Source: an uncultured bacterium
Lineage (GTDB): Bacteria; Bacillota; Clostridia; Lachnospirales; Lachnospiraceae
Direction: 5' to 3'
DNA length: 63,270 nucleotides
Assembly (NCBI GenBank): GCA_947383005.1
Contig: CANDBT010000027.1
Coordinates: 1-63,270, forward strand
Under the pieces are notes generated by a model. The model had not been told where the DNA came from, did no database searches, and saw only the letters and a list, made by a program, of their open reading frames with translations. Made by a program: the position numbers and the translations under genes. Shown here one piece after another: positions 1 to 63,270 of the stretch; within the stretch, counting starts at the first letter, position 1; the number at the start of each line of letters is the position of its first letter.

Positions 1-50
1 ACGATCTGCTGCTTGAATTCCGGAGTGTAAGATTTTTGGTTTTTCGCCAT
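1..50 (-). CDS. IS3-family transposase OrfA, N-terminal fragment
   Basis: The minus strand from 50 to the window edge encodes MAKNQKSYTPEFKQQIV, the typical opening of IS3-family OrfA proteins (a basic start followed by the xYTPEFK helix of the helix-turn-helix domain). Only about 16 residues are visible, so the family call rests on this short start and on the neighbouring hairpin leader. The start codon is ATG at 48-50; no good ribosome binding site precedes it, as is common in insertion sequences. Confidence 0.55.
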   Translation of the reverse strand, partial: MAKNQKSYTPEFKQQI

Positions 51-177
51 GTTGATTGTCTGCCTTACTTGCCTATATCCGAGCAAGCTCGATATAGGCA
101 AATGCGGCATACCATCTTGAACATCTCCTTTGCTTTTCCACTTGATAGTATAGGTTGTTCAACTTTTCCTGTCCACA
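1..177 (-). mobile_element. end of an IS3-like insertion sequence (partial, runs off the left edge)
   Basis: The left edge holds one end of an IS3-like element: the start of its first transposase frame, its leader, and an outer end near 153-177 that reads inward from TGTGGACAGG on the minus strand. The leader has a long palindrome at 70-100 (arms TGCCTATATC and GATATAGGCA with CGAGC/GCTCG inside), which would fold in RNA; insertion sequences often use such hairpins to shield the transposase start from outside transcription. The exact outer boundary is my estimate because the other end lies outside the window. Confidence 0.5.
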
Positions 178-220
178 CTTATATACTAACACCATAGTTA
201 TTCTTTTCCAAAAGTAACGC

Positions 221-258
221 AAAAGCACTTTCGACAGCCGGAGCCTATCAAAAGTGCC
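221..258 (-). terminator. rho-independent terminator after the toxin gene
   Basis: Read on the minus strand, GCACTTTTGA and TCGAAAGTGC form a stem (one G-U pair) around a 13-base loop and are followed by TTTTGCGTT. It lies just downstream of the yafQ-like stop codon and would end the leftward XRE-antitoxin-toxin transcript. Confidence 0.6.
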
Positions 259-274
259 TTGCGCCCTGCGGGGC

Positions 275-547
275 TTACATTTCGAACAGATCAGCGTGTG
301 TGCCGGTTCGGTCTAATCTCAATTCATTTCCGACTTGCTTATAAATAAGCAGCCAGTCCGGGGCAATGTGACATTCCCTATACCCGGCATAATTCCCGGT
401 CAAATTGTGGTCTTTATTCTTTTCCGGGAGCGGAGCGGGAATACGCAATGTATCAATAGCTTGTTGGAGCAGGGGCATTTTATACCCGCGCTTTACGCAT
501 AACTTAAAATCTTTCTTGAACTTTGTGGAGTATCTAACATCAAGCAT
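275..547 (-). CDS. yafQ: YafQ/RelE-family toxin
   Basis: This 90-residue protein matches the YafQ branch of RelE/ParE toxins, ribosome-associated mRNA endonucleases. Visible family features are the basic FKKDFK start of helix 1, the central NLTGNYAGYRECH segment, the strand DWLLIYK and the final LRLDRTGTHADLF, which supplies the histidine and aromatic residue expected in the active site. It lies three bases after the antitoxin stop (TGA at 551-553), with the ribosome binding site GGAGGAAT inside the antitoxin's last codons, so the two are translationally linked. It is probably neutralised by the protein of 551-760. Confidence 0.85.
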   Translation of the reverse strand: MLDVRYSTKFKKDFKLCVKRGYKMPLLQQAIDTLRIPAPLPEKNKDHNLTGNYAGYRECHIAPDWLLIYKQVGNELRLDRTGTHADLFEM

Positions 548-550
548 TTG

Positions 551-760
551 TCATTCCTCCATCAATTCAGCAAATAAAGCCTCTGTACTGCCAGTAAAGA
601 GAGTGCCGCCGCCGTTCTCCAATTCCTCAATAGAAGCGATTGTTTCCGCGTTTGGTTTTTCCTCTGGTACTGCTGCCCCCTGCAGATAAGCAACGATATA
701 ATACATTTTGCTGTCTGGTATCTGGTCTATAAGGCTTTTTGCCATTTCCTTATAACTCAT
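551..760 (-). CDS. RelB-like antitoxin partner of the YafQ-like toxin
   Basis: A 69-residue acidic protein (MSYKEMAKSLIDQ start) directly upstream of the toxin. I chose ATG at 758-760 because AGGAAG lies eight bases before it; an in-frame GTG at 767-769 overlaps that ribosome site. It opens with a helical segment typical of small antitoxins in Clostridia (IDQIPDSKMYYIVAYLQG) and has a flexible acidic tail ending FAELMEE, which would wrap the toxin. No clear ribbon-helix-helix is visible, so DNA binding may be supplied by the XRE protein upstream. Confidence 0.7.
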   Translation of the reverse strand: MSYKEMAKSLIDQIPDSKMYYIVAYLQGAAVPEEKPNAETIASIEELENGGGTLFTGSTEALFAELMEE

Positions 761-805
761 AGAAAACACTTCCTTTCACAGATAATATAAGCTGCAATAT
801 GTCTG

Positions 806-1021
806 CTATTCTTCTTTATCGGGCAGATATTCCATTAAATCCCCCGGCTGACAATCTAAAACTTCGCAGAGGCGCGATATAGTTTTAGCGTCAAGCCCGC
901 CGGTTCCGTTTTTTAAGGCTGTTAATGTTCCTTGCCCTATCAGCTTTTCTTTGCGTATCTTGTAAGTTGTCCAGCCCTTTTCCTCTAGCCGCTGGAATAA
1001 TTTGTCATAGCTTATAGCCAT
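806..1021 (-). CDS. XRE-family helix-turn-helix regulator
   Basis: A 71-residue Cro/CI-type DNA-binding protein. Helices 2 and 3 of the HTH are visible as GWTTYKIRKEKLIGQGTLTA, followed by the common GLDAKTISRLCEVLDCQPGDLMEY ending. It is first in the leftward operon XRE-antitoxin-toxin, 45 bases before the antitoxin start, with an AGGGAGG ribosome site. It probably represses this operon and perhaps the divergent HIRAN gene from the 170-base region between them. Confidence 0.85.
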   Translation of the reverse strand: MAISYDKLFQRLEEKGWTTYKIRKEKLIGQGTLTALKNGTGGLDAKTISRLCEVLDCQPGDLMEYLPDKEE

Positions 1022-1088
1022 TCTTTCAGCCTCCCTTCCCTTTTTCTATGGGAGCGCCTTTTATAAAAGCCCCTTTTCCATTGTCCTT

Positions 1089-1117
1089 ATTCTACCACAA
1101 CATATGCACAAAATCAA
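1089..1117 (-). promoter_or_regulatory. sigma-A promoter for the XRE-antitoxin-toxin operon
   Basis: On the minus strand TTGATT (1112-1117) is followed after 17 bases by TAGAAT (1089-1094), about 70 bases before the XRE start codon. The spacer holds two CACAA direct repeats around CATATG, a possible operator. A TATAAT for the divergent HIRAN gene lies at 1156-1161 on the plus strand, but without a good -35. Confidence 0.6.
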
Positions 1118-1192
1118 GTGTATGATATAGACAAATATAAACACTTAACTTTGTGTATAATAGGCTTATCAAATAGAACAGGAGGTAAGGAC

Positions 1193-1630
1193 ATGAAGAA
1201 AATCACAAACATTCGCAAAGCAGTTTGTACGATTGCAAACCAGTTGCGGAAAACAGGATTATTTTTAGCGGCGGCTTTTCGTGCGGCATGGAAGAAAGTC
1301 AAATTGCAGATGGTTGTCAGAGTGAGCGGAACGACCTTTGAAAACAGGCAGGAAAGATTACAGTTTCTTAGCCGGTTCAGACCGCAGGACTTAACGGTAA
1401 CTTTAGAGCGTGAAGCAGATAACAGCTTTGATGTAAATGCCGTTAAAGTAAGAGTGCATATCCCGGCTATCAGAAAACAAACCGTAATCGGTTACATTCC
1501 GGCGAAAATCGCCCGCGAGCTGGCAAAGGTACTTGATATTGGGTGTGAAGTTAAGGCAGCACTTAAAAGCATTACCGGGGGATATTCCTACAAAGAGAAT
1601 TACGGTTGCTTAATCAATATTGAGATATAG
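1193..1630 (+). CDS. HIRAN-domain protein
   Basis: A 145-residue protein. After a basic amphipathic N-terminus (about residues 1-40) comes a HIRAN domain (about 40-145): VVRVSGTTFENRQERL, then LTVTLEREADNSFDVNAVKV with the characteristic NxxDxNAV core, and VIGYIPAKIARELA. HIRAN domains bind DNA ends or 3' single-stranded DNA and occur alone in phages and integrative elements. ATG at 1193 is chosen because of AGGAGGTAAGG just before it. The neighbouring toxin-antitoxin and element genes suggest it arrived with an integrative element. Confidence 0.8.
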   Translation: MKKITNIRKAVCTIANQLRKTGLFLAAAFRAAWKKVKLQMVVRVSGTTFENRQERLQFLSRFRPQDLTVTLEREADNSFDVNAVKVRVHIPAIRKQTVIGYIPAKIARELAKVLDIGCEVKAALKSITGGYSYKENYGCLINIEI

Positions 1631-1641
1631 GGGGCTGGATA

Positions 1642-1997
1642 ATGAATCGGGCATGGAATTTTAAAGACTTGACAGGGCAGCGGTCCGGGCGGCTTGTGGT
1701 TGAAAAGCTGGACTATAAAGACCGTTTCGGAATTATCCACTGGCATTGTAAGTGCGATTGCGGGAATTACACATCTGTCACTACTGCCAAATTGAAAAAT
1801 GGCAAGTGTCAAAGTTGCGGCTGTATAAGCAGAGAAAGAATAATAGCACTGTCAAAGGCGAGAAGTACGCACAGAAAGACAGACGAAAGACTATGCAACA
1901 ATGGGCTGATGAAAAAGGAATCAGCTATAACGCGCTCTGTATTCGCATGAGAAAAGGCTGGAGCATTGAAAAGACATGCAGATGGACAAGGAAATAG
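1642..1997 (+). pseudogene. frameshifted phage/integrative-element protein (zinc-ribbon DNA-binding type)
   Basis: Two overlapping frames look like one gene split by a frameshift between about 1815 and 1890. The first part (from ATG 1642) reads LTGQRSGRLVVEKL followed by a CxCDCGN and CQSCGC zinc-ribbon-like pattern. The end, in another frame, reads MQQWADEKGISYNALCIRM and RKGWSIEKTC, the usual C-terminus of the same phage family, where a small HTH-like domain follows the cysteine cluster. Neither half is complete alone. The family occurs in phages and conjugative elements; the molecular function is not known to me. Confidence 0.6.
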
Positions 1998-2095
1998 GTA
2001 AGCTGATAAAAGTGGTTCGGGCACTTACTCAGCTTACCCTCGAAATTGGAACTCTCATAGCTGTCATCAAAATGGTTATAGAGAGTATCCAGTAA
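1982..2095 (+). CDS. small hypothetical protein (37 residues)
   Basis: ATG at 1982 opens a 37-codon frame (MDKEIGKLIKVVRALTQLTL and on) that overlaps the preceding gene's end by 16 bases. The product is an amphipathic to hydrophobic helix and resembles tiny helical proteins that follow DNA-binding genes in integrative elements. The ribosome site is weak, so this is a tentative gene. The IS1634-like element starts 12 bases after its stop. Confidence 0.3.
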   Translation: MDKEIGKLIKVVRALTQLTLEIGTLIAVIKMVIESIQ

Positions 2096-2237
2096 GAACC
2101 CGGGAGTTTGACAGTTGAATAAAGAAAACATCACCACAGGCCGCATATAGCCTGTATTTTTTTGTCAATTTCCTCATTTTTATATTGCGTGATTTTACGT
2201 GATGTATTATAATATAAGGGATTGGAGGTCTGGACTT

Positions 2238-4010
2238 ATGCGATTAAAGGTATCCCGTTCTAAAAACGCTGCTTCCCTTTATGTAACCAAAACCATCTAT
2301 GAAGGAAAAAAAGAGCGGACGATTACGGTGGAAAAACTTGGTACGGAAAAGGAACTGCGGGAGAAATTACATGGTGCTGACCCTTACGAATGGGCCAGAA
2401 AGTATATTGAAAAACTGAACTTGGCCGAAAAAAACCAAAACCGGGAAGTCCTTGTAAAATTCAAACAGTCCAAACGTCTTACCAAGGATCAGCAGCGCTT
2501 TTTTTATGGCGGTTACCTTTTCCTGCAGCCGATTTACCACTCCCTTGGGCTTGACAGAATCTGTTCCACTATTTCCGGCGAGTATAAATTTACCTATGAC
2601 CTCAACTCCATCCTGTCCCATCTCCTTTACGGCAGAATTCTCTTCCCCTCATCCAAACTCAATACCTTTCAGGAATCAAAAAAATTTTTGGAACAGCCCG
2701 ATTTCATCCTCCAGCATGTTTACCGGGCCTTAGATGTCATTTGTGAGAAAGATGCTTATATCCAATCGGAATTGTATCAAAACAGTAAGGCTGTTTCCCA
2801 AAGAAATGACCGGATTCTCTTTTATGACTGTACCAATTTTTTCTTTGAAATTGAGCAGGAAGATGGGATCAAACAATACGGCCCTTCGAAAGAGCACCGT
2901 CCCAATCCCATCGTGGAAATGGGATTGTTCATGGATGGGGATGGGATTCCTCTGGCTTTCTCCATCCACCCTGGAAACAAGGGGGAGCAGCAGACTCTCA
3001 TCCCTTTAGAGCAGCAGATTCTGGACGATTTCCAGCACGCAAAGTTCATTGTCTGCACAGATGCCAGACTCTCTTCAACAACAAACAGGAAATTTAATGA
3101 TAAACCGGGCAGGGCTTTCATCACGACCCAGTCCATCAAAAAATTAAAAAAGCATTTAAAGGAATGGTGCCTGAATCCCGAAGGCTGGAAATTGGAAGGG
3201 CAGGAAAAGGACAAAAACGGAAAACCGGCCACTTTTAACCTCAATCAGATTCAAGAGGATGAGAAACTGGCGGAAAAACTCAAAAACTTCACGTTCTATA
3301 AGGAAAGGTGGATCACCAAAGATGGATTGGAACAGAAACTGATCGTAACGTTCTCACTGAAATATAAAGCTTACCAGCAAAAGATCCGTCAAAAACAGGT
3401 GCAGCGGGCAATCCAGATGCTGGACGGCAGCCTTTCCTCGCTTAAAAAGCATAGCCAGAATGACTGCAAGCGTTTTATTAAGAAAACCGGAGTGACTGCG
3501 GATGGCGAAGTGGCAGACAAAGAAGTCTATGAACTGAACCAAAGCGTAGTTGACGAAGAAGCAAAATATGATGGCTTTTACGCCGTATGTACCAATCTGG
3601 AGGATGCTCCCCCCGCAATCGTAAAGATCAACCACAACCGCTGGGAGATCGAAGAATGTTTCCGGATCATGAAAACAGATTTCCGATCGGGATCTGCGTA
3701 TGTACGTACAGAAAACCGGATCAAGGCCCACTTCATGACATGCTTTCTGTCCCTGGTTCTGTTCCGATATTTGGAAAGGGAACTAAAATACCAATATACA
3801 TGTGAAGAGATTCTGGATACACTACGGGATATGAATTTTTTTGCCATTGCCGGTGAAGGATACATTCCCACATACGCAAGAACGGATCTGACAGATGCCC
3901 TTCACGAAGCATTCGGTTTCCACACGGATTACGATATTGTTACGGAAAAACAAATGAAAAAAATTTTTCGAGATACTAAAAAAGGCAAAAAAGGTACGCA
4001 AAATTTATGA
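2238..4010 (+). CDS. IS1634-family DDE transposase
   Basis: A 590-residue transposase of the IS1634 branch of the IS4 superfamily, which cuts and joins DNA at the element ends with an RNase H-like fold. The catalytic acids are visible: first Asp in ILFYDCTNFFFEIE, second in FIVCTDARLSSTT, and Glu in NHNRWEIEECFRIMKTDFR, the YREK-like signature. The ATG at 2238 follows GGAGG at 2224-2228; an in-frame start at 2199 has no ribosome site. The gene is full length for the family and uninterrupted, so the element may be active. Confidence 0.9.
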   Translation: MRLKVSRSKNAASLYVTKTIYEGKKERTITVEKLGTEKELREKLHGADPYEWARKYIEKLNLAEKNQNREVLVKFKQSKRLTKDQQRFFYGGYLFLQPIYHSLGLDRICSTISGEYKFTYDLNSILSHLLYGRILFPSSKLNTFQESKKFLEQPDFILQHVYRALDVICEKDAYIQSELYQNSKAVSQRNDRILFYDCTNFFFEIEQEDGIKQYGPSKEHRPNPIVEMGLFMDGDGIPLAFSIHPGNKGEQQTLIPLEQQILDDFQHAKFIVCTDARLSSTTNRKFNDKPGRAFITTQSIKKLKKHLKEWCLNPEGWKLEGQEKDKNGKPATFNLNQIQEDEKLAEKLKNFTFYKERWITKDGLEQKLIVTFSLKYKAYQQKIRQKQVQRAIQMLDGSLSSLKKHSQNDCKRFIKKTGVTADGEVADKEVYELNQSVVDEEAKYDGFYAVCTNLEDAPPAIVKINHNRWEIEECFRIMKTDFRSGSAYVRTENRIKAHFMTCFLSLVLFRYLERELKYQYTCEEILDTLRDMNFFAIAGEGYIPTYARTDLTDALHEAFGFHTDYDIVTEKQMKKIFRDTKKGKKGTQNL

Positions 4011-4016
4011 GGTCAA

Positions 4017-4059
4017 AAAATGCCAGAACCCTTGATTTTACTTAGGATTCTGGCATTTT
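4017..4059 (+). terminator. terminator hairpin inside the IS1634-like element
   Basis: AAAATGCCAGAA (4017-4028) pairs perfectly with TTCTGGCATTTT (4048-4059) after a 19-base loop. It lies 7 bases after the transposase stop and has A and T tracts on both sides, so it can terminate transcription from either direction. Confidence 0.75.
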
Positions 4060-4146
4060 GATTCCATTCAACTGTCAAAAACAGGGAACCGGGGGAGGGA
4101 AACCTCCCCTACCTAAAAAATACCATAGTCTGTCTGTAGAATCAAT

Positions 4147-4230
4147 ATGATAAAAAATATTTTAAAGTTAATCGCAGCCGTCATTTGGCTGGTTATCGTG
4201 GTTGTTGGTTTGGTTCTGCTGTTTACGTAA
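4147..4230 (+). CDS. small single-pass membrane peptide (27 residues)
   Basis: ATG at 4147 opens a 27-residue frame: a short lysine-containing start (MIKNILKLIA) followed by one continuous hydrophobic helix (AVIWLVIVVVGLVLLF) and a stop. Such peptides are frequent cargo of integrative elements. A hairpin with a GAAA loop at 4092-4109 (GGGGAGG/CCTCCCC) lies upstream. No Shine-Dalgarno sequence is obvious, so expression is uncertain. Confidence 0.35.
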   Translation: MIKNILKLIAAVIWLVIVVVGLVLLFT

Positions 4231-4296
4231 AGAGAGGAATCAGTAAAGCAGTTACCCCGCCCCTGCCGGGTAACGCAGGGAGAAAGCGAGGGCAAT

Positions 4297-4629
4297 ATGA
4301 GAAAAAGAAAAACTGTATGGGCTTACCTAGATGGAAAAAAACTGGTTGACGTGGTACAGGCAGCGCTTGACAACAACATGATGGTCGATGATTTGAAAAA
4401 GCAGCTCATCAGAAGGATTGATAATCCCTGCTGTCCGTTCTACGTTTCCGCAATTTTACAAATTGCCAGCAACCATCCAACTGCCAATAAATCTTACGTC
4501 GGATTCCTTACTATTCCTTACCATTTAAGATTATTTATCGGTCACATAAAAGTCACAAAACCCCGGGTTTTCCCAGAAAATACAAAAGTGTCGCTTAACT
4601 GTATGTTAAGCGACACTTTTTATGTCTAA
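4297..4629 (+). CDS. hypothetical protein, probably truncated at its 3' end
   Basis: A 110-residue frame whose first 50 residues (MRKRKTVWAYLDGKKLVDVV and on) look like a natural soluble protein with a basic start. The final 20 residues are encoded by the inverted repeat of the promoter switch (4584-4620), so the reading frame runs into unrelated DNA. I infer that the gene lost its original end when the polysaccharide locus and the element became adjacent. I do not recognise a family. A purine-rich stretch (GGGAGAAAGCGAGGGC) precedes the start. Confidence 0.35.
   Translation: MRKRKTVWAYLDGKKLVDVVQAALDNNMMVDDLKKQLIRRIDNPCCPFYVSAILQIASNHPTANKSYVGFLTIPYHLRLFIGHIKVTKPRVFPENTKVSLNCMLSDTFYV
4584..4620. 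terminator. bidirectional terminator hairpin that is also the upstream recombination repeat (locus 1)
   Basis: A 16-bp perfect stem, AAAAGTGTCGCTTAAC (4584-4599) with its complement (4605-4620), closes a five-base loop TGTAT. Read leftward it is followed by TTTTGTATTTT, and read rightward by TTTTTATG, so it should terminate in both directions. Its centre, 4592-4614, is the left inverted repeat of the promoter switch. Confidence 0.75.
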
Positions 4630-4771
4630 AATATCTGTATCATTCTTTTTTTCATAATCGAATCGATTATAACACCTTTTTTTATGAGCGTCAACCGCAT
4701 CCAATTTCCTTTTTTGGAAGGAAAGGCAAAAGAATTTCTTAATATGGCGTCGCTTAACATACAGTTAAGCG
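4592..4771. repeat. invertible promoter cassette of polysaccharide locus 1 (drawn OFF)
   Basis: A perfect 23-bp inverted repeat pair, 4592-4614 and 4749-4771, encloses a 134-bp segment (4615-4748). Each repeat is a dyad, CGCTTAAC-x5-GTTAAGCG plus AC, with centre TGTAT in the left copy and ATACA in the right, which are reverse complements. The segment carries a leftward consensus promoter (4666-4694). Inversion would place this promoter about 45 bases before the right repeat, facing the loaP-like gene at 4800. The same layout and segment length recur at 30462-30641. Inverted-repeat-flanked promoters are the known signature of recombinase-driven phase variation in gut bacteria; inversion itself is inferred. 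Confidence 0.85.
4666..4694 (-). promoter_or_regulatory. consensus sigma-A promoter in the invertible segment, pointing away from locus 1
   Basis: On the minus strand TTGACG (4689-4694) and TATAAT (4666-4671) are separated by 17 bases, the best promoter match in the upstream region. Overlapping and following the -10 is the palindrome ATAATCGAATCGATTAT (4657-4673), an 8-bp dyad around one base and a plausible operator. Transcription from here runs into the hairpin at 4584-4620 and should stop. Confidence 0.8.
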
Positions 4772-4799
4772 GCTGCTTTGGACAAAAAAACCAAAGGAG

Positions 4800-5303
4800 A
4801 TGGGGAAAATCTGGTACGTATTGAAATGTCCTAAGGGAAATGAGGCGGATTATGTGAAAGGATATCAGGAAACCATAAAGCCGGATAATGCGGATAGCCT
4901 GCAGGAAGTGATCCATTTTCAATATCAGCGCATGATCCGTTACAAAGGCCAATGGCATATGGAGGAGCGGGCAGTCCTGCCGGGGTATGTTTTTCTGTCC
5001 GGGGCAGAAAAAGCGATATTAAAGCGGCAGGCGTGGGAAGGAAAAGAAAACGGGGAGCTTATCGTGACCCCATGTGAGATTCCTTATCTGAAATGCCTGT
5101 GCACGGAAGGTAGTTTGGTGGAGATGTCCAAAGGGAGTATAAAGAGCGGGGTATTGGAAATAACCAGCGGGCCCCTTCGGGGGAGGGAACAGTTAATTAA
5201 AAAAATTGACCGGCATAAGAGGACAGCGGAGATAGAAATTCCTCTTGAAGGCCGGAACCGACGGGTTATCGTCGGGCTTGAGATATATGCGAAACAGATA
5301 TAA
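4800..5303 (+). CDS. LoaP-like NusG-family antiterminator (first of locus 1)
   Basis: A 167-residue NusG paralogue. The NGN domain opens with IWYVLKCPKGNEADYVKGYQ and contains the conserved LPGYVFLSG; the KOW domain contains SGPLRGREQLIKKIDRHKRTA. LoaP proteins bind RNA polymerase and a leader RNA hairpin and let the polymerase pass terminators in long polysaccharide operons. It is nearly the same as the protein at 30673-31176 (about 29 differences in 167 by eye). The annotated ATG abuts its ribosome site AAAGGAG with no spacer; WYV, the usual start in this family, begins three residues later after an ATC codon, so the true start is uncertain. Confidence 0.8.
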   Translation: MGKIWYVLKCPKGNEADYVKGYQETIKPDNADSLQEVIHFQYQRMIRYKGQWHMEERAVLPGYVFLSGAEKAILKRQAWEGKENGELIVTPCEIPYLKCLCTEGSLVEMSKGSIKSGVLEITSGPLRGREQLIKKIDRHKRTAEIEIPLEGRNRRVIVGLEIYAKQI

Positions 5304-5564
5304 ACAGGATTAAGCACCGGAGCGCTGAAGCATTGGCACAGGAACCGGGGCTTATGGTCATATTGGCAGGACGAGGCTACAGGTGAAGGCAAACGGAAAC
5401 TGTGGTATGGCGAGGCGCGCCCGGAAATGTGACGTGGGGATGGATAAAGGCAGGTTCTTGCTATTCTATTCCCGGCAGCGGTATGGATAAAAATGTATTT
5501 TAGGGAAGCGGTAATTTAATCAGCGTTTCCTTAAAAAGTATGCAAAAATACAGGAGGAACAGAA
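5304..5564 (+). promoter_or_regulatory. structured leader between the two LoaP-like genes
   Basis: This 261-base stretch has no gene. A stem at 5311-5320/5345-5354 (TAAGCACCGG with CCGGGGCTTA, one mismatch) and another at 5504-5510/5524-5530 (GGAAGCG with CGTTTCC) are visible. The start, GATTAAGCACCGG, is shared with the region after the LoaP-like gene of locus 2 (31181-31193). LoaP is known to need a leader RNA hairpin, so this is a candidate recognition region. The fold is by eye only. Confidence 0.35.
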
Positions 5565-6080
5565 ATGTGGTATGTTATCCAAACTTTAAATGGCGAAGAA
5601 GAAAAAACTGCAAATATGATCAAAAAGTGTATTTCCCCCTGTTATATCATGGATTGTTTTGTCCCTAAAAGAGAGCGGATAAAGAAATTTCATGGACGTT
5701 GGAACAAAATAGAAGAGATTCTGTTTCAAGGGTATGTGTTTGTCATATCGGAAGAACCGGAGAAAGTGTACCAAAGGCTGAGAGAGATTCCTAAACTTAC
5801 AAAACTATTAGGAAGAGAAGGAAATTATTTTGTGCCTTTAGACGACGAAGAAGAGAGGTTAGTCCGAAAGCTTGGAGATGAGAGGCACATGACGTCTTTA
5901 TCCCAGGTGGAAATAAAAGAGGGAAGATTGGCCAGGATTATTGGTGGCCCATTGAAGGATTATGTGGGAAATGTGGTGAAGGTAAATTTGCATAAAAGAG
6001 AAGCAGTGATAAGCGTGGAATTTATGGGCAGGATGACGGAACTGAAAATGGGTGTGGAGATGATGGAAAAGGAAACGTAA
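5565..6080 (+). CDS. loaP: transcription antiterminator LoaP
   Basis: A 171-residue NusG paralogue that starts exactly as LoaP proteins do, MWYVIQTLNGEEEKTANMI. It carries the NGN motif ILFQGYVFV (about residues 57-65) and a C-terminal KOW segment GGPLKDYVGNVVKVNLHKRE. It acts on the elongating RNA polymerase to suppress termination across the downstream gene cluster. AGGAGG at 5552-5557 gives a clear start. Its sequence differs strongly from the LoaP-like protein 260 bases upstream, so locus 1 has two non-redundant members of the family. The deacetylase gene follows after 44 bases. Confidence 0.88.
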   Translation: MWYVIQTLNGEEEKTANMIKKCISPCYIMDCFVPKRERIKKFHGRWNKIEEILFQGYVFVISEEPEKVYQRLREIPKLTKLLGREGNYFVPLDDEEERLVRKLGDERHMTSLSQVEIKEGRLARIIGGPLKDYVGNVVKVNLHKREAVISVEFMGRMTELKMGVEMMEKET

Positions 6081-6124
6081 TCAAGAGGAATATGTTCTGG
6101 TGAATGGTTAAGAAATGAGGGCTG

Positions 6125-6805
6125 ATGATGAGTTATTTGGTTGTAGTAGCACATCCGGACGACGAAGTGCTTGGAGCAGGAGGAACGATTTACACATTGA
6201 CAAAAAAAGGGAAAATCGTGGATGTATGTATTCTTTCTGGCATGGCGGAGGCAAGAGCGGACAGGCCATCGGATAATGAATTGGCAGAAGATACAGATCA
6301 GTGTCTGGCCTTACTGGGAATACACCAAAAGTTTTTAGGGGATTTTCCCAATATAAAGTTTAATACGGTTCCGCATCTGGAATTAGTCCAGTTTATTGAA
6401 AGAACGATTATTGCCTCGGGAGCAGATATTATCTTTACTCATCATCCGGCAGATTTAAATAATGATCATCTTCAAACCTCCCTGGCATGCCAGGCCGCGG
6501 TTAGATTGTTTCAAAGGAGGAATGACGTACAGCCATTAAAGGAATTACTGTATATGGAAGTGCCTTCCGCTACCGAATGGGGCCTGAATTGTTCCGCTAA
6601 TGAGTTCAGGCCGAATACATTTTTTGAAATAGGAAGGGATGGAATAGAAAAGAAGATTGAAGCATTGGCCTCTTACAGAGGAGTTATGCGGGAATATCCG
6701 CATCCCAGAAGCCGGGAAGCATTGCTGGGCCTGGCAGCTTATCGTGGCAGTCAATCTGGCAGCAATTATGCAGAAAGTTTTGAATCTGCGATGAGGAGGA
6801 TATAA
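6125..6805 (+). CDS. PIG-L/LmbE-family N-deacetylase
   Basis: A 226-residue zinc-dependent deacetylase. The metal motif AHPDDE lies at residues 9-14 and the second motif HHPADLNNDH at about 106-115, supplying the usual two histidines and an aspartate. The family removes N-acetyl groups from amino sugars and related compounds. The next gene is a formyltransferase, so I infer a deacetylate-then-formylate pair making an N-formyl amino sugar. The start may be ATG 6125 or 6128. Its end contains the AGGAGG that serves the next gene. Confidence 0.85.
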   Translation: MMSYLVVVAHPDDEVLGAGGTIYTLTKKGKIVDVCILSGMAEARADRPSDNELAEDTDQCLALLGIHQKFLGDFPNIKFNTVPHLELVQFIERTIIASGADIIFTHHPADLNNDHLQTSLACQAAVRLFQRRNDVQPLKELLYMEVPSATEWGLNCSANEFRPNTFFEIGRDGIEKKIEALASYRGVMREYPHPRSREALLGLAAYRGSQSGSNYAESFESAMRRI

Positions 6806-6809
6806 AATA

Positions 6810-7655
6810 ATGAAATTTGCTTTTACGACATGTGTTCTTTTAGGGCGCAGCGTGATTGAAAAAATATACGAAATGAACGGTAAGCTTGAGTTTTTGGTAA
6901 CTCTCAAGGATGATAGGGCAAAAAATAAGTCGGGAAGAACTTACATAGATGATATCGCAAAGAAATATCACGTGCCATTGATCAAAGTTGATAATGTGAA
7001 TGAACAGCAAGTAATTCATGCGATTAAAGAATATGATATTGATTGGATGTTTATTATCGGCTGGTCACAAATTGCCAGGGCTGAATTACTTGCCGCACCA
7101 AAGAGGGGATGTATCGGTATGCATCCGACATTGCTGCCAAAAGGGCGTGGAAGAGCCTCTATCCCATGGGCAATTTTAAAGGGATTAGATAAAACCGGAG
7201 TGACAATGTTCCGTTTGGATGAAGGGGTGGATACCGGCGGCATCCTTGGCCAGGTAGAGATTATGCTTGACCAGACAACAAATGCTACGGAGCTTTATCG
7301 GCAGGTAACTGATGCACATGTCCGGCTAATCGGGAAATATTGGGAAGATTTAGTCAATGATACGATTGCTATGACGCCACAAGATAATTTCCTGGCGACA
7401 GAATGGCCGGGAAGACATCCAAAAGACGGGGAACTGCAGCATGATATGACGGTCAAAGAAGCGGAAAGGCTGGTTCGCGCAACTACACGTCCCTATCCGG
7501 GAGCTTTTTACAAAGAGGGCAGGAAAAAGATTATCGTATGGTCTGCCCGAATATCCGGTGATGAGCCAAAAGGGGAAACAACAGATGGTTTTTTGTGCTC
7601 TGACGGATACTTAATTCCGGTAGATTGGGAGATGGAAGAGAATGATGATGACTGA
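6810..7655 (+). CDS. formyltransferase-family protein, probably a sugar N-formyltransferase
   Basis: A 281-residue protein of the methionyl-tRNA/sugar formyltransferase superfamily, which uses N10-formyltetrahydrofolate. The core motif MHPTLLPKGRG puts the catalytic histidine at 105, and the aspartate of LDEGVDTGGIL at about 141 completes the pair. The asparagine that usually sits two residues before this histidine is replaced (CIGMHP), as in a sub-branch of the family, so the substrate could be unusual. A short C-terminal beta domain (about 215-281) follows. Its partner is probably the deacetylase just upstream. Confidence 0.8.
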   Translation: MKFAFTTCVLLGRSVIEKIYEMNGKLEFLVTLKDDRAKNKSGRTYIDDIAKKYHVPLIKVDNVNEQQVIHAIKEYDIDWMFIIGWSQIARAELLAAPKRGCIGMHPTLLPKGRGRASIPWAILKGLDKTGVTMFRLDEGVDTGGILGQVEIMLDQTTNATELYRQVTDAHVRLIGKYWEDLVNDTIAMTPQDNFLATEWPGRHPKDGELQHDMTVKEAERLVRATTRPYPGAFYKEGRKKIIVWSARISGDEPKGETTDGFLCSDGYLIPVDWEMEENDDD

Positions 7656-8274
7656 CGGGATGAGAAAAAGACGCAGAGAACAGATGAGGATTAAACGGGT
7701 GTTTGATTTGTCGGTTTCCCTGATTATTTTAACGGTATTTTTCCCGGTGTGGGCGATGGTGGCAGTAGTGATAAAGCTGACATCGGAAGGCCCCGTTTTT
7801 TTTATTCAGGAAAGGCCGGGATATCATAAAAAAATTATTCGGGTATATAAGTTCAGGACAATGTATATGGGTTCCGAAAAGATGATAAAAGGACAGGAAG
7901 TGGGGCGGAATGACAGCCGGATTACCTTCGTGGGGCGTTTCCTCAGAAGAAGCAAGGTAGATGAGATACCTCAGCTTTTGAATGTTTTAAAAGGGGAAAT
8001 GTCGCTGGTCGGCCCCAGGCCGGAAAGAGTGGAATCATTGCGGGACTATGACAAAAAAATAGTTAAACGACTGAATATGCTTCCGGGAATGACAGGCTTG
8101 GCTCAGGTCAGCGGAAATATTTATTTGAGCCTTTCAGACAGATATAAGCTGGATGTGTATTATGTCCGGCATTTCAGCTTGTGGCTGGATGCAAGGATAT
8201 TGTGCAGGACAATTGGGGTTGTGATATTGGGGGAAGAGAAGTTTAAGGGGAAACCGCTGGTAATAATGGAGTAA
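7642..8274 (+). CDS. undecaprenyl-phosphate sugar phosphotransferase (initiating enzyme)
   Basis: A 210-residue monotopic phosphoglycosyl transferase of the PglC/WcaJ catalytic-domain type, which moves a sugar-1-phosphate from its UDP carrier to undecaprenyl phosphate and starts the repeat unit. One N-terminal membrane helix (LSVSLIILTVFFPVWAMVAV) precedes the motifs ERPGY, YKFRTM, the DEIPQLLNVLKGEMSLVGPR block with the catalytic acid-basic pattern, and LPGMTG. It overlaps the preceding gene by 14 bases. The start could be ATG 7642, 7645 or 7660. Confidence 0.9.
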   Translation: MMMTDGMRKRRREQMRIKRVFDLSVSLIILTVFFPVWAMVAVVIKLTSEGPVFFIQERPGYHKKIIRVYKFRTMYMGSEKMIKGQEVGRNDSRITFVGRFLRRSKVDEIPQLLNVLKGEMSLVGPRPERVESLRDYDKKIVKRLNMLPGMTGLAQVSGNIYLSLSDRYKLDVYYVRHFSLWLDARILCRTIGVVILGEEKFKGKPLVIME

Positions 8275-8278
8275 AAAG

Positions 8279-9097
8279 ATGAAACGGGTATTGATAACGG
8301 GAACGCAAAGCTATATCGGAAATGCTGTGGAAGCGCTACTGAAGAAACATCCGGATGATTATGAGGTAGATACGCTTAATTTGAAGGAAGAGTTCTGGCG
8401 GCAGAAAGATTTTATAAATTATGATGTCGTCCTTCATGTGGCCGGTATTGCGCATATAAAAGAAAAGAAAAAAAATGCGCCGCTTTATTATCAAGTGAAC
8501 AGGGATTTGGCGATTGAAGTGGCAGGCAAAGCAAAGAAATCCGGAGTGAAACAATTGATTATCTTGAGTTCAATGAATGTTTATGGGATGTTGACCGGAT
8601 ATATAACAAAAAGTACCGTACCAAAGCCGCAAAGCCATTATGGAAAATCGAAACTGGCTGCGGATAAAGAGATTTTAAAAATGTCGGCTGATGATTTCGC
8701 GGTAGCTGTTGTACGTCCTCCTATGGTTTACGGGAAAGGATGTAAAGGGAATTACAATGGCTTGATTAAAATTGCCCGCATAAGTCCTGTTTTCCCTAAC
8801 ATAGATAATCAGCGTTCGATGATACATATAGAAAATCTGGCTTTCTTTGTGAAAGAAATTATGGATAAGAATAAAAAAGGCATTTTTCATCCCCAGAATC
8901 AGGAGTATGTAAACACAAAAGAGATGGTTAGGCATTTGGCTAAAGGATTTGACAGAAAAATATATTTGATAAAGGTTCCCGGATTTTGGATTAAAAAAAT
9001 TCCTTTAACTATATTGAAAAAGGTGTTTGGGGATTTGACGTATGAGAAAGATGACATTTGCAGTTTCGTATCATTTGAAGAATCAATTAAACGATAA
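8279..9097 (+). CDS. NAD-dependent epimerase/dehydratase family (extended SDR) protein
   Basis: A 272-residue Rossmann-fold nucleotide-sugar enzyme. The nucleotide-binding motif is TGTQSYIG at residues 7-14, the SSMNVYG segment precedes the catalytic YGKSK, and VVRPPMVYG follows. It is shorter than classical GalE-type enzymes. It probably reduces or epimerises a keto-sugar nucleotide; homologues next to PglC-like transferases often act as 4-ketoreductases, but the substrate cannot be read from sequence. Confidence 0.75.
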   Translation: MKRVLITGTQSYIGNAVEALLKKHPDDYEVDTLNLKEEFWRQKDFINYDVVLHVAGIAHIKEKKKNAPLYYQVNRDLAIEVAGKAKKSGVKQLIILSSMNVYGMLTGYITKSTVPKPQSHYGKSKLAADKEILKMSADDFAVAVVRPPMVYGKGCKGNYNGLIKIARISPVFPNIDNQRSMIHIENLAFFVKEIMDKNKKGIFHPQNQEYVNTKEMVRHLAKGFDRKIYLIKVPGFWIKKIPLTILKKVFGDLTYEKDDICSFVSFEESIKR

Positions 9098-9109
9098 AGG
9101 TGTTTGGTT

Positions 9110-10348
9110 ATGAAAAATAAAAAGGATATATTATTTCTTTGCCAGTTTTTCTATCCGGAATACGTATCGTCGGCAACATTGCCGTATGATACGGCCGAAT
9201 ATTTGAAAGAGTGCGGATTGGAGATAGGGTGCCTGTGTGGGTATCCGAAAGAATACAGCAGAGAAAAACGGGTAAGGCCCAAGGAAATTTATAAAGGGAT
9301 TTTTATCAAAAGATTAAAATATTTGCAATTGCCGCGGAAGCATTTTTGTGGGAGATTCATTAATTATTTTTCGTTTTTTGTCTGTGTGCTGTTGAATATT
9401 TTTGAATTACGAAAATATAAAATAGTTTTTGTATATTCGAATCCTCCGATATTACCTGCTATAGCAATAATTGGAAAAAAGATTTTCAAAAATAAGGTTG
9501 TATTTATCAGTTACGATGTTTATCCGGAACTGGCAATCCAGTCAGGAGCGATGAGTGAACATGGGGTTATGGCGCGTGTATTCCGAAAAATGAATAAAAT
9601 TGTTTTTCAGAATACAGATATGACAGTGGCAGTATCAGAGGATATGCTGGAATATCTAAGGAAAGCAAGGAGAATCCAACGAGATAAGATAAGGGCAATC
9701 CCGAATTGGTATGATGAGGAGACAAAAAAGGAATTTGAAGCGACAGATATTTTAGAGGATATCCCTGCAGATGCGTTTGTGTTGGCCTATCTGGGAAATC
9801 TGGGAATATGCCAGGATGAAAAGATTTTGTTAGATACTATGAGGGAAATGAAAGACGATTCTCGTGTTTACTTTATTGTAGCCGGACATGGAACCAAGAT
9901 GGAAAAAATCAAAAAGGCCGTTGTGCAGGAAGATTTGAAATATGTTAAAATTTTCGGGTTTCTGCATGGAAATGATTATTTGACCGTGCTGGACAGAAGC
10001 AACGCATTTGTTGTAACCTTAATTCCAGGTTTGAAAGGGTTATGCGCGCCAAGTAAAGTGTATGCCTATTTTATGGCGGGGAAGCCGGTCCTTGCCGTAA
10101 TGGATTCCGGTATGGAAGTTATGACAGATATCAGGGAGAACGGCGCTGGTGTGGTAATATCAGAAAGGCGGCCTGAAATATTGTCAAATGGATTGGCCAA
10201 GCTACGGGAAGACTCACAAAAATGCTGTTTAATGGGAGACAAAGCCAGAGAGATTTTCTTGAAAAAATATGAAAAAAAAGTATGTTTGGAGCAATATAAA
10301 AAGCTGGTTTTCAGATTACTGGAACAGGATGGAGGAAACGCCGGATGA
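9110..10348 (+). CDS. glycosyltransferase family 4 (WbuB-like)
   Basis: A 412-residue GT-B glycosyltransferase. The N-terminal domain begins KDILFLCQFFYPEYVSSATL, typical of WbuB/L-FucNAc-transferase-like proteins, and the C-terminal GT4 domain contains AYLGNLGICQDEKILLDTM and PSKVYAYFMAGKPVLAVMD, the donor-binding region. I chose ATG 9110 because AAAGG lies nine bases before it. With the UDP-L-amino-sugar genes that follow, it may add the second residue of the repeat unit. It overlaps the next gene by four bases. Confidence 0.82.
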   Translation: MKNKKDILFLCQFFYPEYVSSATLPYDTAEYLKECGLEIGCLCGYPKEYSREKRVRPKEIYKGIFIKRLKYLQLPRKHFCGRFINYFSFFVCVLLNIFELRKYKIVFVYSNPPILPAIAIIGKKIFKNKVVFISYDVYPELAIQSGAMSEHGVMARVFRKMNKIVFQNTDMTVAVSEDMLEYLRKARRIQRDKIRAIPNWYDEETKKEFEATDILEDIPADAFVLAYLGNLGICQDEKILLDTMREMKDDSRVYFIVAGHGTKMEKIKKAVVQEDLKYVKIFGFLHGNDYLTVLDRSNAFVVTLIPGLKGLCAPSKVYAYFMAGKPVLAVMDSGMEVMTDIRENGAGVVISERRPEILSNGLAKLREDSQKCCLMGDKAREIFLKKYEKKVCLEQYKKLVFRLLEQDGGNAG

Positions 10349-11385
10349 GGCTGGAAAGAAAAACATTATTGATAACCGGAGGAACAGGATCATTTGGCCA
10401 TACGGTCCTTAAGCATTTTTTGACTACAGATATCGGGCAGATACGGATTTTCAGCCGGGATGAAAAAAAGCAGGATGATATGAGACATGAGCTGCAGATT
10501 CATTATCCTGAATATTACCAAAAGGTGAAATTTTATATTGGAGATGTGCGGAATATCCAGAGTCTCAGGGACGCTATGTCTGATGTGGATTATATTTTTC
10601 ATGCCGCTGCATTAAAACAGGTTCCCTCCTGCGAATTTTTTCCGATGGAGGCGGTAAGGACCAATATCATCGGCACAGATAACCTGTTGCATGTGGCTAT
10701 TGAGGCCGGAGTGAAAAAGGTGGTATGTCTCAGCACGGATAAGGCGGCTTACCCGATTAATGCTATGGGAATAAGCAAAGCTATGATGGAACACGTGATT
10801 ACGGCTAATGCACGTGTTGCGGCAGAAAAGGGAAATACCGTCATCTGCTGCACGAGATATGGGAATGTGATGTGCAGCAGGGGATCAGTTATTCCTCTTT
10901 TTGTTGAACAAATCAGGAGCGGAAATCCCATAACCGTTACCAATCCCAATATGACCCGTTTCATGATGAATTTGGACGAGGCCGTAGATTTAGTGCAATT
11001 TGCTTTTGAGCACGCAAATCCGGGAGATCTGTTTGTCCAGAAAGCAGATGCCAGCACTATCGGGACGTTGGCATCTGCGGTCCGGAGCCTGTTTGGGGAT
11101 ACGGGCATGAAGGTGATAGGGACACGCCATGGCGAAAAACTATATGAGACATTGATGACAAAAGAAGAACGGCTCCGCGCCCAGGATATGGGAAATTACT
11201 ATCGTGTGGCAGCAGACAACCGGGATTTGAATTATGATCAGTATTTTGTAAAAGGAAATGTACAAACGGAATCGGAAGAGGCGTATACAAGCCATAACAC
11301 AAAAAGGCTGGATAAGGAAGAAACGATAGAGAAACTTCTCACTACAGATTATGTGAGAGAAAGTTTGGAGAGAAGAAAAAAATGA
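10345..11385 (+). CDS. capE: UDP-GlcNAc 4,6-dehydratase/5-epimerase (CapE/WbjB-like)
   Basis: A 346-residue SDR that converts UDP-GlcNAc to the 4-keto-6-deoxy L-arabino sugar, the first step of UDP-L-FucNAc, L-QuiNAc and related pathways. It shows TGGTGSFGHTVLKHFL near the start, AALKQVPSCEFFPMEAVRTN, and STDKAAYPINAMGISKAMME, where methionine replaces the usual SDR tyrosine of YxxxK as in inverting CapE-type enzymes. GTRHGEKLYETLMTKEE is also conserved. Its parologue at 54390-55454 in locus 2 shares the same blocks. The next two genes supply the later steps. Confidence 0.9.
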   Translation: MRLERKTLLITGGTGSFGHTVLKHFLTTDIGQIRIFSRDEKKQDDMRHELQIHYPEYYQKVKFYIGDVRNIQSLRDAMSDVDYIFHAAALKQVPSCEFFPMEAVRTNIIGTDNLLHVAIEAGVKKVVCLSTDKAAYPINAMGISKAMMEHVITANARVAAEKGNTVICCTRYGNVMCSRGSVIPLFVEQIRSGNPITVTNPNMTRFMMNLDEAVDLVQFAFEHANPGDLFVQKADASTIGTLASAVRSLFGDTGMKVIGTRHGEKLYETLMTKEERLRAQDMGNYYRVAADNRDLNYDQYFVKGNVQTESEEAYTSHNTKRLDKEETIEKLLTTDYVRESLERRKK

Positions 11386-12239
11386 GGTTTTTTATTCTTG
11401 GCTGTAATGGCATGGCCGGGCACATGACAGCGATTTATCTTAATGAACAGGGACATGATGTGACAGGATTTGCCAGAGAAAAGAGCAGGTTTGTCCGTAC
11501 GATTACTGGCGATGCACGGGATTTGGAATTGCTGAAGAGGATAATAGACGACGGGAAATATGATGTTGTAGTGAATTGCATAGGGATATTAAATCAATCT
11601 GCCGAGGCTGATCATGAGGCTGCGGTATTTTTAAATGCTTATTTGCCTCAATACATAGCAAAGACAGCATTAAATACTTCGGCGCAGGTTATCCATATCA
11701 GTACAGACTGCGTATTTAGTGGTCTGAGAGGCAGTTACCAAGAGCAGGATTTGCCAGATGGGACATTATTTTATGACCGTTCAAAAGCATTGGGAGAGCT
11801 GAACGATAAAAGAAATGTGACTTTCCGCAACTCCATTATCGGGCCGGATATGAGAGCGGATGGAATTGGCCTTATCAATTGGTTTTTGCAGCAGGAAGGT
11901 ACGGTAAAGGGATATAAAAACGCAATATGGACAGGGCAGACCACACTCCAGCTTGCGAAGACCATAGAAAATGCAGCATTCCAGCGAGCTGCCGGATTAT
12001 ATCATATGGTACCGGATAAGAGCATCAGCAAGTTTGAAATGCTGCTTTTGTTTAACCGCTATTTAAGAAAAAATCCAATAGAAATTGTCCCCGAAGAAAA
12101 TTTCAGGACGGATAAGAGCCTGGTTCGGACAAATTTTGAAGGATTTTGTTATGAGATACCCGATTATGAGACGCAGATTAAAGAATTAGGAATTTGGATG
12201 AGAGAGCACAAAGAGATTTATCCTCATTATCATCTGTAA
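11382..12239 (+). CDS. RmlD-like NAD(P)-dependent reductase (WbvR-like)
   Basis: A 285-residue SDR related to dTDP-4-dehydrorhamnose reductase: nucleotide motif LGCNGMAGH at the start, NCIGILNQSAEAD, STDCVFSGLRGSY, and the catalytic YDRSKALGE. Placed between a CapE-like dehydratase and a WecB-like epimerase, it fits the reductase of the V. cholerae WbvB-WbvR-WbvD route to UDP-L-QuiNAc via UDP-L-RhaNAc. Locus 2 uses the different, cupin-bearing CapF instead. It overlaps the neighbouring gene by four bases, indicating coupled translation. Confidence 0.78.
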   Translation: MRFFILGCNGMAGHMTAIYLNEQGHDVTGFAREKSRFVRTITGDARDLELLKRIIDDGKYDVVVNCIGILNQSAEADHEAAVFLNAYLPQYIAKTALNTSAQVIHISTDCVFSGLRGSYQEQDLPDGTLFYDRSKALGELNDKRNVTFRNSIIGPDMRADGIGLINWFLQQEGTVKGYKNAIWTGQTTLQLAKTIENAAFQRAAGLYHMVPDKSISKFEMLLLFNRYLRKNPIEIVPEENFRTDKSLVRTNFEGFCYEIPDYETQIKELGIWMREHKEIYPHYHL

Positions 12240-12266
12240 GTACTTACTAACAATAAAGGAGAAAAA

Positions 12267-13400
12267 ATGGCTGCTGGTAGGAAGATCCGTTTAATGACAA
12301 TTGTAGGGACACGGCCGGAAATAATCAAAATGTCAGAAATCATCAAGAAGTGTGATCAGTATTTTGAGCAGATTCTTGTACATACGGGGCAGAACTATGA
12401 TTATACACTGAACGAAGTGTTCTTTAAGGAATTAAAACTGCGGGAACCGGATTATTATCTGGGAGTAGCTGGACAAAACCTGGGACAAACCATGGGAAAC
12501 GTGATCGCGAAGTCCTATGAGTTGATGGGTCAGGTAAAACCGGAAGCATTGATTGTCCTTGGCGATACCAATAGTTGCCTGTCGGTGATATCTGCCAAAA
12601 GGCTTCATATCCCGGTGTTTCATATGGAAGCAGGAAACCGTTGCAAAGACGAAAACCTTCCAGAGGAAGTGATCAGAAGAATCGTAGATGTGACCAGCGA
12701 TGTGAACCTTTGTTACTCCGAGCAGGCCAGAAAGTATATTTTAGATACGGGAGTAAAGCCGGAATACACGTTTGTAGTAGGTTCGCCGATGGCAGAGGTG
12801 CTGGACGGGTGCAGGGAAGAAATCGAGAGGAGTACGATCCTTTCCGAGCTGAGATTGGAAAAAGGAAAGTATATCCTTTTGTCGGCCCATAGGGAAGAGA
12901 ATATTGATAAAGAAGAAAATTTCTTTTCCCTTATGAATGCAGTAAATAGATTGGCGGAAACATATGATATGCCTGTTCTTTATTCTTGTCATCCAAGAAG
13001 CAAAAAATGTATCGAGAAACGGGGATTTACCTTTGACCAGCGGGTAATCCGGCATCAGCCTTTGGGATTTTTTGACTACAATTGCCTGCAGCTAAATGCT
13101 TTTTGCGTAGTATCGGATTCAGGGACAATCCCGGAGGAAGGGGCTTATTTCCGATTCCCGGCCGTATCCATAAGAACTTCTACGGAAAGGCCGGAGGCCG
13201 TAGATAAAGGGGTGTTTGTGATTGGCGGGATATGTGCAGAAGAGGTGCTGCAGGCAGTAGAGTTGGCCGTTTCCATGCACGAGAATGGAGATGACGGAAT
13301 CGATGTGCCTGCGTATGCAGACAGGAATGTGAGCGCTAAGGTTGTGAAAATCATACAGAGTTATACGGGAACGGTAAAGCGGATGGTGTGGAAAGAATGA
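12267..13400 (+). CDS. UDP-N-acetylhexosamine 2-epimerase (WecB/CapG/WbvD-like)
   Basis: A 377-residue member of the UDP-GlcNAc 2-epimerase family. Conserved blocks are TRPEIIKMSEIIKK, HTGQNYDYTLNEVFF, GDTNSCLSVISAKR, HMEAGNRCKDENLPEE, AHREENID and SDSGTIPEEGAYF. In this cluster it would epimerise C2 of the UDP-L-amino sugar produced by the two upstream enzymes, giving UDP-L-QuiNAc in the scheme I favour. The ribosome site is AAAGGAG. Confidence 0.88.
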   Translation: MAAGRKIRLMTIVGTRPEIIKMSEIIKKCDQYFEQILVHTGQNYDYTLNEVFFKELKLREPDYYLGVAGQNLGQTMGNVIAKSYELMGQVKPEALIVLGDTNSCLSVISAKRLHIPVFHMEAGNRCKDENLPEEVIRRIVDVTSDVNLCYSEQARKYILDTGVKPEYTFVVGSPMAEVLDGCREEIERSTILSELRLEKGKYILLSAHREENIDKEENFFSLMNAVNRLAETYDMPVLYSCHPRSKKCIEKRGFTFDQRVIRHQPLGFFDYNCLQLNAFCVVSDSGTIPEEGAYFRFPAVSIRTSTERPEAVDKGVFVIGGICAEEVLQAVELAVSMHENGDDGIDVPAYADRNVSAKVVKIIQSYTGTVKRMVWKE

Positions 13401-13437
13401 TTATGAATACAGGACAGTTAGTCAGAGGTGGGTGTTT

Positions 13438-14616
13438 ATGATAAAGGGATTTATACATTTTTTTGTTAAAGCCATAATGAGATTTATTCTCCATCTGTTC
13501 CATATTTTCCCCGTTAAGGAAAACCGGATTGTATTGCTGAATGAACTTTCCTTTAGCTATGGGGATAATATGAAATACATCAATGAGTATTTAAGGAAAG
13601 AAAAACCAGATAGCTTTGAAATCATATTTCCAATAAAAAAGGCAAACGGTGCGGAAGCGGATAATATCGTGATGGTTAAGCCAATGAGTATAAAATATTT
13701 TTACTATTTGCTGACTGGCAGAGTGATTATCACGAACTCAGGAGGAATATCTTATTTGCCAATACGAAAAGACAAGCAAATCGTCATCAACACCTGGCAT
13801 GGAGGCGGTCCATACAAGAAAACAGGGACAGATGTAAATAAGAGCTTATTTTTCAAATGGGAAACGCAAATGAATGCAGGGAATATAACCTATATGCTGG
13901 AAGCATGCAAATATTCCCGGGTAGAATACCGATCATTGCTCATCAGCGGAAAGAAGTGCGTTAAATCCGGAATGCCAAGAAATGATCTGTTCTTCCGAAA
14001 AGACGATCAGATAAAAGATAAAGTCCGCAAAACGTACGGGCTGCAAAAAGAAACAAAAGTGATCTTGTATGCGCCGACATTTCGTGGTGATGCAGGTAAT
14101 GCGATTGCCAATGCCGATGTCTTTCAAATGAAAGAGTATACTCTTGATCATAAACGGGTTATTGATGCCTGCGAAAAAAGATTTAAAGGAGATTGGAGGC
14201 TGGCTGTCAGACTGCATCCTAAACTAAAAAATGTGGAATTTGGAGACAATACGATAATGAATATGACAACGTATCCCGATATGCAGGAGCTGCTTTATAC
14301 CGTCGATGCGGTTATTACCGATTATTCTTCGCTCATGTGGGATTTTTCGTTGACAGGCAGGCCAATTTTTCTTTATGCCGATGATATTGAGGATTATGAT
14401 AGAAGAAGAGGGTTTTATATGCCGGCATCAAAATGGCCATATCCGATTGCACACAATAATGATGAGATGGAATGGAACATATTGAATTTCAGGGAAGAGA
14501 CATATCAGGCAGCAGTCAGGCAGCATCATAAGGATTCAGGGAGTTATGAAACCGGACATGCCTGCGAGGCGGTAGCCCGGTTGATTGAAAGGGGAAGGAA
14601 CAGCAAAAATGGATAA
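13438..14616 (+). CDS. CDP-glycerol glycerophosphotransferase family protein (TagF/TagB-like)
   Basis: A 392-residue GT-B enzyme of the teichoic-acid polymerase family, which transfers an alcohol phosphate from a CDP carrier. It begins with a membrane-associating amphipathic stretch, then INTWHGGGPYKKTGTD, VILYAPTFRGD and DAVITDYSSLMWDFSLTGRP, the three family signatures including the donor-phosphate site. ATG 13438 follows AGAGGTGGG. The next gene carries a cytidylyltransferase domain, so I infer that the two form a pair: one makes a CDP-activated headgroup, the other attaches it by a phosphodiester. Confidence 0.85.
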   Translation: MIKGFIHFFVKAIMRFILHLFHIFPVKENRIVLLNELSFSYGDNMKYINEYLRKEKPDSFEIIFPIKKANGAEADNIVMVKPMSIKYFYYLLTGRVIITNSGGISYLPIRKDKQIVINTWHGGGPYKKTGTDVNKSLFFKWETQMNAGNITYMLEACKYSRVEYRSLLISGKKCVKSGMPRNDLFFRKDDQIKDKVRKTYGLQKETKVILYAPTFRGDAGNAIANADVFQMKEYTLDHKRVIDACEKRFKGDWRLAVRLHPKLKNVEFGDNTIMNMTTYPDMQELLYTVDAVITDYSSLMWDFSLTGRPIFLYADDIEDYDRRRGFYMPASKWPYPIAHNNDEMEWNILNFREETYQAAVRQHHKDSGSYETGHACEAVARLIERGRNSKNG

Positions 14617-16441
14617 AGAGGGATTGAAGGAGACAGCTCCATTTAAAGTTGATAATGCGGTTATTATGGCGGCGGGGGAGTCTAAAAGATGCAGGCCTCT
14701 TTCGGATATATTGCCCAAAGGGCTGTTTGTCGTCAAGGGGGAAGTCCTGATTGAACGGCAGATCCGGCAGCTTTTAGAAGCGGGTATAACACAAATTGTT
14801 GTTGTAGTCGGCTATAAAGCAGAAATGTTTTCCTATTTGAAAGACAAATATCAGGTAACGATTGTTTTGAATAAAGAATATAAGGAAAAAAATAATATTT
14901 CATCGATTTATGCGGTAAAAGATTATTTAGGTAATTCCTATATTTGCTGTGCGGACAATTATTACGCGGAAAATCCGTTTAAAGAATACGTACATGAATC
15001 TTTTTATCTCTGTAATTATGCAAAAGGCTTTGTGGATGAATATTGCATTACGGAAAGTGATGACGGGTTTATTCAAAGTATTCACAGAGGCGGAACAGAT
15101 CAATGGTATACTATCGGAGCGAATTTCTGGACAAAAGAATTTTCGGAAAAATTTATCGAATTGCTGGAGAAGGAATATGACCTACCAGATGTCTGGAGCC
15201 TTCTGATTGATGATTTTCATATCCGTCATTTTTCGGATCTGCCAATTACGGCAAATAAGCAGAAACCCGGAATAGTATTTGAATTTGATACACTTGAGGA
15301 ATTCCAGGAATTCGATGGAAAATTCCGTTCTTATTCCAAGGAAATCATGGCTGATCATCTATATGGCAGGTATAATGGTGTTACCAGATATGCAGGAGTG
15401 AAAACGGACAATCGATATGGCAGATTACATTTTAATGAAAATCTTTGGGGGCCATCTCCTAAAGCGTTAATCCCTTTCCATGAGGCGGTATCGGAAGAAT
15501 TGTATTTATATGATTCCAAGCAAATGGATGATTTGATTATAGAGATTTCAGCAAAATACCATATTGATTATGAAAATATTTTTTTACATAACAGCGGTTC
15601 GGAAATTGCCAGAAGCATTATGACCATTATGGTAGAAAACAGCGATAATGTTCTGCTTCCGCTTCCGCATTGGAGCTATTATCCGGGAGTTGTCGATTAT
15701 CGTTTTGGGAAAAAGTATTTCTACCGTTTTCAGGAAAAGGGCGATAAATGTTATCATGATGTAGATGACCTGATGGAAAAAGCGAAGCAAAACAACGTGA
15801 AATTTATTATTGTCACAAGTCCGGCGATGCCTTCCGGAAACCTTATTCGTCCGGATGATTTGGAAAGGATTGTCAAGGATAATCCGAAGTCGTTTGTGTT
15901 TGTGGATCAGGCATATTATGGCTTTGAAGATGATCCGATTGATGTGAATTATTTTATCGATCAATATGATAACGTAATGTTCAGCCGGACATTTTCCAAG
16001 TTTTTTGCTCTGGCAGGATTGCGGCTGGGGTATGGAATAGTAAGCAAAAGGGCAATGCAGGCACTTTGGCTTGATTTACCTCTTTTGCGTCTCCCGATTA
16101 TTGCCAGAAAAGCGGTTATCGAGTCTCTGCGTGATGATGAATATTATGAGAGAATCCGCAAGGAAATTCATGCCGTAAAAGATTGGTTCTATCATGAACT
16201 TGATAAAATAGAAGAAATACATCCCTATCGTTCGGATACAAACTTTATCTATATGAATGTGACCGGCGTAGACGCGGTTCAGGTTAAAGAGACAATGGAA
16301 CAAAAAGGATATTTATTTCGGATATTTGAATATGAAGATAAATTTTTCTATAGAATTAACGTTGCGCCATTGGAGACAATGAAAGATTTTATGAAAAAGT
16401 TCCAGGATACGATTACTGCTGTCAAAGAAAAGGCAAAATAA
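14609..16441 (+). CDS. fused cytidylyltransferase-like / PLP aminotransferase-like enzyme
   Basis: A 610-residue fusion. Residues about 14-240 form a LicC-like nucleotidyltransferase (AVIMAAGESKRCRPLSDILP with the phosphate-binding Lys37, and CCADNYYAENPF as the metal-binding region). Residues about 265-605 form a fold-type I PLP domain like HisC/CobD: HFNENLWGPSPKALIPF, FVDQAYYGFEDDP with PLP-contacting Asp433 and Tyr436, and SRTFSKFFALAGLRLGYG with the PLP lysine at 464. Analogous fusions (PntC-aminotransferase) activate 2-aminoethylphosphonate as a CMP ester. The substrate here is unknown; it would be an amino alcohol phosphate or aminophosphonate. ATG 14609 follows GGGGAAGGAA. Confidence 0.82.
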   Translation: MDKEGLKETAPFKVDNAVIMAAGESKRCRPLSDILPKGLFVVKGEVLIERQIRQLLEAGITQIVVVVGYKAEMFSYLKDKYQVTIVLNKEYKEKNNISSIYAVKDYLGNSYICCADNYYAENPFKEYVHESFYLCNYAKGFVDEYCITESDDGFIQSIHRGGTDQWYTIGANFWTKEFSEKFIELLEKEYDLPDVWSLLIDDFHIRHFSDLPITANKQKPGIVFEFDTLEEFQEFDGKFRSYSKEIMADHLYGRYNGVTRYAGVKTDNRYGRLHFNENLWGPSPKALIPFHEAVSEELYLYDSKQMDDLIIEISAKYHIDYENIFLHNSGSEIARSIMTIMVENSDNVLLPLPHWSYYPGVVDYRFGKKYFYRFQEKGDKCYHDVDDLMEKAKQNNVKFIIVTSPAMPSGNLIRPDDLERIVKDNPKSFVFVDQAYYGFEDDPIDVNYFIDQYDNVMFSRTFSKFFALAGLRLGYGIVSKRAMQALWLDLPLLRLPIIARKAVIESLRDDEYYERIRKEIHAVKDWFYHELDKIEEIHPYRSDTNFIYMNVTGVDAVQVKETMEQKGYLFRIFEYEDKFFYRINVAPLETMKDFMKKFQDTITAVKEKAK

Positions 16442-16475
16442 TGGAAAATAATGGTTAGGGAAAGCAGGTGATAGA

Positions 16476-18132
16476 TTGGACTGTTCGGAATATTTAGTTG
16501 ATTTTCTGATAAAACACGAGGTAACGGATATCTTTGGATATGCCGGAGGATATATTGTCCCATTCATGGATGCGTTATATTTACGCAAAGATAAGATAAA
16601 TGTACATGTCTGTTATCATGAACAGGGATGTGCTTTAGCGGCTGGAGGATATGCCAGGACCAGTGGTAAGCTGGGCGTTTATTTCACTACATCCGGTCCC
16701 GGCGCAGTAAATGCGCTCGGAGGTTTAGCAGATGCGTGGTTTGACGGGATACCGATTATGGGAATATGCGGAAACGTCCCCACCAATGAGATGAAAGGCT
16801 TTTCTGGAATCCGCCAAAATGGTTTTCAGGAGATGGACATTGTGTCTATGGCAAGAACCATTACCAAATATTCGGTTACGGCAAATAGCGCGGAAGGATT
16901 TGCTGATATTGTCAGCAGGGCATACAACATTGCACAGTTGGGAAGAAACGGGGGTGTTTTGATTGATTTTCCACTCAACATACAACAAGCCGATTTTGCT
17001 GGTTGGTAATGGGGCAAGGACAGCGGGAGCCTCCGATCTCATCTATCAATTTTCGTCGAAAACCCACATCCCTGTTTTGACAACGATGAATGCGGTTGAT
17101 CTTGCACAAGATAATATCCATATCGGTTTCATTGGTATTCATGGAAATCGAGTTGCCAATATGATTATAGAGGAATGCGATTTGATTATTTCTGTCGGTG
17201 CAAGGCTGGGAATACGTCAGGTGGGCAGATATGCGAAGAATTTTGCGCCCAAAGCTGATTTAATACGGGTTGATATCGACCAATATGAGCTTAGCAGGGA
17301 TATCAAGACAGGAGAACAAAAGTTTGAATCCGATGCAAAGGAATTCTTAAAAAAGTTGATCACAGAGGATATTCCCGATTATCGCGAATGGGAGAGCAAA
17401 TGTTTTAGGGCAAAGAAAATTCTTGATCGGTATGATAAAGAGGAAGGAAACCGTGCTGTTGAGAAGATATCTTCGCTCCTTCCTTCCAATCCTGTAGTTG
17501 CCGTGGATGTAGGTCAGCATCAGTGCTGGTGCGCACAGTCTTTGCATCTGAAGGGGCGAAAGGGACGGATACATATAAGCGGCGGTTATGGGACGATGGG
17601 ATGCGGTTTGCCCTATGCTATCGGATCTTCCATAGCATTAAAGAAAGGAAAAGTGTTTTGTATCACTGGAGACGGGGGCTTTCAGATGAATATTCAGGAG
17701 CTGGAAGCAGTTAAACGGGAAAACCTTCCTATAAAGATATTTATTTTAAATAACCAGGTATTGGGGAAAATCAGTGAAACCCAATATAAAGATAATCAGG
17801 AAAGATATGCGCAGACGACAAAGGAAAGCGGATATTCCGTCCCTGATTTCCAAAGGATATCCGAAGCATATGGAATAAAAGCGGCGACATTGGATACGTA
17901 TGGCAGACTGGATAAATATATGGACTGGATTGCCGATGACCAGCCGTGCTTATTTAATATCATGCTTCCGCAAAAGAGCTTTCTTGTGCCTAAAATTAGA
18001 TGGGAAACTTCAAAAACCGATCCGGAATTGCCAAGAGAAATTGTTGATGAGGTGAGGAGGGGGTTGGGGGTGAGCGGGGAGCATAATAACGCTGAAAAAA
18101 GTGACATAATAGATTATGGTATAAAGCAATAG
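16476..18132 (+). pseudogene. acetolactate-synthase-like TPP enzyme, split by a frameshifting deletion
   Basis: The first frame (16476-17009, TTG start after AGGTG) encodes the pyrimidine-binding domain with catalytic Glu in YHEQGCALAAGGYAR. The second (to 18132) encodes the central domain, starting NKPILLVGNGARTAG, and the diphosphate domain with the TPP motif GDGGFQMNIQELEA...FILNN. They are in different frames and overlap near 16963-17009. The linker of roughly 30-45 residues that normally joins these domains is missing: PLNIQ and NKPILLVG sit on top of each other. I read this as a deletion that also shifted the frame. Separate expression of the second half would need a TTG start without a ribosome site. 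Confidence 0.75.
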
Positions 18133-18149
18133 GAAAGGAATGTTGATAT

Positions 18150-19187
18150 GTGCTGATAAGCGTGATTGTACCAATTTATAATACGCCTGTAAATAGGATG
18201 GAAAGATGTGTTAATAGTATAATAAAAGGACGATTCCAAGATATAGAAATTCTTTTGATTGATGATGGAAGCGAGCAGTCAAAGGCAAAGGAATATGTAA
18301 CTATAGCACAAAGTGATAAACGAATCAATTATTATCAAAAGACAAATGAAGGTCCGGCATTAGCCAGAAATTTTGGCGTATCGTATGCAAAAGGAGAATA
18401 CATAGCTTTTGTGGATTCCGATGATTTCATAGCGCCATATTGTTTGGTACAAGCAAGTGAGATAATTAAACAATATCATCCGGATTTGGTATTGGGGCTT
18501 GTGGAGAAGTTCTCCGGTGATCGTTATGAGTGGCCGGATAATAAGAAAACAAATAATATTGTGGCAACAATGGTGGATTGCAGAGAAAATTTGATCAACC
18601 ACATGTTGGGATATAAAGATAAAAGCTTTATCTATCATCCAGGCTATATCAGTGACGGGCCAGTGGCAAGAGTATTTTTGCGGGAATTATTCGATAATAT
18701 AAAATTTGATGAGGAGCCTTATTGGAACGAGGATACGATATGGAATATCCGGTTGGTTAAAGCATGTAAAAGGATAGTTATTGTTGAACAGGTATGGTAT
18801 ATCTATTCTATTTACGAAAAGTCTTTGACCCAGAAATACAGGAAGGATTGCTATCACGAATTTGTACATAGAACAGAACAGGAACTTCGGGTAATGGAGG
18901 AAATTTGGCCGGGAGTGACAAAAGGGATTGATATTAGAATATGGAGTGAGATATTCATTCTGTGCCATTCTTTTATTTTTCATCCCGAAAATACAATGTC
19001 TGTCCGGAAAAAATATAGATTGCTGAAAAAAGCGATAAGTACCAATACATATCAAAAAGTGTTGCTTGATGTGGATTTTAATTTTAAGCAAAATCCAATA
19101 AAGAGATTGTTTAAACAATTTCTCAGAATATCTATGCTGTATAAGTGGTACTATATTACTTATTTTATATTAAAAATCAAAAGCTAA
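18150..19187 (+). CDS. glycosyltransferase family 2
   Basis: A 345-residue GT-A enzyme: SVIVPIYNTPVNRMERCVNS at the start, LIDDGSEQ, GPALARNFG and the metal-binding AFVDSDDF. A GTG start at 18150 is chosen because AAAGGAA lies nine bases before it and the overlapping ATG at 18148 meets a stop at once. A C-terminal basic region could associate with the membrane. It extends the lipid-linked repeat unit in the cytoplasm. From here to 26700 the DNA becomes more AT-rich than the first half of the locus, suggesting a separate origin. Confidence 0.85.
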   Translation: MLISVIVPIYNTPVNRMERCVNSIIKGRFQDIEILLIDDGSEQSKAKEYVTIAQSDKRINYYQKTNEGPALARNFGVSYAKGEYIAFVDSDDFIAPYCLVQASEIIKQYHPDLVLGLVEKFSGDRYEWPDNKKTNNIVATMVDCRENLINHMLGYKDKSFIYHPGYISDGPVARVFLRELFDNIKFDEEPYWNEDTIWNIRLVKACKRIVIVEQVWYIYSIYEKSLTQKYRKDCYHEFVHRTEQELRVMEEIWPGVTKGIDIRIWSEIFILCHSFIFHPENTMSVRKKYRLLKKAISTNTYQKVLLDVDFNFKQNPIKRLFKQFLRISMLYKWYYITYFILKIKS

Positions 19188-19196
19188 AGGGGATAA

Positions 19197-20357
19197 ATGA
19201 AAACATTATTGTTCTATTTGCTTATATTTACACTTAGCGCTATCTTTATTATCCGATTACAAAAAAGGCTTAATTGTAATTCTCGGATTATTACTATAGG
19301 GAATTATGTGTTGTTTTCGAAACGGAATAAATTGATTATCTATGGTGTTTTTTGCTTATTTCCTATAATTATGATTTACGGACTGAGAGTAGGAATAGGA
19401 ACAGATTATTACAGCTATTTAGAAGGATATAATACCTTTCACGAAGCTTCATTTTCAAGTTACTGGAATTACCATTTGGAAAATAAGAGAATATATTATC
19501 AGGAAATAGGATTTTATTTTCTTAATCGGATTGTGCCTAGTTTTCGCATGCTCTTATTTATAGAAGGCATCCTTATTTATACTGTTTTACTGCGGGCCCT
19601 TTCTGATTATCGAAATGAATTGAATATAGGATTTGCGATATTCATATATATGGCAACTCAATTTACTTATTCAACTAATGGAATAAGATATGCAATTGCT
19701 CTGGCTTTTGTGCTGTTAGGATATAAAAATCTTGCTGAAAATAAAAAAGTCCCATTTTTTTTAATGATTTTTTTGGCATCGCTATTTCATAAAACGGCAC
19801 TAATTTGTTCTTTGCTCTATTTTTTGAATGAATTTAGAAATTATTCCCTAAATAGAATTAGGGATTTTGTAATGATAGCGGGAATTTTGTTATTTCCAGT
19901 GTTAAGCAGAGGAGCAATATATTGCGTTTCTCTGTTTCCGGTTTTTGAGCGATATTTTTCAACAGATATTTACTTTGCCAGTGAAATGATAAATTGGAGT
20001 TGGAAATGGTTGCTGCATATTATCCCTGTTATCGTTCCGTTATTTCTTTTTGGGGAAAAGCAGATTTTATCATCTGGAAGAAATAGGGTCTTACTGAGAG
20101 TATATCTGATGGAAATTCCATTCAGAATATTGGCTTTATACAATACGTGGTATACAAGGTTTGCACGTTACGGACAGATTGTTTTAATACTTCTCATTCC
20201 GCTTGTGGTTAATCAAATACAAAATCGAAAAAAGAGGCAGCTAATTACTTTATATTATATTGCTTGGTATATTTTCTATTTTTGCTATTACGCCGTTATC
20301 AACGATGCAGGAGATACAATACCTTATGTGTGGATTCTCAGTAAAGAAAGGATTTAA
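19197..20357 (+). CDS. wzy: EpsG-family polysaccharide polymerase (Wzy-type)
   Basis: A 386-residue multi-pass membrane protein with about ten hydrophobic helices. The periplasmic-side signature MIYGLRVGIGTDYYSYLEGY (about residues 59-78) is typical of the EpsG/Wzy family, and NGIRYAIALAFVLLGYK follows. Such proteins join lipid-linked repeat units on the outer face of the membrane. It is the only polymerase candidate of locus 1. Confidence 0.82.
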   Translation: MKTLLFYLLIFTLSAIFIIRLQKRLNCNSRIITIGNYVLFSKRNKLIIYGVFCLFPIIMIYGLRVGIGTDYYSYLEGYNTFHEASFSSYWNYHLENKRIYYQEIGFYFLNRIVPSFRMLLFIEGILIYTVLLRALSDYRNELNIGFAIFIYMATQFTYSTNGIRYAIALAFVLLGYKNLAENKKVPFFLMIFLASLFHKTALICSLLYFLNEFRNYSLNRIRDFVMIAGILLFPVLSRGAIYCVSLFPVFERYFSTDIYFASEMINWSWKWLLHIIPVIVPLFLFGEKQILSSGRNRVLLRVYLMEIPFRILALYNTWYTRFARYGQIVLILLIPLVVNQIQNRKKRQLITLYYIAWYIFYFCYYAVINDAGDTIPYVWILSKERI

Positions 20358-20383
20358 TACTATTGTATCAGAAGGGAAAAGAA

Positions 20384-21475
20384 ATGAAAATTTTTGCTTT
20401 TTACTTGCCACAGTTTCATGAAATACCGGAAAATAATTTATGGTGGGGGGAAGGATTTACCGAGTGGACTAATGTAAAAAAGGCCAAGCCGTTGTTTAAA
20501 GGGCATGTTCAGCCAAAACGCCCGGTAAATGGGAATTACTATAATTTATTAGATAAGCATACTGTAGAATGGCAGACATCACTTTTAAATAAATATCATA
20601 TAGATGGTTTAATTTATTACCATTATTATTTTAAAGGGAAAAAATTATTGGAAAAACCTGCCGAAAATTTGCTTAAATGGAAAGAACTCGATCAAAAATA
20701 TTTCTTTTGTTGGGCAAACCATGATTGGAATAAATCTTGGAATGGAAGCAGAGAATTATTAGTTAAACAGGAATACGGAAATTGGGATGATTGGGAAGAA
20801 CATTTTAATTATTTGCTACCCTTCTTTTGTGACGATCGATACGAAAAAAAAGATAATATGCCGTTGTTCATGATTTTTGAAAGTGGATTTTCTGATAAAA
20901 ATATAATGTTTGAGTATTTTGATAAAAGATGTAGGGACTATGGTTTTTCCGGCCTCTATTTGATAGAATCTTTTAACCCTTGCAAGAGAAATTTTATACA
21001 AAGCATAAGTCAGTTTAAAAAACAGAAATCAACAATTACAAAGAAAATTCATTTGAGGGAACCGATAACATGTATGGCATTTTATAGAAGCTGCTTTTAT
21101 GCGGATTTTCCTTTTCGTTTTTTTCGAAAGGCAAGGAAAAGGATTGCCAATAGGTTTGATAAGCCATTTTTATTAAAGTATGATGGAAATAAATTTTTTG
21201 AGCTGATGATGAAATACAAAAAAGATGAAGAATGTATTCCGGGGATTTTTTTTGGTTGGGATAACACTCCTCGTTATAATTACAGAGGTTATGTTATTTC
21301 GTCACCGGATTATAAGCATTTTAAAACTTATATGGACTCGGTCAAAAATTGTGAATATCTGTTTGTCAATGCGTGGAATGAGTGGGCGGAAGGTATGATT
21401 CTTGAACCAACGATTGAAAATGGTTACACATATTTAGAATGGCTAAAGAGTTGGGGAAAATTAAATAGCCATTGA
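20384..21475 (+). CDS. GH99-like / WbsX-family glycan enzyme
   Basis: A 363-residue protein of the WbsX family, whose fold resembles GH99 endo-mannosidases but which occurs as a glycosyltransferase-associated protein in polysaccharide loci. Signatures are FAFYLPQFHEIPENNLWWGE, GFTEWTNVKKAKPLFKGH, GLIYYHYYFKGKKLLEKP, and the end VNAWNEWAEGMILEPTIENG with the acidic pair expected in the active site. ATG 20384 follows GAAGGG. Its exact reaction is unsettled for the family: it may transfer or trim a sugar. Confidence 0.82.
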   Translation: MKIFAFYLPQFHEIPENNLWWGEGFTEWTNVKKAKPLFKGHVQPKRPVNGNYYNLLDKHTVEWQTSLLNKYHIDGLIYYHYYFKGKKLLEKPAENLLKWKELDQKYFFCWANHDWNKSWNGSRELLVKQEYGNWDDWEEHFNYLLPFFCDDRYEKKDNMPLFMIFESGFSDKNIMFEYFDKRCRDYGFSGLYLIESFNPCKRNFIQSISQFKKQKSTITKKIHLREPITCMAFYRSCFYADFPFRFFRKARKRIANRFDKPFLLKYDGNKFFELMMKYKKDEECIPGIFFGWDNTPRYNYRGYVISSPDYKHFKTYMDSVKNCEYLFVNAWNEWAEGMILEPTIENGYTYLEWLKSWGKLNSH

Positions 21476-21496
21476 TTAAAGAGGAGAAGACAGGTT

Positions 21497-22639
21497 ATGA
21501 AAGTCGGTTTGCTGGGATTTGAATTTGTTTCACCAAATAAAGGATGTGAAGCGCTATCCTATTCTTTTCTTAATATTTTGAAAAGAGCAAAAAAGAGCGA
21601 GATAGAAATTTATGTATTTTCTAATATTAAATCTTTAGGTATGTCAGAAAAAAAATTTCCCGAGTTTAAATTTACCATTGTCCCCTTAAAAGTAAAAGAT
21701 TATAGGATGCGTACAATTCGTGCGTTTATGGATTGCGACTGTGTATTTGATATTACTATGGGAGATAGTTTCTCCGATATATATTCGAAAAAATATTGTA
21801 TCGGATTGATACGATATAAAAGGATAGCGGAATTTTTTGCCAAAAAGTATATTTTATTACCACAAACTTATGGGCCATTTACGGATAAAAAAATTGAATG
21901 TATGGCCATGAACGTTATAAAAAGAGCTGATGAAGTATATGCGAGAGATCCGTTGTCAAAAGAGTATTTAGAAAATAATTGTAAAAATGTAAAAGCCAAG
22001 CTCTTTATTGATTTAGCTTTTATGCTTCCTTATGAAAAAGAAAAGTATAAAATGAATCATGAAAAAATCAATTTGGGGTTAAATATTTCCGGGCTCCTTT
22101 GGAGGGGAGGATTTATCAGAGGAAACCAATTTGAGTTAAAGTTTTCGTATAAAGAATACATAAATGAGTTGTTAAATAGATATTGTCATGACAACAGATA
22201 TAATGTGCATTTGATTCCTCATGTTATCGATCAGGATAATGATGCGTATGATGATGATTATAAAATTTTAAAACTACTAAATAAAAAATATCCAAATACA
22301 GTTTTAGCTCTGCCATTCAAAAATCCGATAGAAGCAAAAAGTTATATTAGTAATATGGACTGTTTTTTGGGAGGAAGACTTCATTCAACTATTGCCGCTT
22401 TTTCGTCAGGAGTCGCGACAATTCCTTTTTCTTATAGCAGAAAATTTGAAGGATTATATAATCTGTTTGAATACCAGTATTTGATTCATGGAAGAACAGA
22501 CAGTTTATTATTGTCTATTGAAAAGAGTATAAATTATATTGAAAATTATCGAGAAATTACAAAAAGAGTAGTTGAATATAAAAAAGTTAATGATATAAAA
22601 ATGGATCAATTTGTAACCGAAATAGCAAAGGTTTTGTAG
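21497..22639 (+). CDS. polysaccharide pyruvyl transferase family protein
   Basis: A 380-residue member of the CsaB/WcaK family, which adds a pyruvate ketal from phosphoenolpyruvate to a sugar. Visible motifs are GLLGFEFVSPNKGCEALSYS at the N-terminus, LLPQTYGPF in the middle and FLGGRLHSTIAAFSSGVATI near the end. GAGGAGA precedes the ATG. The pyruvylated sugar would carry a negative charge, making the locus 1 polymer acidic. Confidence 0.82.
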   Translation: MKVGLLGFEFVSPNKGCEALSYSFLNILKRAKKSEIEIYVFSNIKSLGMSEKKFPEFKFTIVPLKVKDYRMRTIRAFMDCDCVFDITMGDSFSDIYSKKYCIGLIRYKRIAEFFAKKYILLPQTYGPFTDKKIECMAMNVIKRADEVYARDPLSKEYLENNCKNVKAKLFIDLAFMLPYEKEKYKMNHEKINLGLNISGLLWRGGFIRGNQFELKFSYKEYINELLNRYCHDNRYNVHLIPHVIDQDNDAYDDDYKILKLLNKKYPNTVLALPFKNPIEAKSYISNMDCFLGGRLHSTIAAFSSGVATIPFSYSRKFEGLYNLFEYQYLIHGRTDSLLLSIEKSINYIENYREITKRVVEYKKVNDIKMDQFVTEIAKVL

Positions 22640-22657
22640 TTTTGAGGAGAAATAGTA

Positions 22658-24412
22658 ATGGAGTTATTTTATACCGATGAAAGAAATGCACAGATTGTTA
22701 TTTCAATTATGAAAGCATATGGAATAAGAAAAGTGATTGTTAGTCCTGGAACGACAAATGTCTGTCTTGTGGGAAGCATTCAAAATGATGATTTTTTTGA
22801 ATTATATTCATGTGTCGATGAAAGATCAGCGGCATATATGGCCACTGGTTTAGCCGCGGAGAGTGGAGAAATCGTTGCTCTTAGCTGTACCGGTGCGACC
22901 GCATCAAGAAATTATATGCCGGCATTGACAGAAGCATATTATAGGCATCTTCCTATTTTAGTAATAACATCATCTCGCAGAAATTATAAGATAGGTCATA
23001 ATATCGACCAGGTAACAGACAGGACTTTACTGCCTCGAGATGTTGCAAAAATAAGTGTACAGATGCCTTTAGTAACGGATAAGGATAGTGAGTGGGCTTG
23101 TGTAATTGCAGCGAATAAAGCGATATCCGAACTAAGACACAGAGGAGACGGGCCATGCCATATAAATTTAGAGACAAATTATAGTGATAATTTTAACACA
23201 AAAATATTGCCGGAGACAAGAGTGATAAGAAGATATATGCCAGATGATGAATTTCCTGTTATAGCAGCACAGCGTGTAACAATCGTGGTAGGTGCACACG
23301 GTAGATGGTCTTCTGAGTTGACGGCAATGGTAGATTTGTTTTGCGAGAGATTCAATGCTATAGTTTTATGTGATTTGATTAGTAATTATAAAGGGAAATA
23401 CGGAATATTTGGTAATTTGACATCTTGCCAAAAAGGGAATAAAACCATATACAGTAAAACAGATTTGCTTATTCATATCGGCGATATTACATCTTCAGAT
23501 TATTTGTTGTCTATGAACGAAGTTTGGCGTGTAAATCCTGATGGCGAAATTAGAGATACTTTTGGGAAACTATCATCTGTGTTTGAATGCAAAGAAATTA
23601 TTTTCTTTAAAAGATATTTGGAATTGTATGAAAATAAGAAAGCCAATATTTCGTTTTATCATGAGTGTGAAAAGGAATTAAACAGTTTGAAACAAGAGAT
23701 TCCGGATTTTCCTTTTTCTAATATTTGGATGGCAAAACAATTGGCAAAAAAATTACCGGATAATGCTGTTTTGCATTTAGCAATTAGAAATTCTCTTCGA
23801 TCATGGAATTTTTTTGATATTCCGGATAGGGTAAATGCTTTTTCCAATACAGGTGGTTTTGGTATTGACGGCTGTCTTTCGTCAACGATTGGCGCTTCAT
23901 TATTTTATCCAGAAAAGATATATTATTGTATGATGGGAGATTTAGCATTTTTTTATGATTTGAATTCTATTGGAAACAGACATATAGGAAAAAACTTAAG
24001 GATTTTATTAGTAAATAATGGAACAGCAATGGAAATGAAATTTTCTGGCAATTTGACATCTATGTTTGGCAAGGATACGGATAGCTATTTGGCTGCGTCT
24101 GGCCATTTTGGAAACAAATCGGAAAATTTAGTTAAGAATTATGTCGAAAACTTAGGATTTATGTATTATGCGGCACATAGCAAAGAAGAATTTAGTAGTC
24201 TTATCGATATCTTTACTTCACCATGTATCGGTGCTTCGCCAATTTTAATTGAGGCATTTACCAATAGCATTGATGAAGATGAAGCATTTCATAGAATTTC
24301 GAGTATCAAAACAACACAGTTTGATGTTATGAAAGATACAACGAAAAAGTTAGTAAAAGGAGTTATCGGAGAAAAAGGTGTAGATTGTATAAAAAAAATG
24401 ATTAGAAAATAA
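22658..24412 (+). CDS. MenD-like thiamine-diphosphate enzyme
   Basis: A 584-residue three-domain TPP enzyme closer to MenD than to acetolactate synthase: VIVSPGTTNVCL replaces MenD's SPGSRS region, the catalytic Glu is in SCVDERSAAYMATGLA, and the cofactor motif is MGDLAFFYDLNSIGNR...RILLVNNG. MenD adds a decarboxylated 2-oxoacid to an acceptor double bond or carbonyl. In a polysaccharide locus such an enzyme may make a branched-chain or carboxyalkyl sugar, as the TPP enzyme YerE does for yersiniose. It is intact, unlike the TPP gene at 16476, and is followed by an SDR that could reduce its product. Confidence 0.78.
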   Translation: MELFYTDERNAQIVISIMKAYGIRKVIVSPGTTNVCLVGSIQNDDFFELYSCVDERSAAYMATGLAAESGEIVALSCTGATASRNYMPALTEAYYRHLPILVITSSRRNYKIGHNIDQVTDRTLLPRDVAKISVQMPLVTDKDSEWACVIAANKAISELRHRGDGPCHINLETNYSDNFNTKILPETRVIRRYMPDDEFPVIAAQRVTIVVGAHGRWSSELTAMVDLFCERFNAIVLCDLISNYKGKYGIFGNLTSCQKGNKTIYSKTDLLIHIGDITSSDYLLSMNEVWRVNPDGEIRDTFGKLSSVFECKEIIFFKRYLELYENKKANISFYHECEKELNSLKQEIPDFPFSNIWMAKQLAKKLPDNAVLHLAIRNSLRSWNFFDIPDRVNAFSNTGGFGIDGCLSSTIGASLFYPEKIYYCMMGDLAFFYDLNSIGNRHIGKNLRILLVNNGTAMEMKFSGNLTSMFGKDTDSYLAASGHFGNKSENLVKNYVENLGFMYYAAHSKEEFSSLIDIFTSPCIGASPILIEAFTNSIDEDEAFHRISSIKTTQFDVMKDTTKKLVKGVIGEKGVDCIKKMIRK

Positions 24413-24446
24413 TTAAAGGAATGTTTTTTATGTATAGGTGAATTTG

Positions 24447-25307
24447 ATGGTAAATTATATAAAGAGTAAGATCAAAAATTGGTTGATATCGAGGCTGAGT
24501 ATACGGAAAAAAGTACGGATTCCGGTATATAATGGAATCTTATTAAAAGGAAAAAAGGCAATTATTACAGGCGGGACATCGGGAATAGGATATGCATCTG
24601 CGTTAGCGTTTATTTGTAATGGAGCTAAAGTTGTTATTACGGGAAGAGATATGGCGCGTTTACAAGAAGCGCAGGGGCAATTGGCGAAGGATAGTAATTG
24701 TTCTATTTCTCGTATTGAAACAATATGTTTGGATCTTTTATCTTATGATACTTGGAAATCAAGGCTTGAATTGTATCTTAATAATTCGGAAGAACAAATT
24801 GATATTTTAGTAAATAGCGCAGGTATTAATATTGGAGATTTTTTCCCCGATACAAAAGAAGAAGATTTTGATAGGGTTGTTAATACTAATTTGAAAGGAA
24901 CATATTTAGTCTCACAAATTGTTGCGTCTTATATGATAAAAAATAATATTCGTGGGAATATACTCAATTTAGCGTCATCGTCATCATTAAGACCAGCTAC
25001 ATCATCTTACACTATATCAAAATGGGGAATAAAAGGAATTACGTTGGGAATGGCAAAAAAATTAATTAAATATGGAATTGTTGTTAATGGGATTGCGCCT
25101 GGTCCAACGGCAACAAATATGCTTGGGATGGAAAATGCTGATAATCTTTTTTTGGCATCATCTCCATCGAAAAGGTATTTAACTCCGGAGGAAGCGGCAA
25201 ATTGGGCTGTATTTTTAGTGAGTGATTTGGGAAGAATGGTCGTTGGAGATATTCTATATATAACAGGCGGGGCAGGAGTAATCACTTATGATGACATTGG
25301 GTATTAA
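24447..25307 (+). CDS. short-chain dehydrogenase/reductase
   Basis: A 286-residue classical SDR with a basic N-terminal extension of about 30 residues that may bind the membrane. The cofactor motif is TGGTSGIGYASALAF, LVNSAG gives the NAG-type motif, and the catalytic tetrad includes the serine of NLASSSS and the pair in SYTISKWGIKG. ATG 24447 is chosen over GTG 24438 because AGGTGA lies six bases upstream. Directly behind the MenD-like gene, it probably reduces the keto group made by that enzyme. Confidence 0.82.
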   Translation: MVNYIKSKIKNWLISRLSIRKKVRIPVYNGILLKGKKAIITGGTSGIGYASALAFICNGAKVVITGRDMARLQEAQGQLAKDSNCSISRIETICLDLLSYDTWKSRLELYLNNSEEQIDILVNSAGINIGDFFPDTKEEDFDRVVNTNLKGTYLVSQIVASYMIKNNIRGNILNLASSSSLRPATSSYTISKWGIKGITLGMAKKLIKYGIVVNGIAPGPTATNMLGMENADNLFLASSPSKRYLTPEEAANWAVFLVSDLGRMVVGDILYITGGAGVITYDDIGY

Positions 25308-25320
25308 TAGATAAACGTTA

Positions 25321-26697
25321 ATGATGAAAGAGAAAAATAAAACTTTATTAAAGAATATAGGGCTGTTCACGGTCGGAAGCTTTGGCTCAAAAATTTTATC
25401 ATTTTTATTAGTCCCATTGTATACGTATGTTCTTTCGACCAAAGAGTACGGAACGGCTGATTTGCTGGTAACGACAGTATCGTTGCTTATACCGGTTTTA
25501 ACACTCAGTATTTCGGATGCGGTGCTCCGTTTTTCCATGGATAATGCGTATGTTCAATCAGACATTATTTCATCAGCTATGAATGTTTTGCTGAAAAGCA
25601 GCATTATCCTGGCAATTATACTACTTATCGCAGATATAATTCCATTTTTTGAAACAAACAGAATTTATCTAGTATTTATATTTGTCTATTATTTCATGAA
25701 TGTATCCAATAGCGTATTAAATTTATATTTGAAGGGGAAAGCACAGGTATCCATAATAACAATAAGTGGAATCCTCAGTACAGTTATGACTTGTGGATTG
25801 AACATATTGTTATTGGTTGTATTCAATTGGGGAATATATGGATATTTATTGGCGAATACATTAGGGATATTGGTAGCAGTTATATATCAATTTTTTGGAG
25901 GTAAAATATACTGTGATATTCATAATAAAGTATCTTTGGGTGTTACAAAAAAGATGATACTTTATAGCATTCCTCTTATTCCTAATTCACTGGCGTGGTG
26001 GATTAACAGCGCAAGCGATAGGTACTTTCTATTGTTTTTTAGAGACGTTTCAGAAAACGGTATTTATTCTTTAGCTTATAAAATACCTACTATTTTATCT
26101 ACGGTGCAATCCATTTTTTATAATGCGTGGTCCATATCAGCTATAAGGGAATTTGATAAAAATGATAGTGATGGTTTTTTTGGAAAAAATTATAGTTTAT
26201 ATAGTTTCTGTTCTCTTTGCATTTGTTCAATATTAATGTTTTTAAATATTCCGATAGCAAAAATATTATACTCGGAGAATTTTTTTGAAGCATGGAAATG
26301 TGTTCCGTTTTTGCTGGTTGGAACAATGTTTAATGGATTATCACTTTTTGAAGGGTGTATTTACGCAGCGGTAAGAAAAACGAAAATCGTTTCGCTAACA
26401 ACGATGTTAGGGGCGATAAGTAACATCATATTTAATATTATTTTTATTAATTTTTGGGGAAGTATAGGGGCAGCATTTGCAACCATGATTGGTTATTTCT
26501 TAACATGGGCGTTGAGAACTTGTTTTATGAGAAATATTATTCTTATCAAAGTTAATTGGAAGTTTGAAATTATTAGCTATGTATTTTTATTTCTGCAAGC
26601 CTATTTAGGAACATATACTTATTGCTATTTTTGGCAATTAGTAATTATGCTAATAATATTACTATTGCATAAAAGATATTTCCATTTTTATTGGTAG
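25321..26697 (+). CDS. wzx: polysaccharide flippase (Wzx, MVF/PST superfamily)
   Basis: A 458-residue membrane protein with about 12 to 14 hydrophobic helices. It starts LLKNIGLFTVGSFGSKILSF, the usual opening of O-unit flippases, followed by LVPLYTYVLSTKEYGTADL. It moves the finished undecaprenyl-linked repeat unit across the membrane. It is the last gene of locus 1. Its stop codon TAG touches the first base of the deleted IS at 26698, so the natural C-terminus may have been cut short by that insertion. No good ribosome site precedes ATG 25321. Confidence 0.88.
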   Translation: MMKEKNKTLLKNIGLFTVGSFGSKILSFLLVPLYTYVLSTKEYGTADLLVTTVSLLIPVLTLSISDAVLRFSMDNAYVQSDIISSAMNVLLKSSIILAIILLIADIIPFFETNRIYLVFIFVYYFMNVSNSVLNLYLKGKAQVSIITISGILSTVMTCGLNILLLVVFNWGIYGYLLANTLGILVAVIYQFFGGKIYCDIHNKVSLGVTKKMILYSIPLIPNSLAWWINSASDRYFLLFFRDVSENGIYSLAYKIPTILSTVQSIFYNAWSISAIREFDKNDSDGFFGKNYSLYSFCSLCICSILMFLNIPIAKILYSENFFEAWKCVPFLLVGTMFNGLSLFEGCIYAAVRKTKIVSLTTMLGAISNIIFNIIFINFWGSIGAAFATMIGYFLTWALRTCFMRNIILIKVNWKFEIISYVFLFLQAYLGTYTYCYFWQLVIMLIILLLHKRYFHFYW

Positions 26698-26876
26698 TGT
26701 AAAATAGTTTGTGTCTTTGGAAAAAATGGCTCCTTTTTGGTAAGAATTCAGATATGACAATTCTTATCGAAAAGGAGTATTTTTATGGCGGTAGCTAAGG
26801 AGCAAATTCGACAGATCCTACATATCGAACTTTTATCAAGGAAACTCAAATTTCCATAGACACAAAATTATTTACA
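26698..26876 (+). mobile_element. 179-bp internally deleted insertion sequence (MITE-like)
   Basis: The ends are imperfect 26-bp inverted repeats (26698-26723 and 26851-26876; 22 of 26 positions agree), with the shared core TTTGTGTCT. Inside is AAAGGAG and ATG 26785 opening MAVAKEQIRQILHIELLSRK, a stub of a transposase that stops in the right repeat at 26859. I infer a deletion derivative, probably of an IS256-like element. No target duplication is obvious. Confidence 0.6.
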
Positions 26877-26945
26877 TCCTCTTTTTATTGTTAAATTTAT
26901 TGCTGTCGAATCTCCCTTGTGTCAAGTTAATGACACGAACTTTTT

Positions 26946-26989
26946 GAAAAATCCACCTATACGATCACAAACCGATCGTATAGATGGAT
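26946..26989 (-). terminator. rho-independent terminator of the leftward defence-like module
   Basis: A 16-bp stem, ATCCACCTATACGATC (26951-26966) with GATCGTATAGATGGAT (26974-26989) and one G-U pair, closes a seven-base loop. On the minus strand it is followed by TTTTC and lies 31 bases after the stop of the ATPase gene. Confidence 0.8.
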
Positions 26990-27020
26990 ATCTTTCAACA
27001 ATTCCATGAGGTTCTAATAC

Positions 27021-29612
27021 CTATTTCAACAGCAAAGACAGCACCTTGGGGCGCGCACCCTTTTCATATTTAAACTTTAAAGCATGCCTAATAATTTCAG
27101 GTAAATAATATCGATCATTATCTATTTTTAAATAACCTTCTTGTTTCATGATCTTTTCTTCTGCCTGAGTAAGATTAAACGTATCTGCTGCAAAAGGTAA
27201 AACCTTTTTTTCTTCCGATGTATGTTCTAACTTATCAAAAATTGGTCCCAATGCTTTAATTTCATCTCTTATTTCACCAATCTTATCATTAGAACATTCT
27301 GAAACCGCCCTTCGGATTTCTGTAGGCATCAAATATCTGTCATCATACACCGCTTTGCCTACATGCTCAGTTGCTTTCTCCAAAAATCTGATAATATCAC
27401 GCGCCTGTAACTGTCCATTAAAATCTGATAATGCTGCCAAAATCCATCTTGAAGAATTTGCCTCATTAGATGTTGGCTTTCCTAGTTTGACTCCCCATAA
27501 TCTATTAAGAGTCTCTTCAATTACTTCTCCCGAAGCAGCTTCAATTGGTATATTTCCCCGATAAAAATCTGGTACCGCCTGGCTGGTCAACCATGCTGCC
27601 AATCTTAATGCCTCGGTGTTAGACCATTGCAATTCAACGGTACGATATAAAGAGTAAAATTGTTCATAATTGATTGTTAATGAATCCCGTGCCATATCCT
27701 TCCTTAAAAATATCATAAAACCCACATTGTGATAAGTTATCTTTACTTCGTCAACCAAATCTCTGCATAGTGCCCTAATTGCATTTTTCTCGTTTTCCGA
27801 TGATATTGTATGTTCAAAAATCTCTTCCAGCCCATCTATTAAAAATACCATCTTTATGTGTCTATATTGCAATTCATCCTCAAGTTCTACCAATGAATGA
27901 TATGTTTTATCAAATGCACTTAAAATAACTTTTTTCCATATTTCTTTCCATTCTAAAATGTCATGGTCTTTTCTCACATGCATTAACAGCATATCCTTAC
28001 TATCCACATATACTGAATTACTAATTTTCCCTTTCATTCCACATTTGTTGTAAGCAGCTATAGCATTCTTTATAATCCCAGTAAATCCTCCCGCATTCCC
28101 TGAAGCCAAAAGAGGTACTGCCAGTATACATGTATCCCCGCTTAGACCTTTCGATACTGATCCATTTTTGCTCATACGTTCAACAAACTTTTCCCAATAT
28201 TGATCCCTCAATATTTCTCTATATAAGAATGTTTTACCAGATCCCTTCGCGCCCATAATCACTGTGTTGGGAATACTATTTCTATACTTTCTAATTAAAT
28301 TCTGAATTGATTCTGTCATCAATACTTCAAATGTTCCATTCCCTTCCGCCGTAATTTGGTTTGCCGCAAACTGGTGAATATTATTTATCACTTTGTTTCT
28401 TGATATATTTAAACTATCACGCCTTGTCTCTTTGGAAATCATATAATTATTTTTTACTATTTCACAAATATTTTTGTAAAAATCTCTGCCGCTCAAATTT
28501 TCCATTATTTTAGGCAGTGTTTCTAAGTGTACCAACTCACTCGCAAATGGGAGTTCTGTCACTATATTATCCGTTATAGAGTCATCGCTTTCAGCTATAT
28601 TGGGATGATAGACAGCAACTAGTTCACTGATAATTTCATCTGTATTCATTCCATTTTGCACCATAGTCAGTAAAACTTCGGGTATTTTGGAATTCTCATT
28701 CAAAGGCAGACCTTTATTCAACTGTTGTAAAAGTATTTCTGTTCCTTTAACAGACTGATAAGATGTTGATGTCACAATATATTTTTTTACTCTGGGATCA
28801 AAAAGTATCGGCGCTGAAAACTCGCTTAATCCTGCCCTCAAGTCAATCAACACCAACCCTGCATTTACTTTTTTCCCTAATTTTGATAAAACTTCCGCTA
28901 AAATATATTTTTTATTATAACTAATGGCAAGACTTTCAGGGCTTGCATACATATCAAGCAACTGTTCCACATATCTATATGTTGGTAAAACAATATGTTC
29001 TGCCCTTCCTCTTTCTGTTTCTATTTTAACAGTCAGTTCCGATACTTTGTCTGCAATCAATTCAATAATCTCATCCGCATTATCCTTCTCCTGCGTAACC
29101 TCTAAAAGATCCAAAAAACTAAATGCTGTTTCCTCTTGATTCGTAGTAAGCCACGTTATTCCCGGCGCCTCAATATCTGCATCAATGACAAGAAGTTTTC
29201 GGAAATTCTCTACATTGTTTAGCTCAGACCATGCTTTAACAAAAGCCAATAAAGATAATGTGCGTCCTACCCCTCCCTTGTACGAATGAAAAGCAAGGAC
29301 AGGTACTCCCGGTAATTCCTTTTCTATTAGTTCATTAAAATACGCTGTCTTCTGGTACAAAACATTCCTAAAAAGCGGTGTGGTTACACTATCGTTCTCC
29401 TCATTTTGATCTCTTTCAAAAGCCACATCTAAATATTCATCCGATAAATCCAGCAATATCTTCTTGCCATCATATTTTTTTCCCCAAATATCCTTTAATA
29501 TTTTTTGGGCAGATGTCTCTGCCTGTCCTTCTTTTAAATGAATAATTACTTCATCGGTATATATCTCAGTATCGGAAATCACTCCCCCCCACTTAGCCTT
29601 ATTTAGCAACAA
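27021..29612 (-). CDS. KGGVGR-motif double ATPase (ParA-like plus STAND-like), probable defence or conflict protein
   Basis: An 863-residue protein. A novel N-terminal domain (1-100) precedes a ParA/MinD-like ATPase with the variant P-loop KGGVGRT at 112-118 and LLVIDADIEAPG at 140-151. A second P-loop ATPase follows, with Walker A GAKGSGKT at 454-461 and Walker B MVFLIDGLEEI at about 588-598, then a helical C-terminus (about 660-863) that may sense a signal or act as effector. KGGVGR ATPases are known from predicted NTP-dependent conflict systems. The start is TTG 29612 after a purine-rich run; codons 8-10 contain seven consecutive G. It follows the HEPN-like gene after 32 bases. Confidence 0.75.
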   Translation of the reverse strand: MLLNKAKWGGVISDTEIYTDEVIIHLKEGQAETSAQKILKDIWGKKYDGKKILLDLSDEYLDVAFERDQNEENDSVTTPLFRNVLYQKTAYFNELIEKELPGVPVLAFHSYKGGVGRTLSLLAFVKAWSELNNVENFRKLLVIDADIEAPGITWLTTNQEETAFSFLDLLEVTQEKDNADEIIELIADKVSELTVKIETERGRAEHIVLPTYRYVEQLLDMYASPESLAISYNKKYILAEVLSKLGKKVNAGLVLIDLRAGLSEFSAPILFDPRVKKYIVTSTSYQSVKGTEILLQQLNKGLPLNENSKIPEVLLTMVQNGMNTDEIISELVAVYHPNIAESDDSITDNIVTELPFASELVHLETLPKIMENLSGRDFYKNICEIVKNNYMISKETRRDSLNISRNKVINNIHQFAANQITAEGNGTFEVLMTESIQNLIRKYRNSIPNTVIMGAKGSGKTFLYREILRDQYWEKFVERMSKNGSVSKGLSGDTCILAVPLLASGNAGGFTGIIKNAIAAYNKCGMKGKISNSVYVDSKDMLLMHVRKDHDILEWKEIWKKVILSAFDKTYHSLVELEDELQYRHIKMVFLIDGLEEIFEHTISSENEKNAIRALCRDLVDEVKITYHNVGFMIFLRKDMARDSLTINYEQFYSLYRTVELQWSNTEALRLAAWLTSQAVPDFYRGNIPIEAASGEVIEETLNRLWGVKLGKPTSNEANSSRWILAALSDFNGQLQARDIIRFLEKATEHVGKAVYDDRYLMPTEIRRAVSECSNDKIGEIRDEIKALGPIFDKLEHTSEEKKVLPFAADTFNLTQAEEKIMKQEGYLKIDNDRYYLPEIIRHALKFKYEKGARPKVLSLLLK

Positions 29613-29644
29613 CTCTCTTTCTATGTCTTTTCATGTATATAGCA

Positions 29645-30091
29645 TCATTGTCTTCTCATCCCTTTCCCAATCCAACAAGCAATATCATTTAATGAGGTCT
29701 CTACCTTTTCTTCCTTATCAAATTGATTTGCCAGTGTTTTAATACAGTATCGGTAAAACTGGTGATAACTTTCTGCATCTACAATATCTCTATGCGCAGT
29801 GTTCAATCGCGGGAATTTAAAATTTCCTTGCTGTCCTAACTCTTTTAATATTCTCTCCAAGTTGTGAGATTTCAAAATTTTTGTCTTTTTATCATCAGTA
29901 CCTTCCAAAATTTTTTGAGGATTTTCTTCATTCCATTTACCTAATAGTTTATATTTCAAACCGCATTCCACACTGTAAATTAATAGTAATCTTCTGCTGT
30001 TTACATCTGCATTTTCGCTTTTAAATCGTTTATATGACTGGTAATGCTTTTCGTATCCTCTTCTATAATCTCTTTTATCGGCAATCAGCAT
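29645..30091 (-). CDS. HEPN-like protein, partner of the KGGVGR ATPase
   Basis: A 148-residue, mostly helical, basic protein. RRLLLIYSVECGLKYKLLGK followed by KSHNLERILKELG resembles the two-helix core of HEPN-type domains, which often serve as RNases in defence systems. The canonical Rx4-6H motif is not clearly formed, so nuclease activity is doubtful and a regulatory HEPN or other helical adaptor is possible. It is the first gene of a two-gene leftward operon with its own promoter (30129-30157), separated from both polysaccharide operons. Confidence 0.55.
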   Translation of the reverse strand: MLIADKRDYRRGYEKHYQSYKRFKSENADVNSRRLLLIYSVECGLKYKLLGKWNEENPQKILEGTDDKKTKILKSHNLERILKELGQQGNFKFPRLNTAHRDIVDAESYHQFYRYCIKTLANQFDKEEKVETSLNDIACWIGKGMRRQ

Positions 30092-30128
30092 TTCTTATAT
30101 ACCTTTCATTTGTCATCTGTTTCAAATA

Positions 30129-30157
30129 ATTATATCTTCTCTCGCAAAATACGTCAA
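30129..30157 (-). promoter_or_regulatory. consensus promoter of the HEPN-like/KGGVGR operon
   Basis: Minus-strand TTGACG (30152-30157), 17-base spacer, TATAAT (30129-30134), about 38 bases before the HEPN-like start. A second weaker candidate, TTAACA-N16-TATAAT, lies further upstream with its -10 at 30165-30170. Confidence 0.75.
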
Positions 30158-30194
30158 TAAAGAGATTATAGACATTGACTAAATAATGTTAATA

Positions 30195-30420
30195 TCATTT
30201 TTGTTTTCTATCTTTTATTTTACAGTATGCCACAGCCGTCAGCGTATTCACAAACGTTGCCACAATCGCCGATGCAATGATCCCCGCCGGGTTCACGCTG
30301 CTATACTGCTGCCTATAGGCAATCATATTCGTCGGAATCAACTACAGTTTAGCGAGTTCCTCCATAGTCTTCAATTCCATGAGGGCCAATGCCCAATGAC
30401 ATGGGCTTTTTCGAGAATAT
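30195..30420 (-). pseudogene. spmA: relic of a spore maturation protein A (spmA) gene
   Basis: The minus strand encodes LIPTNMIAYRQQYSSVNP then AGIIASAIVATFVNTLTAVA and CKIKDR, matching the C-terminal end of SpmA-type nucleoside-recognition membrane proteins. Immediately upstream in the same frame TMEELAKL, like an earlier SpmA segment, is joined to it by a TAG stop, so an internal piece is missing. Only about 60 residues remain, with no start. This suggests the host is, or descends from, a spore former, and that the flanking loci landed on or deleted the gene. The family assignment is from memory of conserved motifs. Confidence 0.5.
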
Positions 30421-30446
30421 GATATAGTGTCCCTGTTTTTTTCCGT

Positions 30447-30497
30447 AAAATACAAAAGTGTCGCTTAACTGCGTGTTAAGCGACACTTTTGTATTTT
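30447..30497. terminator. bidirectional terminator hairpin that is also the upstream recombination repeat (locus 2)
   Basis: A perfect 23-bp stem from AAAATACAAAAGTG through CGCTTAAC (30447-30469) with its complement (30475-30497) around the five-base loop TGCGT. It is longer than the locus 1 counterpart. The ends TTTTGTATTTT in both directions make it a strong terminator for leftward transcripts from the switch promoter and for rightward read-through. Confidence 0.75.
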
Positions 30498-30641
30498 AAA
30501 ACACCTAAAAAATGCTAGTTTTCGTAATCGAATCGATTATAACACCTTTTTTTAGCAGCGTCAACCGCATCCAATTTCCTTTTTTAGCAGGAAATGCAAA
30601 AGAATTTCTTAATATACTGTCGCTTAACACGCAGTTAAGCG
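30462..30641. repeat. invertible promoter cassette of polysaccharide locus 2 (drawn OFF)
   Basis: Perfect 23-bp inverted repeats at 30462-30484 and 30619-30641 enclose 134 bp (30485-30618), the same length as in locus 1. Arms are the same as in locus 1 (CGCTTAAC and GTTAAGCG) but the centre is TGCGT on the left and its complement ACGCA on the right. The internal segment is homologous to the locus 1 segment and lies in the same orientation, with its promoter (30536-30564) pointing left. That the two halves of each repeat pair co-vary within a locus is strong evidence that the repeats recombine with each other. The recombinase is not in this window. Confidence 0.85.
30536..30564 (-). promoter_or_regulatory. 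consensus sigma-A promoter in the invertible segment, pointing away from locus 2
   Basis: Minus-strand TTGACG (30559-30564), 17-base spacer, TATAAT (30536-30541). The palindrome around TAATCGAATCGATTA overlaps the -10 and probable start point exactly as in locus 1. Confidence 0.8.
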
Positions 30642-30672
30642 GTTGCTTTCAGGCGGAAAACCAAAGCAGGGG

Positions 30673-31176
30673 GTGGGGAAAATCTGGTACGTGTTGAAAT
30701 GCTCCCAAGGAAATGAGGCGGATTATGTAAAAGGATATCAGGAGACCATAAAGCCGGACAGCGCGGACAGCCTGCAGGAAGTGATCCATTTCCGGTATCA
30801 GCGCATGATCCGTTACAAGGGTAGGTGGCATTTGGAGGAACGGGCAGTCCTGCCGGGGTATATTTTCCTGTCTGGGACAGAAAAAGCGATATTAAAGCGG
30901 CAGGTATGGGAAAGAAAAGAAAGCGGGGATATTAGCATGGCTCCGTGTGAGCCGCCTTATCTGAAATACCTGTGTACGAAAGGCAATTTGGTAGGGATGT
31001 CCAGAGGAAACATTAAAAACGGGATATTGGAAATAACCAGCGGACCCCTCCGGGGGAGGGAGCAGTTGGTGAAAAAAATTGACCGGCATAAGAGGACGGC
31101 GGAGATAGAAATCCCTCTTGAAGGCCGGAACCGACGAGTTACCGTTGGGCTTGAGATATACGAGAAACAGATATAA
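30673..31176 (+). CDS. LoaP-like NusG-family antiterminator of locus 2
   Basis: A 167-residue NusG paralogue, a close copy of the protein at 4800-5303 (about 29 differences by eye). NGN motifs IWYVLKCSQGNEADYV and VLPGYIFLSG and the KOW segment SGPLRGREQLVKKIDRHKRT are kept; the variable central part (about residues 78-115) may carry specificity. The start homologous to that of locus 1 is a GTG directly after AGCAGGGG; an upstream TTG at 30643 would add ten residues from the repeat. It would be transcribed first when the switch is ON and then help the polymerase through the 27-kb operon. Confidence 0.8.
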   Translation: MGKIWYVLKCSQGNEADYVKGYQETIKPDSADSLQEVIHFRYQRMIRYKGRWHLEERAVLPGYIFLSGTEKAILKRQVWERKESGDISMAPCEPPYLKYLCTKGNLVGMSRGNIKNGILEITSGPLRGREQLVKKIDRHKRTAEIEIPLEGRNRRVTVGLEIYEKQI

Positions 31177-31342
31177 ACAAGATTAAGCACCGGTTTTGCT
31201 TCCTATGCACAGGCCAGTGTATGGAAGTTTGCTGCTGACGCAGCACGCGGGCTGCGTGGCGAGTAGGGAAGAGCCATCTTCCCCTACTCAATTGCCATGA
31301 CAAGATTGAAAGAGAAATTCAGCAAACGTAAGGAGCGGAGGC
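31177..31342 (+). promoter_or_regulatory. two-hairpin leader after the LoaP-like gene (candidate LoaP RNA target)
   Basis: No gene is present. Two adjacent stems are visible: ACGCAGC/GCTGCGT at 31238-31257 with a six-base loop, and GAGTAGGGAAGA with TCTTCCCCTACTC at 31261-31289 with a GCCA loop and one bulged C. Neither is followed by a T tract, so they are not ordinary terminators. Tandem hairpins between a LoaP gene and its operon fit the leader RNA element that LoaP is known to require. Confidence 0.45.
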
Positions 31343-32626
31343 ATGTTCAAACGAAAAGATGATTTAAAACCGTTTGAGTCCAAGGTGTGGCTGGCAAGCC
31401 CGACCATGCATGGAGAAGAATTGAAATATATGACAGAAGCTTACGAAAGTAATTGGATGAGCACAGTTGGCCAGAACATAAACGAAGTGGAAAAGATCGC
31501 CGCTGAAAAATCCGGCATGAAGTACGCCGTTGGCCTTTCCTCCTGTACCGCTGCGCTCCACCTGTGCTGCAAGCTGGCGGGAGAGAAGCTATATGGAAAG
31601 CCTGTCATTTCTCACGGTACATTGGAAGGCAAGCGGGTGTTCTGTTCCGATATGACATTCAGCGCAACCCTGAATCCGGTGGTATATGAAGGCGGCATTC
31701 CTGTGTTCATTGATACAGAGTATGATTCCTGGAATATGGATCCGGTGGCATTGGAGAAAGCCTTTGAAATTTATCCGGATGTGAAACTGGTAATATCCGC
31801 AGAACTTTACGGCTTTCCGGGGCGCATGGACGAGATCAAGAGGATTTGTGAGAAACACGGCGCGCTGTTAATCGAAGACGCGGCCGAGGCGATGGAAGCG
31901 GCTATAGATGGCAGGCAGTGCGGCACTTTTGGAGATTACAGTGCGGTGAGCTATAACGGTAACAAGATTATCACCGGGTCAAGCGGCGGATGCCTGCTGA
32001 CGAATAGCATTGAGGATGCGAATAAAGCAAGGAAATGGAGCACCCAGTCAAGAGAAAGCGCCCCGTGGTATCAGCATGAGGAAGTTGGCTATAACTACAG
32101 AATGTCAAATGTGATTGCCGGCGTGATCCGTGGGCAGTACGGATATCTGGAGGAACATATAAAGCAGAAGAAGGCTGTTTGGGAGAGGTACAGAGACGGG
32201 CTGAAAGACCTGCCTGTGTCCATGAATCCGATAACGGTTGGCACGGAGCCAAATTACTGGATGAGTGCGTTGATTATAGATGAAGACGCCATGTGCAGGC
32301 AGGTAATAGGCGAGAAGGAAGCACTGTATAGCGGTGAACCCGGTAAGAGCTGCCCGACAGAGATTCTGGAAGCGATCGGGAGTATCAATGCGGAAGGCCG
32401 GCCAATATGGCGGCCTATGCATATGCAGCCTATGTACAGGATGCAGGAGTGTGTCGGAAAGGATGGGAGCCTTAGATGTCGGACGAATGCTTATATTAAA
32501 GAGAGCGGCTGCTTGGATATCGGGGCGGATATCTTTAATAGAGGGCTGTGCTTGCCGAGCGATAATAAGATGAGTATTGAGCAGCAGAATAAAGTGATTG
32601 AGATTATTAAAAGGTGTTTTGAGTAG
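31343..32626 (+). CDS. DegT/DnrJ/EryC1/StrS-family sugar aminotransferase
   Basis: A 427-residue PLP enzyme that aminates keto-sugar nucleotides, usually with glutamate as donor. The N-terminal ESNWMSTVGQNINEVE, the GLSSCTAALHLCCKLAG PLP-phosphate region, ALLIEDAAEAMEA with the PLP-contacting Asp, and SYNGNKIITGSSGG with the PLP lysine at 208 are all present. With the CapE-type 4,6-dehydratase and a NeuD/PglD-like acetyltransferase of this locus, a 4-acetamido-4,6-dideoxy sugar is a likely product. Confidence 0.88.
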   Translation: MFKRKDDLKPFESKVWLASPTMHGEELKYMTEAYESNWMSTVGQNINEVEKIAAEKSGMKYAVGLSSCTAALHLCCKLAGEKLYGKPVISHGTLEGKRVFCSDMTFSATLNPVVYEGGIPVFIDTEYDSWNMDPVALEKAFEIYPDVKLVISAELYGFPGRMDEIKRICEKHGALLIEDAAEAMEAAIDGRQCGTFGDYSAVSYNGNKIITGSSGGCLLTNSIEDANKARKWSTQSRESAPWYQHEEVGYNYRMSNVIAGVIRGQYGYLEEHIKQKKAVWERYRDGLKDLPVSMNPITVGTEPNYWMSALIIDEDAMCRQVIGEKEALYSGEPGKSCPTEILEAIGSINAEGRPIWRPMHMQPMYRMQECVGKDGSLRCRTNAYIKESGCLDIGADIFNRGLCLPSDNKMSIEQQNKVIEIIKRCFE

Positions 32627-32643
32627 AGGGGAAGTTATTTTCG

Positions 32644-33552
32644 ATGGATAAAATTACGGTAAAAAATATTTGCGATTTCCTGAAATCCAGAGACATAGAA
32701 TATCGGCTTTCAAGTGATTCGCCTGTCACAATCACGGGTTTTTGCCCACTTAACAATCTAAAAGACCATTCCGTTACCTGGGTTCGATCAAACCACAAAT
32801 TGCCGATTGAGGAACTTAATTCTTATACAAATGTGCTCCTGTTTGCAGAATCAGGTATTGATGTTGGGAATGCTTTATTTCCGGTAATTTTTGTAAAGGA
32901 AGTCCAGAGAATATTTTTCCGTGTGACTGAGAGGTTCTTTGGGGAGTTAAACCCGGAAAAGAAAGTTGAGAGAATAGAACCATCAGCTATTGTGGAAACA
33001 TCATCGATTGGGTCCGGAGTTTATGTGGGGCATCATAGCTATATATCAGAACAAGCTGCTATTGGAAATAATGTCACCATTATGCATAATGTGACAATTG
33101 ATGGGAAGATAGAGATTGGAGATAACTGTTTTATTGAGTCTGGTACAGTTATTGGCGCATGTGGATTTGGGTATATGGCCAATGAAGAGGGTAATCAGGA
33201 GATTGTGCCACATTATGCTGGTGTGCGAATAGGCAAAAACGTACGTATTGGTGCAAACTGTACGATAATCCGAGGGTGTCTTGCGGATACGGTTATAGAG
33301 GATGACGTAAAGATTGCTGATCTTGTGTGCATAAGTCATAACGATATCATTAAGAAAGGCGCAATGATTACTTGTGGAACCGTTATTGCTGGCAGCACAA
33401 CGGTAGGAGAAAGAGTGTGGATGGCTCCAGGTGTTGTGGTGAGCAATGGTGTGGAGATCGGTGATGATGCGTATGTTGGAATCGGCAGCGTGGTGCCTGC
33501 AAGGATTAGGAAAGGTAAGAAAGTATTTGGCAATCCGGCAAAATACATATAA
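32644..33552 (+). CDS. LpxD-like hexapeptide-repeat N/O-acyltransferase
   Basis: A 302-residue left-handed beta-helix protein. An N-terminal alpha/beta domain (1-100) resembling the uridine-binding part of LpxD is followed by many isoleucine-rich hexads (for example AAIGNNVTIMHNVTIDGKIE and VEIGDDAYVGIGSVVPARIR). In a Gram-positive cell without lipid A this is likely a sugar-nucleotide N-acyltransferase acting on the amine made by the upstream aminotransferase. The acyl donor could be acyl-ACP, as for LpxD, and two ACP genes lie in this locus. Confidence 0.78.
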   Translation: MDKITVKNICDFLKSRDIEYRLSSDSPVTITGFCPLNNLKDHSVTWVRSNHKLPIEELNSYTNVLLFAESGIDVGNALFPVIFVKEVQRIFFRVTERFFGELNPEKKVERIEPSAIVETSSIGSGVYVGHHSYISEQAAIGNNVTIMHNVTIDGKIEIGDNCFIESGTVIGACGFGYMANEEGNQEIVPHYAGVRIGKNVRIGANCTIIRGCLADTVIEDDVKIADLVCISHNDIIKKGAMITCGTVIAGSTTVGERVWMAPGVVVSNGVEIGDDAYVGIGSVVPARIRKGKKVFGNPAKYI

Positions 33553-33569
33553 AGAGGAGAATGAAGGTG

Positions 33570-34208
33570 ATGCCAAAGGCCAAAAAAACGGTTTATACGA
33601 ATGTGATAAAGAGATTGTTTGATATAATCCTCAGTCTTATAGCAATTATCATTCTGAGCCCAATTTTGATTACTGTCTCGATAATTGAAATGATAGTCCA
33701 TGGCCGTCCGATTTTGTTTGCGCAAGAAAGGCCGGGAAAAGACTGCAAGGTTTTCAAAATATATAAGTTTCGGTCCATGACAAATGAAACGGATGAGACG
33801 GGGCAGCTTTTGCCAGAAGAACAAAGGCTGACCAAGTTTGGGAAGATCATCAGGAAGTTATCAATAGATGAGCTGCCTGAACTTTTCTGTATTCTCACTG
33901 GAAAAATGAGCATTATTGGGCCAAGGCCGCTATTGGTGAAGTATTTACCACTATACAGTGAGCGGCATATGCATCGTCATGATGTAAGGCCGGGTCTTGC
34001 GTGCTATTCGTTAAAGCCCATGAAGACATGGACATGGAATGATCAGTTTGAAAATGATATTTGGTATATAGAAAACTGTAGTTTTCTTGTGGATTTGAAA
34101 ATGATGTTTGTAGTTGCCAAGCAGGCTCTTCATGGCAGTGAATCCAGGGCAAATGATCTTAGAGGAGAGTTTGATGGACAAAATTTATACCAAGGTTCAA
34201 ATCTGTAG
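33570..34208 (+). CDS. undecaprenyl-phosphate sugar phosphotransferase (initiating enzyme of locus 2)
   Basis: A 212-residue monotopic phosphoglycosyl transferase with one N-terminal membrane helix (IILSLIAIIILSPILITVSI) and the motifs FAQERPGKDCKVFKIYKFRS, SIDELPELFCILTGKMSIIG and GPRPLLVKYLPLYS. It starts repeat-unit assembly for locus 2, so both loci are self-sufficient. ATG 33570 has AGGAG ten bases before it; ATG 33561 lies only one base from the same site. Confidence 0.88.
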   Translation: MPKAKKTVYTNVIKRLFDIILSLIAIIILSPILITVSIIEMIVHGRPILFAQERPGKDCKVFKIYKFRSMTNETDETGQLLPEEQRLTKFGKIIRKLSIDELPELFCILTGKMSIIGPRPLLVKYLPLYSERHMHRHDVRPGLACYSLKPMKTWTWNDQFENDIWYIENCSFLVDLKMMFVVAKQALHGSESRANDLRGEFDGQNLYQGSNL

Positions 34209-34219
34209 GGAAACCATTT

Positions 34220-34297
34220 GCACACAGTAGAGAAACGGTTTGGCGTTTAAAAGATAATGCACACAGTAGAGAAATGGTTTGGCGTTTAAAAGATAAT
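34220..34297 (+). repeat. 39-bp tandem duplication in the intergenic region before the first ACP gene
   Basis: Two head-to-tail 39-base copies (34220-34258 and 34259-34297) start GCACACAGTAGAGAAA and end AAAAGATAAT, differing at one base. They lie between the sugar transferase and the ACP gene. They may alter mRNA stability or reflect recent slippage; no function is visible. Confidence 0.85.
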
Positions 34298-34321
34298 CCG
34301 TGTTAAGAGAGGCGAGAATCA

Positions 34322-34528
34322 ATGGAACAGAAATTTTTGGATTTTGTTGCGGAAATCATGGAAGTAGATGAGGTATCCATGACTATGTCTTATAACGAAG
34401 GGAAATGGGATTCCCTTATGATGCTCACGCTTGTTATGGAACTGGAAGCGGAGTATGGCGTGTCCATTCCTATGGAGAATCTGGGCAATGTGAAGACATT
34501 GGCTGATCTATATAAACTTGTGAATTAA
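34322..34528 (+). CDS. acyl carrier protein (first)
   Basis: A 68-residue ACP with the phosphopantetheine site WDSLMML (Ser31), acidic helix II and VSIPMENLGNVKTLADL as helices III and IV. It is directly followed by the FkbH-like gene. FkbH proteins load a glyceryl unit from 1,3-bisphosphoglycerate onto such a carrier, so this ACP probably carries a glyceryl or similar short acyl group. Confidence 0.88.
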   Translation: MEQKFLDFVAEIMEVDEVSMTMSYNEGKWDSLMMLTLVMELEAEYGVSIPMENLGNVKTLADLYKLVN

Positions 34529-34584
34529 CCATATCAGGGCAATTGAGATGCCTTGTTGCTAACAGAAAGGGAGACTAGCTGATA

Positions 34585-36231
34585 ATGCCTGATTCAAAAA
34601 AGAAAATAGTGCTATTATCGAACATAACTGTCGGCCTGCTTATAAGCAAGCTGTGCAGGAAATATGACTTTTACCAGCCGGAAGGCTATGACACATGGGT
34701 GCAGGAAGTGATAAATCCATCGGCCGGACTATATAGTTTTGGCGCTGATGCTGTTGTTGTCCTGTTGGATGGCACAGAGGCGAGAAACTGGAAGAGCGTG
34801 GAGGAGGGGAGCGGGAGGCTGGGTTTGTGGAAACAGGCCGTCAGCACCCTGGTATTTAATATCACAACGCTACCCATATTTGTCTCAACCATTGATATCC
34901 GTGAGAACCGAATTAAGTCATTGTCAGAGCGAAAGCACAGGTATGAGTGGGGCAATGAATGGTATCAGTTCGTACAAGGGTTGGCAGAGCGTAAGGGCAA
35001 TGTATATATCTTTGACCTTGCTGACACGATTTCAGAAATCGGACGGAAGCAGTTCTACTCCAATAAGATGTGGTACATGGGCAGCGTGCCGTATTCCAGG
35101 GATGGCCTGAATGCGGTGGCAACAGAGATAAACAGGGTACTTGGCTCTGCGTTCAGTTCCCGTAAAAAGATTATTGCTTTAGACCTTGATGATACTCTCT
35201 GGGGCGGCATAATCGGTGAAGATGGCATTGACGGAATTGAGCTTTCTGACCATAAAGAAGGCCAGAGATATTATGATTTCCAACGGCAGATGCTTGAAAT
35301 GAAGAACCGCGGCATTGTGCTTGCGATAAATAGCAAAAACAACTTAGAAGATGCTGAGGCAGCGATCCAGGGGCATCCGGCTATGCTTCTTAGGGATGAA
35401 GATTTTGTGAGCCGCAAGATTAATTGGGAGAACAAGGCCATCAACCTGAAAGCTATGGAAAGTGAACTGAATATCACAGAGGGCGGTTTCATCTTTATCG
35501 ATGATAATCCGGTACAAAGGGAGACGGTAAAGGGCGAATGCCCGGAGATGCTGGTTCCTGATTTCCCGGAGGATACGACGGAGTTATTGACGTTCGCAGA
35601 GGATATCTGGTTCGACTATTGCAGGCCACTGAGGGTATTAGGCGAGGATCGGAAAAAGACGCAAATGTACCAGAATGAGGCGAAGCGCAAGCAGGAAATG
35701 AGTGTGAGCTTTAACCTGGATGAGTATATAGCAAAGCTTGAGATGGCCGTTGACATCCACAGGATGAGAGAGTCAGAGATTGAGCGCGTGGTGCAGTTGA
35801 TCAACAAAACAAACCAGTTTAACGTAACCACAAAACGATATATACGCGCCGAAGTCGAGGCGATTGCCGCAAACCCAAATAACGCTATCTATGTTGCCTA
35901 CAGCTCCGACAAATATGGTGACAGCGGTTTGGTCAGTGTGGTTATTCTGATTGGGGATGGGTCAGACGCCCGCATTGATACATTCCTGATGTCCTGCCGT
36001 GTCATGGGAAGAAAGCTGGAGGATGTGATGATCAATGAAATTGCCGCGAAGTATGGCGGTAAGTTGACTGGCGAATTCATTCCCACAGCTAAAAACGCTC
36101 CGGTAAAGGAACTGTACGACAGGCTGGGATTTGAGATGGTTGCAGACGAGGACGGCCACAGGATATATGAGCTGAAGGAATACCAGAAGAAGGCATTTGA
36201 ATCCTATAAAGAGATAAAGTTTGAAGGCTGA
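34585..36231 (+). CDS. FkbH-like HAD phosphatase/acyl-ACP-forming enzyme
   Basis: A 548-residue FkbH-family protein. The N-terminal 190 residues form the family-specific domain; the HAD-IIIC core has the nucleophile motif ALDLDDTLWGG at 198-208 (Asp200) and GGFIFIDDNPVQRE; the C-terminal 150 residues (FNVTTKRYIRAEVEA, MSCRVMGRKLEDVMINEI) form a GNAT-like acyltransferase domain. In polyketide systems FkbH makes glyceryl-ACP, and relatives make lactyl-ACP. Here it probably charges the adjacent ACP with a hydroxyacid for sugar decoration. Confidence 0.85.
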   Translation: MPDSKKKIVLLSNITVGLLISKLCRKYDFYQPEGYDTWVQEVINPSAGLYSFGADAVVVLLDGTEARNWKSVEEGSGRLGLWKQAVSTLVFNITTLPIFVSTIDIRENRIKSLSERKHRYEWGNEWYQFVQGLAERKGNVYIFDLADTISEIGRKQFYSNKMWYMGSVPYSRDGLNAVATEINRVLGSAFSSRKKIIALDLDDTLWGGIIGEDGIDGIELSDHKEGQRYYDFQRQMLEMKNRGIVLAINSKNNLEDAEAAIQGHPAMLLRDEDFVSRKINWENKAINLKAMESELNITEGGFIFIDDNPVQRETVKGECPEMLVPDFPEDTTELLTFAEDIWFDYCRPLRVLGEDRKKTQMYQNEAKRKQEMSVSFNLDEYIAKLEMAVDIHRMRESEIERVVQLINKTNQFNVTTKRYIRAEVEAIAANPNNAIYVAYSSDKYGDSGLVSVVILIGDGSDARIDTFLMSCRVMGRKLEDVMINEIAAKYGGKLTGEFIPTAKNAPVKELYDRLGFEMVADEDGHRIYELKEYQKKAFESYKEIKFEG

Positions 36232-36251
36232 ACGAGACGAGGATTGAAGGG

Positions 36252-36692
36252 ATGAAAATTGACCATATAGGATATGCGGTCAAACGGATAGACAGGGCAT
36301 TGAATGTATTTGAGAAGCTGGGCTTTGTGTTTGGACAGGTAATTGATGATGCGGAGCGAAACGTAAAACTGGCGTTTGGTGAGAAGGACGGCTACAGAAT
36401 TGAACTTGTGGCTCCTTTGGATAAGAAGGCAGAGTCGCCGGTTGACCGGTATCTGAGTAATGCTGCCGGGACTCCATACCATATCTGTTATCAGAGTGAA
36501 GAACTGGATAGGGATGTGGAGAAATTGGAGAAACAAGGGTTTAAGGTTGTTATCAAACCCAGGGCGGCGATAGCGTTTGGTGGCAGAAGGGTTGTGTTCA
36601 TGATGAATATTGGCTTTGGATTGATGGAGATTGTGGAAAAAGCGAGTAATAGTAATTATGGATTTCAAACGAAGAAGGAGACAGTCATGTAA
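36252..36692 (+). CDS. VOC/glyoxalase-superfamily protein
   Basis: A 146-residue vicinal-oxygen-chelate protein resembling methylmalonyl-CoA epimerase: KIDHIGYAVKRIDRALNVFE, RIELVAPLDKKAESPVDRYL and GTPYHICYQSEELDRDVEKL provide the usual metal ligands H5, E52 or so, and H77. It sits between the FkbH-like gene and a deacetylase, overlapping the latter by one base. It may epimerise or isomerise the ACP-bound acyl group; this is inference from context. Confidence 0.78.
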   Translation: MKIDHIGYAVKRIDRALNVFEKLGFVFGQVIDDAERNVKLAFGEKDGYRIELVAPLDKKAESPVDRYLSNAAGTPYHICYQSEELDRDVEKLEKQGFKVVIKPRAAIAFGGRRVVFMMNIGFGLMEIVEKASNSNYGFQTKKETVM

Positions 36693-37342
36693 TGAAGATA
36701 TTGGTGTTTGCCCCTCATAATGATGATGAGGTCTTAGGCGTTGGAGGAACAATTGCGAAATATGTGGCTGCCGGGCACACGGTTTATGTTTGTGAGGTAA
36801 CATGTGGGGGAAACTATAAACCAATCCAGGAAGAAGCGAAAGCGGCACATGAACTTTTGGGTATTAAAAAAACCATCTTTTTAGATTTGCCTGTCGTGGA
36901 ACTCAAAAATTTATCACCAAAGGAACTTAACAAGTCAATCGGAGATGTTGTAAACAAGATAAGGCCCGATGTTGTATATACTCCGTTTATTGGAGATATG
37001 CACATTGATCATAAAGAGGTTACGGAGAGTGTTCTTGTTGCTGTAAGACCCGTGAACGGTTGTTCAGTAAAAACAGTTTATATGTATGAAACGCTTTCAG
37101 AGACAGGTTGGAATATTCCGTCCGGTGAAAGGACTTTTAGTCCGAACACATGGATCGATGTTACGGATACTCTTGAGCAGAAAATTAAGGCGATGGAATG
37201 TTATCGTACCCAGCTCAAAGAGTACCCTAATCCCAGGTCATTAGATGGGATTCGTGCCTTGGCAATGTTCAGAGGGTCTACGATTAGTGTGAAATATGCG
37301 GAAGCATTTATGATGATCCGTTGTGTTATAGGGAATATCTGA
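36692..37342 (+). CDS. PIG-L/LmbE-family N-deacetylase (locus 2)
   Basis: A 216-residue zinc deacetylase with FAPHNDDEVLGVGG (HNDDE instead of the usual HPDDE) at residues 6-19 and GDMHIDHKEVT as the second metal site. It likely removes an acetyl group from an amino sugar so that another acyl group can be added by one of the acyltransferases of this locus. It overlaps the preceding gene's stop, showing coupled translation, and its own end overlaps the next reading frame. Confidence 0.84.
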   Translation: MKILVFAPHNDDEVLGVGGTIAKYVAAGHTVYVCEVTCGGNYKPIQEEAKAAHELLGIKKTIFLDLPVVELKNLSPKELNKSIGDVVNKIRPDVVYTPFIGDMHIDHKEVTESVLVAVRPVNGCSVKTVYMYETLSETGWNIPSGERTFSPNTWIDVTDTLEQKIKAMECYRTQLKEYPNPRSLDGIRALAMFRGSTISVKYAEAFMMIRCVIGNI

Positions 37343-37931
37343 AGGGCGGAAAGGGTAAATGGTACGGTGATATGAATTGGGCTCGCATTTATCATTCGGC
37401 TAGAATGTGTTTGATTTTATCTGCTATTGACAGAGCAAAATACTTAAAGAAACATAATATTCTCTATCATATGGGTGATAATTGCATGGTAATGTTCCGC
37501 AAAATCCCATTATATCCTAAATTGATTTCCATTGGGAACAATGTGTGGGTAGCATCCAATGTGCATTTTACGCCCCATGATGTGATTCATCAAATGCTTA
37601 ACAATCTATATGACGGTTATACTTTTCAAGAAAATATAGGCGGTATCAGGATAAAGGATAATTGTTTTATAGGCACAGATAAGATACCATAATTCTCCCG
37701 AATGTGTCAATTGGGCCCAATGCAGTGATTGCTGCAGGCTCTGTAATCAATAAAAGTGTTGGGGGTGGGGTATACGGCGGCGTTCCTGCAAAGTACATTT
37801 GTTCATTAGATGAATTGGCAGATAAAAGAAAAAGGTATAATGATTTTATTGTGGAAAAGAGAAATGGAGAATTAACCGACAAAATAATTGAGAATTGCTG
37901 GAAACGTTTTACGGAAAAAAATGGAGATTGA
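37321..37931 (+). pseudogene. hexapeptide-repeat acetyltransferase broken by a 5-bp duplication
   Basis: The frame from TTG 37321 (or ATG 37372) encodes NNVWVASNVHFTPHDV and KDNCFIGTD, then stops. Removing five bases (aagat, about 37681-37685, a tandem copy of cagat/aagat) restores GTDTIILPNVSIGPNAVIAA and continues in frame to VYGGVPAKYICSLDEL, the normal end of a maltose-acetyltransferase-like protein. The repaired protein would have about 200 residues. This is a recent small insertion; it could revert by slippage, or the gene may be dead. Confidence 0.85.
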
Positions 37932-37932
37932 T

Positions 37933-38676
37933 ATGCTAAAGCACAAAAATGCAATTGTGACAGGCGCCGGAAGCGGGATTGGCTTTGCCATCCTAAGCAA
38001 ATTTGCCGAGAATGGCGCTAATGTGTGGGCTTTCGTTCATAAGCAAACTTCGGAGCTTGAAGAACAGCTTAATCAGATAGCCCAGAAGAATGATGTCTGG
38101 ATCAGGCCGGTAGAATTTGACTTGATGGATGAGGGGACGGTAAAAAAGTCAGTTAAGCAGGTTCTGTCTGAAAGCGGGAAAGTAGATATTCTTGTAAACT
38201 GTGCAGGAATAGTAAATGCGAAAACTTTGGGTATGACATCTTTAGATGAAATGCGGCAGTCAATGAATGCGAATTTCTTTATGCCTTCACTAATTATGCA
38301 GTTGGTGTCGCGAAAAATGATGCGGCAAAAATCGGGCAATATGATTAACGTAATTTCCAGGGCCGCACCGGAATACAGGCCGGGGGCTTATGCCTACGGT
38401 TCCAGCAAAATGGCTCTGCTGTGGGGAACAAAAGCCGCGGGCAGGGAGCTGGCACCATATGGCATCCGGGTAAACGGTATTGCGCCGGGATTGACAGAAA
38501 CCAAATTAGGAACGGGCAGGCAGTCGGAAGAGGACATTGAGCGGTACGTCAGCGCGAACAATATTAAGCGCCCTGCACAGCCTGATGAGATTGCGGATAC
38601 AGTACTATATCTTGCCTCGGATATGTCGTCATATGTATCCGGCCAGATTATCAATTGTGACGGCGGGCGGTATTAG
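37933..38676 (+). CDS. short-chain dehydrogenase/reductase (FabG-like)
   Basis: A 247-residue classical SDR: VTGAGSGIGFAILSKF, VNCAG, the catalytic serine in VISRAAPEYRPGAYAYG with YGSSKMALLWG, and IAPGLTETKL, ending NCDGGRY. It resembles 3-oxoacyl-ACP reductases, and the locus has two ACPs, so reduction of an acyl-ACP keto group is possible; a sugar ketone is the alternative. ATG 37933 follows GGAG six bases upstream. Its stop TAG is the first three bases of an intergenic repeat. Confidence 0.83.
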   Translation: MLKHKNAIVTGAGSGIGFAILSKFAENGANVWAFVHKQTSELEEQLNQIAQKNDVWIRPVEFDLMDEGTVKKSVKQVLSESGKVDILVNCAGIVNAKTLGMTSLDEMRQSMNANFFMPSLIMQLVSRKMMRQKSGNMINVISRAAPEYRPGAYAYGSSKMALLWGTKAAGRELAPYGIRVNGIAPGLTETKLGTGRQSEEDIERYVSANNIKRPAQPDEIADTVLYLASDMSSYVSGQIINCDGGRY

Positions 38677-38735
38677 TACTACCTTGCGGAAATTTCAGTG
38701 AATTCGGCACTCGCTATTTCCGCAATGCAGTACTA
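38674..38735. repeat. TAGTACT-bounded palindromic intergenic element, short copy
   Basis: A 62-bp element whose ends TAGTACTACCTTGCGGAAAT and ATTTCCGCAATGCAGTACTA pair at 18 of 20 positions. It supplies the stop codon of the gene upstream and ends 28 bases before the next start. Its interior (GCGAGTGCCGAATTCAC when read on the minus strand) recurs in the element at 40460-40675. Confidence 0.8.
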
Positions 38736-38763
38736 GTTTTTTAAGGATATGGAGGCCAGAATT

Positions 38764-39417
38764 ATGGTACTAGCGGTTTTTGGAGCCAGCGGGCAAGGAA
38801 AAGAAGTCCGGGAAATTGCGGAATATCAAAATGCTGTTGAGAATAAATGGGAGAAAATCATCTTCATTGACGACAATAAGCCGGAAGGTGAATTTATGGG
38901 CCTCGAGATGATGCAGTTAAATACTGCCATTGAGAAATATAAAAGGATTGAATTTGTGATCGCAGTAGGAGAACCAAAAACAAAAAAGAAAATATATGAA
39001 CGTTTATTATCGTTAAACTGTGAATTGGGAAATGTAGTTTCGCCCGATAGCCAAGTAAGCCCTTATTGCAGGCTGGGCAGAGGAATTGTGGTAAAACGGG
39101 GGGCCATTATAAGCGCGGATGCAGAAATCGGAGATGATACAACGATTCAGTCGTATGCCTGCATTGGACATGATGCGGTAATCGGAAAGCATTGCCAAAT
39201 TTCCACTCACGTTGATATTGGCGGACAGACAATAGTTGGTGATTGTGTGTTTGTTGGATTAAATGCCCCTGTCAGGGAACTGCTGACAATTGGAGATAAT
39301 GCTATTATTTCTGCCGGAGCGGTAGTCTTGAAAAACGTGGAGGCTAATGTAACCGTGATGGGAAATCCGGCCCGTGTGATTTCACGAAATGATGAGGGCG
39401 GCAGAGTATTTCATTGA
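38764..39417 (+). CDS. NeuD/PglD-family sugar acetyltransferase
   Basis: A 217-residue protein with an N-terminal Rossmann-like sugar-nucleotide domain (AVFGASGQGKEVREIA, IIFIDDNKPEGEFMG) and a C-terminal left-handed beta-helix with the catalytic histidine in CIGHDAVIGKHCQISTHVDI. PglD acetylates the 4-amine of UDP-4-amino-4,6-dideoxy-GlcNAc; NeuD acetylates sialic acid. With the aminotransferase at 31343 the PglD role is the better guess, but NeuB follows directly. ATG 38764 follows GGAGG by eight bases. Confidence 0.85.
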   Translation: MVLAVFGASGQGKEVREIAEYQNAVENKWEKIIFIDDNKPEGEFMGLEMMQLNTAIEKYKRIEFVIAVGEPKTKKKIYERLLSLNCELGNVVSPDSQVSPYCRLGRGIVVKRGAIISADAEIGDDTTIQSYACIGHDAVIGKHCQISTHVDIGGQTIVGDCVFVGLNAPVRELLTIGDNAIISAGAVVLKNVEANVTVMGNPARVISRNDEGGRVFH

Positions 39418-39430
39418 TGGGAGAAGTGTA

Positions 39431-40462
39431 ATGAACAGATTGGTATTTAGAGGCGGCAGAGTAATAGGAGACGGTGAACGGCCCTACATAGTAGCTGAAC
39501 TTAATTCCAGCCATAACGGAAAGGTTGAAATGGCAAAGCAGATGATTGATGCCGCGAAAGATTGTGGCTGTGATTGTGTGAAGTTCCAGTCGTGGTCGGC
39601 GGATTCACTGTATGCGGATGAGTATTATAAGAATAATCCCATTTCCAAAAGGATTGTGACGAGGTTTGCGTTGAAGCCGGATCAGCTTTTCGAATTAAGT
39701 GGCTATTGCAAAGAAGTGGGGATTGATTTCTCGTCCACGCCTTACTCGAAGGAAGAGGTGGATTTCCTGGCAGATAAGACAGATGCACCTTTTATCAAGA
39801 TAGCTTCCATGGAAATCAATAACTTAGCCTATTTGGGATACATAGGTGAAAAAGGTATTCCTATAGTGCTGTCCACAGGAATGTCAACGATTGATGAGAT
39901 CAGGGATGCGGTGAGTGTGATCGAGGCTACAGGGAATAAGCAGCTTTGCATCCTGCATTGTGTGTCTGTTTATCCTGCCCAGCCGGAAATCATTAACCTG
40001 AACAATATAGCCATGCTGCAGGAAGAGTTTCCGGATTATCCCATTGGATACTCCGACCACACGATTGGATATGAGGTCGCCTCTGCATCCATAGCGTTAG
40101 GCGCGGCACTTGTAGAGAAACATTTCACGCTTGACAATAAGAAGATGGGCATGGACAACAATATGGCGACGGAGCCAAAGGAGATGAAGAGCCTTGTTGA
40201 TGCCTGCCAGAGCGTATTCAGGGCGATGGGGGCCAAGGAGAAAAAATTGTTGGAAGGCGAAGAAGAGCAGCGGTTAAAGATGCGCAGAAGCCTTGTAACC
40301 ACCAGGGAGATTCATTGTGGGGCAGTTTTGGCAGCGGAAGATATAGAAGCAAAAAGACCTGGGGACGGAATCACTCCGGATCATCTGGGTGATGTAATAG
40401 GAAAGGTTGTGAATACAGATATTCCCAAAGGATATCGGATTAAACCAGAACATTTGTATTAG
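39431..40462 (+). CDS. neuB: NeuB-family nonulosonate synthase
   Basis: A 343-residue enzyme that condenses phosphoenolpyruvate with an aldehyde sugar. It has IVAELNSSHNGKVEMAKQMI, CDCVKFQSWSAD, FIKIASMEINNLAYL, LSTGMSTIDEI, HCVSVYPAQPEIINL and GYSDHTIGYEVASASIALGA, with the EKHFTLD motif, followed by a C-terminal SAF domain (RRSLVTTREIHCGAVL). No CMP-nonulosonate synthetase (NeuA) or NeuC-like hydrolysing epimerase occurs in the window, so the activating enzyme must be elsewhere or the product is used in another way. Confidence 0.88.
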   Translation: MNRLVFRGGRVIGDGERPYIVAELNSSHNGKVEMAKQMIDAAKDCGCDCVKFQSWSADSLYADEYYKNNPISKRIVTRFALKPDQLFELSGYCKEVGIDFSSTPYSKEEVDFLADKTDAPFIKIASMEINNLAYLGYIGEKGIPIVLSTGMSTIDEIRDAVSVIEATGNKQLCILHCVSVYPAQPEIINLNNIAMLQEEFPDYPIGYSDHTIGYEVASASIALGAALVEKHFTLDNKKMGMDNNMATEPKEMKSLVDACQSVFRAMGAKEKKLLEGEEEQRLKMRRSLVTTREIHCGAVLAAEDIEAKRPGDGITPDHLGDVIGKVVNTDIPKGYRIKPEHLY

Positions 40463-40675
40463 TACTGCATTGCGGAAATAATGGTGAATACAGTGCTTGA
40501 TATTTTCGTCATCTGTGCGTCTGCAAAGCGACGTTCTACACTCCGTTCCGGTCCTTGCTGAACAAGCGCCACTGGCGCTTAGCAACGTAGTGGTGCCTAC
40601 GTCTAGCTTTGCAGGCGTGCAGAGGGCGGAAATAGCGAGTGCCGAATTCACCGGAATTTCCGCAAGGCAGTACTA
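40460..40675 (+). repeat. TAGTACT-bounded element with a large structured insert
   Basis: A 216-bp element with the same ends as the short copy (19 of 20 paired positions). Inside, 40512-40529 and 40606-40623 form an 18-bp stem whose only deviations are three G-U pairs in the plus-strand RNA, enclosing GACGT/ACGTC and the hairpin AAGCGCC-ACT-GGCGCTT (40564-40580) with TTGCT/AGCAA below it. The wobble pairs favour a function as plus-strand RNA. It supplies the stop codon of neuB. Confidence 0.75.
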
Positions 40676-40696
40676 GATAACAAGGAGGAAGAAAAC

Positions 40697-40939
40697 ATGA
40701 GTAACTTGGAGAAATACAATGCTGCATTTATGGAGTGCCTGGAGATAACAGAAGGCCAGTTGGCCGGCCTTAAATACCAGGATATTACCGCATGGGATTC
40801 TGTCGGGCATATGGGGCTCATTGCTGCTCTTGAAGATGCGTTCGATATCATGTTTGACACGGATGATATCATTGACTTTAATTCTTATGAAAAAGGAAAG
40901 GAAATTCTTGCGAAAGATGAGTACGGGGTAGAGTTCTGA
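40697..40939 (+). CDS. acyl carrier protein (second)
   Basis: An 80-residue ACP with the phosphopantetheine site AWDSVGHMGL (Ser35) and typical acidic helices. It overlaps the next gene, an AMP-forming ligase, by one base, so the ligase probably loads this carrier. AAGGAGGAAG precedes the start. Confidence 0.88.
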   Translation: MSNLEKYNAAFMECLEITEGQLAGLKYQDITAWDSVGHMGLIAALEDAFDIMFDTDDIIDFNSYEKGKEILAKDEYGVEF

Positions 40940-42354
40940 TGGAAAGAATATGGAATTTGGAAGAACACAAAGGCAAGGCTGCCCTTATCGATGAATTTGG
41001 CGGAGAGCTGACCTATGAGGCATTGAATTCAAAGGCCCATAATCTTGCAGGAAGAATCGGCCATCGTTGCCTTGTTTTTTCCTTTTGCCGGAATGAGATT
41101 GGATCTGTGTTGGGATATACGGCCTTTTTGAATCATGGCATAGTGCCGGTCATGGTGAGCAGCCATTTGGAAGAGACATTGTTGAATAATCTGCTTGGCA
41201 CCTACAGTCCGGAGTATCTGTGGGTTCCGGCTGATCAAGTGGAGCAGTTCCCGGAAATGTGTGTGGAGCATGAGGCGTATAACTATGCCCTGTTGAAGAC
41301 TGGGTATGAGGTCAAATATTCTCTTTATGACGAGCTTGGGCTTCTGATTACGACATCCGGTTCCACTGGTTCCCCGAAACTCGTCCGTCAGTCCTATACA
41401 AATTTGCTGGATAACGCACGCTCCATCGCGGAGTATCTGAAATTGGATCATACAGAGCGCCCGATCACTACGCTTCCGATGAACTATGTGTATGGGCTTT
41501 CTGTCATCAATTCCCATTTTCTTGTCGGGGCGACACTTCTTCTTACGGATAAAGGGCTGATGCAGAAGGAATTTTGGAACTTCTTCAAAGAGAAAGAAGC
41601 CACTTCTTTTGGCGGAGTTCCCTATACTTACGAGATGCTGGACAAGCTGCGTTTCTATCACATGAAGCTGCCAAGTTTAAGGACCATGACACAGGCTGGA
41701 GGCAAAATTACGCCTGAGCTTCATGAGAAGTTCGCCGCATATGCAGAAAAGCAGGGAAAGAACTTTGTGGTCATGTATGGAGCGGCAGAGGCAACAAGCC
41801 GGATGGGCTATCTTCCGCCAGAGAAAGCCGTGGAAAAGAAAGGGTCGATGGGGATTCCGATTCCTGGAGGGAAATTCACCTTGGTTGGAGCGGATGGGCA
41901 AAAAATTTCCGAACCATTGACCACAGGCGAGCTTGTTTACGAAGGTAAAAATGTTACCCTTGGATATGCCGAGTGTGGCGAAGATTTGATAAAAGGTGAT
42001 GAGCGTCACGGGAAGCTGGAAACTGGCGATATGGCGCAGTTTGATCATGACGGTTTTTATTATATTGTTGGCCGAAAGAAGAGATTCCTGAAAATCTATG
42101 GCAACCGTGTAAATCTGGATGAAATAGACCGCTTAATTAAAGGCGAGTTTGAGATCGAGGTTGCAAGCGCCGGCGTAGATGACCATATGTACATTTTTGT
42201 AACAGACGCAGGGAAAGCAGAGCTGGTGCGGGATTTCGTTGTGAACAAGACAAAACTGAATCCGGTGGCGTTCAAAGTAATTACGATTGACGGGATTCCC
42301 AAAAATGATTCCGGGAAGACACTTTATAAGGAACTGGCCAAATATTATGAGTAA
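40939..42354 (+). CDS. AMP-binding acyl ligase (acyl-ACP or acyl-CoA synthetase)
   Basis: A 471-residue ANL-superfamily adenylating enzyme. The P-loop LLITTSGSTGSPKLVRQSY, the VMYGAAEATSRMGYLPPE segment, TGDMAQFDHDGFYYIVGRKK hinge and the final lysine in NDSGKTLYKE are visible. It activates a carboxylate as an adenylate and passes it to a thiol, most likely of the ACP whose gene overlaps it. The chain length cannot be deduced. It is shorter than fatty-acyl-CoA ligases, like the small-acid ligases of secondary metabolism. Confidence 0.84.
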   Translation: MERIWNLEEHKGKAALIDEFGGELTYEALNSKAHNLAGRIGHRCLVFSFCRNEIGSVLGYTAFLNHGIVPVMVSSHLEETLLNNLLGTYSPEYLWVPADQVEQFPEMCVEHEAYNYALLKTGYEVKYSLYDELGLLITTSGSTGSPKLVRQSYTNLLDNARSIAEYLKLDHTERPITTLPMNYVYGLSVINSHFLVGATLLLTDKGLMQKEFWNFFKEKEATSFGGVPYTYEMLDKLRFYHMKLPSLRTMTQAGGKITPELHEKFAAYAEKQGKNFVVMYGAAEATSRMGYLPPEKAVEKKGSMGIPIPGGKFTLVGADGQKISEPLTTGELVYEGKNVTLGYAECGEDLIKGDERHGKLETGDMAQFDHDGFYYIVGRKKRFLKIYGNRVNLDEIDRLIKGEFEIEVASAGVDDHMYIFVTDAGKAELVRDFVVNKTKLNPVAFKVITIDGIPKNDSGKTLYKELAKYYE

Positions 42355-42636
42355 ACCACAAGTCCAGAACACTCAGCGTAGCCCGCTACACCTCTGTTTC
42401 TGAACTTGCACACTCGAAAAAATATCCTCGAAAATTTACACAGGAACTTCAAGTACGGAGTACTAGGAAGACGCGGAGGTGCAAATTGTGAAAAGAGAAC
42501 ATCTGCAAGTAGCTCTGCGCACTTGCTGCGCTGAGCGTACACGCGCCATGCAGCTCGTCTGCATGTGTGCATGCAGTTCATATTTGCACCGTACTTTTCA
42601 TAGGAATTTGTTTCAGGAAGACGCGGAGGTGCAAAT
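42355..42636 (+). repeat. mosaic intergenic repeat region with a 22-bp direct repeat
   Basis: No gene is seen in these 282 bases. The 22-bp sequence starting AGGAAGACGCGGAGGTGC occurs at 42465-42486 and again at 42615-42636, the second copy providing the ribosome site of the LuxE-like gene. Between them are hairpins at 42512-42536 (GCTC-GCGCA/TGCGC-GAGC) and 42559-42576 (CTGCATG-TGTG-CATGCAG), and inverted copies of AAGTACGG and GTGCAAAT. It looks like a hairpin element inserted into, and duplicating, a leader; the GTACTAG at its left resembles the other two elements of this locus. Confidence 0.65.
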
Positions 42637-43725
42637 ATGAACTTTGAAAAAATATTAGAAATCCCACCATTTTCCTTGAATGAGGCCGAGAAGGGGAAGC
42701 TGCTCACGGAGCGCCTGGCAGAGCTTACGAAACTTCATTGTGATAAATGCGGGAAATACAGGAATATGCTGGAAGCCTCCGGGTTTGATGCTGAAGCTGT
42801 GCAAAGTTATAAGGATATTCCGTTTCTTCCGGTCCGTCTGTTTAAGAAACTGGAATTGAAATCCGTAAGTAAGGATGACATTGTGAAGACGATGACGTCC
42901 TCGGGGACAACAGGACAGGCGGTAAGCAGGATTTATTTGGATCGAACGACTTCTTCCAACCAGCAGAAAGCCATGGTAAAGATCGTGTCGGAGTATACCG
43001 GTTCTGGCCGTATGCCCATGATTATCATTGATTGCCCGGGCGTGGTGAAGAACAGGGCTATGTTCTCCGCCCGTGGAGCAGGAATCCTTGGATTCTCCGT
43101 TTTTGGGACAAAGAAGATTTATGCCCTGAATGATGATATGAAACTGGACGTGGAAGGCCTGAAAAATTTTTTGGAAAAGTATGAAGGCCGGAAAATACTT
43201 CTTTTTGGATTCACTTTTATGATCTGGCAGCATTTCTACAAGGAATTGCTCCGCTTGAAAGAAGAGGGCGTTGTTTTTGACCTGTCGAATGGAATCCTTA
43301 TTCATGGAGGTGGCTGGAAGAAACTCGCGTCAGAGGCTGTCAGCCATGATGAATTTCATAAGAGATTAGAAGATGCGTGCGGGCTTTATGATATTCATGA
43401 TTATTATGGCATGGTTGAGCAAACCGGATGCATTTACATGGAGTGCGAGTGCGGGCATCTCCATGCCAGCAATTTTTCCGATGTCATTATCCGCAGGCCG
43501 TTGGACTTTTCGGAAGCAGATATTGGAGAAGCCGGTATTATCCAGGTGGTAAGCACGATCCCGGAATCCTATCCCGGCCACAGCCTGCTGACTGAAGATG
43601 AAGGCGAGGTTCTTGGCATTGACGACTGCCCATGCGGACGCAAGGGCAAGTATTTCAAAGTCAATGGACGATTGAAAGACGCGGAAATAAGGGGGTGCAG
43701 CGATACTTATGCAGCCAAATTTTGA
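42637..43725 (+). CDS. LuxE-like acyl-protein synthetase
   Basis: A 362-residue member of the LuxE/acyl-protein synthetase family. Bacterial luciferase LuxE adenylates a fatty acid and holds it for reduction by LuxC. Signs are FLPVRLFKKLELKSVSKDDI, the adenylation loop TMTSSGTTGQAVSRIYLD, LFGFTFMIWQHFY, ILIHGGGWKKLASE and YGMVEQTGCIYMECECGHLH. It overlaps the LuxC-like gene by 17 bases, so the pair is co-translated. It is unlikely to serve light emission, as no luxAB is present. Confidence 0.86.
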   Translation: MNFEKILEIPPFSLNEAEKGKLLTERLAELTKLHCDKCGKYRNMLEASGFDAEAVQSYKDIPFLPVRLFKKLELKSVSKDDIVKTMTSSGTTGQAVSRIYLDRTTSSNQQKAMVKIVSEYTGSGRMPMIIIDCPGVVKNRAMFSARGAGILGFSVFGTKKIYALNDDMKLDVEGLKNFLEKYEGRKILLFGFTFMIWQHFYKELLRLKEEGVVFDLSNGILIHGGGWKKLASEAVSHDEFHKRLEDACGLYDIHDYYGMVEQTGCIYMECECGHLHASNFSDVIIRRPLDFSEADIGEAGIIQVVSTIPESYPGHSLLTEDEGEVLGIDDCPCGRKGKYFKVNGRLKDAEIRGCSDTYAAKF

Positions 43726-44917
43726 TTTATTGAATAAGGTTACTTATCTGATAGGTTCCGCTGAACTTACCGTACAGCTTCCGGATGTGCCGGCAAAGCA
43801 GCCCTTTGATGAAAGTATCTTGAAATTTTTGAATGATGTGTCGGGAAAACTTATGGGAAACCGTGTATCAAAAACATACCCGGATGTTATCACTTTTGCT
43901 TTCTGGATTCGGAAAGCCTCTGTTTTGAGGATGAAGGAACGTTTGGGAAAGAAGGATGATGCCTTCCATCTTGGCAGGGGCGTAGCTTTCCATATTGCCC
44001 CTTCCAATGTACCGGTCAATTTTGCCTATTCCCTGGTTGCCGGGCTTCTTACAGGAAACGCGAATGTTGTCCGTGTGCCGGGCAGGGATTTCCCACAGGT
44101 CGGGATAATTGCAGAGGCAATCAAAAGTGTTTTGGAGCAGCATGAGGAAATGCGGGCATATATACAGCTTGTCCGATATGGCAGGGATAAGGATATCAAT
44201 GATCTGTTTTCATCGATTGCGGATGTCCGTATTGTGTGGGGCGGTGATCGGACGGTTGCGGAGCTGAGAGAATCCCCCCTGCCGCCTCGTTCCGGGGAAA
44301 TCACCTTCGCTGACCGTTACTCCTTGGCGGTGATCGACAGTGATTCCTACCTGAATATTGAGGACAAGGAACGGGTGGCGGATGATTTTTATAACGACAC
44401 ATTCTTTACGGATCAAAACGCCTGTACCAGTCCTCGTATTGTGGTATGGACAGGCAATAGAACCGAAGAGGCGAAGAAGGTATTCTGGGAAACCGAGCAC
44501 AGGCTTGTTGAAAAGAAATATGCCTTTCAGCCAATACAGGGAATCAACAAGCTGACAAGCAGTTACCTGATCGCTGCGGCAGAGCCGGAAGTAAAAATTG
44601 AGGAAGGCCCTGATAATCGGATCGTCCGCGTCAGGGTTTTGGAGGCCACAGAACGCCTTATGGACTATCGGGATAACAGCGGATACTTCTATGAGTATGA
44701 CTGCAGGGACATTCTTGAAATCAAAGGTATTTGCAATGATAAAAGATGCCAGACAATCGCCTATATCGGAGACAAAAAGACAGTCCTGCCATTAATTGAA
44801 ACTGGAGTAAAGGGAATCGACCGTGTTGTGCCGATAGGGAAGACGATGGATTTTGATTTAATATGGGATGGATATAATCTCCCGGCGTTCCTTACCAGAA
44901 CCGTTGTGCTGGCATAG
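43709..44917 (+). CDS. LuxC-like acyl-thioester reductase
   Basis: A 402-residue aldehyde-dehydrogenase-fold enzyme of the LuxC family, which reduces an activated acyl group to an aldehyde with NADPH. GVAFHIAPSNVPVNFAYSLV, ANVVRVPGRDFPQ and the catalytic cysteine in FFTDQNACTSPRIVVW (Cys239) are conserved. With LuxE-like, ACP and ligase genes it forms a complete acid-to-aldehyde reduction unit inside a polysaccharide locus; the aldehyde may be aminated, or joined to the glycan. Confidence 0.87.
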   Translation: MQPNFDLLNKVTYLIGSAELTVQLPDVPAKQPFDESILKFLNDVSGKLMGNRVSKTYPDVITFAFWIRKASVLRMKERLGKKDDAFHLGRGVAFHIAPSNVPVNFAYSLVAGLLTGNANVVRVPGRDFPQVGIIAEAIKSVLEQHEEMRAYIQLVRYGRDKDINDLFSSIADVRIVWGGDRTVAELRESPLPPRSGEITFADRYSLAVIDSDSYLNIEDKERVADDFYNDTFFTDQNACTSPRIVVWTGNRTEEAKKVFWETEHRLVEKKYAFQPIQGINKLTSSYLIAAAEPEVKIEEGPDNRIVRVRVLEATERLMDYRDNSGYFYEYDCRDILEIKGICNDKRCQTIAYIGDKKTVLPLIETGVKGIDRVVPIGKTMDFDLIWDGYNLPAFLTRTVVLA

Positions 44918-44988
44918 GCTCAGAGAAAGTAATACCGGAACTATTAATGGTTATGTAGTTGTGAGCACGGATACTGTGAGGTTGCATC

Positions 44989-46131
44989 ATGTATGTATGG
45001 GTAATCGGCAAAGCGATACCGTCCAAAAAGAATAATATGTACGGCAGTTTCGAATTTGAACAGGCTTCGATGCTGGCAAAGCATGGGGTAAAGGTGATTT
45101 ATGTCGGTCTTGATTTCCGGCCAATCCATAGATGGAGAAAATGGGGAATGCATCGGGAACAGTTTGGAGAAGTGTGCGCTTATGAATTCGATCTTCCTAT
45201 CAGGCCGATTCCGTTTTTCCAGAACAAAATTGAGCAGTTCTTTTGCAGGAACCTGTATCGAAAAATTGAACGGGAACAGGGAACGCCGGATTTGATCCAT
45301 GTACATTTTCCGGCATTGAGGAGTTATTACATCCATGAGGAGTATCAGAAGCGTGGCGTGAAAATTTTCGCTACGGAACATTGGACTCAGGTTCAGCGAA
45401 AGGAACTGCCGCACTGGTGCAGGAAGAATCTTAACTGGTTTGTTGGAAATGCAGACGTTTTTGCTTGTGTTGGCGAACCGTTGAAGGAAAGTATTATTGA
45501 ATATACTGGTTCCAACAAAGAAATCATGGTTATTCCGAATATCATAAACCATGAATTTCGATATATCCCGCAGGAACCGAAAGAACATTTTTCTTTTATT
45601 GGTGTTGGACGTTTGGTTCAGGTCAAGAGATTTGATTTGATGATTGAAGCGTTTGCAAGAGCTTTCCCTAATAATAAAGATATTGAATTGGTTATAGCAG
45701 GTGGCGGGGAGAAGTATGCAAATCTGAAAAAACAGATAAGGGGTCTGGGGGTGGAAGAGCGTATCCGCCTTCTTGGAGTGTTGTCCCGTGCGGAAACCGC
45801 ACAAGAAGTTCAAAAAGCTGACGCACTCATTTGCGCCAGTAATTTTGAAACCTTTGGCGTACCGATTATAGAAGCATGGGCTTGCGGAAAACCAGTTATT
45901 GGTACAGACGCGTTAGGTTTTCTGGAATACATGAATGAGGAACTTGGCTACATTGTTGAACACGATAATTTGCCGCAAATGATCGATGCGATGAAGAACC
46001 TTTATGAACGCCGAGAACAATTTGACCCTGCATATATATCAGAGTTCGCTGTTTCTCATTTTGGTGAAGATGCTGTTGCCAATCAGTTGATTGCTCTTTA
46101 TAAGAGTGTGATGGGGGGAGAGACGGTATGA
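44989..46131 (+). CDS. glycosyltransferase family 4
   Basis: A 380-residue GT-B enzyme. The start MYVWVIGKAIPSKKNNMYGS carries the acceptor domain glycine-rich turn, FIGVGRLVQVKRFDLMIEAF opens the donor domain and ICASNFETFGVPIIEAWACG contains the conserved EX7E-type region. It adds one sugar of the locus 2 repeat unit. It overlaps the next glycosyltransferase by four bases. Confidence 0.87.
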   Translation: MYVWVIGKAIPSKKNNMYGSFEFEQASMLAKHGVKVIYVGLDFRPIHRWRKWGMHREQFGEVCAYEFDLPIRPIPFFQNKIEQFFCRNLYRKIEREQGTPDLIHVHFPALRSYYIHEEYQKRGVKIFATEHWTQVQRKELPHWCRKNLNWFVGNADVFACVGEPLKESIIEYTGSNKEIMVIPNIINHEFRYIPQEPKEHFSFIGVGRLVQVKRFDLMIEAFARAFPNNKDIELVIAGGGEKYANLKKQIRGLGVEERIRLLGVLSRAETAQEVQKADALICASNFETFGVPIIEAWACGKPVIGTDALGFLEYMNEELGYIVEHDNLPQMIDAMKNLYERREQFDPAYISEFAVSHFGEDAVANQLIALYKSVMGGETV

Positions 46132-47303
46132 TATGTGAGAAAAGAAAAGAGAAAATATGCTGTGTAGCATATTATACAGATGCTTCTCTGAAATCGGAAT
46201 CACGTCGTGAGAATATGTCGGTTATGCCTATAGTAGATTATCTGCACGAAAAAATACAGGCACAGGGGTTTGGAATGCGGGTGATTGCACCTACGGAAAC
46301 GGTGGATGGTCATAAATACTATAAAAGCAGGAATGAATGTCTGAAAAATGGCATTGAATTGTACAGTTGTGCAACAAAAGGGCATAAAAGCCGTGTGGGA
46401 AAAGCAATTAACCGGATTGTTATTTCGATCTCATTAACCTGGAATATGATAAAGAATACACATACCGGTGATAAAGTATTCGTTTATCATGATCCCTCAA
46501 ATGTCGCGGCTTTGCTATTGGTAAAAAGGATAAGGAAACTCAAATACATCTTATATTTTGGGGAGGTTTACCAGCATGTTTATCCCGACACTTGTAAACG
46601 GGTGAAGAAGTATGAATGGAAATTAATCCGGAATTCGGATGCCTACATACTTTCTACAGAGGAACTGAAAAGGTATACAGGCGATAAACCGTATATCGTT
46701 TTAAATGGTATCTACAAGCCGGAACGAAGTTATCCGAAGTTGGAATTTGCACGGGATGGCAGAATTAACCTTTTGTATGGCGGTAAAATTTCAAAAACAA
46801 TGGGGGCATTCAAAGCGGCGGAGCTGGCGAAATACTTGGACAGGCATTATTGCATTCGGATAATTGGAACAGGCGATAAGCGGGAAGAGGATGAGCTGAA
46901 GGAAATAATCAAAGATGTAAATGAAAATGGACACGGCGCTGAGGTCATATTTGACGGGAAAAAAATCGGTGATGAATATAAGCGGTATGTACAAAGTTGT
47001 CAGATTGGATTGAGCATACGGGAAATTGAGGGTAAATTCAACAAGTCTTCATTTCCATCTAAGATCTGTTCTTATCTTTGTAACGGGCTTGCCGTAGTAA
47101 GCACGCCCATACCAACGGTTGTTAGCTCTCAGTTGTCAGAGGATATCAGTTTTTCGGAAGATATGAGTGTTGAATCGATTGTGAAAGCAGTGGAAGATTC
47201 TTTCTTAAAATTCGACGGAGAGCGAATACGAAAAAAGATACAGGCATTGGATACAACGTTTTCGGATGAACTGATGAAATTGCTTGAAAAAATGCCGTGC
47301 TGA
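46128..47303 (+). CDS. glycosyltransferase (GT-B, GT4-like)
   Basis: A 391-residue protein with a weak GT4-like pattern: KVFVYHDPSNVAALLLVKRI and YILYFGEVYQHVYPD in the first half, INLLYGGKISKTMGAFKAAE opening the second Rossmann domain, and KSSFPSKICSYLCNGLAVVS in the donor site. The start ATG overlaps the previous stop. Substrate not predictable. Confidence 0.78.
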   Translation: MICEKRKEKICCVAYYTDASLKSESRRENMSVMPIVDYLHEKIQAQGFGMRVIAPTETVDGHKYYKSRNECLKNGIELYSCATKGHKSRVGKAINRIVISISLTWNMIKNTHTGDKVFVYHDPSNVAALLLVKRIRKLKYILYFGEVYQHVYPDTCKRVKKYEWKLIRNSDAYILSTEELKRYTGDKPYIVLNGIYKPERSYPKLEFARDGRINLLYGGKISKTMGAFKAAELAKYLDRHYCIRIIGTGDKREEDELKEIIKDVNENGHGAEVIFDGKKIGDEYKRYVQSCQIGLSIREIEGKFNKSSFPSKICSYLCNGLAVVSTPIPTVVSSQLSEDISFSEDMSVESIVKAVEDSFLKFDGERIRKKIQALDTTFSDELMKLLEKMPC

Positions 47304-47345
47304 ACAGATTCTTGCAGATAGATATTGGCAGAATGGAGAATGTGT

Positions 47346-48632
47346 ATGGTAATAAGAATAACGAAAAAAGAATTTGCGTCATTTATGCTTATTTTTATCC
47401 TGACAGTCGTATCTAATGATACTTTTCTGTTTGGGTCAAATATCAATGAAAAAATGACTGCCTTGCCCAGGTATGGTCTTTTAGCATTTGCGATTTTCTT
47501 CGGCCTGAAACTGATGGCCAAAAAGAGAATTGCTTCCTGGGATTTTGTCATGGCAGGGTTAATGGCTTTACTGATGACAGCCTCATGTCTGCATAATCAT
47601 ATATCAACGAGCTTTCTTGTTGTAAAAAATGTAATTCTTTTTTCTGGATTTTTCTTTTGCCAATATTATGATTTTGAAATATGGTCAAGGTATTTTAGGA
47701 AAGTAATGCTTTTTTTGTCGGTTTGCTCTATAGCCATGACGCTGTTTGCCTATATAACACCGTCTTTAATATTAGCTTTACCTAAGGCTACAAACACGGC
47801 CGCAGTCAGGATGTATGTAGGCTTTTTTTCCGGGATTCTGGATGATGCGATGAATAATACCACTTTCATCAGATGCCCGGGGGTATTTTGGGAACCGGGG
47901 GTTTATCAAATTTATTTGAACATTGCCATATTGCTGACGCTGTATTCATCAGAAAAGAAAAAAAACAAGTCTATTATTGTATACCTGATAGCGCTTTTAT
48001 TCACTTTCTCCACGACAGGTTTTATTGCTGTAGCGTGGATATTTGCTACAACTGTTATTTTCTCTAAAAACACAAAGAGAAGTGCGAAAAAAACGATTAT
48101 TTATTTCGTCCTTCTTACATTTGCGCTTTTGGCAGCCTTGTTTTTGAGTGAGACACAGTTATTTCATTTCGTGTTTGGAAAATTGAACGGTACCAATGGG
48201 TCCTATACAGCAAGGCTTGCTGGTTTCGTAATTAATTATGAGATTGCGCTTGACAATCCTATATTTGGATTTGGGCCTGATATGATTAAAATGTCTGATG
48301 AATTTATAAAAAGATCAAGCGCTTCAACGATTGTTTTTGGGTCGACCAGGCATAATACAAACACGTTAATGTATCAATTCGCGGCATTCGGGATTCCATT
48401 TGGATTGTTATATTTATTTGGGACTTTTAATTTTGGCCGTCAGTTGGCGAATAATAAAATGGCAATTTTATCGATTTTTGGAACCCTTGTGATTTTATAT
48501 ATAGGTGAAAATTTGTTTTCATCAATATTTCCGTACATTATTGTTTTTTATGGAATAAAAGCGATTTCCCATTCCCGGGAAAGAGTGAAAAGAAATGAAC
48601 TGGTGAGGGCAGCGGAGGGCATTCATCGATGA
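47346..48632 (+). CDS. wzy: O-antigen ligase/polymerase-like membrane protein (Wzy)
   Basis: A 428-residue membrane protein with about eleven hydrophobic helices and a long outer loop. The segment GSYTARLAGFVINYEIALDN followed by PIFGFGPDMIKMS is the Wzy_C-like signature of polymerases and ligases of this class, and FWEPGVYQIYLNIAILLTLY is also typical. ATG 47346 has GGAG seven bases upstream. It is the polymerase of locus 2, different in family from the EpsG-type one of locus 1. Confidence 0.82.
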   Translation: MVIRITKKEFASFMLIFILTVVSNDTFLFGSNINEKMTALPRYGLLAFAIFFGLKLMAKKRIASWDFVMAGLMALLMTASCLHNHISTSFLVVKNVILFSGFFFCQYYDFEIWSRYFRKVMLFLSVCSIAMTLFAYITPSLILALPKATNTAAVRMYVGFFSGILDDAMNNTTFIRCPGVFWEPGVYQIYLNIAILLTLYSSEKKKNKSIIVYLIALLFTFSTTGFIAVAWIFATTVIFSKNTKRSAKKTIIYFVLLTFALLAALFLSETQLFHFVFGKLNGTNGSYTARLAGFVINYEIALDNPIFGFGPDMIKMSDEFIKRSSASTIVFGSTRHNTNTLMYQFAAFGIPFGLLYLFGTFNFGRQLANNKMAILSIFGTLVILYIGENLFSSIFPYIIVFYGIKAISHSRERVKRNELVRAAEGIHR

Positions 48633-49852
48633 AAATACTATGGATTTCTAATGTGGTTATCCCTATGGTGTGCCAGGAATTAAACATTCCTGCTACTGTT
48701 CTTGGCGGGTGGATGGATAGTGTGGCACGCAGGATGGCTAAAGAGCATGAAATGGTATTTGTGTTTCCGAACAGGAGCGGGAACATTGAAAGCCACAAGG
48801 AAAACTTTGGATTCTATGGGTTTAGCAAGTGTAATGAAAATTATTTTGAATCAATGATTAAATCTGAGAATCCCGAGCTCATTCATATTTGGGGTACGGA
48901 AATGAAGCATAGTATGTGTATGATTAGAGCTTGCCGGAAATGTGGTTTTCTTGACAGGACAGTTGTATCCATTCAAGGATTGATCCATTACATTGCGGAT
49001 TACCACTATTATGCGGGGCTGCCATATAAAGCAATAAAAGCGAAGACTTTTCATGATCTTGTATTCCGCAATTCCGTGTATGACCAGTGTAAAAAATATA
49101 AGGTTAGGGGACAATATGAAATTGAAGTACTAAAAAACGCCAGGTATGTGATAGGACGGACAGAGTGGGATTATGAAAGTGTAAAATTAGTTAATCGGAA
49201 TATTGAGTATTTTAAATGCAATGAATCATTACGGGACGTTTTTTATGAACAGTCATGGGATATAGAGAAATGTGATCCATTGCAGATTTTTATGAGCCAG
49301 GGACATTATCCGCTAAAAGGATTACACGTAGTGGCAGATGCACTGCAATATGTCCATGAGCAGTATCCGGGCATCAAGCTTGTAGTGATAAGCAAAGATG
49401 TGTATAAACAGCCAGTATATAAAATTACTGCTTATCAAGCTTACATTAAGAAGCTTATTGAGAAATATAACCTTAGAGGCAATGTTGTTTTTGCACCGCA
49501 AATGGACGCTGCGAAGATGGCTGACACCATCTGTAAATCGCGGATCTTCATTAACGCATCTTCCATTGAAAATTCTTCTAATTCATTAGGTGAAGCTATG
49601 CTGATTGGTTGTCCATGTATAGCAAGTAACGTAGGTGGGACAAGTACTTTTATAACCGATGGCGTGGATGGATTACTGTATCCGTTTAATGAACCTTATA
49701 CTTTGGCTGTTAAGATTTTGAAGTTGCTATCTGACAAGAGTTTAAGCAAGAAGCTATCGGACAATGCAAGGGACAGGGCATCTGAGATATTTGACAGGGA
49801 TAAGAATTTTCATGCTATGTTAGATGTATACAAGAAAATGTTAGGTGGTTAG
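48629..49852 (+). CDS. glycosyltransferase family 4
   Basis: A 407-residue GT-B enzyme. MKILWISNVVIPMVCQELNI opens the acceptor domain; IFMSQGHYPLKGLHVVADAL and FINASSIENSSNSLGEAMLI, GCPCIASNVGG form the donor domain. Overlaps the polymerase stop by four bases. Confidence 0.86.
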   Translation: MKILWISNVVIPMVCQELNIPATVLGGWMDSVARRMAKEHEMVFVFPNRSGNIESHKENFGFYGFSKCNENYFESMIKSENPELIHIWGTEMKHSMCMIRACRKCGFLDRTVVSIQGLIHYIADYHYYAGLPYKAIKAKTFHDLVFRNSVYDQCKKYKVRGQYEIEVLKNARYVIGRTEWDYESVKLVNRNIEYFKCNESLRDVFYEQSWDIEKCDPLQIFMSQGHYPLKGLHVVADALQYVHEQYPGIKLVVISKDVYKQPVYKITAYQAYIKKLIEKYNLRGNVVFAPQMDAAKMADTICKSRIFINASSIENSSNSLGEAMLIGCPCIASNVGGTSTFITDGVDGLLYPFNEPYTLAVKILKLLSDKSLSKKLSDNARDRASEIFDRDKNFHAMLDVYKKMLGG

Positions 49853-49855
49853 TAT

Positions 49856-50839
49856 ATGAAAACTAAAAGCAATAATGAATTTCTTATAAGCATTGTTGTG
49901 CCTGTTTATAACATTGAAGAATATTTATATAATTGTGTTGATTCCATTATAAAGCAGACGTACAGAAATATTGAGATTATTTTGGTTGATGACGGCTCAA
50001 CAGATAAAAGTGGTATAATCTGTGATGAATTTGCAAACAGGGACGAACGGATCAAAGTTATACATAAAAAGAATGGCGGATTATCAGATGCCAGGAATGC
50101 AGGGATAGATGCTGCAAAAGGCGAGTACATAGGATTTGTAGACGGTGACGACTATATTGATCAAAAAATGTACGAGATATTATTGAGCGCCTGTATCCGG
50201 AACAAAGCGCAAATTGCTATGTGTGGCCGTAAAACAGTTGACGAGAATGGAAATATAATTAAAGAAATGTTTACCCTCGCAGATGAGACATTGTATACAG
50301 GTAAAGAGGCTGTGGAACATTTACTTCGGTGGGATTCCTGTGATTCTTCAGCGTGTGATAAACTATATAGCCGCATTTTATTCGATAAAGTGAGGTATCC
50401 GTCAGGGGTGATGTCAGAAGACTATCCGGTTACTTCCAGGCTTATGATATCTGCCAATATGGTTGTTCATGTGGGTCATCCACTTTATAACTATGTACAA
50501 AGAACCGAAAGCATTACACACCAATTGTTTACAAGAAAGCGAATTGACGTCTTAAAACAAGTCGATATTATGACGGATTTCATATTGGATAAGTTTCCTG
50601 ATTTAAAACCACAATGTGATTATTTTACAGGAAAGCAATTGATATCGATACAAAGATATGCATTTTACAATACTGATCCGGAAATGAGAAATTCTATGAT
50701 TGAGGTTTGTGATGTCTGCAAAAGGGAAAAAGCTAAAATTATAAAAAACAGACTATTTACCAATAAAGAAAAAAGACGTTTTTTGGAGAGAAATTTCCTT
50801 TTGCCGTTTAAAGCAAGATTTTTGGGAGGCGATAGATAA
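49856..50839 (+). CDS. glycosyltransferase family 2
   Basis: A 327-residue GT-A enzyme: SIVVPVYNIEEYLYNCVDSI, ILVDDGSTDKSGIICDEFA, GLSDARNAGIDAAKGEYIGF and the metal-binding VDGDDYID. Its stop overlaps the start of the acetyltransferase gene by one base, so the two are coupled. Confidence 0.9.
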   Translation: MKTKSNNEFLISIVVPVYNIEEYLYNCVDSIIKQTYRNIEIILVDDGSTDKSGIICDEFANRDERIKVIHKKNGGLSDARNAGIDAAKGEYIGFVDGDDYIDQKMYEILLSACIRNKAQIAMCGRKTVDENGNIIKEMFTLADETLYTGKEAVEHLLRWDSCDSSACDKLYSRILFDKVRYPSGVMSEDYPVTSRLMISANMVVHVGHPLYNYVQRTESITHQLFTRKRIDVLKQVDIMTDFILDKFPDLKPQCDYFTGKQLISIQRYAFYNTDPEMRNSMIEVCDVCKREKAKIIKNRLFTNKEKRRFLERNFLLPFKARFLGGDR

Positions 50840-51540
50840 TGCTGATGGGAAGCTTTATGAATAAGTTTTTGAGACACTATTTATATGGTTGCAAATGCGA
50901 TAATTCTCACTATATTTCATATCTAAGGAGAAAAGGAGTATATATTGGAAAAGGTACCATTTTTTATGATCCTATAAGTAATGTAATTGACGAAACAAAT
51001 CCCAAATTACTAAAAATTGGAAATAATGTACGAGTAACACATGGGGTTGTGATATTAACTCATGATTATTCATGGTCAGTGATTGCGGGAAAATACGGAG
51101 AATGCATTGGAGGGGTGGCGCCTGTTACTATCGGAGATAATGTATTCATAGGTATGAACGCTATAATATTAAAAGGGTCAACTATAGGTAGCAATGTTGT
51201 AATCGGCGCAGGTAGTGTCGTAACATGTGATTGTGAATCTAAGAGTGTTTATGCAGGCGTTCCGGCAAAAAAAATCATGTCGCTTGAACAATATTATGAG
51301 AAAAAAAAGATTGCACAAATGTCTGATGTGCAAACAATAGTACATTCTATACAAAATGAAATGGAAAGAAGGAGTGCACTGAGGGAATATGCGGCAATTT
51401 TTGAGGACTATAGATGCAACGCCGTGCAAAAATTAATTAATGATACAGGATATAAAGAAGTATGCAATAGATTCTACGAAGTATATTCACGGCCTTTTGC
51501 TGATTATTATGAATTATTAAAATTTATGGAAACTAAGTAG
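50839..51540 (+). CDS. hexapeptide-repeat O-acetyltransferase
   Basis: A 233-residue maltose/galactoside acetyltransferase-like protein: KIGNNVRVTHGVVILTHDYS, with the catalytic-region histidine, PVTIGDNVFIGMNAIILKGS and VYAGVPAKKIMSLEQYYEKK. A helical tail of about 70 residues follows. It acetylates a sugar hydroxyl on the repeat unit. Confidence 0.85.
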   Translation: MLMGSFMNKFLRHYLYGCKCDNSHYISYLRRKGVYIGKGTIFYDPISNVIDETNPKLLKIGNNVRVTHGVVILTHDYSWSVIAGKYGECIGGVAPVTIGDNVFIGMNAIILKGSTIGSNVVIGAGSVVTCDCESKSVYAGVPAKKIMSLEQYYEKKKIAQMSDVQTIVHSIQNEMERRSALREYAAIFEDYRCNAVQKLINDTGYKEVCNRFYEVYSRPFADYYELLKFMETK

Positions 51541-51662
51541 GAGTAAATCAATTTATAGGCAATCTTTCAAGACCAAGTTTATGAAGAAGTTAGCAGTGGA
51601 TTAAGATATTTATGAGTAATAAATTTCATAAGAACATGGGATTTTAGAGGTTATTTATAGGC

Positions 51663-52892
51663 ATGAAATATACAGGAGATGTTTGCAATAAAATGAAAGT
51701 TTTAATATATGAAAATGAAAAATACTTGAAACCTACAGGCGGTTCTTCAGGGTACTGCTATAATATCTTGATAGAGAGAAACAAAAGAAAAGATGAAAGA
51801 ATCAATTTTATTGTTGACAAAAAAGAAAACAAAACTATTCGTACGGTGAAAAATATTGCAAAAAAAATGATTATTAACTTTAAATCTATAGGAAATAGTG
51901 TTAATCCGGATGAAGAAATGGTAAGGCTTATACGGAAAACAAGGGAAGGTTCTCAACGGAGAGGAGTAATTGACTTATCAGGGTACGATGTTGTACATTT
52001 TGAGTCTACTTTTGACCTTTATAAAAAAAGAACGGATCTTGAAAATTATAATGGAATTGTTGTTCTGACATCGCACTCGCCGAAAGTATTTCATCGTGAA
52101 ATCATTGAGGATTATACAAAAAAAGAGATTTATGAGAAGCATAAAAAAATTTTTGATGAAGCGGAAGAAATTGATGAATACGCATTTAAGCGGGCTGATT
52201 ACATAATATTTCCTTGCGCGGGCGCTGAAGAACCATATTTTCATTCATGGAAGAAGTATGAAGAACTGAGAGATCCAAACAAGATTAAATATGTGCCAAC
52301 TGGAGTGATACCGGTTACAGCCAGAAAGACCCGGGAGGAAATAAGGAAACAATATCATATTCCAGATGACGCTATACTACTATCGTTTGTAGGCAGACAC
52401 AACTTGGTAAAAGGGTATGATCTTTTAATAGATATTTTTAATCATCTTAACCAGGACAATATTTATGTAATTTGTTGTGGGAAAGTATCAGAAATTAAAT
52501 ATCCACAATCAGAAAGATGGATCGAAGTGGGGTGGACTGATGATCCGTACTCTATTGTTAATGCTTCTGATATTTATATATTACCCAATAGAGAAACATA
52601 TTTTGATATAGCTATGCTTCAGGCTTTGTCATTGGGAAAAATCTCATTATTAACCTATACTGGCGGAAACAAAGAATTCAGCGATACACCTGGCGTATAT
52701 TTCTTTGATGAAGTTGAATCTGCTATAGAAAGCATACGAAAAATCACAAAACTTGAAAAAGAGGAAATCCTTATGCTTGAGGAAAAACAGCGGCAAGATT
52801 TTGCTTTAAAGTATGATATAGGAATTTTTTATGACAAGTATTTGGAAACGTTAGAAGCGCTTGTATGCGCGAAGAATAATTATCGGGGATAG
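51663..52892 (+). CDS. glycosyltransferase family 4
   Basis: A 409-residue GT-B enzyme. The canonical start would be MKVLIYENEKYLKPTGGSSG at 51693, ten residues into the frame; neither start has a well-spaced ribosome site (AGGAG lies 14 bases before 51693). ILLSFVGRHNLVKGYDLLID opens the donor domain and IYILPNRETYFDIAMLQALS contains the conserved glutamate. The 122 bases upstream hold nothing I can identify. Confidence 0.84.
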   Translation: MKYTGDVCNKMKVLIYENEKYLKPTGGSSGYCYNILIERNKRKDERINFIVDKKENKTIRTVKNIAKKMIINFKSIGNSVNPDEEMVRLIRKTREGSQRRGVIDLSGYDVVHFESTFDLYKKRTDLENYNGIVVLTSHSPKVFHREIIEDYTKKEIYEKHKKIFDEAEEIDEYAFKRADYIIFPCAGAEEPYFHSWKKYEELRDPNKIKYVPTGVIPVTARKTREEIRKQYHIPDDAILLSFVGRHNLVKGYDLLIDIFNHLNQDNIYVICCGKVSEIKYPQSERWIEVGWTDDPYSIVNASDIYILPNRETYFDIAMLQALSLGKISLLTYTGGNKEFSDTPGVYFFDEVESAIESIRKITKLEKEEILMLEEKQRQDFALKYDIGIFYDKYLETLEALVCAKNNYRG

Positions 52893-52898
52893 AATATT

Positions 52899-54344
52899 AT
52901 GATCCTTAAAGAAAAATCAATTTTAGCGAACGCATTTTTTAATGTGCTGTTTAAATTGGCAAATGTCTTGTTCCCTGTAGTATCATCAGCATATGTTGCC
53001 CGGATTCTGCTCAGCGGTGGTGTTGGACGGGTAACTGCTGTTAGTAATAATGTATCTTATTTCATTGTCTTGGCAACTTTAGGCATTCCTGCATATGGAA
53101 TTCGTGAGGTTGCAAAAAGAAAGAACGATAAAGCGAGACTAAATAAACTCTTTTCTGAATTGATATTAATCAATACCAGACTAACCATAGCTTCATGTTT
53201 AATTTTCATAATAGCAGTTTTTATCCTGCCTATTTTTAAACAAGACATGCTGCTGTATCTAATATATGGTGTGTCCATTGCGTTAAATTTTGTAAACATC
53301 GAGTGGTTTTTTTATGGCATAGAAGAATATAGGTTTATAGCAATTAGGAGTATCATTTTCAAAATCTTTTCTTTGCTTCTGCTTTTTTTGCTCGTTCATA
53401 GTAAGTCTGATATTTACTATTTTGCCGCCATTAGTGTGTTTGGAACGTGCGGTAATTATTTTAGCAATTTATTTCGGGCAAAAAGATATATCCGGCTTAC
53501 AAAAAAGTCTTTAGCTATTAAGTGCCATATCAAACCATTATTGTTTTTATCTCTATGTTCTATATCGACGGAATTATATGCACGTATGGATATCACCATG
53601 CTGAATATTATGAAAGATGTTAGCGTTGTTGGTTATTACGGCTACTCACATAGGGTGATAAATCTTTTGACGTCATTTTTGATTGCAGTTACGAATGTCT
53701 TTCTTCCAAGATTATCATTTTATTATGAAAATGATAGGAAAAAATTCGATGAATTAATGAAGTTTGGAACAGTAGCAGCCATTTTCATTTCTCTTCCGGC
53801 AGCAGTTGGTTTATCATTGATTTCATCACAATTTTTAACTGTGCTATTTGGAGAAGAATTTGCACAAGCCAAGATGATTTTGTGCATTTTAACTCCTATT
53901 GTTCCATTAAAGATGATAGGGGATTTAGTGTGTTATCAAGTAATGATTTGCTCTGGCGGCGAGTCTAATTTGATGAAATCATATTTATTTGTAATGGTTG
54001 TGAATTTTGTGAATAATATGCTTCTTATTCCTCAATTCTCCGCAGAAGGCGCAGCAATGGCGTCAGTAATTTCAGAAATTTTGGCGTTTTTATTTGTGTT
54101 CAGGTATTCAAGACAATATTTGAATTTTCATATTGATGTCAGAGGCATTTTTATACTGGCGGTTTCTTTATTTATCATGAGTGCAGCAATAATTATTATT
54201 AACAAATTGGCATTAAATCCCTTTATTCTCTTAGTTATGGATGTTGTTATTGGAGGAGTATTATATTTTGCCGTAAATTATCTTGCTCAAAATAGGATTT
54301 TACTTGATGTAATCGAGCAAGTTAAAATGCGGTATAAGAAATAA
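52899..54344 (+). CDS. wzx: polysaccharide flippase (Wzx) of locus 2
   Basis: A 481-residue membrane protein with about 14 helices. It begins LANAFFNVLFKLANVLFPVV followed by SSAYVARILLSGGVGRVTAV, typical of RfbX-type O-unit flippases, and has the central VSVVGYYGYSHRVINLLTSF. It exports the locus 2 repeat unit. Confidence 0.9.
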   Translation: MILKEKSILANAFFNVLFKLANVLFPVVSSAYVARILLSGGVGRVTAVSNNVSYFIVLATLGIPAYGIREVAKRKNDKARLNKLFSELILINTRLTIASCLIFIIAVFILPIFKQDMLLYLIYGVSIALNFVNIEWFFYGIEEYRFIAIRSIIFKIFSLLLLFLLVHSKSDIYYFAAISVFGTCGNYFSNLFRAKRYIRLTKKSLAIKCHIKPLLFLSLCSISTELYARMDITMLNIMKDVSVVGYYGYSHRVINLLTSFLIAVTNVFLPRLSFYYENDRKKFDELMKFGTVAAIFISLPAAVGLSLISSQFLTVLFGEEFAQAKMILCILTPIVPLKMIGDLVCYQVMICSGGESNLMKSYLFVMVVNFVNNMLLIPQFSAEGAAMASVISEILAFLFVFRYSRQYLNFHIDVRGIFILAVSLFIMSAAIIIINKLALNPFILLVMDVVIGGVLYFAVNYLAQNRILLDVIEQVKMRYKK

Positions 54345-54389
54345 CGGATTGCTTTATCATGTGGTTATGTAAAGAAAGGAAACGATATA

Positions 54390-55454
54390 ATGCAAATAAA
54401 AAAGGCTTTCAAAGGAAAAATATTAGTTATTACAGGGGGAACAGGTAGTTTCGGTTCTACCGTCCTTAAGCATTTCCTAACTTCCGATATCGGCGAGATC
54501 CGCATTATTAGCCGTGATGAAAAGAAGCAGGACAGCATGCGCCATATCTTGCAATCCCAATACCCGGACTATGCAGGGAAAGTGCAGTTTTATGTGGGTG
54601 ACGTTCGAAATATTGATTCCGTCCGGGATGTGATGTACGGGGCAAACTATGTATTTCATGCTGCTGCCCTGAAAGAAGTACCATCCTGTGAGTTCTTTCC
54701 CATAGAGGCTGTACGGACGAACATCATTGGCACAGACAACGTGATTACAGCTGCGGTTGAAAATAAAGTTGAGCGTGTGGTGTTCCTCTCCACAGACAAG
54801 GCGGCTTATCCGATCAATTCCATGGGCATGACCAAGGCAATCGGCGAAAAGGTTGTGGCTGCGAGAGCGCAGAAAGCATTTGAGAGAAGCAAAACTGTGC
54901 TGGCCTGCACCAGATATGGTAATGTCATGTGCAGTAGGGGATCCGTGATCCCACTCTTCATTGACCAGATTAAGCGCAGGGTTCCCATCACCATAACGGA
55001 TCCGAATATGACGAGATTTCTCATGAATCTCGACGAGGCTGTGGATCTGGTAGCATTTGCTTTTGAACACGCTGAACCGGGTGATCTGTTCATCCAAAAA
55101 GCAGATGCCAGCACTATTGGTGATTTGGCGGACGGTGTGATGAAAGTATTCGGCGAGACAGAGAAGAAAATCATTGGCAGCAGGCACGGGGAGAAACTGT
55201 ACGAGACACTGATGACCAGGGAAGAAAGATTAAGAAGTATGGACATGGGGGATTACTTCCGCATTAGCCCAGATGCAAGAGGACTTAATTATGATAAGTT
55301 TTACGTGGAAGGGCAGGTCACAACGGAGGGAGATGAAGCGTACACAAGCCACAATACGACAAGGCTTGATGTGGACGGCGTAGTGGCAAAGATCATGGCC
55401 ACGGACTATGTGAAGGAAGAACTGAAAGGAATACCTCACGCTGTGGAGGCGTAA
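54390..55454 (+). CDS. capE: UDP-GlcNAc 4,6-dehydratase/5-epimerase (CapE-like)
   Basis: A 354-residue inverting dehydratase, paralogue of the enzyme at 10345-11385. Motifs are ITGGTGSFGSTVLKHFLTSD, STDKAAYPINSMGMTKAIGE with Met in place of Tyr, and GSRHGEKLYETLMTREE. AAGGAAACG precedes the ATG. With CapG and CapF downstream it starts the UDP-L-FucNAc pathway known from S. aureus type 5/8 capsules. Confidence 0.92.
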   Translation: MQIKKAFKGKILVITGGTGSFGSTVLKHFLTSDIGEIRIISRDEKKQDSMRHILQSQYPDYAGKVQFYVGDVRNIDSVRDVMYGANYVFHAAALKEVPSCEFFPIEAVRTNIIGTDNVITAAVENKVERVVFLSTDKAAYPINSMGMTKAIGEKVVAARAQKAFERSKTVLACTRYGNVMCSRGSVIPLFIDQIKRRVPITITDPNMTRFLMNLDEAVDLVAFAFEHAEPGDLFIQKADASTIGDLADGVMKVFGETEKKIIGSRHGEKLYETLMTREERLRSMDMGDYFRISPDARGLNYDKFYVEGQVTTEGDEAYTSHNTTRLDVDGVVAKIMATDYVKEELKGIPHAVEA

Positions 55455-55523
55455 TACATAACGGTGAGCGCCTGTAGAAGTTAATACAACCCACTCTCAG
55501 GTGGATGGGAGGGAAATAAGGAA

Positions 55524-56720
55524 ATGAGAAAATACAATTTTAATTGGCACAGCAACATTAAGCTAAAACTGATGATCATTTGCGGCACCCGCCCGGAGAT
55601 TATTCGTCTTGCCGCCGTGATGAAAAGGTGCAGGGAGTACTTCGATACCTGTATTGTTTATACGAATCAGAATTGGGATAAGAACCTGTCCACCGTATTT
55701 TGGGATGATTTCGAATTGAAAAACGAAGAGGGAGAGTACGGCCCGGATATTCTTTTGCATGTTGTCGGCGGTAATCTCGGCCAGACCTGCGGCAATATTT
55801 TGGCACAAACCTATGAGGTAATGATGGAATTAAAGCCGGATGCGCTTCTGGTGCTTGGTGATACGAATTCCTGCCTCTCTGCTATTAGCGCAAAACGTCT
55901 TCACATTCCCATCTTCCATATGGAAGCGGGAAACCGCTGCAAGGACGAGTGCCTTCCGGAGGAGACCAATCGCCGCATTGTGGATGTGATCTCCGATATC
56001 AATCTGCCCTATTCTGAGCCGGCAAGAAAGTATCTTCATGAGATGGGGCTGCCCAAAGAGCGCACCTATGTGACAGGAAGCCCGATGGCGGAAGTCCTGC
56101 GAGGCAATCTGGATAAAATTGAAGCATCCGATGTGCTAAAACGGCTGGGATTGGCGCCGAATCAGTATATTCTGTTGTCAGCCCACCGTGAAGAAAACAT
56201 TGATACGGAAAAGAACTTCACCAGCCTTTTTACGGCAGTCAATGCACTTGCAGAAAAATATGATATGCCGATTCTGTATTCCTGTCACCCAAGGAGCAGG
56301 AACAGGTTGGAACAGAGCGGATTCAAGCTCGATCCGAGAGTGCGGGTGAATGAGCCGATGGGCTTTAACGATTACAATAAGCTGCAGATGAATGCGCTGG
56401 CAATCGTAAGCGACAGCGGAACCCTGCCGGAGGAAAGCAGCTTTTATCTGAGTATCGGGCATCCGATTGCGGCAGTGTGCATCAGGACGAGTACGGAGCG
56501 TCCGGAAGCCTTGGAGTCCGGTAACTTCATTCTGGCCGGTATTACTACAAACGAGTTGCTGCAGGCAACAGACATGGCGATTGATATGAAGAAGAAGGGT
56601 ATCCTCAGCAAGCCCTGCCCTGATTATGTGGACGAGAACGTATCCATGAAAGTTGTCCGGATTATACAGGGGTATGTGAATGTGGTGAATAGAATGGTAT
56701 GGAGAAAAAATGATGAATAA
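55524..56720 (+). CDS. capG: UDP-N-acetylhexosamine 2-epimerase (CapG-like)
   Basis: A 398-residue WecB-family epimerase: CGTRPEIIRLAAVMKR, GDTNSCLSAISAKRLHIPIF, HMEAGNRCKDECLPEETNRR, AHREENIDTEKNF and SDSGTLPEESSF. It performs the last epimerisation in the CapE-CapF-CapG route to UDP-L-FucNAc. Its last codons overlap the start of the next, frameshifted gene. Confidence 0.9.
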   Translation: MRKYNFNWHSNIKLKLMIICGTRPEIIRLAAVMKRCREYFDTCIVYTNQNWDKNLSTVFWDDFELKNEEGEYGPDILLHVVGGNLGQTCGNILAQTYEVMMELKPDALLVLGDTNSCLSAISAKRLHIPIFHMEAGNRCKDECLPEETNRRIVDVISDINLPYSEPARKYLHEMGLPKERTYVTGSPMAEVLRGNLDKIEASDVLKRLGLAPNQYILLSAHREENIDTEKNFTSLFTAVNALAEKYDMPILYSCHPRSRNRLEQSGFKLDPRVRVNEPMGFNDYNKLQMNALAIVSDSGTLPEESSFYLSIGHPIAAVCIRTSTERPEALESGNFILAGITTNELLQATDMAIDMKKKGILSKPCPDYVDENVSMKVVRIIQGYVNVVNRMVWRKNDE

Positions 56721-57356
56721 GAAAAAGCTTGCTTCCATGTTTTATCAATACATTAATTCTTTTCCATTCAACAACAAAAAGCGTGGAAAAATTAATGTTT
56801 TGAATGATGGAGCCATATTGCTAAAATGCAGAATATATAGTACAGGAGTCGAAAATAAACTGATTTTTCGAGGGGGGGGTATTTCATAAACTGTGAATTT
56901 ATGTTTATAGGCGATAATAATGTAATAGAATTTGGCACGGATTGCCATGCTACATCGGGTTCATTTTATATTGAAGATTCCCATAATTCCATTGTCACAG
57001 GCGACCATACAAATTATGCAGGAAAGATTCATATTGCATGTACAGAATCAACGAATATCAGAGTGGGAGATAATTGCTTATTTTCATCGGAAATTGTGAT
57101 ACGAAGTGGTGACTCACATTCTGTTGTTGATAGGAATGGCGATAGAATAAATCATGCAAAGGATGTAACAATTCAGAGTCATGTATGGATCGGTTTTCGA
57201 GTGTTAATTACAAAAGGCGCGTTGATATCGGAAAACACTATTGTTGGAACTGGCGCTATTGTAACCAATTCATTTGAAGAAGGGAATGTAGTACTTGCAG
57301 GAGTGCCGGCAAAGATTGTGAAACGAGATGTAGACTGGACGAATGAGAGAATTTAA
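56710..57356 (+). pseudogene. hexapeptide acetyltransferase frameshifted at an 8-G tract (possible phase-variable gene)
   Basis: ATG 56710 or 56713 opens a frame that reads MNKKKLASMFYQYINSFPFN to VENKLIFRGGG and stops just after a run of eight G (56872-56879). One more G would join it exactly to the second frame, YFINCEFMFIGDNNVIEFG through QSHVWIGFRVLITKGALISE to VVLAGVPAKIVKRDVDW, giving a complete acetyltransferase of about 215 residues. The second half alone (from ATG 56901) lacks the first helix turns and has no ribosome site. Homopolymeric G tracts inside surface-glycan genes are classic slippage switches; the state here is OFF. Confidence 0.8.
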
Positions 57357-57373
57357 TGGTAAAGGTGAATGAT

Positions 57374-58576
57374 ATGAATATATTAGTGACCGGGGCAAAG
57401 GGCATGGTCGGAACCGCCCTGTGTAACAATCTTAAGAATATCCAGGACGGCAAGAACAGGACGAGGCCGGGGATCACGATTGAAGAGATTTATGAGTATG
57501 ATATTGGTTCCACGATAGAGCAATTGGATGCATGGTGTAAAAAAACAGATTTCGTTTTTCATCTGGCAGGGGTGAATCGCCCGGAAAACCCGGAAGATTT
57601 TGTGGAAGGGAACTTTGGATTTGCGTCTGAGTTGCTGGATACGCTCAAAAAACACAACAATAAGGCTCCGATTATGTTTTCCTCATCTATTCAAGCCACA
57701 TTTTCCGGTCGGTTTGGCAATTCAGAGTATGGCAGGAGTAAAAAGGCCGGGGAAGATCTGTTCTTCAGCTACAGGGAAGAAACAGGCGCAAAAGTGGCTG
57801 TCTATCGTTTCCCCAATCTGATGGGGCACTCCAGACCGAAATATAACTCTGCTGTATCTACCTTCTGCTGGGCTGTGGCGAATGACGAGCCGTTTACGGT
57901 CAATGACCGTTCCACGGAATTGGAACTGCTCTATATTGATGATCTGGTAGAGGGGATGTTTGACCTTTTGGAGGGTAAAGAGCAGCATTGTGAGTTTGAC
58001 GGAGCAGAAACGATACTTGATCCAGTTGGCCGATATTGTTGTGTTCCCATTACTCACAAGGTTACTTTGGGGGAGATCGTAGATTTATTGCAGGAGTTCA
58101 AACTACAGCCGGAAACACTTCTGATGCCAAGGATGCCGGAGGGGAGCTTTGCGAAGAAGCTGTACAGCCTGTATTTAACCTATCTGCCAAAAGAAAAATT
58201 CAAGTATCCATTGAAGATGAATGCAGATAATCGTGGCAGCTTCACGGAGTTAGTCCGCACAGAGGGCTGTGGGCAGGTAAGCATCAATATAAGCAAGCCC
58301 CAAATGAAGAAGGGTGAGCACTGGCATAGCTCCAAATGGGAACTGTTTATTGTGGTGCATGGCCATGGCTTAATCCAGGAACGGAATATCAACACAGGCG
58401 AGATGGTGGAGTTTGAGGTCAGTGGTGATAAGATTGAAGCTGTGTACATGATCCCTGGCTGGACGCACAACATCATCAATCTGTCAGATACGGAAGATTT
58501 AGTTACGGTGATGGCTTGTAATGAGGTGTTCAATCCAGCGAAGCCCGATACTTTTGGAGAACCGGTGAATAAGTAA
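57374..58576 (+). CDS. capF: CapF-like reductase with C-terminal cupin (UDP-L-FucNAc pathway)
   Basis: A 400-residue bifunctional-architecture enzyme. Residues 1-270 are an SDR (MNILVTGAKGMVGTALCNNL, FHLAGVNRP, catalytic YGRSKKAGEDLFF) and 275-400 a cupin (FTELVRTEGCGQVSINISKP, GEHWHSSKWELFIVVHGHG with the zinc-binding histidines). CapF reduces the 4-keto sugar made by CapE. ATG 57374 fits the family start and has AGGTGA six bases upstream. Last gene of locus 2. Confidence 0.92.
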   Translation: MNILVTGAKGMVGTALCNNLKNIQDGKNRTRPGITIEEIYEYDIGSTIEQLDAWCKKTDFVFHLAGVNRPENPEDFVEGNFGFASELLDTLKKHNNKAPIMFSSSIQATFSGRFGNSEYGRSKKAGEDLFFSYREETGAKVAVYRFPNLMGHSRPKYNSAVSTFCWAVANDEPFTVNDRSTELELLYIDDLVEGMFDLLEGKEQHCEFDGAETILDPVGRYCCVPITHKVTLGEIVDLLQEFKLQPETLLMPRMPEGSFAKKLYSLYLTYLPKEKFKYPLKMNADNRGSFTELVRTEGCGQVSINISKPQMKKGEHWHSSKWELFIVVHGHGLIQERNINTGEMVEFEVSGDKIEAVYMIPGWTHNIINLSDTEDLVTVMACNEVFNPAKPDTFGEPVNK

Positions 58577-58633
58577 TATGCGATCCTGAAGATTGTAAGA
58601 CTGATGGTGTGGGATTGTTTTAACAATAAGTAT

Positions 58634-58673
58634 TTCCCAATAGCGGATTGAATAACCGCTCTTGGGGAATTTT
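58634..58673 (+). terminator. terminator at the end of locus 2
   Basis: TTCCCAATAGCGG (58634-58646) pairs with CCGCTCTTGGGGAA (58656-58669), with one mismatch and one bulge, and is followed by TTTTGCATTT. It lies 58 bases after capF. Confidence 0.7.
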
Positions 58674-58805
58674 GCATTTCCGGGAAAGCATATCTGCGGC
58701 CATGGATTTGCCGAAACGCCTGGGACAGTTGCCACTCTGCTGATTAGCCATGGTGTGGACAGTAACCTTTTATCATATAATATAATGAGGAGGCAATAAA
58801 TCATA

Positions 58806-58834
58806 TTGAATTACTATGAATTATTTGCTATAAT
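58806..58834 (+). promoter_or_regulatory. promoter of the nifS-nifU-mnmA operon
   Basis: TTGAAT (58806-58811), 17-base spacer, and extended TGCTATAAT with the -10 at 58829-58834. The leader that follows has a possible stem CCAATAC/GTATTGG around 58843-58874 and a 20-codon ORF. Confidence 0.7.
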
Positions 58835-58941
58835 ACCTCTAGCCAATACCTGTTTCTTCTGGTATAGTATTGGATGTAACCATTCAGACGGCGCGAATTT
58901 TATATCGGCTGTCTGGACGGCCACTCTTGGAGGACAGAAAA

Positions 58942-59004
58942 ATGGGCGGGTTTTTGATCCAACATTGTTTTTATAAGTATTTCGGGAAAGGCGGATTTTT
59001 GTAA
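58942..59004 (+). CDS. 20-residue leader ORF abutting the cysteine desulfurase gene
   Basis: ATG 58942 follows GGAGG by eight bases, a better ribosome site than the desulfurase gene itself has, and encodes MGGFLIQHCFYKYFGKGGFL. Its stop TAA (59002-59004) directly precedes the desulfurase ATG, so ribosomes could pass from one to the other. The single cysteine suggests, but does not show, a link to cysteine supply. It may simply be a coupling device. Confidence 0.4.
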   Translation: MGGFLIQHCFYKYFGKGGFL

Positions 59005-60192
59005 ATGAAAAAAGTAATTTATCTTGATAATGCGGCTACGACGAAGACGAAGCCGGAGGTGGTGGAAGCTATGCTGCCATATTTTACGGAGTATTATGGC
59101 AATCCTTCCTCTATATATGATTTTTCTGCCCCGGCGAAAGCTGCCGTAGCAAAGGCCAGGGAGGCGATTGCCGATTCTATCGGCGCGCAGGCCAGGGAAG
59201 TTTATTTCACGGGTTCCGGCTCCGAAGCGGACAACTGGGCAATCAAGGCCGCCGCGGAGGCGTACAGGGATAAAGGGAACCATATTATTACCAGCAAAAT
59301 TGAGCATCATGCCGTGCTGCATACTTGCGAATATTTGGAAAAACAAGGCTTTCAGATAACTTATCTCGACGTGGATGAAAACGGTGTGGTGAAGCTGGAT
59401 GAGTTGAAAAAGGCGATTCGTCCGGAAACGATACTGATTTCCATTATGTTTGCCAATAATGAAATCGGGACCATCCAGCCGATTGGACAGATTGGGGAAA
59501 TTGCCAAAGCCCGGGGAATACTGTTCCATACAGATGCGGTGCAGGCATACGGTCATCTTCCCATCAATGTGGATGATTACCATATCGATATGATGAGCGC
59601 CAGCGGCCATAAGATTAACGGGCCGAAAGGAGTAGGATTTTTGTATATCCGTACGGGGGTGAAGATCCGCTCGTTTATCCATGGCGGCGCCCAGGAGCGG
59701 AAACGCCGGGCGGGTACGGAAAATGTCCCGGGAATAGTAGGATTTGGCAAAGCGGCTCAGATTGCCATGGAAACGCTGGAAAGACGGGCCAGCTATGAGG
59801 CGCGGCTGAGGGATTATTTGATGGCACGGGTAATGGAGACAGTTCCCTATACACGAATTAACGGCCATCGCTCCAACCGTTTGCCTAACAATGTAAATTT
59901 TGCTTTTCAGTTTATTGAAGGGGAATCGCTGCTGATTATGCTGGACGGGAAAGGGATTTGCGGATCAAGCGGGTCGGCCTGTACCTCCGGTTCCCTGGAT
60001 CCGTCCCATGTGCTTTTGGCTATCGGGCTTCCCCATGAGATTGCGCATGGTTCCCTGCGGCTGACCTTAAGCGAAGAAAATACGCAAGAAGAGATGGATT
60101 TTGTTGTGGAAAGCATAAAAGCCATTGTGGAACGGCTGCGGAATATGTCGCCGTTATATGAAGATTTTATGAAAGCGAAGGCCGACAGATAA
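59005..60192 (+). CDS. nifS: cysteine desulfurase (NifS/IscS family)
   Basis: A 395-residue PLP enzyme that takes sulfur from cysteine and passes it as persulfide to Fe-S and tRNA-thiolation partners. IYLDNAATTKTKPEVVEAML is the typical start, HHAVLHT the PLP-stacking histidine region, SASGHKINGPKGVGFLYIR contains the PLP lysine, and GSSGSACTSGSLDPSHVLLA has the catalytic cysteine. The downstream scaffold and MnmA are its likely acceptors. Confidence 0.95.
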   Translation: MKKVIYLDNAATTKTKPEVVEAMLPYFTEYYGNPSSIYDFSAPAKAAVAKAREAIADSIGAQAREVYFTGSGSEADNWAIKAAAEAYRDKGNHIITSKIEHHAVLHTCEYLEKQGFQITYLDVDENGVVKLDELKKAIRPETILISIMFANNEIGTIQPIGQIGEIAKARGILFHTDAVQAYGHLPINVDDYHIDMMSASGHKINGPKGVGFLYIRTGVKIRSFIHGGAQERKRRAGTENVPGIVGFGKAAQIAMETLERRASYEARLRDYLMARVMETVPYTRINGHRSNRLPNNVNFAFQFIEGESLLIMLDGKGICGSSGSACTSGSLDPSHVLLAIGLPHEIAHGSLRLTLSEENTQEEMDFVVESIKAIVERLRNMSPLYEDFMKAKADR

Positions 60193-60349
60193 GGGCAATC
60201 CCAGACGGGAGCTTGGTCATGTGTGGATTTTTGTGTGCCGGCTGCATTGCTTTCGGCTGAATGCAGCAGAATAATTCCGGTTCGTGCTTAACATGTGCCG
60301 CTGGCACGGCAAAGAAAACAATTATAAGGAAACGATAAGGAGAAAAGAA

Positions 60350-60787
60350 ATGTATACGGAAAAAGTCATGGATCACTTTGAACATCCCAGAAATGTAGGG
60401 GAGATAGAAAATCCCAGCGGTATGGGGACGGTGGGCAACGCCAAATGCGGCGATATTATGCGGATATATCTGGATATTGACGAAAATCAGATTATCCGTG
60501 ACGTGAAATTCAAAACTTTCGGCTGCGGCGCGGCGGTGGCTACCAGCAGTATGGCAACAGAGATGGTGAAAGGGAAAAGTGTCCAGGAAGCTATGCAGGT
60601 GACAAACAAAGCCGTTATGGAGGCTCTTGACGGGCTGCCGCCGGTGAAAGTGCATTGTTCGCTGTTGGCAGAAGAGGCGATCCATGCTGCTTTATGGGAT
60701 TATGCCCAGAAAAATAACATTGAGATTCAGGGACTTAAGCAGCCCAAAAGCGATATCAGTGAACATGACGGGGATGAAGAGTATTGA
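60350..60787 (+). CDS. nifU: NifU/IscU-like iron-sulfur scaffold
   Basis: A 145-residue scaffold on which Fe-S clusters are assembled. The three cluster cysteines are in GNAKCGDIM, TFGCGAAVATSS and VHCSLLAEEAIH. ATG 60350 follows AAGGAGAAAAG. The 157-base gap after nifS contains a hairpin GCTGCATT/AATGCAGC (60241-60267) that could adjust the ratio of the two proteins. It overlaps mnmA by one base. Confidence 0.93.
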   Translation: MYTEKVMDHFEHPRNVGEIENPSGMGTVGNAKCGDIMRIYLDIDENQIIRDVKFKTFGCGAAVATSSMATEMVKGKSVQEAMQVTNKAVMEALDGLPPVKVHCSLLAEEAIHAALWDYAQKNNIEIQGLKQPKSDISEHDGDEEY

Positions 60788-61869
60788 TGGCCAAAAAGAA
60801 AAAGGTAGTGGTGGGCATGTCGGGCGGCGTGGATTCTTCTGTGGCCGCCTGGCTGTTAAAGGAGCAGGGATATGAAGTAATCGGAATCACCATGCAGATA
60901 TGGCAGGATGAGGAGGAGCAGAGCCTGCAGGAAAATGGGGGCTGCTGCGGCTTAAGCGCTGTTGAGGATGCCCGTCGGGTGGCCTGGCAGATAGGCATTC
61001 CCTATTATGTGATGAATTTTAAGAAGGAATTTCAGTCACGGGTAATCCGCTATTTTACGGATGAGTATGTTTGTGGCCGGACGCCTAATCCCTGTATTGC
61101 CTGCAATCGGTATGTAAAATGGGAAGCTCTTTTGGAACGAAGCCTGGAACTTGGCGCCGATTATATTGCCACAGGCCATTACGCCCGTATAGATCAGTTG
61201 GAGAACGGACGGTTTGCCCTGCGGACGTCGGCATCGGCGGCAAAGGACCAGACTTATGCCCTTTATAACCTGACGCAACATCAGCTTGCCCACACGCTCA
61301 TGCCTGTGGGTATATATACAAAGGAAGAGATTCGCATGTTTGCTCAAAAGCTGGATTTGCCGGTGGCTGATAAGGCGGACAGCCAGGAAATTTGTTTTGT
61401 CCCCGACCATGATTATGCCGGTTTTATCCGGCGGGAGACCGGGTATCAGCCGGAACCGGGAAATTTTGTAAACCGGGAAGGGAATGTATTGGGACGCCAT
61501 AAAGGCATTATCCATTATACCGTTGGGCAGCGCAAAGGGCTGAATCTTTCCCTGGGACATCCGGTATTTGTTGTGGAAATCCGTCCGGACAGCAATGAAG
61601 TGGTTATCGGTGAGCAAAATGATGTATTTACGGAATCGCTTATTTGTGATAAACTGAATTGGATGGCGATTGATGGCCTTCATGGACAAGAGAGACAGGT
61701 TGTGGCAAAAATACGTTACTCCCATAAAGGCGCCCCCTGTCGGATAAAGGAGATTGGCGCAGATTTGGTGGAGTGCCGGTTTTTTGAGCCGGTCCGCGCA
61801 GTAACGCCCGGGCAGGCCGTGGTGTTTTATGAAGGCGAATATGTGATTGGAGGAGGAACTATCCGGTGA
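60787..61869 (+). CDS. mnmA: tRNA-specific 2-thiouridylase MnmA
   Basis: A 360-residue enzyme that thiolates U34 of Lys, Glu and Gln tRNAs with sulfur from the desulfurase. The PP-loop VGMSGGVDSSVAAWLL binds ATP; the catalytic cysteines lie in NPCIACNRYVKW and KADSQEICFVPD; the C-terminal beta-barrel domain ends GEYVIGGGTIR. Start ATG 60787 overlaps the nifU stop. Clustering with nifS/nifU is common in Clostridia. Confidence 0.95.
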   Translation: MAKKKKVVVGMSGGVDSSVAAWLLKEQGYEVIGITMQIWQDEEEQSLQENGGCCGLSAVEDARRVAWQIGIPYYVMNFKKEFQSRVIRYFTDEYVCGRTPNPCIACNRYVKWEALLERSLELGADYIATGHYARIDQLENGRFALRTSASAAKDQTYALYNLTQHQLAHTLMPVGIYTKEEIRMFAQKLDLPVADKADSQEICFVPDHDYAGFIRRETGYQPEPGNFVNREGNVLGRHKGIIHYTVGQRKGLNLSLGHPVFVVEIRPDSNEVVIGEQNDVFTESLICDKLNWMAIDGLHGQERQVVAKIRYSHKGAPCRIKEIGADLVECRFFEPVRAVTPGQAVVFYEGEYVIGGGTIR

Positions 61870-63128
61870 GAAGGATGACGAATAAGACGCTGAGGACGGG
61901 GGCGGCCAAGGTTTTGGCTGCGGCAGGGCTGATGGTAATCATGGCGGCAGTATCTGGCGGATGCCAGAAATATGAAAAGATCGAACCGTCGACAGTGGGA
62001 GAATCCGCAGACGGCAGTCGGGAAAAAACCCAAGAGGGAGTTCAGGGCGCTGACGGAGAGGAAGGCGCGCAGCCTGTGGCACAGAGCAGCGAGATGAAAG
62101 CAGACGTGACGAAAGAGACAGCCCCTGAAATGGAGGCCAGGGATGAGGTTGTTTATATTAACGCATCTGATGTGAATGTCAGAAAGGGTCCTGCCTCAAA
62201 TGCGGAGGTAGTTACCAAGCTGGCCAGAGGTACGGAATTAAAACGGACAGGTTACAGCCAGTCATGGAGCAAAGTATTTTATAAGGATCAGGTATGTTAT
62301 GTATCATCACAATATCTGACTACGGCAAAGCCGGCCCAGGAGACGGCTGCGGCTTCGGGCGGGGCTGTGGCTCAGGCCGGGGAGATAGGTTTAGATCCTT
62401 CCTGGAAATACGCGGACTATTCCAAGATTAATTCGGGCAAGGCGGTGCTTTACAAAGCAGAAGGAACCAACCGCAAGAATAAGGTAGTCTGCGTCAATGC
62501 CGGTCATGGGACGAGCGGCGGTTCCAGCGTAAAGACTCAGTGCCACCCGGACGGAACGCCTAAAGTGACCGGCGGCAGTACAGCGGCCGGCGCTACGACA
62601 GCCGTAGCGGTATCCAGCGGAATGGAGTTTGCCGATGGTACGGCAGAGGCCAAAGTTACTTTGGCTATGGCTAAAATCCTGAAAGACAAGCTGTTGGCCC
62701 GCGGATTCGATGTGCTGATGATTCGGGAGTCTGACGATGTGCAGTTGGACAATATTGCCCGTACTGTTCTGGCTAACAACAGGGCGGATTGCCATATTGC
62801 CCTGCATTGGGATTCTTCGACCAGTGATAAAGGGGCGTTTTATATGTCTGTGCCTAATATCGCTTCTTATCGAGGAATGGAGCCGGTGGCTTCGCATTGG
62901 CAGGAGCACCATGCTCTTGGAGATAACCTGATTGCCGGGCTTAGAGGCGTTGGCGTGAAGATATTTTCAGACGGTAAGATGGAGATGGATTTAACGCAGA
63001 CTTCTTACTCTACGGTTCCCTCTGTCGATATTGAACTGGGGGACAAAGTATCCGATCATTCGGCGGCCAGCCTGGATGTTTTGGGAAATGGATTGGCAGA
63101 CGGGGTAGAGATGTTTTTTGCGAATTAA
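61866..63128 (+). CDS. N-acetylmuramoyl-L-alanine amidase lipoprotein with SH3 domain
   Basis: A 420-residue secreted cell-wall hydrolase. A basic start and hydrophobic stretch end in the lipobox VSGGC (Cys33 or so), followed by a low-complexity acidic linker, a bacterial SH3 domain (about 95-155; VYINASDVNVRKGPASNAEV) and an Amidase_3 domain (about 205-420; VVCVNAGHGTSGG, CHIALHWDSS, SVDIELG). It cleaves the stem peptide from muramic acid during septation or sporulation. GTG 61866 overlaps the mnmA stop and has GGAGGA nine bases upstream; ATG 61875 is the alternative. Confidence 0.9.
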   Translation: MRRMTNKTLRTGAAKVLAAAGLMVIMAAVSGGCQKYEKIEPSTVGESADGSREKTQEGVQGADGEEGAQPVAQSSEMKADVTKETAPEMEARDEVVYINASDVNVRKGPASNAEVVTKLARGTELKRTGYSQSWSKVFYKDQVCYVSSQYLTTAKPAQETAAASGGAVAQAGEIGLDPSWKYADYSKINSGKAVLYKAEGTNRKNKVVCVNAGHGTSGGSSVKTQCHPDGTPKVTGGSTAAGATTAVAVSSGMEFADGTAEAKVTLAMAKILKDKLLARGFDVLMIRESDDVQLDNIARTVLANNRADCHIALHWDSSTSDKGAFYMSVPNIASYRGMEPVASHWQEHHALGDNLIAGLRGVGVKIFSDGKMEMDLTQTSYSTVPSVDIELGDKVSDHSAASLDVLGNGLADGVEMFFAN

Positions 63129-63270
63129 AGAACCCGGTATTGTTGCCGGTCAATCGAAAATTCGTAATAGATCAGACGGGTATCTTCTTGCCTGTCTACG
63201 CCGCCTAAACTGTTACCTAACCCGGATAAACCGGAAAAGTTTTTGCAATTTCTTCAAATTTCAAGTACAA
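63129..63270. other. right edge, no gene visible
   Basis: The last 142 bases contain no convincing reading frame, promoter or T-tracted hairpin in what is visible. Confidence 0.6.

Follow-up and report, generated by a model that had tools for sequence, protein, structure and literature searches.

Polysaccharide locus 1 begins behind a pair of short inverted repeats with a promoter between them, which raises the question of whether this promoter can be inverted so as to turn the locus on and off, and, if so, which enzyme would act on it and how the signal would reach the end of a long operon. The sequence analysed (the window; 63,270 bp, contig CANDBT010000027.1 of assembly GCA_947383005.1) is contig C27 of a 4.99 Mb Lachnospiraceae genome, referred to here as G000. 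An earlier note on the window had described the arrangement as a promoter switch, invertible and drawn OFF, that precedes a LoaP-type regulator.

A promoter enclosed by inverted sites precedes locus 1

The note had reported perfect 23 bp inverted repeats (4592–4614 and 4749–4771) separated by 134 bp, and these were recovered both from the sequence and in a repeat scan. The repeats were found to sit inside larger 25 bp sites at 4590–4614 and 4749–4773, in which 24 of 25 positions pair. The plan of the site is GTCGCTTAA-N7-TTAAGCGAC, and each arm is palindromic by itself, consisting of 9 bp half-sites around an asymmetric 7 bp core. The operon-distal site (4590–4614, plus strand; sequence, repeat and pattern scans) reads GTCGCTTAA-CTGTATG-TTAAGCGAC, and the operon-proximal site (4749–4773, minus strand; repeat and pattern scans) carries the same core inverted, with one mismatch in the outer arm.

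The predicted invertible interior (4615–4748, 134 bp, with no strand assigned; repeat scan and listing of pairs) contains the TTGACG-N17-TATAAT promoter that had been described as directed away from the operon. A promoter scan placed it on the minus strand, running from 4694 to 4666, and it therefore points away from the operon, the orientation termed OFF. It matches 11 of 12 consensus bases and has a TG before the -10 element. The remark that the operon lacks another strong upstream promoter also held, as no plus-strand promoter-like site of at least 9/12 was present in 4560–6200. The region 4590–4773 thus has the form of an inverton, a promoter enclosed by inverted repeats. With up to three mismatches allowed, the 25 bp site pattern occurs 8 times in the window, whereas shuffled sequences would yield 0.03 matches. 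A gene for a DDE transposase (PF01609; 2199–4010, plus strand) lies just upstream of locus 1.

The first gene behind the switch, N1 (4800–5303, plus strand; profile search), encodes a LoaP/NusG-like protein that falls below the LoaP cut-off, and the gene N2 (5565–6080, plus strand; profile search) encodes a LoaP antiterminator. They are followed by the locus 1 polysaccharide operon (6125–26697, plus strand; ORF list and family searches), which includes 19 main same-strand ORFs, and those searched include a sugar transferase, glycosyltransferases, an EpsG-type polymerase, a pyruvyl transferase and a flippase. Against the LoaP profile NF033641 (cut-off 125), N2 of the window scored 153.6 and N2 from contig C4 scored 143.1, whereas three N1 proteins scored 99.2–107.8. 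Two NusG-like genes thus stand behind the switch where the earlier note had a single LoaP-type regulator; N1, which adjoins the switch, is below the cut-off and N2 is above it. The first gene was not UpxY, as N1 had no UpxY match, and N2 reached 70.5 against a UpxY cut-off of 100.

Further switches in genome G000

The whole 5 Mb genome was searched with up to three mismatches, and 21 matches per strand were found, compared with one for the reversed pattern. Seven pairs enclose TTGAC(A/G)-N17-TATAAT, two in C27, two in C4 and one each in C11, C16 and C74. All seven have N1 on one side and the promoter directed away from N1, and are thus OFF as assembled. The promoter switch proposed for locus 1 is one of at least seven with a promoter in G000.

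A switch of the same type also precedes the second polysaccharide locus of the window (30460–30643) and five more G000 loci. In the second switch, pattern scans identified a distal site with core CTGCGTG (30460–30484, plus strand) and a proximal site (30619–30643, minus strand), and the pair listing gave a TTGACG-N17-TATAAT promoter, again OFF (30536–30564, minus strand). The N1 of locus 2 (30673–31176, plus strand; sequence and profile search) is 83% identical to that of locus 1, and neither a separate N2 match nor the R1 RNA described below was found after it. Polysaccharide genes behind the switches were identified by family search for loci 1 and 2 of the window and by eye for C11 and one of the two C4 loci. 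G000 thus has several polysaccharide loci, each with a predicted invertible promoter, and N1 is downstream of all seven promoter switches. An 863 aa protein encoded between the two polysaccharide loci of the window (27021–29612, minus strand) gave a weak nSTAND1 match, below cut-off.

Other sites in G000 differ in what they enclose. The pair in C55 (L029:7471–7675, equivalent to G000:C55:10470–10674) has a matching core and an unrelated AT-rich interior that lacks a strong promoter, and is flanked by genes that by eye are transporter-like and glycosyltransferase-like. In C17 (L030:7389–8927, equivalent to G000:C17:55388–56926) the sites are 1.5 kb apart and enclose a 290 aa ORF, which by eye resembles an Rpn-type nuclease and had no NCBIfam match. 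A TTGATT-N17-TATAAT promoter near the left end of the C17 pair is directed away from the gene for a secreted-looking repeat protein, which begins 53 bp past the right site, and this pair is possibly a large gene-bearing switch. A lone site with one mismatch (L031:7927–7951; G000:C5:142926), for which no partner was found, is a possible remnant of a lost switch.

Cores match within pairs and vary between loci

Pairs of sites were picked using half-sites and distance only, which gave 42 distinct pairs in 10 genomes. The 7 bp core was identical at 7/7 bases, in inverted orientation, in 42 of 42 pairs. When the cores were shuffled among the pairs, the mean was 1.6 full matches and the maximum 8 in 10,000 shuffles. 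There were 25 different cores among the 42 pairs, and columns 8–20 of the 25 in the site were free of any within-pair mismatch. This count took loci L021–L033 and L088–L131, with L073–L087 left out as duplicates of these genomes. Single sites in switch genomes that have no partner in the stretch examined (L094, L099, L100, L120, L026 and L031) were left out of the pair counts. The C55 pair, which has no promoter, was counted among the 42 pairs and the 44 considered below and left out of the orientation count, and the C17 pair was counted in neither. At L273 (G044:C71, first 800 bases), both sites have a 6 bp core instead of a 7 bp core, and the cores still match.

As the core is asymmetric and different at most loci, recombination within a pair would invert the promoter, and exchange between unlike cores would be disfavoured. 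Contigs C16 and C74 of G000 have the same core, and the code therefore does not separate all loci. Tyrosine recombinases require a homologous overlap region, whereas serine recombinases need a match of only 2 bp, and the 7/7 core match within pairs thus fits strand exchange of the tyrosine type.

Orientation of related switches

With L251 and L273 added to the 42, there were 44 distinct pairs. Orientation was resolvable for 38, namely those whose interior has a strong promoter (judged by its highest-scoring candidate) and that have a NusG-like gene no more than 1 kb away, and not for the other six. Of the 38, 35 were OFF and three (L114, L126 and L251) were ON. Two cut-off contigs also look ON, one having the whole promoter directed towards N1 (L272) and the other being judged from its last 54 bases only, which resemble the distal end of other interiors (L270). 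Both orientations are therefore found among related switches. The ON interiors aligned better to their OFF relatives when flipped in 8 of 9 comparisons; L114 did so with 6/6 relatives (for example 159/186 bases flipped versus 116/186 unflipped against L110), and L126 with 2/3, with a tie at L131.

Among 23 locus ends that are contig ends, five breaks fall within 60 bp beyond a site, and in two of these five (C34/C74 of G000 and a pair in G044) the broken contig and a sister contig have an overlap of 55 bp. Contig C34 breaks 5 bp past the site, and the ON and OFF forms of the C74 switch share 5 bp there. In the G044 pair the break is 2 bp past the site, and the predicted ON/OFF share is also 2 bp. 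The remaining three breaks are 32, 32 and 54 bp beyond a site and fit the branch points calculated for assembler word lengths of 55 and 77. L272 starts within its distal site, and the start is the first position beyond which the proximal site of L272 agrees with the consensus. Breaks at predicted branch points suggest that the orientation was mixed, though repeats can cause breaks too.

The occurrence of related switches in both orientations, the matching of cores in all pairs and the co-occurring recombinase described below together support the earlier description of an invertible promoter drawn OFF, and we infer that the switch at 4590–4773 itself flips.

A candidate recombinase encoded elsewhere in the genome

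A 326 aa tyrosine recombinase, with matches to PF00589 (86.8 bits) and PF14659, is encoded in contig C4 (G000:C4:22304–23281), 3 kb upstream of one of the C4 switches. In a search of 33 genomes, homologues with 58–69% identity (E 8e-115 or better) were found in 10 of the 10 switch genomes. In the other 23 genomes, two of which carry one chance site each, the best of the matches listed had an E value of 1.4e-48 at 35% identity, and the matches listed included a few short C-terminal stretches at 39–45%. Residues R153, K213, H274, R277, H300 and Y310, the R-K-H-R-H-Y catalytic set, are invariant in 14 of 14 homologues. By sequence, the solved structures closest to it include those of XerC/XerA-like enzymes and of an Int protein (6emy), the Tn1549 integrase.

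A second paralogue is present in four genomes, including G000, where it is located beside polysaccharide-like genes (C2:7656–8564). By eye, the recombinase gene is often among polysaccharide-like genes and several times adjoins a gene for a chain-length-regulator-like protein. Thirteen of the 14 recombinase neighbourhoods fetched contain no site. The switches are probably served in trans by a tyrosine recombinase, and the C4 protein and its C2 paralogue are the candidates for the enzyme acting on the sites. As the co-occurrence of recombinase and sites comes from 10 related genomes, ancestry alone could link the two.

Inversion by some other enzyme, such as a serine recombinase or an Xer-like protein, or by homologous recombination, was also considered, as G000 includes 24 serine-recombinase domain matches and 29 of the PF00589 type. 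Among the matches fetched for comparison (11 of the 12 PF00589 matches of G013 and 19 of the 22 of G041), only L034, L042 and L043 of the 29 have close counterparts in both of these genomes. L034, which by its look we take to be a housekeeping Xer-like protein, is thus also conserved in G013 and G041, and the L042/L043 family tracks the presence of sites. The matched asymmetric 7 bp core fits an exchange of the tyrosine type, whereas a 2 bp match would suffice for a serine enzyme, and homologous recombination would usually call for repeats longer than 25 bp. A different enzyme is thus unlikely, and a tyrosine recombinase acting in trans is preferred.

A hairpin at the site faced by the OFF promoter

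The distal arm and its flanks form a hairpin with a 16 bp stem (4584–4620, minus strand; repeat and terminator scans), which the promoter faces when OFF and in which the scan saw a terminator-like signal for the minus strand but none for the plus strand. Among the 35 OFF switches, the longer stem extension is at the site that the promoter faces in 32, at the other site in one and at neither in two, and the median extension is 7 at the faced site versus 0 at the other. Of the ON switches, L114 and L126 conform to the terminator rule, with the extension on the far side, whereas L251 breaks it with a 6 bp extension on the side of the operon, and the C16 switch of G000 itself has no stem extension on either side. 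With the longer hairpin at the faced site, the predicted structures indicate that in the OFF state the promoter is directed away from the operon and its transcript is probably halted as well.

The outward promoter is near-consensus and is found in 41 of the 42 pairs, as might be expected if the switch had two outputs and the OFF promoter drove something useful on the other side. However, a longer stem at the faced site in 32/35 OFF switches speaks against a useful outward transcript, and in the window the upstream neighbouring ORF (4297–4629) is on the opposite strand, making a second output very improbable. About as improbable is that the arms are fixed palindromes, acting as terminators or regulator-binding sites around a short outward transcript with no inversion, as this would account for the palindromic form of each arm, the terminator-like distal arm and the OFF state of all seven G000 promoter switches but leaves unexplained why cores match in 42/42 pairs yet vary between loci, why natural ON forms exist and why the recombinase co-occurs.

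Distribution of the sites

When one genome per species was scanned with the exact pattern, across 84,980 species, 44 stretches were returned. The carriers were Hungatella MAGs, [Clostridium] symbiosum, C. transplantifaecale, bacterium 1XD21-70, and entries named 'Clostridiaceae bacterium' and 'uncultured bacterium'; in the NCBI classification C. transplantifaecale is in the Clostridia and bacterium 1XD21-70 is unclassified. Six single sites (L090, L091, L093, L096, L108 and L124) lacked both a partner site and a NusG-like neighbour and were taken as chance matches. No exact site was found in the viral collection, and the system is therefore not an obvious phage cargo.

In the genus of the window, sites with at most one mismatch were present in 3 of the 24 genomes searched, its own included, and among 397 genomes sampled evenly from the family exact sites were found in its own genome only. 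Three genomes of the family sample carry a 45% homologue of the recombinase and no exact site. A LoaP profile search of these three gave no match in two and one match below the cut-off in the third (L239). This protein was rejected as a LoaP; its gene adjoins a secE-like gene (by eye), and it is probably NusG itself.

A conserved structured RNA between N1 and LoaP

A covariance model, R1, identified a conserved structured RNA of about 120 nt with several helices between N1 and the LoaP gene (5302–5425, plus strand). In an alignment of 21 sequences, 14 of 29 pairs showed changes on both sides that keep the pairing, and 95.4% of cells pair, compared with at most 43.8% when the partners were slid. 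On each of five measures, all 500 shuffles, which ignore relatedness, stayed short of the observed value. R1 was not matched by any of the 4227 Rfam models at gathering or relaxed thresholds, using the window and five other loci.

The model matched in 9 of the 10 switch genomes (not G046) and in 0 of the 23 others. Over the 42 switch loci, R1 follows 19 of 19 switches that have an N2 match of at least 55% identity and 2 of the 23 others, a group in which contig ends truncate some loci. Thirty genome matches were examined as loci, and of these 28 have an N2-like gene downstream and 27 have a site within 1.5 kb. A 28th match near sites (L267) is at the 6 bp core sites of the same switch as L273. 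In G041 and G042, R1 precedes an N2-like gene with no site within 1.5 kb. Five weak matches came from three other family members; two of these, both in G088 and with weaker scores, are directly before an N2-like gene; of the other three, one lies about 1.4 kb from an N2-like stretch and two are not accompanied by any. As R1 precedes N2-like genes away from sites in G041, G042 and G088, the idea that it is part of the inverton was dropped. We take R1 to be a putative LoaP leader element.

Proposed mechanism

The explanation preferred here, to which we assign a probability of about 0.88, is that separate polysaccharide loci are phase-varied by a set of invertible promoters, of which 4590–4773 would be one. 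A tyrosine recombinase encoded elsewhere (in C4, with a paralogue in C2) would bind the palindromic 9 bp half-sites and exchange strands across the 7 bp core, which acts as a code for the locus, and exchange within a pair would invert the promoter. In the OFF state the promoter would fire away from the operon into the hairpin formed by the distal site and its flanks, where transcription may terminate. In the ON state it would read through the proximal site, which mostly lacks a stem extension, into N1, the RNA, the LoaP gene and then the genes for the capsule. By antitermination LoaP, which may be loaded at the R1 RNA, would carry RNA polymerase through the long operon, and inversion would in this way switch the capsule.

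Relationship to known systems

Phase variation of multiple capsule loci is best known from Bacteroides. In B. fragilis and B. thetaiotaomicron, the invertible promoters of capsule loci occur with UpxY antiterminators, and those of B. fragilis are inverted by Mpi, which belongs to the serine recombinases. The parallel to Bacteroides drawn in the earlier note stands in that there are several capsule loci per genome, each with a small invertible promoter and a NusG-type antiterminator gene near its start, but it does not extend to a UpxY first gene. The system described here also differs in its Clostridia host, its locus-specific 7 bp cores, its candidate recombinase of the tyrosine rather than the serine type, its LoaP-type genes, which are often in tandem with a structured RNA between them, and the longer hairpin at the distal site.

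In the Clostridia, RecV of Clostridioides difficile is a recombinase of the tyrosine type with several sites. It is described as inverting a switch, with flagella under control (PMC8890394), and the switches described here would likewise be inverted by a recombinase in a clostridial host. However, it is flagella that are controlled there, and the likeness is one of description, not of sites or protein. In the hCom2 community, inverton group 139 and invertase group 35 tie Clostridia invertons to a family of tyrosine-type recombinases, and UpxY is also reported near invertons (PMC11892184). The link between Clostridia invertons and a tyrosine-type recombinase is common to both, but in group 139 the invertase is described as near nearly all invertons, whereas here 13/14 recombinase neighbourhoods are without a site. 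The switches found here may belong to group 139 or group 125, a comparison made by description and not by site motif (PMC11892184).

The cps1 capsule locus of Akkermansia muciniphila is described as phase-varied by an inverton, with reads aligning in both orientations (PMC13343947). The invertible element in front of a capsule locus is common to both systems, but A. muciniphila belongs to another phylum, the inverton is that of cps1, and antitermination and a recombinase are unmentioned in the main text of that report. Capsule phase variation by invertible promoters is thus already known, from Bacteroides (see above) and from Akkermansia (PMC13343947). In Eggerthella lenta, inversions of about 2 Mb that involve capsule clusters are described at a 16 bp repeat with no adjacent recombinase gene (preprint PMC13174815). 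Those inversions move capsule loci relative to loaP, whereas a small promoter segment is involved here. LoaP of B. velezensis is described as needing a small UNCG hairpin in the dfn leader (PMC12691694), and the combination of a LoaP antiterminator with an RNA element upstream of a long operon is similar, although the putative LoaP element here is a multi-helix RNA of about 120 nt. Among the literature matches listed there was no report of capsule promoter inversion with LoaP in the Clostridia.

It is tentatively proposed, at somewhat less than even odds, that this is a three-layer capsule switch of the Clostridia, combining one trans-acting tyrosine recombinase family that flips many promoters, mostly told apart by 7 bp codes, a terminator derived in part from the site in the OFF state, and a LoaP loaded by a new class of structured RNA and acting over a 20 kb operon. 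If this reading is true, only the flipped-on transcript would be carried through the 20 kb operon. The position of R1 between two NusG-like genes makes it a concrete candidate for the recruitment of LoaP to polysaccharide operons, and with the 7 bp locus codes it could be tested cleanly how a single recombinase may serve many switches with little mixing. A differently built version of capsule phase variation in the Clostridia would open a further large bacterial group to tests of surface switching and of its meaning for phages and immunity.
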